Of a stretch of DNA of 64,000 nt, positions 1-64,000 are shown in pieces (the stretch's first letter is position 1; each line of letters starts with the position of its first letter). The notes below the pieces were generated by a model. It searched no databases. It was not told the origin of the DNA and worked only from the letters and a program-made list of their open reading frames with translations. The stretch is from Thelephora terrestris. Its lineage: Eukaryota > Basidiomycota > Agaricomycetes > Thelephorales > Thelephoraceae. Location of the stretch: assembly GCA_015956445.1 (NCBI GenBank), contig WIUZ02000001.1:1922001-1986000 (forward strand). Direction: 5' to 3'. A program made the position numbers and the translations under genes.

Positions 1-94
1 GCGCACAAGTGCCTCGCATTGCTCCACCTAACATATCTAATCCTTTTGTTTGAAACCGCTACGTCAGGCTGAATCAATCAGTTACCATCTTCAG

Positions 95-508
95 GTTCCT
101 GTCTTGAGGCATAACACTCCCAAACCTGGGTACTCGTGCATTCAAGGCGTTCGAAACTATTTTGGTTCGCTCCCGGATGCCGTGAAAGATGGCGAGTTGG
201 TCGTTATTGGGGATAGAATCTTCACGGACGTGGTGATGGCGAACCGGATGAAGTCTGGAGATAACGGAAGGGGACCGCTGGCCATATGGACCTCCGGTGT
301 ATGGGCGAAGGAAGCCATGGGCATGCGATGGATCGAGAAGAAGTTAGTGGAGGCTGTGACGAGGTCCACCAATGGCGAAAGTCAGTTCACCACGCAGTTC
401 TTAAAACCGCAGGCGTTGGAGAAGTGCAACGACGATCCGGCTCCTCAGCCCGACCGTCCGAATGCTGATATCTTTGAGGGCATATGGAAGCACCTCGTGC
501 GGAAGTAG
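95..508 (+). CDS. GEP4: Mitochondrial phosphatidylglycerophosphatase, C-terminal exon (partial)
   Basis: This is the last exon of a gene whose 5' part lies outside the window. The exon is taken to start at base 95 after a CTTCAG acceptor, because the family match begins with VPVLRH there, and it ends at TAG 506-508. The motif VVIGDRIFTDVVMANRM matches the distal Asp motif (GDxxxTD) of the HAD-superfamily GEP4/PTPMT-independent PGP phosphatases. These enzymes dephosphorylate phosphatidylglycerol phosphate to phosphatidylglycerol in the mitochondrial matrix, a step of cardiolipin synthesis. The nucleophile motif (DxDx) must lie upstream and cannot be checked. An open frame runs further upstream to base 50 but looks like intron. 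Family assignment is confident; exact exon start is inferred. Confidence 0.85.
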   Translation, partial: VPVLRHNTPKPGYSCIQGVRNYFGSLPDAVKDGELVVIGDRIFTDVVMANRMKSGDNGRGPLAIWTSGVWAKEAMGMRWIEKKLVEAVTRSTNGESQFTTQFLKPQALEKCNDDPAPQPDRPNADIFEGIWKHLVRK

Positions 509-3500
509 TCATGACGTATGTGCTATACTTACCTGTGTTCATTAACGTGCCACAGTCTAATCAATCGCCACGATCACCATTCAACGTTGCAACATTCAGC
601 TTGCGCCCTAGCATCCCTCTGCTGCCCACTCGCGGATAAAACGCACACAAACGCTGAATCACGGTCGACATTGAAATTCTTGCGTTCGAGACCTGCTCTA
701 TATTCCGATTCTTCCTGACGTCATACACACGGGTCTGTCGTGACCGACGTTGTCCTTCCACCGCCACCCCCGATCACGATCATAGAACCCATCGACAATG
801 ACACAAGTGCTCGAGTGCCAGAGATCGCCGTCGGAGGGGTGGTGCTGTAACCGAATTGCCTTAATCGTAACTCACCGCCTGTCAATCTCTTCGTTTGAGA
901 TTCTCAAAGAAGTCCAGCCTTTTGCTCTCGTTATTGGCGCTTGTGTCCTGCCTCGGCACAATATTTCACGAGGTGTACGAAACATCTGACATATCAACGG
1001 CGTCTTCGATATTGTTTGTGCTTGTTTCCAGTCCCATGGTTGATGATCACCGTCGATTCATGATCCCCACCACACGCTTTACGACCCTCGTTGGATCCAG
1101 GTGCATCATCTAGAAGCTTCGAGACGAGTTCGCTGGTCTTTCGACACGTGCGCGTGAGACCGCGCCACTGAGGTTCTTCGTAAGCATCGCTCGTTTGCAA
1201 GCCCCGAGACCCAAACGAGATCCTGCATCAATGTTGGGAAACCAAACTGAATGAGACGTTGCCAGGTTAAAAAATGAGGTGACGAACTGCTCTCACCTAC
1301 TGCCACACGGAACCACTACTGTGACGAAAGGCCTTGCGCTCTTTGTTTCCTTCCGGGCTTGTGGGGATTCAATTGGGCAAATTAATTACTATCGATCACG
1401 TAGTGTTCGGACGCGTCGAGAGTTCGGACACCCGGTCATATCTCATGCAAAACCTATCCTGCCTTGCTGAAAATATTCACCAGTGTAGTAGTATACGTAG
1501 GCTTGAGATGTATCAAGTCAGATTTATTTTATTTTATGTGCTTGGGGCTCGTGGGATTAATATGTCTCAAAATCCACAAGTTTTGATACAGAATCTGACC
1601 GGATTAATTCTACACCCTTACGGAGCACTTGAAACTTGGGAAACAATTAGTGTTGCAAGTTGTCCGCCAGAAATCCAAATTTCCGGAGAGTTCTATCTGG
1701 TTAGGGGGCATATCCAAGGTGGCAAAGGAGGAGACGGTTTGGGCGTGACAAAAGGCTGTCCGGACACCCTCTTTGGGAAGGATTATTCAAGCTCCGCTGG
1801 CGAGGGTTTAGTTTTCTCGTCCGATCGGAAAGTCCACACACGACCGGACGCCTGACAGGTCTGACAGTCCAGCCATCAATCCTGTTTGGCTGCAACCCCG
1901 TCCTCCTACTCATACCCCCCTCACGGTTGACCTACAGGTGATACTTTTGTGGTAGTTCTCTCCCTAATTAACTACAGGTTCATAGCGTGATTCGTTAGTT
2001 GTACCCACACATCTTAATGCGCTTGCACCCCACCCACAGCTAATACATCCGATCTAGGAATTGATGGGAATCGAACAAAGGAGGGCGTCCGGTCGCCCTC
2101 TCGTACGAAAATCCGGTTTATTTTCCTGACTGGCAGCTGCTGAGTTTGAACGCGGCATTCACTGATCCGTGTGACCGTGCGTTACCTCCCAGCCAGAATC
2201 CGTCACACGAGTGTCCGAACTCTCGTTTTGACTTGAGAGGTGAATAACTCCAGACCCCTTTCTTCCACTGAGCCGTGGATTTTACCATAGGTAGCTTAAG
2301 GTATTTTCATTGGGTTTTGAAATTTTCAAGGGTCAAGGTGGAGTGTGTGGCCCCCCATAATTAATCTACGAACACCCCTTTTGGGGTGTCCGGGCTCTAC
2401 GTGATCGATAGTATGGGCAATCTCTTTCCCATCGACATTTGATCCCAACGGAACATATGCCACGCGGTTTCCATGCGCGCGATGTTCGACGCCCGACACG
2501 TCGGCAGCCTTACGTTGAGAACAGCGGGACCACTCCCCAGGGTCGCAGCTACCTGAAAATAAGGAAGCCGAAATAACGAAACAAAACATGGCCAGCTGAC
2601 CTGTCGTGCGACCTGACAACGATGCTATTGATGACCGTATCGTTCGCTCATCCTCTCATGACGCACACGTCGATGTCAACTCACAGGACCCACCGCTCAT
2701 CAAATCTTCAAAATGATGTTGCCGCCCGCCCCACGTCTCACACGTTGCCGATGCCGATTCCGTTCTCGCCGAAAAAGTGTCAGAGACCCGGAGTTCTCTC
2801 CACGTTTTGTGTGAGGGCTGCGGTGTGCTCGTTTGAGCTTGTAAACGTGGTCATTGCCGATCGGACGTCCACCGAGGCGTCGTTTATTTGACCTTTCTTT
2901 TGCGAGCCATGGAAGCTGTGATGTGAGGTTTCGTGTCAAAGGCTCGTGCGGCAGGAACAAACGGCGATGTAAACTGGTGGGCAGCACAGGATCAAGCGTA
3001 GACTCAAAGGCGTTTCCCCCAAAGGGCGCAATTTTCTGATGACTCTCAGGTTGGGGATTCTCCTCGACGCTCGAGGGTCCGATCTTTTTTGTTCGTTCAC
3101 AAGTCGTGTCACCGGCCACACACACAAGTCCGCGTAAATACGGGGGGTGCGCTTCGCCACCCTATAATATTGATAACCGCGCAAGTTCCGGTGCGCCGAA
3201 GAGGAAAGACTGAGTATGGTATATGCGGCTGGAAGTAAGGGAACTCATCCTGGTGTCCCTTCACGTTACCCTAGGATCAGTTCCGAACGCGGAACACCCC
3301 ATATGCTGTCACCCCGAGCGCCGAGCTGCTGTACCTCCGAAACCTTCCATCGACCAAAAAGCTTCACCATGCGATCTTGTTCGGATTCCATGTGTCCGAC
3401 ATTTTTTTGCACTGTTGATCACCACGACTGAGTACTGAGGGTTGATGCAGTGATGGAAAAGAGAAAAATTGAAGCCTGACCGGGACCGCGTGCCGCCGGG

Positions 3501-6500
3501 GTCGGCGATGTGTGAGTGGGTGAATCCACTGTGGGGACGGTAGGTATCTCTTTGAGAAACCGAGGACCGCGGTTGGCAAACTTTGGCAAACGAACGGACG
3601 TCCGGCCGCCCGGTGGTGCAAGCGACAAATATGCGAGCGCGATGAGAAAAAAACAGCAGAAGATTCCACGTGAGATCAGAGGTGGTGTTGGGTACAAGTT
3701 ATCCCGCAGAAAACTTCCATTAGGATCCCAGAAACGTGTCGTGCCAGAGACGTACTTCAAAGCTAGTGACAAAGGTTTTCACACCGGTACCAGATCGAAA
3801 GTCCTGATAGGAGATGGAGAAGCGTTGTCGTGTATAGTCAATCACTTCACCCAGCTCAGTGATAGATGATTTGCATCCGATAAGCAAGGAACGTGCACCC
3901 TTTGTTCAATCCGATCCGCCGATGCAATGAGACCGGTGGCCCAGGGAATCGATGGGAAACGTCGCGAAAGTAAAGAGTCAAGTGTGTCTAATATCTGACC
4001 AAACACGCTGATTCCCGGTCTTTAGTCGGTTTTTTTTATCAGATACTATGAAAGCAAATCGGCTCCTCGACCTCGAGTGCCACGACTCTCAAGGGTGGTC
4101 ACGATGGAAGGGGAGCCAAGGACTAAAGCTAAAGGGTCATGTATTCCGATCTGGTGTCCACGGGGTGTGCCTTTTGTGTTTGCAATGGTATGTCGAGTGT
4201 GGTTTGTCGATGTCCAGTTTTGACGGCCCTTCCCACAATAGTGCGTTCGTTAGCTGATGGACTAGGGTTGTCAATACAGTACATGACGAACAACTACCGC
4301 CGTTCGGTCCTAGCGAACTTGAGCTGTCTGTGGCGCTTTGTCACAGGTTTCTTCACATGACTGGGGAAGAAATGAAAAAATGACCACACGTCCCAAGCCA
4401 TTGCTCAGATCGATCTGACTCTGAAGGAAAAGACGTGTGCTTGATCTCACTCATGACAGTGGTTCTCTTCTTTCTGAGAGAAGCCTCGTGCCGCGCGAAG
4501 GAGATGGGAGTCCGGGACGGCGTTGCGAAAGTTTTTCTTGTCCAACGCGCATAAAACTCAATGGGCGTCAATAAAAATCTTTGAGCGGCCCAGGACTCGG
4601 AGTTGGCCAAACGGAATGGACGCTGTTGGGGTTTTCTTTCCGTTGGTTGTTGCTACGTACGTACATTTCCCATAGTTTTCGAGGACTTTCTGATCACAAC
4701 CAAGGTTTCGATCCCGCTGGACAGATCGTTTTCCGTCGCCCTGTCAATCTCTACCGAGCAAACATCGAGTGAGGTCCACGTTGTAATAAACGTACGTACC
4801 AATTGACCTAGGTGGAGCGAGGCATACAAATCTTTTAGCAAAGTTTGAGGGCCTTCGTTTTGTTGAGTCAAGATCAAATCTCGCCCATACAACATCCGTT
4901 TCAACTCATCGCTGAAAATTTTATGATCTCTCTTTCTCTCTGGCGAAAGCTAATCAGTTACGCTTTATACGCAGGGGAACGACGCAAAATGGATCATGCG
5001 GACTGGTGGAAACATCCATGACAGCTCATCGATATGATCGCGTTGCTGGGGTAGGGAGAGAGAGCGCAGCGGCAGAACGGAACTGCGTCGATAGCGTAAA
5101 GCGCACAGGCCAAAACCCACGTACCACGCGCGCCCATCGGACCCTCCCGTTCATATGAAGAGATTCGCTGCTAAGGATCGGTGAGTCCGGTGTGCAAACT
5201 GAGGATGAATACAAACGTGATCAGAAATCAGGCCGCGCGCTGATAAACCTCTTACGTGGTTGGCAGGCCTTGAGTGCAACATTGAACTAAGCCCCTTGCA
5301 TTGGTACCGAGCCTGATGCCGAAGCTGAATAGCTGGTGCTAAAGTCAGAAGCTCAGATGTACAAGGGGATCAGGTAACGACGGACGTACGGGATTCGACG
5401 ACCAGATTTGTTTTTTATCGAGCAAGGACCGAGCGTAAACAGGTCACAACCGGGAGTTGTCAACGGACGATACAATGGGGAACCTCGTGCGAAGTGCTAA
5501 CTGAATCAGTGGTGTCACGCGTCCGCAACCCACCATCGGTTTATCGCTCACCCTGTGGAATGGGAAGTGTGGCAACTCAAACAAGTGGTTGGAGCGCACT
5601 CGCCTTGATATCATCGTTATCGGTCGGCCACCGGAGTGGAGGGGCGTGGCGGGATTTGTGCGATGGGTAGCCGATTATGATGAATGGCGATAGAAGCGCA
5701 AGGCAATCAATATCAATGGTCACCATTGGGCTCATAACCATCCCGTCTATGGCAAGTGGAGTTTCAGGTACTCCCGGAGCTGATACTGACAAATATGTGA
5801 GCTGACGTCGCCAGAGATCGCCCTCGGATGGGAGGCTATCCCGAGAGGTCTGTTCAAGGAGGGCAATTGGGTCTTAATCAGTAGCCAGGTGGATACCCGC
5901 AACAATTCGAGGGTGGGTTGTGGCCGTGGGGAGTCGGAGTGAACACCGTGGGGATGACGTGAGATACTTACTCATCGTCGGAAAACACGGTCGTTCGCGT
6001 CAGAGGTGGCGCACGGCTGTGTTTCATTTCGCAGAGTGCTCTTCAGGAGCACATGACGGCCGCTGGTTTTCACGAGGACGAGCGGCCGTGAGAGATCCGT
6101 GCCACGGCGCTTAACTGGGCCTGTGGAGCTGGGGGAATCCAGACCGGGTCCACAGGAACGCGCTGTTTCTGCCACATGCGCATGAGCCCCGGGTCATCTC
6201 AAGGTGGGTCATGGGACGGGCTGGACTGTGGCTGTTTGAAAACCGGGGGGGTCAGCTAGTCGCTGCGCTTGGAACAGGAAACTACGGGGTGATTTCAGTG
6301 CTTCAGTGCAGCTGGCCTGTGTTCATCCACGATGTAAAAGGGGGATTCGAAGCGACGCCAGTGCAGGCCAATGCAAAGATTTTAGCTTTCTTGTTCCAGA
6401 CTGATCCTTTTAGGAAGGAGGAGCGTATGAATTACGATTGTGATCAATACATCAGCAGATTGATGTCTCTTCCGAGCAACTCGAGAGTCACGCGTCACGA

Positions 6501-6744
6501 AGTGTGCCACAATGTCACGGGCAGTAATTAGGTAATATTTTTGTTCCGGTACTTTTTGGGATTGTGCATCCGCTACCCCGCGCTGGCTACGAGCACCTCC
6601 TCCTCATCCTGTACCACCATCACCCACGGTTCGCGCATCAACGCCAGCAAACAGTGCAAGCATTTTTTGCGCAGAGTTTGCGGCCGTCACGAAGGCTGTG
6701 AATAAAAACGTCTTCCCGACGCATGCATTCACGAGGGAGGCCTC
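509..6744. other. Gene-poor region, no recognisable gene
   Basis: About 6.2 kb without a coding region I can support. Open frames here are short (the longest is 173 codons at 1334-1855), of shuffled composition, and match no family I know. I see no reverse transcriptase, transposase, integrase, LTR pair or clear terminal inverted repeat. The first part holds the 3' UTR of the GEP4 gene and the last part the promoter of the Ser/Pro-rich gene. Homopolymer and pyrimidine runs occur (for example T-rich at 4029-4038), but nothing more specific. Confidence 0.6.
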
Positions 6745-6786
6745 GTGCTGATTCGTGTAAGCACCTCGTTTTCGCTTTTCTGCTTT

Positions 6787-8374
6787 ATGATTTTGCTGCC
6801 TTTGGCCCCCATCACTGATTCCGCCGTAGACCAGGACCGTCCGCCTGCCGAACCGGCGTTTTTGCCACCTAAAGTCAGAAGAACGCATTTAAACGGCGTG
6901 TCCACTCTCGTGCGGGCCGAGATGTATACTAATCCGGATCGACCTGGCTTTAAATCCCTCACTCGTTCCTCCAGTCCGCCCCAGCCCGTCAATACACAGC
7001 CAACTATTTACAAGTCCCGTTCTACGTTCTCGTCCCCTTCCAGGCGGAAGAGAAGCTCCCCTGGTACATTCTCTTTGCCACCCTCCCCTAAAGTCACCCC
7101 TTTGGCCAACAAGGAAATCCCGTCGACACCTTCCAAAGTGCGCAAGTATTCGCCGTTAACGCCCTCTGCGTCCGTGTCCTCGTTTGGAACTAGTTCATTT
7201 AATTTTCATACGCCACGCACGCCCCCTAAGTCAAAGAGGTATGTTCCCTTTCTCGTAATCCATATCTCACCGATATATATCACGGAACCTAACGTCGCGT
7301 GTCCTCCGCCCCTCTAGGTATATAACCCCCCTACACTCCTCCCCTTCGATCAATTTCCCCCAACGCTCTTCGCCCTCACTAGCTATGTCTATCCAAGTAC
7401 ACCCCGCTATCATCCACTCCCCTTCGACCATGTACCAACCCTCTCCCCTGTATCCCGAACCCTCAAATAACCTGAGAAGGTCTTTATATTCGTTGTCTCG
7501 TCCGTCCTCACCCATGACGAATGTTCGTCCTCCTAGTCGTTCTGAGAAGATTCTCCGAGAGACGCTGCGCCGCGCAGAGGAGCATGACAGGACCAAGGGC
7601 TCCCCATTCTTCCTTCCGACCCCTCTCAAGGAAGACGACGACTCCGATTGCGACTGCGAAGACCTCGACGGTTTCTTTGGCCATCGAGCTTCTGGCTCAC
7701 CACGCTCAAGGTTGACAAGGAATAACAGCATCGATAAGAAGCGCAGTATGTCTCCCACTCCTCACCAGGGCTCCTCCCGTCGAGCATCAACCGCCTCGTC
7801 GAGTAGCGAAGACGTGCTGACACCACATGATGCTGTCTTGAAGAGGAGACTTGAGGGTGTTCTCTCCCAAGCGAGAGATCAGGACCTGGGAAAGCCCCAT
7901 AGGAGTATCAGCCGCCCTCGCGCACACACACGGCAGTCAAGCGTGGATTGGAACGTGCGTTTTCTATTCCTCTTGCTTGTTTGCTTTCGCTTATCCATCG
8001 TCCTTCAGCTACAGTCCCAACCCTCCAGCCCCTTACCCCCTTACTCTCCAGGGCTGCAACCACAGTCCGTAGGACCCCTGACTCCTCCGCCTACGCCCCC
8101 GCAAGTCCCGTCGATGCTTTCCCGCACAACATCAAATACCACAAATACTGGGCGGCGGCTGCCTAAGACACCAACATCACCCTCCTTCGACGCTCGCACC
8201 GCTTCTGCTATGTGTCGCCGAATCGATGGATACGTGAGTTTTGCTAATGTCGAGGGACTGGGGTCGCCTCCTGAGGACGACATCGAGTCCGTGGAAGCTG
8301 GACGACAGCACGCCTGGTTGAAATGGTTAGGTCTGAAACAAGCACCTGGCGTTGAAGGTGTCGCTCATGCGTAG
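6787..8374 (+). CDS. Ser/Pro-rich protein of unknown function
   Basis: I do not recognise this family. The model joins 6787(or 6922)-7238, 7318-7954 and 8009-8374. Intron 7239-7317 (GTATGT..CTCTAG) has phase 2 and restores one frame, which is good evidence that the gene is real. A second intron, 7955-8008, is 54 nt and in frame. The first in-frame ATG is at 6787; 6922 (MYTNPDRPGF) is an equally possible start. The protein is mostly disordered, with many SP/TP sites that could be kinase targets. It has an Asp/Glu patch (DDDSDCDCEDLDGFFG) and more ordered segments: EKILRETLRRAEEHD, DAVLKRRLEGVLSQARD, and a C-terminal MCRRIDGYVSFANVEGLG followed by a Trp-containing helix-like tail. It could be a regulator or scaffold, but no function can be assigned. 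Confidence 0.6.
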
Positions 8375-10735
8375 AGTTGCTCATTCGCTGATCGACACCG
8401 CCGCCCGCTCGGACCTGTACAGCCTCCTTCATTCTCATACACCACGTCCTCCCATTCATCCTTGTACCATCACCCATCCATCGTCCCCCTGCTGTCCACC
8501 TTGCTTCCCTCATCCTGCCGCATCCTCACCTCCATGTTTTTAATCCCTGTATCGCTTATCTCTTCCCTCCCGCCTGTCCATATACATCAAGCTTATCATA
8601 TTCGCCTCGGAAAGTGAAAATGGGACGACCAAGGCCGACGTTCCGCCGCAAAACCTGTTCTGGATGACCTCTTTGGCTGCTTCGTGGCACACACGAGGTG
8701 AACGGAAGGTTCATTCAAACAAGTTTCACGGCCCGTCCTCCTGCCTCACGTCATCCCACCACGATTGGCCTACTTTGATCTAACGGAACGTACGACTGGT
8801 CATACGGACTCCACCCTTTAATTTGGCAACATGTTGCCCGACTTTCACGCCTTCTCATGCCTTTTTTGACGACATTAGACCACCGTCCGTTCCGTTAGGT
8901 GCTTTTCCAACCTTCACACGCGCACATTTCCCAGTCCACCTGACACCCATTTACCGGCGCATTGGGGTCGACACGTGTACATCAGGTATTCACCCGTCCC
9001 ACCAAATGTCCTGACATCGGCTGTTGTGGATCTGGGCTTACTACCGGCTTTGCGTGTGGGAGTGTTTGATCGTTGGTAGCGGCCACGGTTGACGTTTCTT
9101 TAAAAATTTCTCTGCTCAGATCTCTCCCAAGTCGAGGGTCATGACAGAGACTGGACCTTTGTTTATCTCTCCTTATGACGACGTTTTTTACGGATTCCGC
9201 TGGTACTTAGGTCGATGAACGGACAGACCTATAGCAGATTAGATTTGGATTTTTCTCCTCTTTCTCTTCTCGCTGTGGCTCTCTTGCCTCCTCCCTTTAA
9301 GTTACGGATACTCTGCTCTCACGATTGTACGATTCTCCGCCCTCCTGATAGACTGGAACGCTCAACCGTAGATGACTAAATATACAGAAATCATGACAAT
9401 CAATCCAGACCGCTGCCCTCGCTTGGGCGGCTCTTGTTCCTAGTGTTTGGGGTGTTCAGCGCCCATATGGGAATTTGCCGGGGACCTGCCACTCTTATCG
9501 CTTACACTGTGTATTCTGAATTGGGGACGTCCCCTCGTTTTATCGGCGACTGATATGGCGCGACCCACCAATCCCAGGGGCGGAAAGGGGTCTCGCGTGG
9601 ATGAAGTGTTCGGACGGACGTGACTGGTTAGCTGCGGATTTCTAAATGAGTTTTTGTTTGCGTATCAGCCACATCTCATGTTTATTATCTCGGAGGGCTT
9701 AAGGGAAGGTTTTAGGGTTCATTGGTATTGTAAACCTCCGACCGCCCTGATACCTTGATCTGCACAGAACGGGACACTATCAGAGGCGCACGGGACATCG
9801 AACAGTCGATGGGCCGGGGGTCTAGACCCTTGCTTTTTCGTATCATTGCCCTTGGGCTGCGCAGAGGATAGAAAATAGGTGAAGGGCAGCAATCATCCGA
9901 GCGCCCTCTTATCTGTCAAAGTCCCTTAGTCCTTTAGAGGTTACCATGGTGCGCAGAACGGCCCGAGCGATGCAAGGGTCCTCTTCAATGACTCCAAGGG
10001 CAGTGTGTGAGATCTGGATCAACTTTCGGTGGTGGGAGATTCAGGTATTCTATACCGAGTCCAATGGCCATATTTTTGGGGTGGCGAGTATCGCGCTATC
10101 GCATCAACGTCAGCGAACCTTACGACACGGCACAGACAACGTACGAGTAAGTGGCACAGAATTCAATGACGGAACTCGATGCAATCCCCCCTTCCAAGAT
10201 CCGGTTAGCGACATGAAAGACGAATGCGGGATCGCTCCAACACGTACTGCGACGCCTGACGCGGACGGGTGACCAGGTGATAGAATTGCTGAGGGAACTT
10301 TGTAAAATGTATGGTGCGTTGCTGTAATCGCTGTGATGCCGAACCCAGAATACCCTGACCCTTTCTCCTGACCCAGACTCGCATTCTCTAGGGGAACATT
10401 CAAATGTGTTCACGTGTATTGCAAAATTGAGGGTTCCAGGACCCCTTACACTTATGATAGAGGCGGCCGAGTTGAACCTGATGCAGATGACCTGCAGATG
10501 GAAATGGAATCGGATACCATCTCGTCTACTATCTCTAGGTCACTCCGACCCGAGCCGTTCACCGGAAAAACAGGTGAGAATCCGTCCTATCGGACAGTTG
10601 CACATGATTTCGAGATTCCAGCAAACCAACATTCTGTTCGGACAGAAGGTAGATGCAATCCACTTATTCAACCAAGCTCGTACATCTTTGTACCCTTGTA
10701 GGAATCCACGTGCTTACAAACAACCATATGTCTGT
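8375..10735. other. Intergenic region between convergent genes
   Basis: About 2.4 kb between the ends of two convergent genes. It should hold both 3' UTRs. No open frame longer than about 145 codons occurs, and none resembles a known protein. I see no repeat or mobile element. Confidence 0.55.
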
Positions 10736-13700
10736 CTAAGGTCCGCACCACTTTCTAGCACTCTGAAACATCCGGAACCAGGGTCCGACTGCACCCCATC
10801 CATCCTTCAACTCTCGAGGGTACCAACTGTTCGCTTCTAGCATCGTCACGCGCTCTGGGTGCGGCATTATTGCTACGATACGCCCGTCAGGGGTCTGAAC
10901 CCCGGCGACCCCATCGAGGCTTCCGTTCGGGTTGAGCGGGTAGAGTTCTGTCGGAACGCCGCTAGAGTCGACGTAACGCATAGGAATAATGCCCGAGGCC
11001 AAAGCTTTTGCCCTCATCTTGTCATCCCTAAACACAGCCCTGCCCTCCCCATGAGCAATCGCGATTGGTAGTTTCGAGCCCGCCATTTCCCTGAAGAAAA
11101 CCGACGTTTCCGCGACTTTGGAGGCAACGACCTCAACCACGGATACTCTACCCTCGAACCGACCGGATTTATTGAGCTTGAACTCTGGCCAGTCCTGGGC
11201 ACTCGGGATTATTTCCTTCAGGTGACTAAGGAACTGACACCCGTTGCACACGCCAAGGGTGAAAGAGTCATCTCGGGCGAAAAAACCGGGAAAACTCTCC
11301 CCGTGCGGTGTCATTCAACAAGACTGTGCTCGCCCACCCATTACCCGCCCCCAAGACATCCCCATAAGAGAACCCGCCGCACGCAGCGAGTCCCTTGAAG
11401 TCCGCCAAGCTGACTTGACCGCTAAGGATATCGGTCATGTGGACGTCGACGGCCAGGAACCCGGCTTCGGTAAAGGACCACGCCATCTCAACGTGCCCGT
11501 TCACTCCTTGCTCTCGGAGGATCGCAACCTTGGGACGCACGGTCACTGCCCGTGATGGTTCGGGACTGAATGAGAGGTTGTAGAAGAGCCCGTGGTGAGA
11601 ATCGTCCTTGATGAGGTTAAATTCCTGTTGTGCTGAAACTGGATCGTCGCGTAAGGATTGCATTTTAACGGATGTTTCCGCCCAAACGGTCTGGAGCTCA
11701 GCGCGGGTGCTGGAGAAGATCCGAGAATGACCCTTGTTGACGGTAAATTGTTGGCTCGGAGAAGTTCCGTCGACTTTGGCAATAACCTGGAGGTTTCTGC
11801 TCGGGAAACCGGCTTCCTCAAAGACGCTGACGAAAGTATCAAAGTCGCTGGCGCGAGTTTGAACGATAACGCCGAGCTCTTCATTAAAGAGGGCCGAGAT
11901 AGGATCGTGGCTGGACTCCAGGACATCTAGATTGATCTCTACACCAACTCTGCCAGCGAACGCCATCTCGGCGATCGTCGTGAACAGCCCTCCGTCCGAT
12001 CGGTCGTGGTAGGCAAGTACGAGGCCTGGATGTTCTTTTCGAACCCTCTGGCAAGCGGTGAAGAATGATGCGATGAGCACGGGATCTTCGACGTCAGGCG
12101 CTTCCGAACCGATTTGCTTGAATACTTGTGCCAATCCTGATCCTCCCAGTCTCTCCTTCCCATTTGCCAGATCGATGAGGATAAGAATAGTAGGATGGCC
12201 TTCTTCCCTCTGCAGTACCTGCGTCCAGGTCTGCGAGATATCTTCCACCGGAGCGAAGGCAGTGACGATCAGCGATAACGGGGAACTAATTTCGTTTTTC
12301 CGTCCCTCCCGATCGGTCCATTTCATCGACATAGACATCGAGTCCTTTCCAACCGGGATGCCAACGCCAAGCGCTGGGCAAAGCTCCAGACCGATAGCCT
12401 TGACAGCAGCGTACAACGCAGAACCTTCTCCCGGTTTTGAGGCGGCGCACATCCAATTTGCGCTCAGTTTGAGCTTTGATAAAGAAGAGATGGAGGCTGC
12501 GGCAATATTTGTAATGGCCTCCGCAACCGCCATTCGAGCGGAAGCGGGAGCGTTGAGGATAGCAACCGGTGTGCGTTCTCCAACGGCCATAGCTTCCCCA
12601 TGTACGACACCAAATCCGTAGGAAGCACGGGTGACGGCAACATCCGAAACAGGGACTTGCCAAGGGCCAACCATCTGGTCTCGCGCTACTAAACCGGTGA
12701 TTGTGCGGTCTCCGATGGTAATGAGGAAGGACTTCGATGCGACGGAGGGGAGCCGAAGGACCAGGTTCGCTGCGACAGAAAGGCGATCGGAAAGGGAGGG
12801 GGCTGAGGGGATATATTGGGCGAGGGAGGTATCAAACGGACTTCCCACAATGGGTCTGGTAGAATCGGTACGATGCATGCGCGGTGGCTTTCCGAAGAGT
12901 GTAGCCATCTTGAGTCGAATGACATCCTTTTTGAGAAGTCTGTCGGTGACAAGGAGGTCCTCCTCTGCCGTAGCAACACCGACGACGGAAAAGGGGCACC
13001 GTTCACGAGTAGCAATACTCCTGAACTGCTCTTCCTGTGAGGGAGAGATAGCGAGAACGTAGCGTTCCTGGGACTCGTTGCACCAGATCTCCATTGGCGA
13101 CATCGAGGAGTCAGCCACGAGTACATCACGAATTTCGAAGGTCGCACCGAGGCCCGAGTCGTGAACTAGTTCGGGGAGGGCGTTGGAAAGACCGCCGGCT
13201 CCGACGTCGTGAATCGACTGGATGGGATTGCGGTCGTCCAGACTAACACATGCATCAATCACCTGCTGGCAACGGCGTTGCATTTCGGCGTTATCCCTTT
13301 GTACGGACGCGAAATCCAAGTCGGCGGAGCTTGCACCGGACACTTGAGATGACGCCGCTCCTCCGCCCAGGCCAATGAGCATGCCAGGACCACCCAACAC
13401 GACAATTTTTGCGCCAGCTTGAATTCCATCTTTCTTCGCGAATTGAGGTCGTACGTTCCCAAGTCCGCCGGCCAACATGATAGGTTTGTGGTACCCGCGC
13501 ACTTCTGAACCACCATCTGGTAGGGGGATGGTTTCGGAAAATGTGCGGAAGTATCCAGCCAACGCTGGCCGGCCGAATTCGTTGTTGAAGGCACTAGCGC
13601 CGAGAGGACCGTCTATCATGATGTCAAATGCGGACGAAATATGGTCTGGACGACCAAAGTCGGTCTCCCACGGTTGTATGTTGTCAGGAATGAGCAGGTT

Positions 13701-14798
13701 TGAAACAGTGAAGCCGACAAGACCGGCTTTCGGTTTGGATCCTCGACCAACGGCACCTTCATCACGGATCTCTCCACCAGACCCCGTGGCAGCGCCGGGG
13801 TACGGTGATACAGCAGTAGGGTGGTTGTGGGTCTCGACTTTGATCAGGATGGGGATCCCTTCTTGGGTAAAGCCGTAGGATAGGGAGAGGGGGGAAGGAC
13901 CCGAAGCAAGCGAGGGTGCAAATCGAAGTGTCGATGCCCCCTCCAACACGGCCGCGTTATCCGAGTAGGCCGAAATGGTTCCAGTGTTGTTCAGACGCTC
14001 CGTATTCCTGATCATCTGAAACAGGGATGTGTCATTTTCCGTGCCGTCGATAGTCCATGACGCGTTAAAGATTTTGTGACGACAATGTTCCGAGTTGACT
14101 TGAGCGAACATGAAGAGTTCGGCATCGGTGGGATCACGGTTCATGGGGTCTGTGCCGGTGACGAATGCTTTGACCAGGTAGTTAATTTCGTCGTTAGCCA
14201 ACGCAAGACCAAGTTGCCTGTTTGCGTCTGAAAGGGTTACTTTGGCGTCGGGAACCATGGAGAGAGGGACTGTGCGGAGTTGAGATGGTGCGTTATGCCG
14301 GAACAGAAAATCAGGGGAGGGGAGTTGGAGTTGCACAGACTGGGTCATTCGGTCATGAATAAAGTGACCCAGAGAGGTCAAATCGCCATCCGTGAGAGTT
14401 GATTCATCCTCAAAGGAGAATACGAAAGCGGCCCCCCGCTCGAGCCTCTCGACGTATTGACGGAGATTACACAAGAAGGCGATATCTGTCGCTTTGCTTG
14501 ACCACGGAGAAACGAGACCAGGGCGGGGAAGAACATATACTACATTCCTCTGGTTTGCGATTGCCTCCAATGTGCCAGGAAAAACGAAGTCGTCACCGTA
14601 CTGGAATAAACGGTCAACAACCTTTCTTGGTATGGAATCGGTTTTGAGTTCTGTCTCGGCCTCGGGAGAGGTGCAGTTCACTAGGTGAAGGTGGACAGCA
14701 TCGACTGATCGAATCTTCGGGTTGGCCTTCCGGACCTGCAGAAGCAGCTGGTCCCGCTTCGTAGTAGTCAAACACGACAGTCCAGGTAACACAAGCAT
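10736..14798 (-). CDS. ADE6: Phosphoribosylformylglycinamidine (FGAM) synthase, with apparent frameshift
   Basis: ATP- and glutamine-dependent step 4 of purine synthesis, converting FGAR to FGAM in the cytosol. The gene is a single exon. The only in-frame ATG at the 5' end is at 14798 (MLVLPGLSCL). The first frame runs to 11268 and the second from 11314 to the TAG at 10736. They join at a run of six T (coding strand, + strand 11280-11285), giving about 1353 residues, the usual size for the fungal enzyme. Seen motifs: SEHCRHKIF, KVETHNHPTAVSPYPGAATGSGGEIRDE split over the first ATP-grasp-like domain, and a C-terminal class I glutaminase with GVCNGCQ (Cys about 1184) and MPHPER (His about 1313). 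No intron can explain the frame change, since conserved residues flank it on both sides. It is either a sequencing indel or a real mutation. It is divergent from the Mio gene. Confidence 0.95.
11280..11285 (-). other. Apparent +1 frameshift in a T6 run within FGAM synthase
   Basis: On the coding strand the run is followed by CGCCCGAGATGA. The upstream frame reads FSRFFRPR and stops four codons after the run. The downstream frame reads FFARDDSFTLGVCNGCQ, the expected glutaminase start. With five instead of six T the protein reads straight through (EFSRFFARDD). Confidence 0.85.
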
Positions 14799-15332
14799 TC
14801 TTTTGTGCAAGGATGAGAAGCGAATTGGAAGGATCTCACAAGAACACACCTGTCTGACTGCGATCTATGATGTGCGATCTAGGCTTTTGAGGTAAACGGG
14901 GACAAAACCGTGTCTGGGACCAAGCATGAGGATTTGAGCGAACGAAAGGCGGCAAGCGACTGACCTTGTAGCAGGTATCGGAGGGATATCTATAAATCTA
15001 CCGCCCGCTCGTGAAAATTGGCAGCAGAGATTTGCAGACGGAAATAAAACCCCGCGTGCGTTGACTCAGTTCGGAACGAGATGACCCGGCCATTCCAAGT
15101 TGACGTTGCCTGCGTTTTTTGTTTTGACCCTATTGTGTTTTGACGGAGAGACCCATGCTATCCTCGTCTTGCCAAAGACAAAACTGTTATAAGGGTGCAT
15201 CTGCGGAGGCCTCTTGAGCAACAAGAACAAGCAGAAGACTGACTTCGGTGAGTGGCAAGCGATCCAGCGCCTCATGCTTGTGATCCTCACGCGAGCCTTG
15301 CGCCTACGCCCAACAGACAACCGCCGGCCTAA
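14799..15332. promoter_or_regulatory. Divergent intergenic promoter region (ADE6 / Mio)
   Basis: 534 bp between the start codons of two divergently transcribed genes, so it must carry both promoters. A TATA-like stretch, TATCTATAAATC, lies around 14988-14999. It is too far from the Mio start to be assigned with confidence. Confidence 0.4.
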
Positions 15333-18300
15333 ATGGTGACCTCTTCGGATAAACGTCTGTTGTGGCACCCTCGGGGAGAGAACAAATTCGTCGTTGGTAG
15401 TTCGTCTCAAATCACCCTCTATGAATGGCGACCGGAGGCATTAGAGATCAGGCATACCACTTCCCAACATGACCTACAGTACATGAAGGTGCAGTCTTGC
15501 AATTAACGACGCACAAAACCATCCGTATCCCTTATCCCCTCACAAAATAGTGTTTCGCATGGTCCCCAGACCCATCCTTCGATGACCTGATCGCTGTTGG
15601 ACTCACGGGGAGGGTTGATCTTATGCGTCTCGAGGCGACCAAACACACCCGGGATGGCGTATTATCTAGTGGACCTTCTGCATCTTTGCCGGTCCGAAGC
15701 TCTCGCGCGTGTAACGCCTTGTCATTCAACCACGCTGACCCGAATTATCTCGCCGTTGGTCTTGAGAAAGTACGCGGGGACTGCAGTCTCGTGATATGGG
15801 ATGTCAGCTCTTTGAAACCAAGCCTTTCTTTTACCAACGCGACCGTGTATGGAGCGGGGAACGGTGGTTTAGAACCGACGCGACCGCAGCCTCTCATACA
15901 GCGAGGCGACCTTGGGCCCAAAACGGACGGGAAGATCTTACAAATGCACGCCCCCACGGAAATCGTCTCTTCGCTCGCTTTTGCACCAGATGCACATTAC
16001 CTCCTCTGGGCAGGCATCTCGCATCGTTGGCTTCGACTTTTTGACGTAAGGTCACCCGTCCCATCTACCACGAATGTGGCAACGAAGGTTCAAGGGATTG
16101 CCACCGATCCCTTCGTCCCCTCTCGAATCGCGACGTTTGACGATGGGGTTGTGTCGATTTGGGACTACCGTCGACTTCCACAACCGCTTCTTACCTTCTC
16201 AGAACACGACGCTTACGGCGATGGCGCTAAACCCTACTTGAACCCTTCGACCTTCACCACGATCGAATTCTCCTCAGTAAGACGAGGGACAATAGCGACC
16301 CTAGAAAAGGATTCCGCTCACGTTCGGTTTTGGGATTTGCAAGAGGCACAATTCCGTGAGGTCGCGAATGAGCGCTCCAGAGATTCCTCGGCGGGCGGTC
16401 GAACGTCCGGTGGGAGACTCAATTGGCCAAATCCTAGTAGCATGCTCCCATGGACGACATCTTCAACCGGCAATATTCAAGTCAAGGAAGGTCGCAGGGA
16501 TCGTGACCCGTCCCCGTCAACTCGAACACCCCCAACAATTTTGGTCGATACTCGCAAAAGTGAGTTGGAACAAACAACGATAACCACCTAGTTTTGACAT
16601 TACCCAGCCAAGGATTTCCCCGCCTCGCTCACATCTTTTGCGCTTGTTCCAGAGCGTTCGAATGGCCCGCTATCCTCGAACTTGGTGGTTGTAAACAAGG
16701 AAGGGGACCTGGAGGTCAATTGTGTGTACAATCCCCCATCAAACTGCTCTTGGAGTCACCGCGGGGATCTATCTATTGCACTCGGGACCTCTTACAGAAT
16801 TTTTTCCACGCCTAAGCATGCGGGGCCCAGCCCGAATCCATGGCAGGTGCCACTCCTCCACAAGCAATCCCGTGAGGCATCTACTGGCAGCAAGGAGCAA
16901 ACCGAGGATGACGATCAGTCACGCAACCGTGGTCGTTCGCAATCCTTGGTGTTCCCTCCAACGTTTGGCAGAGGGGACGAAGATGGTTTCCCCGCATTGA
17001 ATGCTACTTTGTTGAAATCCGCTCTTGACGCAAACCGGGCCCAGGGGAATGCTGTCGATGGTATCTTTATTCCTCCGTCCCTCAGCCGTCGCAGTGCTGC
17101 AGTCACTCGTGCACCGAGCCTTCGCGATCTACGTGCTGCCGCAAAGGAACCGTCGCAAACGGGGACCCCTGTTCAATCCACGACCGCGGATAAACTTGCT
17201 GATCTGGATCTCGGACTGGAGAAGGATCCGCAGTTTGTACGGCCAAGCGAAACGAAACGGTCGTCGCAACAGTCTGCGCACCAGAAGCTACGACAGGTCC
17301 TGCAAAGAGACGTCTCTACAATCATGCGGTGGAGAGCCATCAAAGGTTATGGGCTAGCCAACGTCAGCTCTTGTATTTACCTGGCCCGCGTCTAGATACT
17401 TACTGAACCTTTACAGCTGGCTCACAACCACGTTCTTACCTCTGAAGACTCCATGTTATCTGAAACGTGGCTTTGGCTTAACTGTGAGTGAACTGTACAG
17501 ACCATAATATAACAAACACTCAAAGAGCCCCAGATTCAAGAGAGATTCTAGAACCATCGAAACCGAAGTCGAGCTCTTACGACCTCATGGGTCAGGGAGT
17601 CCTCGGTATCTGGGAAGGCGGAATACCGAGCTTCGCTCCGCGTCGACCGGTCGAACCCATTCCTGCCTCCCCGATGGTCGCTGTCAAGTCGATCGCGGAC
17701 CACGTAAAATCTGTTTCAGGCGACGGAAGGTCGAGTTCAAAATCGAGGGACTTCGTCCCCCCGTCACGTAGAGGTTCAAGGCTACTACTGGATACGAATC
17801 CGTTGTCAACCTCTAGCGCTACGCCAGAAGATGACTACGTTGCCGCGTTGAACGCCCTGTGCTTAAAGGCAGGCGACACCGGAGTAAGGTGGAAACCCGG
17901 TACACCAACTTCCAAGACTGCGCAGAGAAGAATGTGTTTACAGCTTGTTGGATGGTGTTTGAGGGAAGATGAGCTCAATCACGCTATAAGCAAGTAAGTC
18001 GCGGGACCAAAACTGTACCAATGACATGAGTTAATGTTGGCAGGTGGGAATTTGAGGACAAACATTCCCAGGCTGCGTGCTGGCTTGTTTTTATGGGGCA
18101 GTACCAAAGGGCCGTAAAGATGCTGATGAATAGCAAAGGTTCGGCAGCCAGTTGTTCATCGCTTCGAAATGTTAAATTGGCCGCCCCTAGACGAAAGCAA
18201 CTACCTCATCTGTGGCACCATCGCTGCGCTCACTTATAATGGCCCTGGGCTCAACACAAACCTCTCGAACCCAGACCTTCGCGAACATTGCGCACGTCTT

Positions 18301-19279
18301 GTCGTGCATTTACAAGATCCGTACCTGAGAGCGATGATCACCCACCTTACAGTGAACGATTGGACGGACGTCCTCGAAGAGGACTCGTTCCCGATCCGCG
18401 AACGTTTGGCAGTTGCATTCCAATTTCTCGACGACAAATCCCTTCCATCATTCCTCCGGTCTATCGTAGATCAGTCTATTCAACGAGGTGATCTCACTGG
18501 CCTGATCGTTACGGGGCTCACGGCTCAGGGAATGGAAATCCTCCAACGATACGTGGATCTTACGGGGGATGTGCAAACGGCTGCGGTCATCTGTTCCCTT
18601 CGGGTTCCGAGTTTAATCACACACAACGGAAAGACGTTGACAAAGTCAGTGGCGGATAGGTGGGTGGAGACGTATCAGGATCTGTTGGATGGATGGAAAC
18701 TGTTTCATCACCGGTGTCAGTTTGATATTGAACGAGGGAGGCTCATCCAGGAGGCTCTCGGAGGTGGCGATGGTCAGAGGAAGGAGTGGCAACCGAGACG
18801 GGTTATGATCAGGTGCAACCTTTGCAACAAGACCATAGATACTGCAGGTAGCAAGGGGAAAGGTGTGAGTTGACCGTTCCAATTCCTCCGGGACAAACTC
18901 AAACGGTTTTGTAGAGCAATGTATGTCCGAACTGCGGGAAAGCGCTCCCGAGGTGTTCAATATGCTTGATGACTCTTAACGTTGCTTCTGACCCCGCAAG
19001 AGATGCGTATCTTCTCCACACCGGTCCTAAAGGTACACATGATTCTCCTCCAGAGACGTTCCCGCTAACCAAACCGTTCCCGAAGATACCATTGCGGAGG
19101 CGATAGTGTTTTGTCAGACCTGCAGGCATGGAGGCCACGCATCCCACATTATGGAATGGTTTTTCGGAGACGATCCCACAGGCTTTGAAGGAGACGAGAA
19201 CGATCAGGAGCGCGGAGGAAAGGCGCACAGCGTTTGTCCGGTGCCGGATTGCGATTGTCCCTGCGCCGACGAGATGTAG
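15333..19279 (+). CDS. SEA4: GATOR2/SEACAT subunit Mio (Sea4): WD40 plus C-terminal zinc domain
   Basis: Component of the SEA/GATOR2 complex on the vacuole, which relays amino-acid status to TORC1. Nine exons: 15333-15488, 15551-16559, 16653-17362, 17417-17483, 17534-17993, 18044-18138, 18191-18864, 18915-19032, 19086-19279; 1160 residues. Introns are 50-93 nt with GT-AG ends. The N-terminal part is a beta-propeller (RLLWHPRGENKFVVGSSSQI, QYMKCFAWSPDP across the first splice, LRLFDVRSP, VSIWDYRR). The middle is a helical solenoid containing the Mio hallmark segments KGYGLA and QGVLGIWEG. The last 120 residues hold a RING-like cysteine/histidine module: CNLC, CPNC, CSIC, CQTC-x-H-x2-HASH, then CPVPDCDCPC. 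The short exon 17417-17483 and the acceptor at 17533 are inferred from frame and family order. Identification is firm. Confidence 0.92.
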
Positions 19280-20843
19280 GATTGGATCGAGAAGTGTATG
19301 TGTATGATGCATGTCGCTTGAGCCTTGTGAACTGGTGGCGAGCAAGAAGTCTAGCGTATTGAGCGTGCAGAATTGTATACTATAAGCCCGGGTAACGAGC
19401 TAGGAGGATTAATCTATCGTCTTCTCCAACCGAATGGTCCTGGATAAGTTTGAGAAAGACAAGATACTGGGGGGGCGAAAATGCGAGACCCTTGGGGCTC
19501 ACATATCAGGTGATTGATACCTAAGGTTTTGAGATGCTCACGCAACTGGAAGGGCAGGGATTAACCTGGATACGAAATGCATATCCGCCAGCGTTGATCC
19601 ACTGCAGAGGAAGGCTGCCAGCGGTGTGAATCCACTATTTTGTCTCCAATTTTTGGTGAACACCCTGGGAAGGGATTGCACACATTATAGAGGATTCTGA
19701 AGACAAACCTCGATCAGAACATGGGTTCCGAACTTCAACGAGAGGGGGAGCCGGGTGAAGCTGGGGTAACGAAGAGCCTGGCCGCCTCTGTTGAACATGT
19801 ATTTTAAACTCGTTTATATCGGCAGGGGAGATGTAGCCGCGCCACGGAACTGTGCATGGATGTCTGAAGCGAGGGACATGTTATGGGAGATGTGGCCCAT
19901 CAAAGACCTGTCGTCTGCCTGAGGGTGTCGATAAAACCCTTGCGAGTGACTTTAGGGAGAGTGGGCTCGAGCTCGAGCGTGGTTCAGGTTCGGGTCCGGG
20001 TGGGGCTCAGGTTCAATATGGTTCGAGTGAGAGCCCAAACACAAGCGAACGATCAATGCGACGGACATTCAACGGGGGTTTCTGAGAGCTGGACGCTGTG
20101 CCTGGCGGAATGCCACAATCCAGAGAGCCCGAACTCAGAGGAGGTCCTCTGTGCATACGCTCTATGTCGTCAAGCTCGCAGATGCGGGTTGGGAGTTGAC
20201 GTTGGTGCACGACCTTGGACCGAGTGGCCGCGCTTCATAGCCCTGAGGCCGGGATCACATTCAATCTCTCACCCTCGATTCCTAGCATCGTCGCGGCGGA
20301 TGGCGACACCCGGCACAGTTGGGGATGCTAGAACGGTAGAGAGAGGCGAAGAACGACCGTGGAGTGAGACCAGGCGGGTTTGCTTATTGATGTGTCTCTG
20401 TAACAGTGAGCGGGGCTGGATCGACTCGAGCAGCCCAAGTATTTCAACGTGGTGGATGTTTCAGAAATGAAAATTAACCGTGGGAACTTGAGCATGTTTG
20501 TTTGTCCAAGGTCATCTCTCTCGAATCGAACGCTAGGTTGGTCGCCGGGCTGTCGCTTCCTCGGTCCACGCTCAACCTGCAGAGTTCGTGCTTTATTCGA
20601 GCACTTGAGTCTGTAATGTTATGCTTAGCTATGCGTTCGTTGTTAATACAGAGACCATGATCAGACGGTGGCTGTGCCGAGAAACTCGGAGGGAAGCCTT
20701 CAGCCTGCGGCCCAATCCCGAGCCGCCTTCCGACAACGACAGGGTCAACTCGATTGCGTCCTCTTCCCTTTTTTCTTTGAATGTTCCATAATCCGCAATA
20801 ACCGCTCAAGAGACGCACGAGTTTCGCCCTTCATCCCCTCACC
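19280..20843. other. Intergenic region
   Basis: About 1.56 kb between two genes on the same strand. Apart from one low-complexity tract near 19962-20030 I see no gene or element. The 195-codon open frame at 19883-20470 has no family resemblance and a composition driven by that tract. Confidence 0.55.
19962..20030. repeat. Low-complexity CTCGAG / GGTTCGGG-like tract
   Basis: Degenerate short-unit repetition: two overlapping GCTCGAG units followed by GGTTCAGGTTCGGGTCCGGG and similar words. It is too degenerate to be called a microsatellite. Confidence 0.45.
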
Positions 20844-22299
20844 ATGACCTCCACTACCAGCGCAGGCCCATCTGCCACCCAACCTCCACAGCAGGCTCCT
20901 TCAATTGCAACACCTCAAAAGACACAGCAAACAACGTTCTTTTCGTCTGTCTTTAGCCCTCAGATATCAACTTATTTTATTGCTGGCGGTGTTGCCGGTG
21001 CAACCAGTCGGACAGTCGTCAGTCCCCTGGAACGCATCAAAATCATCCAGTCAGTTCCCCTTCAAGGGTTCGGCAATGATCCGTTTAACCCGTCCTTCAC
21101 TCTAAAAGACAGGTGCAACCCGTTGTCGGGGGAGAGAGACAGTACGGGAGCGTCTGGAGTAGCCTGGTGAGGATATGGCGTGAGGAAGGCTTTGTTGGGT
21201 TTATGAGAGGAAATGGCATAAACTGCTTGCGGATCGTGCCGTACAGCGCAGTCCAATTCACTACGTACGAGCAGCTCAAGAAGGTGCGATTGGCCTGGTT
21301 ATGATCGATTGGCTTGGGTACGAGTCAATGCTAACCAACTTCTCCCTCACAGCTATTCACCAACAACGGCAAGAAGACATTAGACACACCTACACGACTT
21401 ACAGCAGGCGCTTTAGCTGGAATAACCTCAGTCTGTCCGTCCCGTCATTTCCATCAGTCCTCCGGCGAACATCCCCGACTGACTACAGCTGGCTGTATGC
21501 TTTCTAGGCACAACATATCCCTTAGACCTCGTACGATCGAGGCTGTCCATTGCAACCGCATCGATACCAGTACAACACAGTGCGCCATCAACAGTTTCTA
21601 CACAACAACCCTCATTGGCGTCTGGATATCATACTGCTTCAGCTTCTCTAACAAAATCAGTCCACACAACTAAACATGCCGCTTGGACCCCCAAAGACCT
21701 CACCATGTGGGGAATGACGCTCAAAGTCATGCGGGAAGAAGGCGGTGTCCTGGCCCTCTATCGTGGCATGATACCCACAGCAGTGGGTGTTGCCCCCTAC
21801 GTGGGCATCAACTTTGCAGCCTACGAAGCCCTGAGGGGTGCAATCACGCCCCCGGATAAGAACACTGTCATCCGCAAATTGGCCTGCGGCGCCCTCGCCG
21901 GTTAGTCGCTTTCCGAGGGTCAATGTTCCATACACTGTAACCTGATCCCAACTGTCCACCCTGGACCGAATAGGAGCAATCTCGCAGACGCTGACGTATC
22001 CTTTCGATGTGTTACGGCGGAAGATGCAAGTCCGAGGAATGGGCACGGCACTCGGACCACAATACAATGGCGCCCTACACGCTCTGGTTGTGATCGTCAG
22101 GAATGAAGGCGTCGCTGGACTATACCGTGGAATTTGGGCCAACCTTTGTGAGTGACCGTGTTTGGAACGGAGTTCTCGTGCGTCACGGACTACGCTAAAT
22201 CGGTTCCGGGTTTGTTCATCAGTGAAAGTCGCACCAAGCATCGCCACCTCGTTCTTCACTTACGAGTTCGTGAAGGAAAGGATCTCGAATGGGACCTGA
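20844..22299 (+). CDS. Mitochondrial carrier, YPR011C (APS/PAPS carrier) type
   Basis: SLC25-family inner-membrane transporter of 368 residues. Six exons: 20844-21049, 21109-21283, 21353-21434, 21508-21900, 21974-22147, 22223-22299. All three carrier repeats show their signature: SPLERIK, TYPLDLVRSR and TYPFDVLRRK, each followed by a GxxxG-type helix-2 segment (GFMRGNGINCLRIVPYSAVQF, ALYRGMIPTAVGVAPYVGINF as separate stretches). The N-terminal extension of about 40 residues is Ser/Thr/Gln-rich. The order and wording of the repeats (FIAGGVAGATSRTVVSPLERIKI, then GNGINCLRI) fit yeast YPR011C, a carrier of adenosine 5'-phosphosulfate and PAPS, better than the ADP/ATP or CoA carriers. Substrate is inferred from family likeness only. 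The exon 1 donor is chosen so the junction gives KIIQQVQP. Confidence 0.85.
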
Positions 22300-22713
22300 T
22301 ATTTTTAACGATTTAGAATTCTCGTCCATTTTATGGCACATGTAGATAGAAGCGATTCGTACAGGATTAGTATTATAATTAATTGGACAATCGATTTGTG
22401 GGAAGGAGAGGTGTGTGCCGGGATCATGGGCATCAGGCTTTGGTTCAGGGAAAATCAGTCACTTATACTTCAACCGGTCGTTTCAGTCCACTCTCTCCCA
22501 CTTCCCCCATAACCCAGTCGACTGCGCTTGCGCCAGAGATTGGTGTCCACCATTTCCCCCTTCTTCTTGACCTATTCCCAGGCGTTATTCCGGGAGGGAA
22601 CGCAGAACTCGCCGACCGCTGCCTTACCCCTCACACGTTTGACCGGCGGCTTTTGCTGTGCATGACAGCCTTGGCTGACCCTGTGAAAGTATTTGGAGCC
22701 TCGCGCACTTCAT
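22300..22713. promoter_or_regulatory. Intergenic region, presumed RhoGAP promoter
   Basis: 414 bp. It is AT-rich just after the carrier stop (22300-22385), then pyrimidine-rich near 22495-22570. No distinct motif can be assigned. Confidence 0.35.
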
Positions 22714-25700
22714 ATGAATGCTGAATCCCCGGCCTCGTTGTCGTCGTCTGGCACCGGCACGTCCACAACTGGCCAGATGGTGAATCGACATGCTCCCGTC
22801 CCTCTTCCCGGTCGTCCACCTTCTCCGTTCGTAGCTCCCACCTCAAAGTCCCGCAGGTTCCATCTCCCGCTCCAGTCAGTGACTGGAATCACTAACGGCA
22901 AGATGGGTCAAACTCAGAGCACCGGTCCGAACAAACTCAAGCGTGCGTTTGGTCCGCGCTGGAAAAAGTCGGATGAAACAGAGAAGGATGAAAAGGAGAA
23001 AGGGTCAGACAAGAGCAGAGACCGATCTGGGGACGACAATAGCTCCATTCCTGCGCAAAATTTGTCACAGGTGTCTTTATCTACTTCTCTACCGCTCCCC
23101 GCATCGAATCCACCTCCCTCCGCCATCGCCAGGCACCTCGGCAGGCTTGCTCCTCGAAAGCTATCCATGTCTTCCCCCGTGCCACTTCCCCCCATCCAAT
23201 CCCCACCCGCCCCTTCACCTCCGCCTCCTTCTTCATCACCACAGTCGTGTGCAAAGCCCGATTCTACCGTTGATGAAAACGCTCCAGTGATCATCAATAG
23301 TCTCGGTGTCTCTACGTCTATGCAGCCACAGACCCCCACGAGCACGCGATCGGATGATCCATCACCTGTCCAACACGTGGAGCCCCAACGAAGAGCACGA
23401 AACCACAGCGACTCCCCGGCCAAGGACGATTGGAGGAAAAGCGACTCGACGATGGCAAGCCACGTAACGATAAGACCTGGCGCCGGCCTTCCCAGAGCGA
23501 CACGTCCGGCCTCTGTCGCCGAGTCGGCTCATTCTGTAAACACCATCGTCCCTTCAAGTCGGCGCGTGAGCATGATCGTGCCTGATTCCGACTTGGTGGA
23601 AGAGAACGATTCCGGTTCAGAGGAGGAGCAAGGAGTTCCCACCACCAACCCCCCGCTGCAATTCTCCTCCACTCCTTCTTTGAGATTAACCGATGTATCA
23701 AACAGGCAATCAACGTTAATCGGGAGCACGGCATCCTTTTATTCTCGCATCGAGAGCGAACCGGAGCCTCCGGCTTCACACTGCTCACACTCGACTTCCA
23801 TAAGGCAACAACCGGGTCCCTCGAGGGTGTTACCCCCGGTTTGGACCGAGGCAAATGAGCACGGTGTCCTTTCGAGTATCAACGAACAGTCCCGCAGCAT
23901 TGGTTCCGGCATTCGTGGGCGACTTGCAGCTTGGACCTCGCACCGCGAAAACCGTCATTCACCCCCACCTTCCCCCGTTGCCGAGACCAATCGGTCGGTC
24001 AGCCCTAAGCTCCCTGGAGGTTTTAGACAAACCACCCTGAGCATTTCTGGTAACCTTGCCCCCGCAGCCATTGATCTTGGTAAACGGGCCATGGAAAAGA
24101 TCGGTCGTTCATGGGGTTCAAAATCCAATCACCCTCCCGTTCAATCTTCATCCAAGACTGACCTCAATTCCTTTTCAACACCCCCTCCTTCATACAAGGA
24201 CAAGTTCTCCGAATACATCCATCGAAGTCACCCAAACAACTCTGGATCCAGTCATTCGATCTCCTTGTCCAACTCGAGCAAACACAAGAGACGCACGCCT
24301 GACGGTCACTCTGGGACATGGAGTATTTCGTCTTCTCAATCTTCCGTGTCGATTGACGACAAGATGTCCACGCAATCCGGAGCAACCAATCTAAACTTCG
24401 GCCGGATCATGCGAGGACCCTTGAACGTTGGCGGGGGGGCAGTCTTCGGTAGACGGTTGTTTGACTGTGTCAGAGACACCGCTGCGGATGATGTCAAGCA
24501 AAAGCTGCTTTCCGGAGATTACTACGAAGGATGGGAGGTTGATGAGATTCCACCACTCCAGGATAGGCTGTTGCCTGCCCTTGTGCTGAGGTGTGCTCAG
24601 CATTTGCTGACTTGGGGTGTTCGAGAAGAGGGTCTCTTCAGGTACGCCTTTGGTGGACTTGGGTTGCTTGGGCTCAAAATCTTATTCCCATCTTCTCAGG
24701 CTCAGTGGAAGGGCATCGCAAGTTAACCGCCTGCGTGCAGAGTTTGACCAGGGGGTTGATTATGACCTCGCCGAGTGTGATCCCTGTGATGTCGATCCTC
24801 ACGTTATAGCCTCGCTGTTCAAGGCTTATCTCCGTGCATGTGAGTTGGCGCTGGAATCGTTTTCATCTTGTTTAGCTGACAGCTCGGTCGCAGTGCCTGA
24901 ATCGATATTAACGAACGCACTCTACCCTTACTTCGAAGCTGTGATGGTTGCGGAAGAGACTTCTGAGATACAGAAAACCGGCAATTCCACACGTGGAATC
25001 GGTAGTGCAGGGCCTTCCCTGCCGTCTGGCCCGAAGACCGGCATTCAGATGAGGAAGCCTCCCTCGTTGTCTACTCTTGCTATGCCAACCTTCAATGGGG
25101 TTCGCCTACCCTCCCAATCATCTATCTACGCGCTCGCTGGCCTGATCATCCGGCTGCCCAAGGAAAACCGTGATTTGCTTCACACTCTGGTCGAGCTCAT
25201 CAAGGCTACTGCGAACAACAGTCAGCGGACGAAGATGCCCATGGCAAACCTCCTACTCGTCTTTTGTCCCAGCTTGAACATCAAGCCCGGCTTGCTGCGA
25301 GTGCTGTGCGAGTCGGAAGACATATGGAAGGCCCCTCCGAAAACTGTGAAGACGCCCGCCCAGTCAGATCCGGGAGCTCAGGAGAATTTCGGCGCGTCCC
25401 AGCCTTCATCCGCGGAGTCCAGCCCCATCACCGAGGATTCGGAGAGTGTCAGTTCAACCGGTGCTGTACCCAGGAACGTGAGAGCGAGGAGAGGCGCAGT
25501 ACAAACGATTTACGCGCAAGCCTCCGATTCATCCCTGAGCATAAGCTCCCCACCGGATATGGTCTCTGCGGACTCTCGGTCGCTCCGAGACAACACCTCG
25601 GCTTCCGATAAATCATTTTCCGATGTGCTCAACAACGAGGATAAGCTCGCCCGCGAGCCCTCTCCCCCATTGTCTTCCTCCGCAGAATCCCTGGTGACTC

Positions 25701-26488
25701 CATCGACATCATCCAAACCCCCTTCCTTCGTATTCTCCGCCGCAAAGGACACTCCTTTGGCCCCTCCGATGATCGCTGACCAGAGTCAGCCACCTTTTGA
25801 ACAGTCTCTACAAGCGATCGCCACTTCCCCTATCCCCTTCCCCACCTCAGTGAGCGCCCCGGCGACTCCCTCATCTAATCGTAAATCCCTAAGTTTTCCT
25901 AATATTCCATTTTCCGCCACGCCCTCGTCCCCGTCACCAACGCGCAAAAGATCCAGCCGCCCATCCTTAAACCTACTCTTTTCTAAGAAGTCGGGTTCTT
26001 CCCTGAGGTCGATGTCGATCTCTTCACCGATCCCCCAGGTTCAGCCCACTTCGATGGCCACAGTAGACACCCAGCCTCCCGTTCTTCAACTTCCGCTGAA
26101 CGATTCTCCATTCAAACTTGACTTCCCAGCTCGTGAGAGCGAGAACGATGGAAAAAAGTTGAGTGGATACAAGAACAGCGGGCTAACTCTCCTGCAACCG
26201 CCACCACCAATGAGCAGGATAAACTCGGGTGCCTCGACCGACTCCCCCGTCTCCGCAATGTACGAGACACCGGAAGGAACCCCCTCTGGATCCATGATCT
26301 CGCTCAATCGCGATTATACCTACGAACCTAGTTCTTCGAACAGGGCGTCGGGTCTCAGATGTCCCAGCAGGTTGAGCATCGCGTTCTCGGACGAGGATAA
26401 GGAGGAAGACGGATGGTCGACAAGCGTGCTGTGCGCGGTAGATAATATGACCACCCAGCCACCACAAGTCAACACCGCTGGACCGTAA
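22714..26488 (+). CDS. RhoGAP-domain protein (Sac7-like region), large Ser/Pro-rich flanks
   Basis: GTPase-activating protein for a Rho-type GTPase, presumably controlling polarity or wall integrity. Two exons, 22714-24641 and 24700-26488, give 1238 residues. The splice creates EEGLFRLSGRASQVNRLR, with the catalytic arginine finger at about residue 643, exactly at the exon junction. The GAP domain covers roughly residues 575-850: FGRRLFDCV at its start, the arginine-finger helix, then LIIRLPKENRDLLHTLVELI and the TKMPMANLLLVFCPSLN helix. A long disordered loop is inserted between the two halves. Both flanks are low-complexity, rich in Ser, Pro and charged residues, likely phosphorylated. An alternative in-frame start at 22903 gives MGQTQSTG, which fits an N-myristoylation signal. 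The start is therefore uncertain; the domain call is not. Confidence 0.85.
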
Positions 26489-26873
26489 TTCCTTTGACTT
26501 TCGTGTTTGTTTTTGGTTTCGCAATCCCTCTCTCCCTCGTTTTCGATCCTCGCTTCTCTCCAATTGTGTGCTTATTATGGATCTACATGGACTCGGATAC
26601 TCACTCGTTTGAGCTCGCTCTCCCTTTTTCCGTCTTTTCTTTCGGCCGATGAAGCATCGATGTGTTTTCACGCTTTTGTATCTATACCCATAACTTTATA
26701 TCCTGCAGGTCTAGTTATGTAAATACATTCAACCGGATTCACCTTCGGAAATCCCCCAATTCCCCAACATCTACCATTCTTTCGCTTGCGCTACCGATTC
26801 GATGACCTCCCTTCAATCAATTATCACTACTACCTGGAACCGTAGAGCTGCGGATAAAGTTGACATTATTGAG
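26489..26873. other. Intergenic region between convergent genes
   Basis: 385 bp between the stops of the RhoGAP gene and VPS8. It is pyrimidine-rich at 26505-26660, presumably 3' UTR. No gene seen. Confidence 0.5.
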
Positions 26874-29800
26874 TTACACCACGGTGACTTGGAAACAAGA
26901 GGCGTGATAGGCCCTCCCGCTGAGGGAGATTTTGATTCCGTCTGTCGGTGGGCCACCTCCGTTGGTCGACAACAGCACCTTCCCGCACGAACTGCAAGTT
27001 GCCCCTCTTTCCAGCCGACACCCTCTCGACCTAACCTTCGTCAGCTCCTCGACAACGTTGAACGCATCCCTATCCAAGATCTGTTTCGTGATCATTAAGA
27101 TGTCGCCATCGGAACGGTAGGACTCCATCATCCCGGTGAGTATGGTCCTGAACTCGTTGTAATGTGTCTCCTTCGATGTCTGCGTGGCGGAATCGACCAG
27201 CCGCTTGAATAATTTCGGGAACGATATTCGTTGCGAAGAGCTGACGGAAACAAGAGAACTGAAAGTGTCTTGGACGAGCCCCCGGAGTCTTGTCAGCGCA
27301 TCCTCCTGTGTAGGTAGGTTGTTCTCGTTGACCTGTGTCGTCGGAGGTCCTTGGAGGGCGATGTTTGCAGAGACCGCCTGGACGCATTCCACTTGGCTTT
27401 TGAGGAGCTCGAACCACATGTCCTGTACGTTGAATGTAGTTGATGGGTCGGGGAGCCGAGAGTAATGGAGACAAATCCGAATCGCCTGGTGAGAGACGGC
27501 GACCATCGTATCCAACCGCCTGACGACCTCGTCGCGTGATTCCTCCAGATCCCAGTGCCCAATGATCTCAAGAGTGAGGTCCCTATGAATAAAATTCGCC
27601 TTCTGGAGAGCCCCCATGTTATCCCCCTTCCAACTCAAACACCAAACGACGGCGTCGTATATCGCTCGAGTTTCGCAGGCTTTGATTACCTCCGACCACT
27701 CAAAGAAATCCACCGGGAACTGCTTCAGGGCCGTGATCACGTTCGGTCGGTCCAACTCGCATTGCAAATCGACATATAAAAGGCGGAGCGACTGAGGGGT
27801 CACGGAGGAGGGGGTTACTGGGCGCCAACCATCGGAGTGGTCATCGTGAAGGGAAGGAAGGCCAAATAAGTGTCGTAAATAAGCAAACCGCTGCGAGCCA
27901 GAGCCACTTCCCAAGGCATCGATGGCTTTCTGGTGTAGATCTGGCGCGAACTTTTCGATTATCAGCGCTGTGTTGGTGACACTGTTATGTAGCAGATCCG
28001 GCAAGGCATCTAACAGAGTGTCGTGCAGCTCGGAAGGAATGACTCCCAACGGCCGAGACGACTCTTTTAAAATATTCTCGACCGCCGGGAAGACCTCGGA
28101 TCCCCGTAATTCTGGATCGTGGAGATAAGCAAGGATCAGAGGCCCCCACGCCTGTTCCTGGCGATGCCAAGAACGTAAGATTCGGTAGAAACCTGCCTCC
28201 TCGAAAATCCTTTGTAAGCGCTCTCCTTCATGAGGCGTGTAAGTTGAGAGCAGGAACTCGGCTGCTAGCTGCCGGTCTTCTCGCGTGCTCTCGTCGGGGT
28301 ATTCCGCTAGGGATATCAGGATGTCGTGAAGGGCGGAGGGAGAGATCTGAATGAATTGAGGGTATTTCGGGACGTTTCGTGCGATGAAGATATTGATGAA
28401 CATCATGTCTGTGGGTGCGAGGTCGGATGACGAGAGGATATCCAATAGGACCTTGATGATTACCAAACGGCTAACTCCACGAGTTTCATCGTTCAAGTAG
28501 GAATCCTCGAAAGCAAGGTCCAAAGAATTGAGGAGGGACTCCGCGTCAAAACGCAGAAGGAGACGGAGATAAGGGTAAGTCGGTTCGACTCCTCCTTCCT
28601 CATCTGACGTTAGCACGAGTTCACCACCCTCTCCCTCGGGCCACACGCTTGATCTCCCGAAGAATAGAAAGGTGTAGATATCCTTCTTCGCACGACTTGC
28701 CTCGCCATCTGATAGCGGCTCCTCGCTCGGATAAGTCACCCCGGTCAGGACGTCGGAAAGGTACGGGTAGATTTTGTATGCATTGATCACGTACGGTTCA
28801 ATAACCGCCTCGTGTTCTGATATTTCCGCTGTAGTGTTTCGGTACGCGCGATCCCGACGGAATCGCTGGACCCGTCGGATGAGGCCGATAAGGATGACGA
28901 TTGGAGATACATAATCCTGAAGCGCTCGAGTGTAGACATAAATCAGGGCATCATAGAGATGGTGGGTTTGACAGAGACTGATTGCTTGATTGATGTCCAG
29001 GCATAATGGATCGATGTGCCAGATGACCTGTTCTGCAAGATCAGGATGTCCGTCCTCCGCGTGCATAGCAATTATTCGCTGTGTAATCCGTGGGGGGACC
29101 TTGGAGACGCTCCCGTCCAGAATGAAGGGCTCTAGTTGAGTCAAATAGATCCTCGAGATTCCAGAATCGTCGTAATGTTGGAAGAGATCTTCGAAGACGA
29201 AATAAAGATCGTCCAGAGCCAAGCAGGCCCGCACGCAAGTCGACACCAAGTTCTCGAACGTGGATGTTCTATCAATTCCGCGATTATCGGGGGTGACGTG
29301 AGTACTGTCCGTCAGGCGATCCTCGGAGAAGGCATAGTCAGCCGAGGCGGTCATCAATTCCCGCATCTTCGTCCCGACCATGTCCTTGAGGGCTGCAAGG
29401 TCCTCAGGGAGCCCGTTTCTATTGCCTTCGGCTTCGCCGACATAATACAGTCGCGTGAGTTGAATGGCGCTTAGAAAATCTCCGTCCATTACAAATGCAA
29501 GGATTCGATCGGCCCAGGTTAGCAAAGTGCCGACTTGTAGCGTATCTCTCCCCTGCAATATTGGTCAGCTGAAGGTGCAAATTCTGACGTGCGTTGAGCA
29601 CGCACCAAGATGAAGATCTTGGTTTTGTAAACCCAAACACTATGGGCAACATCAAGGATGGAATCGGCATACGACACAGTTCCGTTGACGGTTTGGGACA
29701 ATGTTGGAGACATCAAAGTCTGAGTACTGAATCGTGATCGCTCAATGAGCTTCCTGGTGTTGACATCATGAACTTGTAGAGAATTTGGTGTAAGTACGAG

Positions 29801-31725
29801 GATTTGCTACGAGGCCATCGTCAATGACTACCAAATCACTTCAAGATCAATAGAAAAAACCCACATTTGCGCTCAACCACCTGATGGCAAGGACGACCTC
29901 GTCGGCAGTCCACGTTGAGGCCTCCTCAATTAAAATCGCCCCAAACTCGACTTGCGATAATTTTCCCGTTTTTGCATTCTTCACAGACTGTGTGACTTTC
30001 TTTTCGGAAACCCGTATTAGATTGAGTTGTTTACCCCAGCTGAAGATCAACATCGGCATCGTCCCCCTGGACTCCAGCTTCGAGCGGTCCTTCGGGGGTG
30101 GTTTTTCAGGAGTAGAGGTGGGGTCTTCCACGGAAGGAAACCAAGCCAGAGCACCCCTCCATCTATCCAATGGGCCTTTAACCTGGTTATCTCGACGAAG
30201 ACGGCGATACCAGGTCGTAGGCTTGGGCTTCAGTCCAACGATCACCAATTTCACAGGAGTTATCATCGCAACGAGGCTATATCCATCCGTTCGGTGGGGA
30301 CATGTTCCGAGTGGGAGGGGCGCCATTTCAAAGATGACATTCGATTTACGCCCACGTCTTTTCCGAAAGGGCATGGGGCTGGAACCAGTCGCGCCGTGTA
30401 GAGTTGGTTCTGGCGAAACATCGTCGGGGTACTTGCCCAATATCCGGATTACGTCGGTGGCGTCGACGAAAAGGACTTTTCCCAGACTGTGATAGAACGC
30501 TAGGCCGTTTTCGTCGGCCGTAACGATAGCTGTATGCCTCCCAGCCACGAAGCCTACGCTCGTGATTGCAACCCCAGGGAAATGGCCCTCTCGTCGTCCA
30601 TCTTTTATGGCTGCCGGAGATGTTGGGGGAACCACACGGGCAGGAGCTCCAGGCTTGTTCAGGTCGAAAACACGGACGTGACCAGAGGCGTGGCCAGACG
30701 AAACCCAAGTGTGGTCATGGGACAATGCCAGTGACGTTACTGCACCGACGTTCACCTCTCAAAAAATGCGCTGTCAGGGTGTTGTCGAAGGAATTGAGGG
30801 AAGTGACATACCCGTAGCATCTGTCCCGCAAATACACTTCAGGTTTTGTTTGAAGTCAAACACACAGATGAAACCGGTCTCTGTCCCAACGCAGATCAAC
30901 CCATTGGCAGCCATGACCGTAGGCATACCCAGATTTGCAACCTTCATCGTGTTCAAGGCCTTCGAGGCCTTGGGGGAATAGATGAAATTCGTGATCGCGT
31001 TCAATGGGGTCCATTGGAAAACCTCTCGCTCAGGCTGTGTTGAGATCTCCTCCTGTTGAATCACCGAGGGCCCATCTTTCGACAGGGCGGAGAGGTGCGA
31101 TGATTCTGGTGAATGTTCGTCGGATAGTTGTGAATTGGACGTGGCGGTGGAGTGTGGTTGTGAAGGCGCTCGTGTGAGGGAAGATCGTAGGCGGGATATC
31201 GTCGGATGGAGGAACGGAGGCTTCATATTTGGTAGTGTAGGGAGGGGGGAGGCGAACCGGTCTGGCGAGAATGTAGTGGACGGTGCTGAGGATGGTGGGT
31301 CTGATAACGCAGCTTCAAGTTCGGCATGTTCGACGTGAATTACCTGGAGTAGATAACGTATTCAGCATGTCAGCGTGGATACCAGGGGGCGTGTTCGAGC
31401 TAACCGGCCGTTGGGGGTCAGATGTGGATTGTGTGGGGTGCTCGTCATCGGAGAACGCATCTCCGTCAGACAAGTCAGCCTCATCGTCCTCTCCGGTATT
31501 TTCGAAACCTAGGACATCTCGAAGTCGTTCTCGATAGGTAGCTTTCGTGACCTCAAGGCGTTCGGACCGGGGGGAGTGTGATGGCGAGCCTTCTTCATCT
31601 CCCTCACTCTGGTCTGGGAAGAGCTCACCCATCCTGGCGGAATAGTCCCCAGGGTGATCTTGGTACTCATGTTCACCCTCGTCATTATCCGAGAAGTCGA
31701 GTAGAGATGATGGAGGGGAAACCAT
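26874..31725 (-). CDS. VPS8: CORVET tethering subunit Vps8
   Basis: Vps8 is a specific subunit of the endosomal CORVET tether that binds Rab5/Vps21. Five exons, minus strand: 31725-31405, 31343-30812, 30757-29865, 29806-29606, 29552-26874; 1541 residues. Introns are 53-61 nt. The start MVSPPSSLLDFSDNDE is the in-frame ATG before an acidic leader. A beta-propeller follows: TGFICVFDFKQNLKCICGTDAT, SLALSHDHTWVSSGHASGHV as separate blades, then QILVLTPNSLQVHDV. The junction IFILGRDTLQVGTLLTWADR is typical of Vps8. The C-terminal half is an alpha-solenoid of clathrin-repeat type. It ends with a short zinc-ligand module (CSSCGK .. YHASCF) rather than a complete RING-H2. An additional tiny exon after base 26882 cannot be excluded. 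It lies in tandem with the CTI6-like gene, 165 bp downstream of it. Confidence 0.92.
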
Positions 31726-31890
31726 TGCAACTGGCGAACACCTTTCCCTGGAAAGTCTTTCTGATAGTCGGTGCACGTGACTTCGCTAAGTCGTACAAAC
31801 GGAAGGCGGCAGGCAGCGGGAAGGAAATGGAGAGGTGATGAAAGGAATGCGGGCAATAATAAGAGTACAGACAAGATGAAAGAGTGGAAA

Positions 31891-33915
31891 TCATAAGACA
31901 GCTCTGCGCTCTCGCTCCTTGTTCTTCGCTCCAGGCCCAAATCGCTCTTGAAAGCTAATCAGCTCCGTCATCAACTCTTCCATCATCTTCATGGTTGGTG
32001 GAGGGGATGGGTCCAGCTCAAGTGTTAGTGAAGGAGTCTGCTTCTCTCCATCTGGGGACTCAGTGAGCGGCTGATCGTGGGTGACCATGGCGTCGTTATC
32101 TGGATAGGGTTGAAGCCTTTGTTTCGTTTGTGTGTTGAGAACTTTCACAAGCGCCTCCTTCCGCCTGCCACGCTCCATCGCGCCAGCTTGTTCCCTCCCT
32201 ACCCACTCCACCAACGCCCTCACGCGTTTGTTCATATCACCGATGCTGGTCCGTTTACTCGGCCACTTCACTTTGACTCCTCGCTCGGTTGAAACGTCAA
32301 CGAGGTCCTTTGAAGCTCGAATCTCTAGCGGTTTAGGAATGTCTGTAGGGAGCATGGGCTCCAAGTGTGCCAGATAATCCGGTAAACCCCACGAGGTATA
32401 GAGTGGCTGCTGGGCGACTGCGTATGTGTGCGGGTTATGGTGGGCACGAGGATGACTGGCGGATCCAACGTCAACTCTATTGTCGCGGCCGCCCCTTCTC
32501 CCTTCATTGCCGCCTGTAGTTCTTGATGGTGAACACGTTGTATCATGGCGCAGTATGGCACCTACCTTTAGCTCGACTCTGTCGCTTGGGCGGGAGGGCT
32601 GTTGCAACGCGTGAGAATTTCGGATACAAATAAGGATAATTTGATTTCACCCTCGTCTGCGTCGCCAGATCCACCCAAATCTATGAGCTGGGCGGTTTTC
32701 CGCCCCCCACCTCTCTTCTGGCGGGGCCTCGTGGCAGTAGAGGGCGTTGGTTTCGTGGTACTTGTACTAGCGACTGGGTCCTCGCCAGGGAGCTGGGGCA
32801 TTGTAGGGACTTCGGATGTAGTGGAACCAGATCTTGTACGTTTGAAGGAGTGGCTGGAAGCAAGTTTCAAACAGGCGTCCAGACCGTTAGCCGATATTAT
32901 TTACCTGTCGTCATCTGCTCGTTTCCGTTTTCGACGTTGATTACCTAATCCACTTTCTACATCCTCTTCGACCTCTGCGGTATCCCTTCCGTTCATTGGG
33001 GATGGCGGTAGTTGAACTGATGCTTCGGCAGCTGTCGCGGCGATCAACGCTTTAACGCTCTCGTCGTAAGCTGCATCCCTGCTATTCATTGTATTCCTGC
33101 GTTTAGACTGCTTCGTATTGGCCATTGGGGAGTGAGAGCGAGAGGAACGGGGGACGCTGTGGGCTTGACCCGAACTATGGTGGGAGTTGGCGGAAGGGTG
33201 GCGATCGCGAGGCTTCCTGGTCAACCTTCTGGCAGCGCTAAATGTTCAATCGGCGGTTCAAGGATACGAGGCTGTGATACGTACTTTAACAGATTTGGGT
33301 GGAGGTCAGGTCGGCACTGCTCGCAGAAGTAATCCGCATCGTCCGGTGGCGCCTCAATCCCCATGCACGCTATGTGTTGCCATACCCTACAAATATCACA
33401 CTGGACCATAACTTCGCCTGTGTCAGGCTCGTCTTCTATGCGTGGGTTAAAGGAGGGCGAGATGTGAGAAGGGCAGGATATGACCATGAAGCGAACGAAC
33501 CAGCATTACCACAGATACAACGAGTAATGCCCTCTTCCTCCTGGGCTGACGTATCTGCAGGTTCTTCAGATACTCGTGGGTCCTTTTGGGTGTGATTAGT
33601 GTCTATCGAGGTTGGGGTCGGGGTTGATTGCTTGTCTTTGGGCTTGCGCTTGTTGCGGCCAATGTTTTGGTGATTCGAAGGTGGTTTTGGCATATCTTCG
33701 AAAGATTCGTCGACTTCCTCCTGTTTGGAACGTTTGGATCGCGACGAAGAGAATGAGGAGAGCGTGGGTCGGCTCTCTTTCAGGCGAGGGGCAGATTCGG
33801 GGTATGGGGAAGGGGCTGGAGATTTACTGGACGAATGCGACGGCACGGAACGTCTCCCTGACCGTCTCGGCTCCTTCGGCGAGGGCGGGGGACCCATTGG
33901 GGGGACATTGGCCAT
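31891..33915 (-). CDS. CTI6: PHD-finger protein, Cti6-like (Rpd3L-type chromatin factor)
   Basis: Six exons, minus strand: 33915-33501, 33435-33285, 33228-32905, 32853-32651, 32598-32566, 32513-31891; 582 residues. Introns are 51-65 nt. The first splice builds a complete PHD finger: CICG, then AEDEPDTGEVMVQCDIC, H in WQHIAC, and the last pair CEQC. It is flanked by basic Ser/Lys-rich regions. The C-terminal block WGLPDYLAHLEPMLP .. ERGVKVKWPSKR .. DMNKRVRALVEWVGREQA is shared by basidiomycete Cti6 relatives. PHD fingers of this type bind histone H3 tails, and yeast Cti6 works in the Rpd3L deacetylase complex; partner and target here are inferred. The 33-nt exon at 32598-32566 is inferred because it is the only way to reach the conserved C-terminal frame with canonical sites. 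Confidence 0.8.
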
Positions 33916-34220
33916 GACGGTGAGAAAGAGGGGGCGTTTTTCGCGATCGGTCCGTCGGACATTACTGAACCACGGTGTGACCAGGGTTTCAGATAGCGCG
34001 TATACAAAAACGTCTCAACCTTGTAACAATCGAAGTAACAAAAGTTTGTAGTCTCCTTACAAAAGATTTGAAGCTTCAATGGCCTCTAACGATTCAATCG
34101 ACTCAGCTGATCTCTGACTCTAACCCATCGCGGAGACCCCGAACAAATTTACGCTGGTCACTTCAATCCCCTTAGGACATAAAAACGACCTTCACCGGGT
34201 CTGTGGGTTCTGCAGGACAA
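33916..34220. promoter_or_regulatory. Short divergent promoter region (CTI6-like / ILV1)
   Basis: 305 bp separate the two start codons, so the promoters must share this interval. No TATA box is clear. Confidence 0.4.
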
Positions 34221-36218
34221 ATGGCTTCCTCAGCGACCCTCGAGTACGCCTCGCGCGCCCCAGACCCTCTGACTTTCCCCAGGCTCCCGAAACATTGCTT
34301 GCTCCCGTCAGGTGAACCCGACTATCTGCGCCTTATCTTAACCTCAAAAGTCTACGACATTGTCACGGAGACACCTTTGGTCTTTGCCAAAAACTTGAGC
34401 ACGAAATTGGGCAACCAGATCTACTTAAAACGCGAAGATCTTCATGAGGTCTTCAGTTTCAAGATCCGGGGCGCATACAACTTCATGGCCAGTCTCTCCG
34501 AGGATGAGCGGTGGAAAGGTGTTATAACGTGTAGTGCTGGTTAGTGCGTATGCTCTATCGTAGCGGTTGTTTGACGCTGTTGACCTCGGATCGTGCTATT
34601 GATAGGAAACCATGCCCAAGGAGTCGCGATGTCTGGTTCAAAGTTGGGAATACCCTGTACGATCGTCATGCCGGAGGGAACACCGTCTATCAAAGTCCGC
34701 AATGTCACGCGACTGGGGGCTAAGGTCGTGTCGTACGGACAAGACTTTGACGAAGCAAAAGTGGAGTGTATTCGACTTGCTGCTCTACACAGCTTGGCAT
34801 TCGTCCCACCATACGACGACCCACTGGTCATCGCCGGCCAGGGGACCATCGGAATGGAGATCTTAAAACAAGTACCCGACTCAGAATCCCTCGACGCAGT
34901 GTTCGCCGCTGTTGGAGGCGGGGGTTTGGTTGCCGGAATCGCAGAGTACATAAAGCGGATCGGCAACCCTTCCACTAGGGTCATTGGCGCGGAAACGGTA
35001 GACGGAGATGCGATGGAAAAGAGCCTGCAGAACGGCGAGCGCGTGACCCTCAGTGAGGTTGGACCCTTTGCTGACGGAACCGCGGTAAAGATCGTAGGAG
35101 AAGAGCCGTTCAGGATTTGTAAAGCACTTCTCGATGGGGTCGTAAAAGCAAACACAGACGAACTGTGTGCCGCAATCAAGGACGTGTTTGAAGGTTGGCT
35201 GGTCGCGATCGCGACCATTATCTATCTGTTCATCAATTCACCCCTCTGACGCCCTGATTTTACCCCTGCCTGATAGAAACCCGGTCCATCACCGAACCCG
35301 CTGGCGCGGTCAGCCTCGCGGGTCTGAAACGTTACATCATTGACAACGGCCTAGTCGGTGCCGGGAAGCGGTTCGTTGCTGTGATCAGCGGCGCGAACAT
35401 GAACTTTGATAGGCTGCGTTTTGTTGCCGAACGTGCTGAACTTGGTGAGGGGCGTGAGGCGCTGCTGAGTGTGGAAATACCCGAAAGACCTGGAAGGTTA
35501 GCTCGATCAGATGTTATCTGTCCATTTCACCCGCGTCAACGAGTTGATACCAACAATTCCTAATCTAGCTTTATTGAGTTACACAACGCGATACACCCGA
35601 GGGCGACGACAGAGTTTATATACCGGTATAATTTACACGACACCGCTCAGGTGTACCTGTCATTCAAGCTTGCAACAAATTCAAGGGAGCAAGAGGTTTC
35701 TGAGCTCCTATCGACCTTGGAGAAGCAGGGGATGAAGGGCTACGACATAAGCGACGACGAATTGGCAAAGAGCCACAGCCGATACATGATCGGCGGTGCA
35801 CAGAGGGTGGCAAACGAGAGATTGTTCAGATTTGGTGCGTGCTGCTGTTTTCAATCCCACTTCCATCGTGGAGGGGGGATCTCTTCCCATCGGGAGATTC
35901 AAACCACTAACCGTGAATGCAGAATTTCCTGAACGACCTGGAGCGCTCAGGAAGTTCCTATTGGGTATGCAAACGAAATGGAACATCTCGTTGTTCCATT
36001 ACCGGAACCATGGCGCCGGTGAGAGAAACTTTCGCAGTATGCAGGATCGCCTTTGTTCCACTCACTCCACACGTCATTAAGATGTTGGGAAGGTTCTCGC
36101 AGGGATTCAGGTTCCACCTGGAGATAATGCCGAATTCGATAGCGTTTTGAAGCAGGTCGGCTACGCTTTCGTCGAAGAAACTGAAAACGCGATCTATAAG
36201 CGTCATCTACGAGGCTGA
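34221..36218 (+). CDS. ILV1: Threonine dehydratase (deaminase), biosynthetic
   Basis: PLP enzyme converting L-threonine to 2-oxobutanoate, first step of isoleucine synthesis, normally in mitochondria. Six exons: 34221-34539, 34606-35193, 35277-35496, 35569-35834, 35923-36018, 36082-36218; 541 residues. The PLP lysine is K81 in [11 protein letters not shown], and the phosphate-binding loop is [11 protein letters not shown]. The catalytic domain ends near [19 protein letters not shown]. Two ACT-like regulatory repeats follow: [10 protein letters not shown] and [12 protein letters not shown], both created or completed at splice junctions, as in feedback-inhibited forms. The end [10 protein letters not shown] is followed by TGA. 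The N-terminus is short and not a clear mitochondrial presequence. An acceptor-like TGCAG just upstream of the ATG leaves room for a missed 5' exon. The stop lies 313 bp from the stop of the convergent terpene cyclase gene. Confidence 0.93.
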
Positions 36219-36530
36219 GATATAAAATACAACAATGGAATCAACATAAAGTGCAATGGAATGTATTCCGTCTCGAGGAAAGCAATTGAACAGCACAGAG
36301 GGATGTCAGGAAAAGTACTATCTCGACCATCGGTGGGGGAGGTGTGTGGTATTTACTAGGCAGAAAAAAGGGAAAGCAGACGTCGACGCCAATATGCAGG
36401 GTAAGAGAGGACAGGAAAAAGGACAATGAAGGGTGATCCACGGGATAACACGTCCATGAGGTAGTGGTACAAACATGCTGTAGAGAGGCCGGTAAAGGTC
36501 GGCGAAGGTCCCTCAGAAGCAAAAGAAAAA
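36219..36530. other. Intergenic region between convergent genes
   Basis: 312 bp between the stop codons of ILV1 and the HAD-terpene cyclase gene; no gene seen. Confidence 0.5.
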
Positions 36531-38310
36531 TCAATGGTGGATAACTCTCGTTACCAAATTGACCCAAGGCCATTGGAAACTCTTCCGTATCCCTTGGGCC
36601 CACTCGCCAGCGGAGGAACTCCTCCTTCTGTGTTGTTTGTGACCTTCGGCACGAGAGGGAGGGCGATCCGCCACGACAGGAGAATCTGGGGATACGATAG
36701 AAATCCGGTAGCTTTTGAGGATGGGGAGCTGCGGCTGATACATGGGGGTCTGGGGTAGGTGATTGAGGGCCTCGATGGCATTGATTGCAAGGGCTGTGGT
36801 CAGACCGCGGTTGCCGATGTTGATCCCGGAAGAACCATATTTATACATCCAACCAGCTCCCCAACCACCGTCTTCTTGTTGGAGGGTGAGAAGGGTTCGA
36901 AGGTCCATTTCGTCCCGGATTCCAACAGATGCGCAAGCAAGGACACGCATAGCGAGGGCAAGAGCATCGCCTTCCGATCCTATCCTTTCTTGAATGCGCT
37001 CGCGGAAGATAGGGCGAAGGGAAAGATCTGCTTTTGTGCCCTTGATTTGTTCGAGGAGACGAGCCATGAAGAACAAGAAGCATTCCGGAGTAGCGTAATA
37101 ACGGGTACCATCGGTGTATCCCCTGTTGATGAGGACTTCTCGGACCCAAGCAAAAGTTCGGGGGAGTTCGTCGCCGCGCCCGTTGGCGTAGAAGAGGGTG
37201 AGAACGTTGACACAGACAACTGGGTCGAAGCGCAGTCTCCTCTGATCAAAGTACGTCTAGCGGAGTGACGTGATGGTTGATTAGCGTCAGGGGCAAAAAA
37301 ACAAATTAAGGTGATTAGGTGACTAACTTGAACGATGCCGTCCTTGTCGACATATTTGAGCATCTCGTCCATCACGGAGGAAATAACTTCCTTCGAACGA
37401 CCGGTGACGGTCAGAGCGACGGAGGTGGTATCGAGATCGCATGGAAAGGCCTCAGTGGTGAGAATGGGCTTTCCCTGGAAGAAATTCCATTCTCGCTCGT
37501 GCTCGACAAGGGAAACGAGGTTTCTGATGTGAAACAGGGCCCATCAGTTCCATTAAAAAGGTACGAATGGAGGTGAAATGCTTACGGATCGCACGTGGCT
37601 TCCAGTATGAGCAACTGGGCGAAGTTCTCCTTGAGGGTGTAACCGTTGGAGGTGACAGAGTGGAGAAGCTTTGCGTTGCTCTGTAGGTAGGACCTGGCAC
37701 GTTGGACTGGATCCTGTACGGCATTACGGATGGCCTGGAAGACTCGCTTCTGGTCGTCGAAGACGATACCACGCATGCCGAATGAGCGAGCCGAGAGCAC
37801 ATTCTCAGGTTTGTCATCGACAAACACGACCGAACGAGGGTCAGCAGCGATGTCGTCGAGGACATATCTGTAGAACCCAAGGTTGGGTTTTCGCTCGCCG
37901 GCGTCGGCAGAGGTGTAGACTTTGTCGAACAGGGACCAGTCTGCTGGCTTAGTCCTGAGGTACTCGTAGTCGGGACGGGATATGTTCGACATGGCATATA
38001 CGCGAAGTTGGCCATCAGACTGTTGCTTCAACTCGCGAACGAAACTGAGCATCTCGTCATTTGATTCGAGAGAGTCGCGCGCTTGGTTAAACGCTTCTGC
38101 GATCTCGGCGGTGGGGATGTGGAATTCGTTGGATATACGTCCGTAACAGTCCTGCTGGGTGATAAGACCGCACTCGTAGTCGGCCCAGATGGGAGAGGAG
38201 AGAATAGCCTTGAGAGATTTGGGTGGGATGGAGGTCTCGGTGTGGGGAGACCACGAGAAGAGAACATCACCGAGGTCGAGGATGAGAGTCGTGGCTTTCG
38301 TGAAGGACAT
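36531..38310 (-). CDS. HAD-terpene cyclase fusion (drimanyl diphosphate synthase-like)
   Basis: Three exons, minus strand: 38310-37586, 37523-37328, 37256-36531; 548 residues. Residues 1-230 form a HAD-like domain: nucleophile region [10 protein letters not shown] (D12; the usual second Asp is G14), AMSN (S108), ERKPN (K141) and FVDDKPEN (D165/D166). Residues 245-545 resemble the class II terpene cyclase beta-type fold: DLDTT at 271-275 is a DxDTT protonation motif, and [10 protein letters not shown] at 433-442 is a QW-type repeat. This HAD-cyclase order is known from the fungal astellolide enzyme AstC and its basidiomycete relatives, which cyclise farnesyl diphosphate to drimanyl diphosphate by protonation. 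Whether the HAD part also removes the diphosphate cannot be told. No P450, prenyltransferase or transporter gene lies nearby. Substrate and product are inference. Confidence 0.82.
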
Positions 38311-39744
38311 GATACTATGTACGAGAAGGGGCGGGAGACGGGGAGGGGGGAGCCGACAGGGAAAATGAAGGAGAACATGGTGAAATACTTATAGGACGCA
38401 GAAGGGAGGGGTGTAGTGATCGGAGGGACTGAACAGGCGAAGTGGTTGCGCTCGAACGAGAGGCTGAAGATTACGATTGGAAACTATTTGGAGGAGAATT
38501 TGAAATAATTTGTTTGATCCCGGTTTTACCGACTTCTCGTCTCTCCGCGTGGCGGGCTAAGTGAGTGGGAGCATTCGGCAAACCCATATGCGTTCCGCTG
38601 TATGTAAGGCTGCCCGGTTCGTTGATTAATGCGTGTAGATCCCCAATGTCTGGATAGTGCCCGGATCCGCCGCAGCTTTATTCTACAATCACCCTGGTAA
38701 CCGTTGGCTATGATCACCTGCAAAGATGAGCGGAAATATTAAAAGAAAAGGGAAAAAAAGAACGGATAGTCCGTGGGTCCAGCTTAATTAACTTGTTCCG
38801 CAAATGGTAAGTGAGCGCAGGATCTACGGCGCGCTAGGGAACGTGTACGGTGCTCCAGTGCCGATGTGATGGTCATCGGTGGCCGCCGCCTAGATCATCC
38901 AGTTCTAGTCTTCATCTGGGCGTTACTTATCACCTCCATTCACCCTTTGATATTACCCTTCTTGATATCCCCCTCAAACGCTTCACCCGACTTCCAACGT
39001 TTTAGCGTGTTTCACCATGTTTTCCCTTGTGTATCCCGGTCTTTCAACCTTCAGGCCCTCCCGGGTAAACCTGACATACATTCGAACCACTACCCGCTTC
39101 TAGTTTCTGGTTACATACCACCTCTAGCGAGGGTGGGCGCCGTGTCTAAGAAGCCTGCCAACCCGACCTGGGTGCTTGAGTTGTTACGCTTTCGGAAGCC
39201 GTACCGAATCGCTGAAAGTCACCCACACAACCACAGACAACCATCCGTATCAGAAAGGCCCACATTCAATGGAAGCGTTGATCCTTCGGAATAGCTCAGG
39301 GCTGCGTCTGGGTTGACCCACAAAGAATCTATCCATATATGCATCGAGTTCTTGGAGTACCTAGGCCATTGCGCTGGCACCTGTGATATGAACCGACCCC
39401 GAGAGCGCAATAAACCATTACCCTACCACGCGGTCGCAGTTTACGCTTGGATTCAGTGCACTCTATAGGAGTTTCCTCAGGCAGACAACGTAACACGACC
39501 GACCAGAAGCACGGCCGGAGGCGGCAGCATGATATTAGACCAGCTCTGTAATCACATGGCGCTGACGATTGGTTACAAAACGGTGTGCTCTGCCTCCTTG
39601 GGTTCGAGGTGGAAGCCGCAGATAGGGCAGTTTTCTAGGTAGCCTTGGCGTCTGCTATTAATAAGAACGGAACGACCGGAATGAGCCGATGAGGACCGAT
39701 GACGGAGGACGTGAAGCGTACATATGCGCACCCAGAATCCAAAC
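38311..39744. other. Intergenic region
   Basis: About 1.4 kb. It holds the promoter of the minus-strand terpene cyclase gene at its left end and the 3' UTR of the complex I gene at its right end. The 142-codon open frame at 38866-39294 has no family resemblance. A short Cys motif (CPICGFHLEPKE, minus, near 39600) appears in an open frame downstream of the complex I stop, but nothing else supports it. Confidence 0.5.
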
Positions 39745-39942
39745 TCAATGCTTTGCTTCGTGGCGAGATTTGTCAGGTTGAAGGAGGTTTTCTGCAACGA
39801 CGTAGACAGAAAATGCCGCGACGGCAATCCCGAACCCAGGGAATACTTTGCGGAACATGGCGCGATTGGAGAAAACGGGGTGCTTACGCCACGCCTCTCG
39901 TTTTGCCCATGGGTCCCTATACAGTGGGGGCGGATTGGACAT
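39745..39942 (-). CDS. NDUFB3: NADH:ubiquinone oxidoreductase B12 (NDUFB3-type) subunit
   Basis: Small accessory subunit of mitochondrial complex I membrane arm, 65 residues. The ORF reads MSNPPPLYRDPWAKREAW, then RKHPVFSNRAMFRKVFPGFG and a single membrane helix IAVAAFSVYVVAENLL, with a short charged tail. The DPWxxREAWRxHP and FPGxGIAxxAF segments are the family hallmarks. The ATG at 39942 directly follows a TTTCGCAG acceptor, so a 65-nt intron (39943-40007, GTTAGT..GCAG) probably lies in the 5' UTR. No ATG is present in the upstream stretch in frame. The gene is divergent from TOP1, whose start is 299 bp away. Confidence 0.85.
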   Translation of the reverse strand: MSNPPPLYRDPWAKREAWRKHPVFSNRAMFRKVFPGFGIAVAAFSVYVVAENLLQPDKSRHEAKH

Positions 39943-40007
39943 CTGCGAAACAATAAAGCCGCTCAGTGAGCCCAATCCCAAAGAAGCTGGGTGCTGAGAT
40001 AACTAAC
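39943..40007 (-). other. Probable 5' UTR intron of the B12 subunit gene
   Basis: Minus strand: GTTAGT donor, CACTGAG branch-like sequence and TTTCGCAG acceptor ending exactly at the start codon. Inferred from splice motifs only. Confidence 0.55.
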
Positions 40008-40241
40008 CAAAGGAAAGTGCTTGCAGTGCTTGAGGGAGGACTTCGGGTTCAAGGCGGCCCTGGTAGGTCACGTTCCCCCTAGGTTTAGGGCAGGTCGATC
40101 GGGAACTCTGTTCATTTGTGTTTTACCGCCTTTCTGGCACCCGCTGTTCTCCCCCACCTCGCTGTCGTACGCCACGACTCTCAGTTGCCCCCCTCACCAC
40201 CCCCACGACCTTCGCTATTTCTCTAGCTCTTATTTTCTTCA

Positions 40242-43200
40242 ATGTCTCATCAATCGTCTCCGCTGAGCGAAGAAGATGGTCTCAATCGCAACGCTACTAA
40301 TGGATTCATCAAGACTAACGGGAATGGGGCTTATTATGAGAACGAAGATACCCCCATGAGCGAAGACGACGATGTGCCACTGGTATGTGGCCCAATTTCC
40401 TTCCGATTTCTCGCGTGTGGTGGATCTGGGCCAACTCGTGTTTAGTCTCAGACCCTTGCTACCCCACCTCGGAAGCGTAAGAAGGTTGTCCAGGGTGACT
40501 CTTCGAGTGATGACGATGTTCCTTTGATTTCCTCCTCCCAACAAAGACCCTCTGCTGCGTCTATGGACGGGCCATCGCATTCTACCGCAGCTTCCAATGG
40601 CAAATCGAGAGCTAGGGCTGCGAAGGCAACCGCTAAACGCGCTGACTCGGATGACGATGATCAACCGCTCGTGCCCAATAAACGTGCTTCCAGGAAACCT
40701 CCAAAGAAGAAGACTAAGGTCCAGGATTCCATACCCGATGCTTCGGAGATGGACGAAGGTGACAAACCTCCCGCGTCGGCCGGGAATCCTTCTACCCGAG
40801 GAAAGCGAAAGGTAAAGGTGGAATCCGAGGACGATGATGACGCGCCTTTGGTCAAAAAGCCTTCCAAGGCGCGCCGCAAGACTGTAAAGAAGGAAGAAGG
40901 TTCGGACACCGAGGTATCCAAACCCAAGAAGAAGGGCGCCAAACCAAAGAAAGAGGATAATGGGGAGGAGACCCCTAAGAAGGGCAAGAAAGCGAAGAAG
41001 GAAGACGAGGAAGAGGAAGAGACCCACCGCTGGTGGGAGAACGAGAATCCTGCTGGAGATGGTACGCAGAAGTGGCAGACGTTGCAGCATAATGGCGTGT
41101 ACTTCCCCCCACCCTACGAACCTCTTCCGTCGCACGTTAAGATGAAATACGACGGTATAAGCTTTCTGTTGTCTTCCCTCATTCGCCAGCTGTTAAGTAC
41201 TGCACACAGGCAAGCCTGTCAACCTGCCTGAGGAAGCCGAGGAGGTGGCTGGATTTTATGGCGCATTGCTAGAGACTCCACACGCCGAGGATGCAGTTTT
41301 TAACAAAAACTTCTTCAAGGATTGGCTCGAGGTTCTGAAACGCTACCCTCCGGTCTGTCTCTCCGTCTCTCCGCTTTCTGCATCACCGACTTACCACTAC
41401 GCAGCTGGATGGCACCAAGATCAAGGAGTTTGCCCTTTGCGACTTCCGACCCATGTTCGAGTACATGGAGGGGGAAAAAGCAAGGAAGAAGGGCTTAAGC
41501 ACCGCGGAGAAGAAGGAGCTCAAGAAGGCAAAGGACGAGCTCGAGGCTCCTTATACGCACTGCAACCTTGACGGTCGTAAGGAAAAGGTTGGAAACTTCC
41601 GCATTGAACCTCCAGGTCTCTTCAGAGGCCGAGGCGAACACCCCAAGAAAGGATCTCTCAAGGTATCTCCGTGTCTGAATCATATAAGCCCCTCATTTGA
41701 CCTCTCTGCGCCCAGAAACGCGTCCGCCCGGAGGATGTCACGATCAACATTGGCCAACACGAGCTTATACCGGAACCCAACGCGCCTGGAACTTGGAAGC
41801 AAGTGATCCACGACAATACGGTCACCTGGCTTGCCAATTGGGTCGAGAACGTCAACCAGAACCACAAGTATGTTTTCCTCGCCGCCGGCAGCTCACTCAA
41901 GGGGCAGAGCGATATGTCCAAGTTCGAAAAGGCGCGGGAATTGACGGTACAGCAAAGCCTGTTCGGTGTTTGATCGGTTTCTCAACTTTGCATATCGCAG
42001 AACCATGTGGATCGAATCCGGGCGGATTACCGGGAAGACCTGAAGTCGAAGCAAATGGCAGATAGGCAGCGAGCGACGGCCATGTACCTCATCGACGTTC
42101 TCGCACTCAGAGCTGGTAACGAGAAGGGCGAAGATGAGGCCGATACCGTGGGATGTTGCTCACTCCGTTGCGAACACGTCACGCTGCAACCGCCCAACAT
42201 ACTGTCCTTTGATTTTCTGGGTAAGGATTCGATCAGGTACTACAAACAGGTCGAAGTCGATCCCCAAGTGTTCAAGAACATGAGGATCTTCAAGCAGAAC
42301 AAGACGGATGAAGATGCCCTGCTCGATCGTGTTCATGTGAATATCCGTTTCGTCTCGTTGTTAGGACCTAATTTGTGACCCACATCCGACAGACCACGAA
42401 GCTGAACGCTCACCTGAACGGATACATGAAGGGACTCACTGCGAAGGTTTTCCGTACCTTCAACGCTTCGCGGACTTTTCAGGTTCAACTCGATGAGAAG
42501 TCTCCTCATAACGGGACCGTGCAGGAGAAACTGAACGCATACAACGAAGCCAACCGAATGGTCGCCATCCTCTGTAACCATCAACGTAGCGTACCGAAGA
42601 CCCACGAGCAGTCTATGGCACGGATGAGTGACAAGGTGTGTCGATGGAGATCATCGTTCGGTTGTTTGAGTTTGACTGTTGCTTTGTAAATTACAGGTGC
42701 GCCAACTGAAGTATGAGCGCATGAAGCTCCGGCACGTCTTATTCGGGATTGACAAGAAGTACAAGAAGCAGAAGAAGTACGCGGAAGACGAATCAGATAT
42801 CGACGAAGCGGCAGTGGTTGAGATCGAGGAGAGGATGAAGGAGAAAGAGAAGGAGAAGGCTGAGAAGAAGTTTGCGAAAGAGAATGAGAAGCTCGTTGCG
42901 GATGACGAGAAGCCCCAGGACGATTCGGTGCTCCAGGAAAGGCTGGAGGAGATTGACGGTGAGTTTGAGAGGCTAGTGGAGGAGCGTGGGACGGGGAAGG
43001 CATCTCTGAAGCGAGAGAAGCCTGCTGAGAAGATCGAGGAAGCGATTGAGAAACTTGACGAGAGGATTGCCACTGCTAAGCTTCAGATGGTAGATCGTGA
43101 GGCCGGGAAGGAGATCGCATTGGGAACGAGGTCGGCCCATCCCGTCTGCTCCGCACGCGCCCTGTTTTGCTGATTTGGATTCCTGAACAGTAAAATCAAT

Positions 43201-43602
43201 TACTTGGACCCCAGGTAAGGGAACTGACACGGTGGCTGGACGTCATAGCCCAACGCTCACTTTACCCATTTCGCTAACGACCTTGCACGTTGTGGCTGAT
43301 TAGGATAACTGTCGCGTGGTGCAAGAAGTTTGATGTCCCGCTGGAGAAACTCTTTTCGAAAACGCTATTACAGAAGTGTGCGTCCTTATTTCCTTTTCGG
43401 ACAACAATTCACTCCACACGTTCACTACCCCCTTCTTATCACCCGACCGAGACATCCGATGATTCACGTTCCCCAACCCGTTATCCGTTTTCTCTCCCGC
43501 TCCCGTCTTCTTAACCTCGCTCCCCAATTTCACCGCTGATCTTTCTTTCCTTTACGTTTAGTCCCATGGGCCCTCGAGGCGGAAGCCGACTGGAAGTTCT
43601 AG
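40242..43602 (+). CDS. TOP1: DNA topoisomerase I (type IB)
   Basis: Nuclear enzyme that relaxes supercoils by transient single-strand nicking. Eleven exons: 40242-40382, 40446-41154, 41210-41352, 41405-41662, 41716-41946, 42001-42336, 42393-42635, 42697-43130, 43191-43214, 43304-43377, 43562-43602; 877 residues. The N-terminal 260 residues are a charged, disordered Lys/Asp/Glu/Ser region with nuclear-localisation-like basic runs. The core starts at HRWWENENP and includes [15 protein letters not shown] and [20 protein letters not shown], the catalytic-domain stretch. A coiled-coil linker ([15 protein letters not shown]) precedes the active-site exon. SKINYLDPR carries the nucleophilic Tyr836 and is encoded by a 24-nt exon between introns of 60 and 89 nt. 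The end [13 protein letters not shown] matches the family terminus and requires the 184-nt last intron. Confidence 0.96.
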
Positions 43603-44674
43603 ATGCACCTGTGCCTTTGTGCCTGCGATGTATATCGGACGGTCCGACGCATCTCCCGCGGTGCTTTAAAGTAATTCGCAGGCTTGTGTGACCACAGTGC
43701 TTTTCTCTACCAGTCGGGTCTAGCAAGACCCGACTGCAGAACGTATTTATCCTCCATAGAATCCATTGCACTAAACCCCCATCGCAAATTACATATTCTT
43801 CACAACCATGTGCCACTAATGGCTCGGAATGTTCTCACACAAGTGGGTCAAGCGTGTGCGACGGGTCCGGTGCCGACAGCGTGATGTCGATGAGCTGCGC
43901 CCTAGGAAACTAGGGGACGACATGAAGTCTGGCGGATTCGATTCTCGATTCCAGTCGCGGGTGGGGCATGACATGCCTTTTTACCCATTGCGTTAGTGGG
44001 CATTTAGGGATATCGAAATCGGCGATCCCTCCCTTTCACCTGTACGCATAACCGCTCATGTCAGCCTCATGTCAGCCTCGTTGCACGGACCTGTGACGGA
44101 TTGCGGCTTAGCCGCAGCATGGCGTGGGATTCAAGATTCAGTGCTCCAGCACTTCAGTTATCAATGGCTGATCATAGACCCTGAAGGAAGGGAATCTGTG
44201 ACCATTACACCCGCAATTATGACAATTATGGCGAAAACGCACACCCACAATCCCCCTCCAAGATTGCTAGTATCGATTCCACCCAGACCGTTGGAACCGC
44301 TGCCGTGGCGTTCACGTTCGACCCTGTAGAACACTTCCTCGCTTTCTGATGAACGTGGCCATACCTCCGATCGGTGTTTTGAAATGGAGGAAACGTCATT
44401 TGAGTCACGTAAGGTGCCAGCGCACATTGGATTTCTACGTTTACAGTTAAACTAGAAGTTTAGAGAACGGACGCTGCGGATTAGAAGAGGAACGTGGACA
44501 AAGTAGGAAGGTTGAAACGAGGTGGGCGAGGGGGGGATAAACGGGCGATATACACTTATCGCTAATGGGTCTGTCTACGGGCGAGCATCGGCTCGGAGAT
44601 CGAACGGACAAGCAAACGTCCGAAAGCGGAAATCCGTAGGATGTTATCGAGGAAGGAACACGAGTCCAAGATGG
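43603..44674. other. Intergenic region
   Basis: About 1.07 kb between convergent genes. Open frames stay below 90 codons and none is recognisable. No repeat or RNA gene seen. Confidence 0.55.
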
Positions 44675-45876
44675 TTATGGCTGATCGTCTCGTACATGTG
44701 GGTCAGCGTCCGACTCGGGTTCGTGTTCATCTCGTAGGTCCACTTCTGGGTAAGCTGGAGGAACGTGATCAACGCGTGCGAACGGGTTCGTGAGATCGCT
44801 TGGATGAGGTTCCTTATCCTCGTATAGCCTGGACCAAGTTACTGGTGGGTCCCTCCTGAACGAGTTCTCGTAATCTTCTGTTCTCTGGACTATCCTCAAC
44901 AGCGCATTCTCGGCCTCAACCGGGTACTTCATGTGGGCTTGCAGCCGTATCATCTCCTTGACCTCTCGGCGCAGACTTGCGATGTGCTCGCTAGGGTCGA
45001 CGATGATGGGCATTCCGTTGCGGTCCGTGCCTGCTAGCCTTCGGTCGTCACGTTTCAGTCGACGAGGTCTGTGCGGTCGGGGTGGACTGGCCACAGGCTC
45101 TGGTGCCTTTGGCCGATAGCTCGTGGACCCAAAACTATCGATGAATCCCCACGGGGTTCTGAATCCGTCAAGGGTCGGAGGGGAGTGTGGGTGGGTTGAC
45201 GGTTGGGGCTCGTCAGCGGGTGCTCCGCTGGTGCGAACAGGACTAGGGCGGGGGGGAAATCGGGTCTGTGGGTTATTGGGGGACGAAGGAGGTGGGGGAG
45301 ACGACGGTGGTAGCGGTGAGGAATGTGGTTGAGGGGGTGGCGGGGGATTGGGTCGGGGAGTTCTCGATGAGCCACTGCAGCGTGTGATGAACTTGCTCCT
45401 CTCTGTGCCATCTTCTACCCATTCATGTTTCCACACATTTTCCCAATCCTTCTTGCTCTGACCAAAGGCGAAGTCGCACATTTTCTCAAACTCTTGCGCC
45501 GGAAGGGTCTCAGAGAGATCGGAAAGTGTAGACTTTATCGCAGCGGTCTCGCGGGCGAGTTCCATTTCCATCCTCTCCAGGGCGAAGAGGGCATCTCGTG
45601 CATTCCTTTCGGCCTCCTCGAGTTGTTGTAGGATGTGATTGCGTTGCCCGACTGTCGCGTTGTAGATCCGATCTGCATCTGCGCCTGGACACCAGGTAAG
45701 TCAAGGACGGATAGAGTGACTGGCTACCTGTACGCACCTGTTCGGACCGTAGAGGTTCGAGATGTTCCTGGAGGGTAATATTCGGACGGCAAGAGCGGCC
45801 GTGTGGAGGTTTGTGGGCCCTTGACACAGACATCTGCGAGGGCGGAGACGGGAAGTTCAGCTAGGGCGATAGTCAT
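44675..45876 (-). CDS. Pro-rich coiled-coil protein of unknown function
   Basis: I do not recognise the family. Two exons, minus strand, 45876-45738 and 45684-44675, give 382 residues. The intron (GTGCGT..GTCCAG, 53 nt) yields the junction VRTGADADRIYNATVG. After a short Pro/Thr-rich N-terminus comes a coiled coil (residues about 55-110: NHILQQLEEAERNARDALFA, then ARETAAIKSTLSDLSETL). A segment with DWENVWKHEW follows, then a long Pro/Ser-rich stretch, a basic patch (PHRPRRLKRDDRR) and a second helical segment (IASLRREVKEMIRLQAHMKY). The tail is acidic. A second donor 10 nt downstream would allow a different N-terminus (start 45833). The coiled coils suggest a structural or scaffold role, but this is a guess. 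It is divergent from CDS1, with 202 bp between the starts. Confidence 0.6.
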
Positions 45877-46078
45877 CGTCGTGTGGCAAAAGCGAGGTGG
45901 TGGCGGTAAGAGAAAAAGGGCAACTGGTATCAGCCATGGACCGTCCTCGTCTTGTTGGCCCAGGAGAACAATGGGACTGAGGGTCGGATCAATTCCGTCC
46001 CGATCGCATAGCTCACCTGACCAGCAAAAACACACTCACACCGCCAACGGACAAATTTACCCCCGGTCACTCAACGCC

Positions 46079-48174
46079 ATGGCCACACTCCAGCCAAAGG
46101 GTTCAATCATTTCTCGCACGTCTTTTGCGGCTCTTGATGTTGAAGAGCCAGAGTCTGAGGAGGAGCCCGAAGTCGTCGAGCTTTCCCCGGCGCAGTGAGA
46201 AGCAGCTACCCCTATGACGCTATCAGCTCGTGTGCTCATCATATATCTCACCCAGGGCCGAACCACAAAAACCCTCCAAATCAGCCCTCAAGAAGGCTGC
46301 TCGGGCTGCTCGTTTGGAGAAAAGACAACAGGAACGTACGGCCGCAAAGTTACTACGCGAAGCCTCCGCCAATTCCTCACAACCCACCAGTTCTCCCCTC
46401 CTGGGTACACTCGAGCATCCTCTCGAACTGTCAGAAACAGACAGTCCTTCTGTCGGCGACGCATCTCTTCCAGACCCGACTCATCCGGGAGTAACTAATG
46501 GTGAAATAGACCATTCGGAATCCCCTACACTGGACTTGACCCGAGAACCAGAGCCGGAACCGAAGCCAGTAGCAGCGTCATTCATTCCAGAGCCAAGCGA
46601 ACGTAAAGTTGAGGAGGATCGACCAGTACAACAGCCCGAAATTACTGTTGTTCCCGCTCCGGAAATCGTCCTCCAGCCTGCTGCAGCGACCACCACGTCG
46701 CAGGCCGATAATCCGGAGAGAAAGCGTCAAAACATCCTCACTAGGACTTTATGGACGTTTATCATGCTTGGTGGCTTCATCGGTATGTTACACCTCTTCG
46801 CATGTGATTTTCCACTGATCTCTATTTGTAGCGCTGCTCCTGCTTGGTCACGGATACATGATCCTACTCGTTATGCTCTGTCAAACGGCAGTTTACCGCG
46901 AGGTTACTGCTCTCTTTTCCATCAAGAACATTGACGGAGAAGAGTCACCCCAAGAGAAAGATCCCTGGAGCAAGACCCTCAACTGGTACTTCTTTGCGGT
47001 CACCAACTACTATCTTTACGGTGAAAGTATTATCTACTACTTCAAGGTACGAGACCATGAGAAACATCTATTTCCGAGCTGACCCTCGTTCGCTTAGCAT
47101 GTCGTCTTCGCTGACGCACAACTCATGCCATTCGCTACAAACCATAGGATCATCAGCTTCACCTTATACATCATCGGATTTGTCGGGTTCGTCATGTCGC
47201 TGAAGAAGGGCTACCTTCGAAGGCAGTTTGGACTCTTCGGTTGGGTCCACATGAGTTTAATGCTCATCGTCGTCTCGAGGTAAGTTCGTTCTTATCCAAT
47301 CCCTCGAGTGACTTCTCACCGTCGTCAAGTCATTTTATCATCAACAATATTCTCGAGGGGCTCATCTGGCTCTGGGTCCCCGCCTCTCTGGTCATCTGTA
47401 ATGACGTCTTCGCCTATGTCTGGGGCATTACCCTTGGTCGCACACCGCTCATCAAGCTTTCACCGAAAAAGACCGTAGAGGGTTTTGTTGGCGCCTTCTT
47501 CAGCACCATGCTCTTCGGTGTCATCTGGGGGACGTTGTTCATGCGATGGCGGTACATGATCTGCCCTGTCAGAGACCTTGGCGTGAACGCGTGGAGCGAC
47601 ATCAAGTGCGACCCCAACCCGATCTTCGTTTGGAGGGAGTGGGAAATCTGGGTTCCGCTCAGGGTTTTCCTGGCAAGTCTAGTTCGTCTCTACACCTTGC
47701 GATCAATCCTCTTCGTGACTGAACTGCCTGTGTTGTAGCTGGGACGAAACTTCTCCACGATCTCATACACACCCTATCATTTGCATCTTCTCGTCATGGC
47801 CATTTTTGCGTCCCTCGTGGCTCCATTCGGCGGCTTCTTCGCCTCCGGATTCAAGCGCGCTTTCAACATCAAAGACTTTGGCCACAGCATTCCTGGACAC
47901 GGGGGAATGACTGATCGAATGGACTGCCAGTACGTGTGATAATTTCAAAGTTTACGCTCCCTTTGACCGACACCGTTGCAGATTCCTGATGGGCGTTTTC
48001 ACCTACGTCTATTACACCAGTTTGATCCGCGAAAACAGGGTCACAGTTGGTTCCGTTCTCCAGACGGCCGTCAGTGGGCTCAGTGTCCAAGAGCAGATCC
48101 AGCTTATTAAGGATCTGACGAGATACCTTACTAGCCAAGGTGTCTCCGTGGACCTGTCCCTTAACCTCAAATGA
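46079..48174 (+). CDS. CDS1: CDP-diacylglycerol synthase (phosphatidate cytidylyltransferase)
   Basis: Integral membrane enzyme making CDP-diacylglycerol from phosphatidate and CTP, the precursor of PI, PS and PG. Seven exons: 46079-46194, 46256-46782, 46832-47046, 47098-47279, 47330-47672, 47739-47929, 47982-48174; 588 residues. The N-terminal 220 residues are polar and disordered ([16 protein letters not shown]). Several membrane helices follow, from [18 protein letters not shown] onward, with [17 protein letters not shown] and [16 protein letters not shown] among them. The signature S-x2-K-R-x4-K-D-x-G is seen as [21 protein letters not shown] near the C-terminus. The fifth intron (47673-47738) has a GC donor. 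Convergent with the ribosomal protein gene; the stops are 210 bp apart. Confidence 0.95.
47673..47738 (+). other. GC-AG intron in CDS1
   Basis: The donor reads CTG|GCAAGT and the acceptor TTGTAG|CTG, joining VFL to LGRNFST. Reading through gives a stop (TAG), and the nearest GT donor puts the conserved downstream region out of frame. GCAAGT is the usual consensus of the rare GC-AG class. Confidence 0.85.
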
Positions 48175-48384
48175 TCGTTCCTATATGTTTTACATTACAC
48201 TCCTTCTCACAATCGCATGTACTCATTGCAGCTTGGGCTCGGACATCACCATTCTTGATGTTCCCCGCAAAGGATGGGATGTTCCATATTGGGTTTTCAG
48301 GATTACAGCATTGAGTGTGATAAATGTGCATACAACAGGACAGCAAGTGACGAACCCCAGGTCAGGGGGGTTGGATGATGCAGC

Positions 48385-49054
48385 TTACGATCTTGGCTTT
48401 TCCTGCGGAGGCGTGTCAGTGCTGAACGAAGTCCATTGGCGGCTGATCTACCTTCTTTTCCTTCCAGAGGGCGAGAAGGCCGACTCCGGATACCTTGACG
48501 ACCTTGAACCGCACACCCGGAATATCACCCTTGGCCTTGCCACTGCGACCGAAACCGGAGATGAGGACTTCATCGTTCTCGTCGACGAAGTTCAAGCAAC
48601 CGTCGTTCTAGACCGCAATCAACTTAAAGCGCCGAGGGGGGCGTTGAAAACCGCAACTTACTGGTACGAAAGCAGTGACCTTTTTGCCGTTCTTGACCAG
48701 TTGGACACGAACGCATTTCCGAATGGCAGAGTTTGGCTGCTTGGCCTCAACTCCGACTTTCTCGAGAACGATGCCCTTTGCATGGGACGATCCTCCGGTC
48801 GGTGATGTCTTGTAGACGTTTCCCAAAGCGCGCTTTTTATATGTCTTGTCCGCCTGTAAATCCGGGGCGATTTCGCCACAGTCAGTCAACGACCGGTCTC
48901 GAGTGAGATAATGTGACGGACCCATCGGTTCAGGCGACGATCGGTACGAAGCTTACGAGCTGCTTGGAGACCACGAGGTTTGTTGGCTACAATGTAGAAA
49001 GGTCGTGTGAGTAGGGGCCATTGATTTTTGTCGCTGACGGTGCTTACAGCCCAT
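48385..49054 (-). CDS. RPS23: 40S ribosomal protein S23 (uS12)
   Basis: Decoding-centre protein of the small cytosolic ribosomal subunit. Five exons, minus strand: 49054-49048, 48986-48922, 48853-48662, 48607-48452, 48402-48385. They give exactly 145 residues, the universal eukaryotic length. The sequence runs [20 protein letters not shown], then [19 protein letters not shown], with the decoding loop [15 protein letters not shown], and ends LWKEKKEKPRS. The conserved proline of the hydroxylation loop (KQPNSAIRK) is present. Coding exon 1 is only 7 nt (ATGGGCT) and the last only 18 nt; both are demanded by conservation of the termini. Four introns in 670 bp, 49-68 nt long. Confidence 0.97.
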
Positions 49055-50426
49055 TGTTGTTCTTGAGGGTTACGCCTGGGCGGATGTGTGGGAGGGTCTT
49101 GAGGGGCAGGGTGTGTTTGAACCTTGAGTTGCTAGTTTATGCACGTGGACGTGGGAACGACTGCAATAACGGGGGTTACTCTGTCACGCCACGTTCGTTC
49201 GGCGTTCTCCGGGCCGATCTCTGGCCCGGAAGTTATAGTGGAGGCGGCTACAGCGAGACCGACGTACATCATATTTCACTAATTCCTGGAATCTGGGTGG
49301 GAGTCCGAGGTGTCGGAGTCTAGGAGCTTCGACTTCCGACACTGCTCCTGGACTCGGTTCCCCTCTCCAGTACAAAGGACCGCGTTAAACCAAGGCTTTG
49401 TGTGGACTATCACATTTTCCATTCCCTGATCCGTCTTTGGTATTTGGGGCCTGACATTTACTGGTACCGTCACTCCGCAGCTGGTACACATAGCAATGTT
49501 CCACGCGTTTACACTGATTCTTCGGTCCAAGCACAGCAGAAGAAGCTACGTCTTCTTGTTACCGAACTGCTGAAACGCTGAAGGGAAAGGGGACATGCAA
49601 TCGCTCACAACGCCCGCGGAACCTCAGGGGACTCTGAATTGTTACGTTTGCGTTCGAACCGGTTTGCATCGTGGCTCCCCGCGGGCGAAACCTTCGCCCG
49701 CGACCATCGTGGTGAGGATCGGTCACTTGAATGTTCCCGTTGTTCTGAAACCTCACATCTACCATTGGCCTTGTTGACTTTTTCCGCGTCGAACTTGCAA
49801 AGTCGGATCCTGCGCCGTTACGGCCGGGAGCACTGCCAATAACCAGACTAGGGTCATCACCAGACGGAGGCTGAATTCAAGTGCTCCCGGCACTGATAGT
49901 CGGTTCATAGCACCGAACCCGGACTTGTTCGACTGAATGAACCCCATTCATTCCCGGACCGGGCACTGAGTACTGATGTATTCAAACTACACGGCGCCCC
50001 CCGAGCGGAGTGAACCGGCGCACTTCCGTGGGCTGAGCAATTCACTCCACACAAGAGAAGATCCACCAGCGGAATCACCCTGGATCACATAGGTAAGCGC
50101 AAAAGGCCAAGTAACTTCCGATAAGATCATCGAGCAACCCTCTGCTCGCGACGCAACCATCGTGGCGGAATCGGTTCACTTGTTCAAAATCTACGCGCTG
50201 GATCGGGGGGATACCGGCATCGAACTTGGCTCCACCAAACGCAGAGATTGGTCTGTTCTTGTTTCAACCTTCGAACGAAATCCTCGCATCCCTCGGGCGA
50301 CGTTTTTTAAATATCAAGTTTTAGACTGGCACATCGTCCTGACATTCGGGTGCCCTTCATCTCGAGGTTTTGTCCTACACCCACGCTCCTCCAATACCAT
50401 CCGCGCTTCTCGTCGCCCAGTGTAAG
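49055..50426. other. Intergenic region between divergent genes
   Basis: About 1.37 kb. It must hold the promoters of RPS23 (left, pyrimidine-rich on the coding strand just upstream of the start) and of the GH17 gene (right). Open frames are short and unrecognisable. Confidence 0.5.
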
Positions 50427-51657
50427 ATGCATCTACAATCTCTTGCTGCTCTCTTTCTCCTCGCCCAATCTGCTCTCGCCTCCAACAACTTTTATGGCAT
50501 TGGCGTTTCCAGCTTCAGTTCCAATGGACAGTGCCGAAGCGCAGGTCTGTGGGCTGATTGTTCTATGCTGATGGTGACCAAAATTGACCCGATTTATACA
50601 TCAGCCCAGTGGGACTCCATCGTTTCCAACGCCAAGAACAACGGATACAAGCGGTTCAGGATCTATGGAAATGACTGCGGTATGTGCCATTTCACCTCTG
50701 CATTAGCAGCTTGACCAAACATGCTTTGCATAGGCACTACTTTTGACCATGCTACCGCTTCCGCAAAGAAATACGGACTTCCTGTTCTCATCGGTATCTG
50801 GGTTGGTAAATCCGTCCCTTCCATATCGCAGAGTTCCACTTCTGATGCAAGGAAATAATCAGATGGTACAATCGCCAACTCCGCTTCCCGCGTAAGTCCT
50901 AGTCCACGCAAGGCACCTTGATTCTCGGCCGTGGGGAACTCAAATTCTTCTCGACTTCACCCAGATCGATCAAGAAGTCGGAGCGTTCGTCAGCACCGTC
51001 AAGAAATATGGTGCGGGCATTGTGGACGGTCTAACGATTGGAAACGAAGTCGCAGATACTCCTACGAACATCATGAAAAAGGTTTGGGATGTTCGTGGAT
51101 ACATCAACAAAGTCGCCGGCTACAAAGGCCCTATCTCGACCGTTCACACCTGGGTCGAGGTGATGAACAACCCCGTCTTGTGTGATGCCGATCGTGTCAC
51201 GGTCAACGCCCATGCCTTTTTCGACGGAAAAGTCCAAGCTTCAGGAGCTGGCAACTTCATCACCAACGTTGTCATTCCCAACATTAGGAGGGTTTGTGCG
51301 CCATATGCAGCTGTGAAAGATATCGTCATCACCGAGAGTGGATGGCCATCGCGAGGCGGAAACATCGGTGCGGCTGTTCCCTCGCTCCCGAATGAGCAGG
51401 CCGCATTGAGGAGCCTAAACTGCGCTGCCAAGAGCACCAAGATTTTTGCGTTCGAGGCTGATGATACCACGTGGAAGAATGCAAATGACAACGAGAAGAG
51501 TAGGTCCTTTGCGTCCTTACATATCCAAGAGTCGAGGCACAAACTAACGCTTGCATCTGCAGGCTTCGGTATCTTGAACAAGGGCCTCGACTCTACTTCG
51601 TCAGCCTGTTTTGGACCAGGCTACGGTCCCCCTTCCTTTGTGGATCAAGATACATAG
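50427..51657 (+). CDS. Secreted GH17 beta-1,3-glucanase / glucanosyltransferase
   Basis: Secreted glycoside hydrolase family 17 protein, 327 residues, acting on cell-wall beta-1,3-glucan. Five exons: 50427-50679, 50734-50805, 50863-50891, 50965-51499, 51563-51657. The ATG at 50427 opens a signal peptide MHLQSLAALFLLAQSALA, followed by NNFYGIGVSSF, the first strand of the barrel. The acid/base glutamate is E146 in TIGNEVAD and the nucleophile is E242 in ITESGWPSRGG; both lie in exon 4. Residue spacing fits a (beta/alpha)8 barrel. Cysteines in the first 85 residues (CRSAGLWADC, NDC) and late part may form disulfides. No GPI-anchor signal or membrane segment is seen at the C-terminus. A decayed copy follows 640 bp downstream. 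Confidence 0.92.
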
Positions 51658-52297
51658 AGCATGTGCCGTTATTTACGGTTCAGCGAACCTTTCGGGCGGC
51701 AAGTCGTGAACCCACTGAATAGATTTTCTTTGCTGAAGAGCGACCCTTCCCTCGGATGAAGGATCTTTGACGAACCTCGAAAGATCAAATTGGCAGGAAC
51801 GCATTTCGTTGAATGGCATTTCCATCTCACACCCGACAATCCCATAGAGCAGAGGAACTGCTGACGTTTATTCGTTTCCATACCCGACTTCCTTGACTTT
51901 TGGTGTGCCTCTATTCTTTGGGTTTTGGCTTCCGGACGGCTTCCCTGCCTCTCCTCGTTGGCGGCCTCTTTGACTGATTATCACACTTCCACCTCCAACC
52001 ACCTCCATTCTGGATCGTATCCACTTCGGCCCCATGTTTGCTTGGCTTAACGCACATGCAGCCTACCATACCTTCGACTGTCAATCACCGACTTCGAGCT
52101 GTTACGAGACTTCTCAGAGCCCGTCCCTAGGTGGTGTATAACTGCGTCATTGGTGACCTGCGATGCCAATGCGCCCTTATATACCATGCCGTAGTCTGGC
52201 CCAATGTCAATTTCTCGCCTGCCGTTCCCGAATCACTCCCCTGCAATTCTTGCACCTCTTCTATACATTGTGCGGGCCCCTTGAAACTTTTCACTGG
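51658..52297. other. Intergenic region between the GH17 gene and its decayed copy
   Basis: 640 bp; 3' UTR of the GH17 gene and spacer. No gene seen. Confidence 0.5.
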
Positions 52298-52885
52298 ATG
52301 CGTCTCCAAAATTTTGCCACCCTCTTCCTCTTACCCACTCGGCTCTCGTCTAGCAACTCTTTTTGACATCGACATCCCCAGGTGTCGGAGTGGAGGTCCG
52401 TGCGCTGGTCGTCCTACCCGGATAGCGGCCAATGTTGAACCACTTTACTCATTAGACCAGTGGAATCCCGTTGTCGTCGATGCAAGAAAGGTCGGGATCT
52501 CATTGTGGTACGTGCGAATTTGCCTCCATGTTAGAAAATTCGAATAAATTCGATGTACAGACATCACCGCTACCGCCGAAAAACACGGAATGCCCGTTCT
52601 CTTCGACATCTGGGTTGGTAAGCCTGTCCTCTTCATATCTCAGAGCTGTTTCTCCTGACGCAAAACATCAGACGGGACAATTGCCAACTCCGTGCCTGAA
52701 CTGTGTTGCCGAGGATACCAAAAGAGTCATTGTTTTTGAAGCTGAAGATTCCGCCTGGAAGAAGGAGAGTGAGAATGAGAAGAGTTGGTCCTTTGCGCAT
52801 TTACAGATCAAGGGGCTCAGGTGAAACCTCTTGATTTCGCGTCGAGGAGTGACCCTTCTCCGGGATGGGTCAGACAAACATCGAA
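52298..52885 (+). pseudogene. Decayed tandem copy of the GH17 glucanase gene
   Basis: Reads as a damaged version of the gene at 50427-51657. The start is preserved (52298): MRLQNFATLFLLPTRLSSSNS against MHLQSLAALFLLAQSALASNN. The second block ITATAEKHGMPVLFDIWV matches DHATASAKKYGLPVLIGIWV. Even the second intron survives (GTAAGCC..ACATCAG), so the copy arose from DNA, not a transcript. After DGTIANSVP the sequence jumps directly to the region around the last exon-4 segment (IVFEAEDSAWKKESENEKSW, also matched). About 500 bp carrying both catalytic glutamates are missing, and the frames are broken. Some 3' UTR likeness continues (GAGTGACCCTTCTCCGGGAT against GAGCGACCCTTCCCTCGGAT). Confidence 0.85.
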
Positions 52886-53200
52886 CATATCTATGGGGAT
52901 GTATCTGAAAGTAGCCTCAACGCACCCTTGTAAAGCACCTCGTGCACCTAGGTCGAAGAATCTAGTTTGATTCAATTATCTACGCAGTTACGCATATAAG
53001 TACTGTCCGCAGGGTTCCATGAAACAACGATTAAATCCATAAAATTTCTAGACGGGTACAGGCACTTGAAGACATACGTTGATCCATAATTACACCACCG
53101 AGGGAAGGGATGGAGAGGAAAAGCGGTCTACAAAGAGAATACAACGTTATTCCTCTTTCTACCCCTCAAGCTCCCGGGAGGGAAACCGAAAGGGAGTGTT
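52886..53200. other. Intergenic region
   Basis: 315 bp between the GH17 pseudogene and the end of PCK1; no gene seen. Confidence 0.5.
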
Positions 53201-55241
53201 CTACAACTGGGGTCCAGCCAACCTGACCTTCTCCTCGACGTCCCTCTCGTAAAGAGCGAACGCCTTCTGGAACATACCCGCGAGTTTCCTCACCTCCCTC
53301 TCGAAACCTTCCTTGTTTGTCCAGGCCTTCCTCGGGTTCAACAACTCCGATGGAACACCCTCTAACGCGGTGGGGATGGAGAGGTTGAAGGTGCCGAAAC
53401 TCTCGAACTCGGCCTTTGCGAGTTCACCTGAGTGGATGCCATCGATGATGCGACGAGTGTACTTGAGCGGGCATCGGGAACCAGTTCCGTACTTGCCACC
53501 AGTCCAGCCAGTGTTAACTAGCCAGCAGTCGACCTCGTGCTTGGCCATACGCTCGGCCAACATCTCGGCGTACCTTCCAGGCTATTGAAAGATACCCAGT
53601 TGTTAGAGTTGTTGGACATCAAGTACGCGCATCCAGATGACTTACGTGAAGGACAATGAACGGAGCACTGTAGCAAGTCGAGAAGGTCGGGATAGGTTCG
53701 AGAACACCGTCCTCAGTTCCGGGAGTCTTACTGTAAAATTATTAGTGGGTGGGGCATGCAAACACATGTGGGAATATGCATACGAGGTGTAACCGGCCAA
53801 GAAGTGGTAGCTGGCCTGCTCGGGAGTCAACTTGCTGACAGGTGGGAGGACGCCGAAAGCGTCACAGGTGAGCATAATGATGTTCTTGGGCTGGCTCTGC
53901 ACGACGCAAGGAATGCGGGCGTTGGGAATGGCCTCGATGGGGTATGCGCAACGGGTGTTCTCGGTGATGCTGACATCGTCGTAGTCGGGCTTGCGAGTGC
54001 CGATGTCGTAGACGACGTTCTCAAGGATGGAGCCGAAACGGATGGCATTGTAGATCTCGGGTTCCTTCTCGGCGGAAAGGTTGATACACTTGGCGTAGCA
54101 TCCGCCCTCGATATTGAAGACACCATTGTCTGACCAGACGTGCTCATCGTCACCAATCAGCTGACGATTAGGGTCGGCAGAGAGGGTGGTCTTTCCGGTC
54201 CCAGAGAGACCGAAGAAGAGAGTGACATCACCCTTCTCAGCACCAACGTTGGCAGATGAGTGTAGAGAAAGTTGGCCGAACTTGACAGGCTGAAGGTAGT
54301 GCATGACGGAGAAGACACCCTTCTTCATCTCGCCTGCGTACTCGGTGCCGAGGATAACCATTTCCATGCGCTTGAAGTTGATCTCGACCGATGTAGTGGA
54401 GCTCATACCCTTGGTGAATCGGTTGGCGGGGAACTGTCCGGCATTGTAGATGATGAAGTCGGGTTCACCGAATTCGCGGAGTTCCTCCTCAGTCGGTCGG
54501 ATCAACATATTGTTCTGTGGCCGACGTTTAGCAGACGGATCGGGTCGAGATAATCACGGGCCAAACGCAGACGTACCATGAAAAGCGCGTGATAAGCCCG
54601 AGCGCAAATAACACGGACCTTGATCCGGTACTTGGGGTCCCACTGTTGGTTGGGAAAGTCAGTGTTCTAGTGCCGACCTTGCAAGGAGCCGATGCATACC
54701 CCAGCGAAACCGTCAAAGACGTAGACGTTTTCCCTGGTGTTCAGGTAATCGATAGCGCGTTCACGGTTGATCTCGAAAGTGTCTGTTGAAAGAGCGTCAA
54801 TCTCATTTCGGGATGACCTGGCTTGAGCCGAGAGATGACTTACGCTCGTCCAGTTTAATGTTGACAGATCCCCACCAGATATCGTCCTTGGAAGTCTCCT
54901 CATAGACGATCCGCTTGTCCTTTGGGCTGCGTCCAGTCTTCTTGCCAGAGAAGTTGATAAGAGCGCCGCTGGAAGAGATGATGGCACCCTCATTACGGAT
55001 GGCATCTTCGTAAAGGAGAGAAACAGGAGCGTTGCGCTTCAGATGAATCTTGTCCATATCAAAGCCAGCTTGGGAGTAAAACTCGAGGTCTTTGCCGATA
55101 ACTAGAAAAACGGATCAGGCGGATTCCTCTCGATGAAGCTGAGCATTGCTTACGGCCACCGAGGACCTCGGAGTCAAACGCCTGAGCATAGTTCTTGTGG
55201 AGGATATGAGGAGTGACGTAGGGGGTATGGTGGAGGACCAT
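53201..55241 (-). CDS. PCK1: Phosphoenolpyruvate carboxykinase (ATP)
   Basis: Gluconeogenic cytosolic enzyme turning oxaloacetate and ATP into PEP, CO2 and ADP. Seven exons, minus strand: 55241-55154, 55101-54844, 54782-54700, 54642-54577, 54514-53784, 53730-53646, 53581-53201; 563 residues. Seen motifs: [11 protein letters not shown] (substrate-binding arginine region), the kinase-1a P-loop [13 protein letters not shown] (about 266-277), the metal/kinase-2 segment [19 protein letters not shown], and the adenine-side [10 protein letters not shown]. Junctions were fixed by family order, for example [13 protein letters not shown] across intron 53731-53783. Introns are 52-64 nt. A TATA-like box lies about 83 bp upstream of the start. 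Expression is probably repressed by glucose as in relatives, but I cannot show this from the sequence. Confidence 0.97.
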
Positions 55242-56615
55242 TTTTAGTATCGAGGATTAGGAGAAGAAGAGATCAGAGGGTCGGTGGGTAGGGGACTGGA
55301 GGAACGAAGTTGTAACAACTGTGTATTTATACCTGATCCAGCGAATAGGAAGATAGCGCGGAACCTGTGGATGACAGCACTCAGTCTCGGAATCGTAAAC
55401 GTTGGCACTCTAGGATCGGGAGGATTCGGGGGGGATCCCGGCGTGGTGGAGTTTGCTCTGCATGTCCCTGGGGGGAACTGCTGGGGGTGTTCTATCTTAC
55501 CGTGTTTACGATATCAGCCGACGCTCCGACCGTGGACCGTGTTAACTCGGCGGTGCTAACAGGGCTCGAAACGCAGTTACGCGAATATTCGAAAGCGTGA
55601 AGTGCCGGAAGGGACCCTAAGCTTTGCGACAACTTGGGGCCGTCGACAGTGTGACACAAGTCTAAAAAGAGACTGTCACGCGGTGCATATTTGATCCTGC
55701 CTGAGCGCTGAGCCTCTGTCCGTGAGGTAGCTCGGATGGGCGACTCTCCCCGCAGTGGTTGGTCGTGACAATAGCTAACCACCCAATGGCGTTTTTGCAA
55801 GGTGGGGAATGAATTCGAGGGAACATATGTTGCGACAATTACATAGCAGGGCGAGCAACCTCAGTGCCGAGGACTACGGCCGTACGGGACTAGTGGTCAA
55901 GCGAGGAAATACCGGAGCTTGGAAATTTGGAAATGAAAAGTCACAATGAGGCACTTCATGCCCACTTCATGCTATAGTGGCCTGTTTCTGCCGAAAAAGA
56001 AGCTGACGTCCCACGAGTACTCGAGCTTGAGTTCCGACCCGGAACCAGACGGGCGTACATGCGGGATTGAGAGGGCGAGAACCTCGTGTGTCGGTGGCTC
56101 ATGCCATCGCTTGATTGTGAATCGTCAGGGTGCACCGCTGAGTCCGTATCCTTCGGATGGTCCGACGAAGGGCAGTTCATTTGGGATTAAAGCTATAAAA
56201 ACCGCCCGGAATCCCGAAATAATCTGGTCTGGTGCGCATATAGCCCACAGGCACGCTTTCGGCGATTGGGTTAAAGCTGTGGCGATATGGAAGTGATCAA
56301 CGGCTCGGTGTCTGCTCAGAACACGAAGGTGAATATGGGGAATACTGGGGCCAAAAGTAAGCGTTTGTACATTGAGCTGAAGGGTGGAACGGATGTGGAA
56401 ATTTAACGGGACCTAGTATCCCGGATGTGCGATACTTGATGGCAAATATGAATATCTGTGTACGAAGTCGCTTGCTCTTGGCTATGAGGTCCTCGTGGCA
56501 TGTTCTGACGATGTTGAGGCCTTTGACAAGTGGAATATCACCATGAGGCCAAGGCGTTGGAGCTGCGGACAATAAACTGGGCGGCAAATGCCCGACACAC
56601 TTCATCCTTCTCTTC
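55242..56615. other. Divergent intergenic region (PCK1 / SEC2-like)
   Basis: About 1.37 kb between two start codons, hence promoters for both genes. Open frames are below 120 codons and unrecognisable. The length fits a regulated PCK1 promoter, but I assign no operator. Confidence 0.5.
55324..55331 (-). promoter_or_regulatory. TATA-like box upstream of PCK1
   Basis: The minus strand reads TATAAATA, 83 bp upstream of the PCK1 start codon, a plausible distance. No experimental support. Confidence 0.5.
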
Positions 56616-58018
56616 ATGTTTCAATTCTCTCCAACCTCGCCAGCACACAGTCCCCGCCACCGTCCACCGCTGCGTAATGATAGCCTGCACCAAAATGGCG
56701 AGCTGGCGGGGTTGCATGATGATCTGAAAGACTTCAAGCGAGTTCACGATCAAGGCCAAGAGGAAGATTTGAGGATGGCTCTGAGTAGGACGATAACCAA
56801 GGTCGAGGAACTTGTACGTCGCTGCGTACTCAAGACTCAATTCCATCGCCTGGCCTTTGTTGACACAGAAAATGAATCCACTCTGACAGTCCACCACGCT
56901 GATCGAACACTACAGAGCTCACACAGAGCTTCAAACAGAGCTGACGTTGTGCAAGTCCAATCTCACAATGGCCCAAGCGAACAACGAGATGCTCGAGGAC
57001 GCGCTTAGACGCGATAGTGTCCGCGCCAGAAACGTAGGATGGGGAAGGCTAGCGTCGGTTTCCATCTTAGACGATGACTCTCGATCCACGAGGAGCTTTG
57101 ATGCCGACCGACCTGTCACACCCAACCAACCGACTAGCGTATCTCCGACTATCCATCCCCCGCAGGGTCAGGAAGGCAAGTTCTTCAAGTTTAGGTTCGG
57201 GAACACCACTCCGAGCTCGTCATCTGGGGTCGCCTCTCCGAGTGGAGTATACCCATCACATTTATCATCGGCATCTCTTCCTTCATTATCTTCATCGAAG
57301 GATGAAGAGATAGAGAAGCTCACGCTGGAATTAACGAAGCAAAAAAAGGAGTGTCAGACCGCATTAGAGGAGAAGAAGAAGGTCGAGGATGAGCTCGAGT
57401 CTTTATCTCAGGCTTTATTTGAAGAGGTGAGTGCCTGACCGGCCCGGAGCTCGCTATGCGCTAACAAAGGATACGGTTGCACAGGCGAATAACATGGTGG
57501 CACAGGAGCGTATGAAGGCCGCAGATCTTGAAGCTGAGCTCAGGGAATTTGCTTCGGAGCGTGAGGCCATGAAACTCGCAATGAAGATCCTGGAGGAAGA
57601 GAATCAACGGTTTCGCAGCGTCCTGGCGTCAGCTTCGCAGGTAGTGCGACATGTAAAAAGCGCCACACCAACTCAACGTCTTACGCCGAGTCCGAGTCGC
57701 AACCACAGTCGAAATTCATCCAAATCATCGTCTTTGTCCATACCCATTACATCATCAACTCCTGGTTCACCACGCGCGAGCCCCCAATATCTGACCCCCG
57801 CTGAAACTTCACCACCGGTTGGTAATATAGCATATCCACTCACTACGGACTCGGCCGAACACGCGGAGACTGTTCAGCCACGGCTAACCCGATCACCTCC
57901 TCCGCCGCTCGAAGTCGACGGTTGGCCCGACTCGCCAGACACACCATACTACGCCACACTGCCTTCGACGGCTGAGCCGGACGAGGGCGAGACTACCGCA
58001 TGGTTGACTACGCAGTAA
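56616..58018 (+). CDS. SEC2: Sec2-like Rab guanine nucleotide exchange factor
   Basis: Exchange factor for the exocytic Rab (Sec4-like). Three exons, 56616-56813, 56890-57426 and 57485-58018, give 422 residues. The first splice (KVEEL|STTLIEHYRAHTEL) continues one coiled coil. The second splice joins LSQALFEE to ANNMVAQERMKAADLEAELR, the diagnostic Sec2p coiled-coil GEF core, so the acceptor at 57484 is well supported. Between the two coiled segments lies a disordered Ser-rich stretch with a basic/aromatic patch (GKFFKFRFG). The C-terminal 150 residues are Ser/Pro-rich, and there is no long tail as in yeast Sec2 (759 residues), so this is a compact form. The start ATG 56616 is the first in frame. 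It lies 256 bp upstream of SSC1, same strand. Confidence 0.82.
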
Positions 58019-58274
58019 TGTTGTTTTCTACCCCAGATGGATTTTTATTTGATTTTGAATGCATATTTCGTGTTCGGCATCTCAACGGAAAAGGATGGAA
58101 AGATCGAGTCTGATGAACGACTTCCGATTGGTCCACTGCACCCTTGTTTCAAACTCCGCCGCCGAGTCAAAAAGGATTCGGGTGACGGAAGTATGACAAC
58201 TCACTCCTCCTCCTCCGACTTCCAACTTCCCATCCGTCTCCCTTCCGCCAACTCTACACTCTTCTATTTTCATA

Positions 58275-60591
<2,317 letters not shown>

Positions 60592-62239
60592 GCAATGGAC
60601 TGTTCCTCCTGTTTCTGGTCTGGTCTTCGCTTTCGACTGCTCTGCACCATGTCGTCTCTACTTGCACTTCCCCTGTGGTCCGCTCACACTTGACTTCGTT
60701 CAGTTCCCACGTTGGATATCCGTTTGCTAGATGGGCGAGGAAGAAAATTATCATACGATCTTATTATTAGCTTTTTAACTATGTCTGCACGACACACCAC
60801 CGTTACACGTACACCACGCACGCTCGCATTACTTTACTTAGCTATTTCTCATTCACACCCCCACTCACGTTGCTTGCATCCGTCGAATAGACGTCACGAG
60901 GGGGAAAGCTCCCTCGTTGATATGACGTACAAATAGCGAGATATGTCGGATTCCAGGTTTTATACGTCAGTCAGATCCAGCATGATGCAAGTGCACGTTT
61001 AGGCCGGGAGGGGGTCGTTCCCTTGGACAAGTCTCCACGCCGGAGCGTGATGGAAGTAAAGCAGCTCGGAACCACGGTGGAAATTAATTGAGTTCGATTA
61101 ATCCAATTGATCTGCGAAGTTACATTGCAATCTCTGTTGAAACAGCGAGAAGGAGAGCTGAAAATGACGAGATCCTCTCTCCGTTACAGGACCGGGGTAA
61201 ATCGATTGGAATCGACTCCGTATCCGAATGGTATGCCGAACCCTTACCAACAAACTGCGAACCGTGCTCAAGTATGTCGCGCGACTGGCGCTGATTAGAA
61301 CGACATACAGGCTCGGCCGCCGTCATCAGTGCACCGGCAGGAGAGTGGACTGAGTGGGCGCGGGTTGAGAGGAGATCAAGAACGTCAGATATTCCGATGG
61401 TGGGGGCCGAGTGACTCCAACACGTTTCGCCCACGAAGGGGCTTCGAGGCGATCAAAGCAATGCAAATGTGTGGGTGACTCTATGGAGGCACAGGTCCAG
61501 AATGTTCCGCGTGCAAGCGACCCGGAGATGAAAGAGGTGCGATTTGCTGTGGAGATTTTGCGCACGGAGCGGCACCGGATGAGAAGCCACGGCCGGCTTG
61601 GTGAGGAAACGAGCCGGGTGCCCCCCCTTCAAGAATGCAAACACGGTAATAGATGAACCCGGAGTGATTACCGAGGTGGAGAGCGGGAATAGCGGGCATC
61701 TGTCACGAAAAAGGGAAGAATTAAATTGGCGATAAGCTCGACGGGGAAGAGAGAGACAAGTCCGTTTGCGAAAGGAGAGAAGATGCTGGGTCGAGGGGGA
61801 ACGAGAGACTGGCATTCCAGATTCGGAAGCAGGTGCGAGATGGTATGGAGACAAGATGACGAGAAGCCGCACGCAAAAATGAGAGAAAACGTGATCTGAA
61901 TTTGATTCCGATATTGATGGCATGGACGGGGAAATCGTAGCTCTTCCTTCGATCCGCGTTCACGCTTCCCGCCATTGTCACACCGCTCTCTCTCTCTTTT
62001 TTCCTCAGGTTTTTGTCGTATTTTCTCTCTGGAGGTCTGTGTCAAGAGACCTTGAGGATGAGACCGCGATGAGGAGGGAAAATGGAGGGGGAGGCTGTGA
62101 GAGGGAGTGGGAGATTGACACACGCTAACACCTTTGACTGCATTTGGATGGCAGTTGGAACGGACCTGACAGGGAGAATTTTGACGGCGATATATAAGAC
62201 TGTGTGTGCTCAGCTCACCTTCTCGACTCCAGCCCAGCA
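60592..62239. other. Intergenic region
   Basis: About 1.65 kb. The left 200 bp are the likely SSC1 3' UTR. Further right is a CT-rich stretch (61985-62000) and the promoter of the Mei2-like gene. Minus-strand open frames at 61453-62339 are Ser/Arg-rich shadows with no family resemblance. No element recognised. Confidence 0.5.
62191..62198 (+). promoter_or_regulatory. TATA box upstream of the Mei2-like gene
   Basis: TATATAAG starts 49 bp before the start codon at 62240, followed by a short leader. A good match to a TATA box by sequence and distance. Confidence 0.6.
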
Positions 62240-64000
62240 ATGTCTCTCCCTGACCTCGCTCCTCTCTCGCGTTTCCGTCCTCACCTTCGTCCCCTCGACC
62301 TCGCCTCGGACAGAGACCCTCCAAAGTCTCCCTCTCCAAGAGCTTCCCATGACATGATTACACCTCCCCTCACTCCATCTTCATCTTTCTCATCCTCGCA
62401 TACTCCATCCACTCCATCTGACCCATATCTCACTTTCGACTTCCATTCTGCCCCAGAGCCATCAGTCTCCCGTCTAGTCCTCCTAGGGAACGTCCCAAAA
62501 TCCGCCGCATCAGATGCTCTTAAACAGTCGTTGAAGCAGTGTGGCCCAATAAAGGGTCTCCTCGTTCGCTTTCAGCCGATCCACGGCTTTGTCGTCGTTG
62601 CCTTCTACGACTCGAGGGACGCTGTCCGCGCCAAAGCTTATGTCCCGCAGATCTCCGTTCAAGGCGCTACCTTATCCGCTCGTTTGTTATCGCCGGTGAT
62701 ATTAAGAAAGGTTTGCCGGCCTGCCGCTCTCCCACCATTCAACGTGCAACTCACGTGTTGTTTGCTTCCATGCTTCCAGGTCATGTCCGGCCCCAATGCA
62801 TTCCTCGACGAATGTGAGGCTCTTGTTTCAGTCTCTATTGACGATGGCACTTTGGGCGAGAACCAATTGCGTGATATCCTTGCCTCCTTTGGTTTCCTTC
62901 ACTCGTTCTCTCCTTCTAATGGCGTACGTTTTTTCCCACTGAACGTTCTCCCCTTGTGCCTGATCGACTGATCGCTTGTGCTAGTGTTACATTGCGAATT
63001 ATTCAGACTCTCGTTGTGCCCAGGCGTTTGTCAACAGCGTGCATGATTTGCACATTTCTGGGGCCCGCCTTCGCGCCGAACTTGTCACCCCCAAGGAACT
63101 AACTGAGGATTTGACCCCGGAGAGCCCTTCCCCAAAGCCTGGGAGAGTCCGCCCGCGCAGCGTAAGCGCGGGAGAGAGCGCGAAACCCAGGGATCTGTCA
63201 ATCCTCATCCCCCCTCCCTCCGCACTTCAATCTTCAGACTTTACAGCTAGGCCCGAACCCGAGGAGCAGCACGTCCACACCGCGCAACCCCCTACCGCCC
63301 CCAATTATTTTTACACACAGCCTGAGCCTTACTATCCCCTCAGCCCCGCTCAACTCGTCTACCCGCTGCAATCGCCAACGACATATGCGTTCCCCCAGTT
63401 TGACGAATCCACTGCAATGCATTACCAGTATCACCCATATCCTTATATGTACTCACCGGTCGAGAGCCATTTCCCCCATGCCTCCATGCACAACTATCAT
63501 TACCCTTCATACCCGACATCGCCGCCCATGATGCACGCCTCCTCCATCGATTACTCGAAGCGCATGCCACAGCATCCTGACAACCTTCACTCCCCCACTC
63601 CGCTCAGCCCACTTTCCCCCGTGTTCCCGGCACCCATCGCCAGCAATCAGAATACCCCCACCAAGTCCTCGGTCGCCCCTCGACATCAAAACCAAAAATC
63701 TCACCATTCCATGTCCACCCTTCACGTCCGGGCGCCCGGCGTCCCGCCGCCCCCTATTTCTGAGAAGAATCAACTCGATTTGAATAAGATTGAACAGGGA
63801 CTGGACACGAGGACTACCGTGATGATCAAAAACATCCCAAACAAGATGAGCGACAAGGACTTGATGTCTTTCATCGCCAAAGTCTGTCCTCGACGGATAG
63901 ATTTCTTGTATCTGCGAATGGATTTCCAGAATGGTAAGTTCGACGTACTCTGACCCTTGTGAAAAACATCCCTAATCGACCACTACAAAGGCTGTAACGT
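62240..64000 (+). CDS. Mei2-like RNA-binding protein (5' part, cut by window end)
   Basis: RNA-recognition protein of the Mei2 family, whose founding member is needed for entry into meiosis in fission yeast. Exons 62240-62710, 62780-62923, 62985-63933, and 63991 onward; about 520 residues are visible. It starts with a Ser/Thr/Pro-rich leader, then a first RRM-like fold (SRLVLLGNVPKSAASDALKQ, with an RNP1-like GFVVVAFYDSRDAV). A second RRM-like part follows (ALVSVSIDDGTLGENQLRDI, then GCYIANYSDSRCAQAFV). After a long Pro/Tyr/His-rich stretch comes the diagnostic C-terminal Mei2 RRM: TTVMIKNIPNKMSDKDL and RIDFLYLRMDFQNGCNV, interrupted by the intron 63934-63990. The rest of that domain lies outside the window. 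The 69-nt first intron is in frame and could be retained. Confidence 0.88.

Follow-up and report, generated by a model that had tools for sequence, protein, structure and literature searches.

A three-exon gene for a HAD-like domain fused to a terpene cyclase

The window (the whole stretch of 64,000 nucleotides from Thelephora terrestris that was analyzed) carries a minus-strand gene of three exons, whose predicted protein of 548 residues joins an N-terminal HAD-like domain to a C-terminal class II terpene cyclase beta domain (Table 1). Both introns have GT-AG ends and splice in frame. The model reproduces the protein length given in an earlier note on this DNA, which had named no strand, and places all the residues singled out there (D12, S108, K141, D165, D166 and the DLDTT stretch at 271-275) at the same positions. 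Longer models of 555 and 552 amino acids (intron 2 donor GTCACT, acceptor ACCCAG) were set aside, since the 548-residue model has the better donors and its alignment with AstC and drimenol synthase runs on uninterrupted through the second junction. One copy was found in its own genome: in a protein search of 40.6 Mb in 60 contigs the three matches at E<=0.001 are its three exons.

Table 1. Features of the HAD-TC gene (positions in the window)
Feature	Position	Strand	Basis
Whole gene, 3 exons	38310-36531	minus	splice enumeration; 548-residue protein
Exon 1, residues 1-241 and part of 242: entire HAD-like domain and start of the cyclase half	37586..38310	minus	splice enumeration and phmmer alignment to AstC
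HAD motif I, D12-L-G14-D15	38266..38277	minus	alignment and motif check
HAD motif IV / DDxxE, D165-D166-K-P-E169	37804..37818	minus	alignment and motif check
Intron 1, 62 bases, GTAAGC...CATCAG	37524..37585	minus	splice enumeration
Exon 2, with the DxDTT motif	37328..37523	minus	splice enumeration
DLDTT motif of class II cyclases, residues 271-275; D273 as predicted general acid and D271 as predicted base	37424..37438	minus	motif check; function by homology to AstC (PMC13244436)
Intron 2, 71 bases, GTTAGT...CGCTAG	37257..37327	minus	splice enumeration
Exon 3 including stop: remaining cyclase domain and unconserved tail	36531..37256	minus	splice enumeration
QW motif QQEDGGW, residues 433-439	36861..36881	minus	motif check
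C-terminal tail, residues 471-548 and stop	36531..36767	minus	without counterpart in relatives; codon use not coding-like

A codon-use table trained on six neighboring ORFs gave log-odds of +0.305 bits per codon for residues 1-199, +0.274 for residues 200-470 and -0.032 for residues 471-548. To the latter segment nothing aligns in the AstC chain, AstC itself being reported as 480 residues long (PMC5024094), or in the six full-length bacterial relatives described below. Since this tail of 78 residues has neither homology to the aligned relatives nor coding-like codon use, the gene model is uncertain at its 3' end; the tail might be an unconserved extension, or the true end might lie earlier or be reached by another splice. 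Among the 25 best-ranked donor/acceptor pairs for an extra intron in the tail, the best donors agree with the consensus at 4 of 6 places, where both accepted introns reach 5 of 6, and the model was kept unchanged. The same tail is what could be adduced in favor of a decayed or mis-assembled gene, or of a fortuitous ORF. Against this, the introns keep the frame, the codon use of residues 1-470 scores as coding and the catalytic residues are intact, which makes such an explanation very improbable.

Relationship to the HAD-like terpene cyclases

A phmmer search against the solved structures recovered AstC (22tz; further PDB entries 22TY and 22UA), the drim-8-ene-11-yl diphosphate synthase of Aspergillus oryzae, with an E-value of 4.2e-130 over residues 9-469; hence, the gene is not a chance reading. 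The cyclase domain of AstC alone is matched at E 2.8e-85 over residues 199-470, and from this similarity to a crystallized domain we infer an alpha6-alpha6 barrel fold for the cyclase half. Next come 9mhs (E 1.9e-59), a bacterial chain named drimenol synthase, and 9m7d (about 9e-59), another that is named only HAD superfamily protein, and thereafter ordinary HAD phosphatases such as YihX. In the Pfam scan only the HAD half passed the cut-off (HAD_2, Hydrolase). The protein is identical to AstC at 207 of 459 aligned residues (45%). The cyclase half accounts for 138 of these identities, over 270 aligned residues, and the HAD half for 69 over 189.

Homology thus extends across both domains in one chain, in the same order as in AstC, and the DxDTT motif is accompanied by the acid-orienting Asn and Tyr of such cyclases (D271, D273, T274, T275, N324 and Y361). 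The protein has exactly one QW motif, QQEDGGW, which agrees with the pattern Qxx(D/G)G(G/S)W of PMC5024094, and exactly one DDxxE motif, DDKPE. The residue set of the bifunctional subtype to which AsDMS, AacA and AncC belong (D-x-G, S/T-N, K, DD) is likewise complete, as D12, G14, S108, N109, K141, D165 and D166. Accordingly, the protein very likely belongs to the HAD-like terpene cyclases (HAD-TCs). The fusion of a HAD phosphatase-like with a class II cyclase domain proposed in the earlier note is borne out; homology to AstC and to a drimenol synthase, with the catalytic residues kept, also supports its placement in the AstC/AncC-type class as a candidate drimane-type synthase.

To extend the comparison, genome contigs in GTDB were scanned with a three-sequence alignment, in which 51 stretches fitted a peptide pattern and seven loci were confirmed. 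Six of these are full-length (L005-L010): five come from Aquimarina, including two uncultured isolates and A. spongiae, the source of AsDMS (L010), and one from Flavivirga; they are 31-32% identical to the 548-residue protein. In the seventh (L011, from a Sphingopyxis MAG) the match is confined to residues 128-179 of the HAD half, and this locus was excluded from the residue table. A corresponding search of IMG/VR yielded seven stretches that fitted the peptide pattern, and none of the seven was confirmed. The GTDB scan, which used two peptide patterns, is incomplete, since PMC9128629, where bacterial HAD-TC enzymes are described, lists one more relative from Rhodobacteraceae KLH11.

AstC orthologs with DxDTT and QW motifs were noted in basidiomycetes as early as 2016 (PMC5024094), groups of AncA paralogs were reported from diverse basidiomycete lineages in 2025 (PMC12001456), and structure and mechanism are given in PMC13244436. 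A 2023 survey of 172 characterized mushroom sesquiterpene synthases lists three with HAD_2, namely AncA, AncC and DS3 (PMC10608071), and PMC10210940 contains none of the words haloacid, AstC and class II. The view that such enzymes are few, put forward in the earlier note, therefore has to be given up for genomes, where basidiomycete orthologs and paralogs are on record (PMC5024094, PMC12001456), and retained for members with a tested product. The gene described here is a well-preserved member of this known family, apparently uncharacterized in the open-licence PubMed Central literature; as such it adds to the family and raises no question that is new in kind.

The HAD half is predicted to be an active phosphatase

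In AsDMS, the individual changes D43A, G45A, N139A, K171A, D195A and D196A are each reported to abolish all activity on drimenyl monophosphate (PMC12365925). All six residues have identical counterparts in the protein (D12, G14, N109, K141, D165 and D166) and in each of the six full-length bacterial relatives. AstC, which is described as being devoid of phosphatase activity (PMC13244436), carries E, K and N (E13, K15 and N166 of AstC) where the protein has D12, G14 and D166, and has thus lost three of the six. As to the last of these, PMC13244436 prints Asp166/Asp167 for AstC, whereas the deposited chain (offset 13) has Asn at 166, and according to PMC5024094 the second Asp of the AstC DDxxE motif is Asn. 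The second Asp of HAD motif I is replaced by Gly14 in the protein, and this had been taken earlier as a reason to doubt the phosphatase; that doubt is removed by AsDMS, an active phosphatase with motif I of the form D43-L-G45-D, in which the backbone carbonyl of G45 is a metal ligand (PMC12365925).

With all six essential residues present and three of them lost in AstC, an active phosphatase half is the best prediction. The contrary case, in which a phosphatase-dead HAD half merely caps the pocket, as in AstC, and separate phosphatases finish the reaction, has on its side that AstC is the closest solved relative and that the HAD half is less conserved with respect to it than the cyclase half. 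Given the intact set of essential residues, we regard it as quite unlikely. An active HAD half, as predicted here, is also a feature of AacA, the albicanoyl monophosphate synthase of Aspergillus aculeatus. How far such a half carries the reaction differs between the known enzymes: in vitro AacA stops at the monophosphate (PMC13244436), and AsDMS continues to the alcohol (PMC12365925).

The cyclase half and the predicted dimer interface

In AstC, activity is reported to be lost in D271A/N, D273N, T274A, N324A and Y361F (PMC13244436), and each of these residues has an identical counterpart in the protein; in the solved structure, AstC bears D273N as an engineered change. Position 314 is R in the protein as opposed to K in AstC, where K314R costs less than 25% of the product (PMC13244436). 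The pyrophosphate-gate residues S35, Q265 and K451 of AstC are replaced by A35, T265 and S450, from which it appears that the phosphate gate and the handling of the head group are not those of AstC. The bacterial drimenol synthases (AsDMS and the Aquimarina and Flavivirga proteins; PDB 9MHS/9MLO and the related 9M7D-F) have the same architecture, the D-L-G-D form of motif I and, beyond the phosphatase residues and DxDTT, also Y309, R359, Y360 and Y361.

The contacts R356-E166 and R313-S36 of AacA come from an AlphaFold2 model of its dimer (PMC13244436). By the numbering of that paper they map to R359, E169, R316 and S38 in the protein, i.e. the residues of the modeled interface are alike, as is G448. 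This suggests the same cross-chain arrangement as in the modeled AacA dimer.

Proposed reaction

Taken as a whole, the evidence is best explained by a bifunctional HAD-TC that would convert farnesyl diphosphate to a drimane diphosphate and then remove phosphate, a reading to which we assign a probability of roughly 0.8. The C15 substrate farnesyl diphosphate would probably be folded to a small ring skeleton prior to the removal of phosphate. In the proposed scheme, D273 of the C-terminal alpha-barrel would protonate the terminal double bond of farnesyl diphosphate, setting off a class II cyclization to the bicyclic drimane diphosphate, which would be terminated through deprotonation by D271 (with T274) or by a water held by D271. 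The HAD half with Mg2+ would then remove phosphate, with D12 as nucleophile and K141 as its catalytic partner, S108 and N109 shaping the phosphate pocket, and the carbonyl of G14 together with D165/D166 holding the metal. A head-to-tail dimer is probable, in which the HAD domain of one chain would cap the cyclase pocket of the other.

The second ring is itself uncertain, since the basidiomycete enzymes AncA and DS3 are reported to make monocyclic products. AncC and AncA of Antrodia cinnamomea and DS3 of Termitomyces are HAD-TCs with HAD_2 like the present protein, and the DDxxE motif reads DDKIE in AncC and DDRIE in AncA, in place of DDKPE here (PMC10608071). Their products differ from one another. 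An enzyme of the AncA/DS3 kind would close one ring only and give a monocyclofarnesol-type product instead of a drimane. Among the three HAD-type members in PMC10608071, two behave in this way, AncA forming (R)-trans-gamma-monocyclofarnesol and DS3 nectrianolin-type cyclofarnesyl products; the mappable pocket residues, in a comparison that comprises other enzymes than AncA and DS3, point weakly the other way in resembling those of drimane-forming enzymes. On balance we consider a one-ring product rather unlikely and retain the bifunctional drimane-forming HAD-TC as the preferred reading.

Pocket residues and the likely product

For the finer prediction of the product, residues of AncA, AncC, AacA, DrtB and DS3 were mapped through the numbering printed in the respective papers. 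The double change Y253F/F444Y, which the authors selected from the differences between AacA and the drimenol producer DrtB, is reported to shift AacA from albicanol toward drimenol, with an albicanol:drimenol ratio of 2.8:1; adding S260L/P261T lowers the ratio to 1.9:1, albicanol still being the larger share (PMC13244436). The protein natively has the equivalents of all four changes, with F256 and Y447 in place of Y253 and F444 of AacA, and L263 and T264 matching S260L and P261T. F256 is also common to the protein and all six bacterial relatives, as are Y309 and Y360. These residues of the pocket point weakly toward a product of the drimenol type.

A second set of positions reads differently. 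Changes at 319, 509, 511 and 518 make albicanol the main product of AsDMS (PMC12365925). At these four places the protein has F257, Y445, Y447 and I454, in agreement with AstC throughout, and AncC is given as F, Y, F and A (PMC12365925). The bacterial drimenol synthases differ from the protein at all four; for instance, Ala stands at 447 in all six relatives, where the protein has Tyr, and Phe at 454, where it has Ile. As residues 257, 445, 447 and 454 equal those of AstC, which makes a drim-8-ene product, no firm call of drimenol can be made. We tentatively favor a drimenol-type alcohol or its monophosphate as the likeliest single product, with albicanol, drim-8-en-11-ol or monocyclofarnesol types as the next candidates. 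The combination of a complete phosphatase site with a pocket that mixes drimenol-, albicanol- and drim-8-ene-forming features makes the protein a useful test of the residue rules proposed in 2025-2026.

Genomic surroundings

Out of 67 ORFs of at least 150 residues in the window, 40 were scanned with Pfam, and 18 of them gave a match at E<=0.01, three of which (DUF3527, Glyco_hydro_17 and Sec2p) lie below the Pfam cut-off. The neighbors recognized in this way are an FGAM synthase, a MIOS-like protein, a RhoGAP protein, VPS8 (three ORFs), a PLP enzyme, topoisomerase I (two ORFs), a cytidylyltransferase-family enzyme, PEP carboxykinase, HSP70 and RRM proteins. No terpenoid tailoring family was seen among the 40 scanned ORFs, a scan from which genes of short exons could escape. 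A search of the genome for P450s gave at least 97 matches (92 of 149 candidates scored) and none in the window, the nearest of these matches (C1:1913128-1913637) lying about 45 kb from the gene. The gene stands among housekeeping genes and, as far as the scanned ORFs and scored P450 candidates show, has beside it no tailoring genes of the kind found with the cyclase in the ast and anc pathways: the AstC gene is clustered with those of P450s and two phosphatases (PMC5024094), and AncA and AncC belong to the antrocin cluster (PMC12001456). One could conceive that an unclustered HAD-TC, found once in its genome, carries the synthesis of a drimenol-type alcohol through to complete dephosphorylation by itself, the alcohol to be released as such (e.g. 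as a volatile) independently of a clustered tailoring pathway, but we hold this to be unlikely.

The two genes flanking the cyclase gene are both on the plus strand. The gene for the PLP-dependent enzyme (34584-36219) converges on it; its Pfam PALP match is at 34584-35249, and the segments that follow were read by eye as threonine deaminase regulatory segments. The N-terminal exons of topoisomerase I (40446-41806) are divergent from it, with about 2 kb between the ORFs. Elsewhere in the window, the long plus-strand frames 7259-8374 (371 amino acids) and 22687-24726 (679 amino acids) had no Pfam match at E 0.01; the second overlaps a frame with the RhoGAP domain, and the two may belong to one gene. 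In the genome at large, three weak matches to DUF6534 were recorded, and neither DUF6534 nor the KDZ transposases matched in the prokaryotic control genomes; both families would suit a mushroom-forming basidiomycete. PF11895, the class II peroxidase extension, matched neither in this genome nor in any control genome. The KDZ transposase matches listed for the T. terrestris genome number 125 and are spread over many contigs; many of them contain internal stops, and several pairs on different contigs have identical scores.
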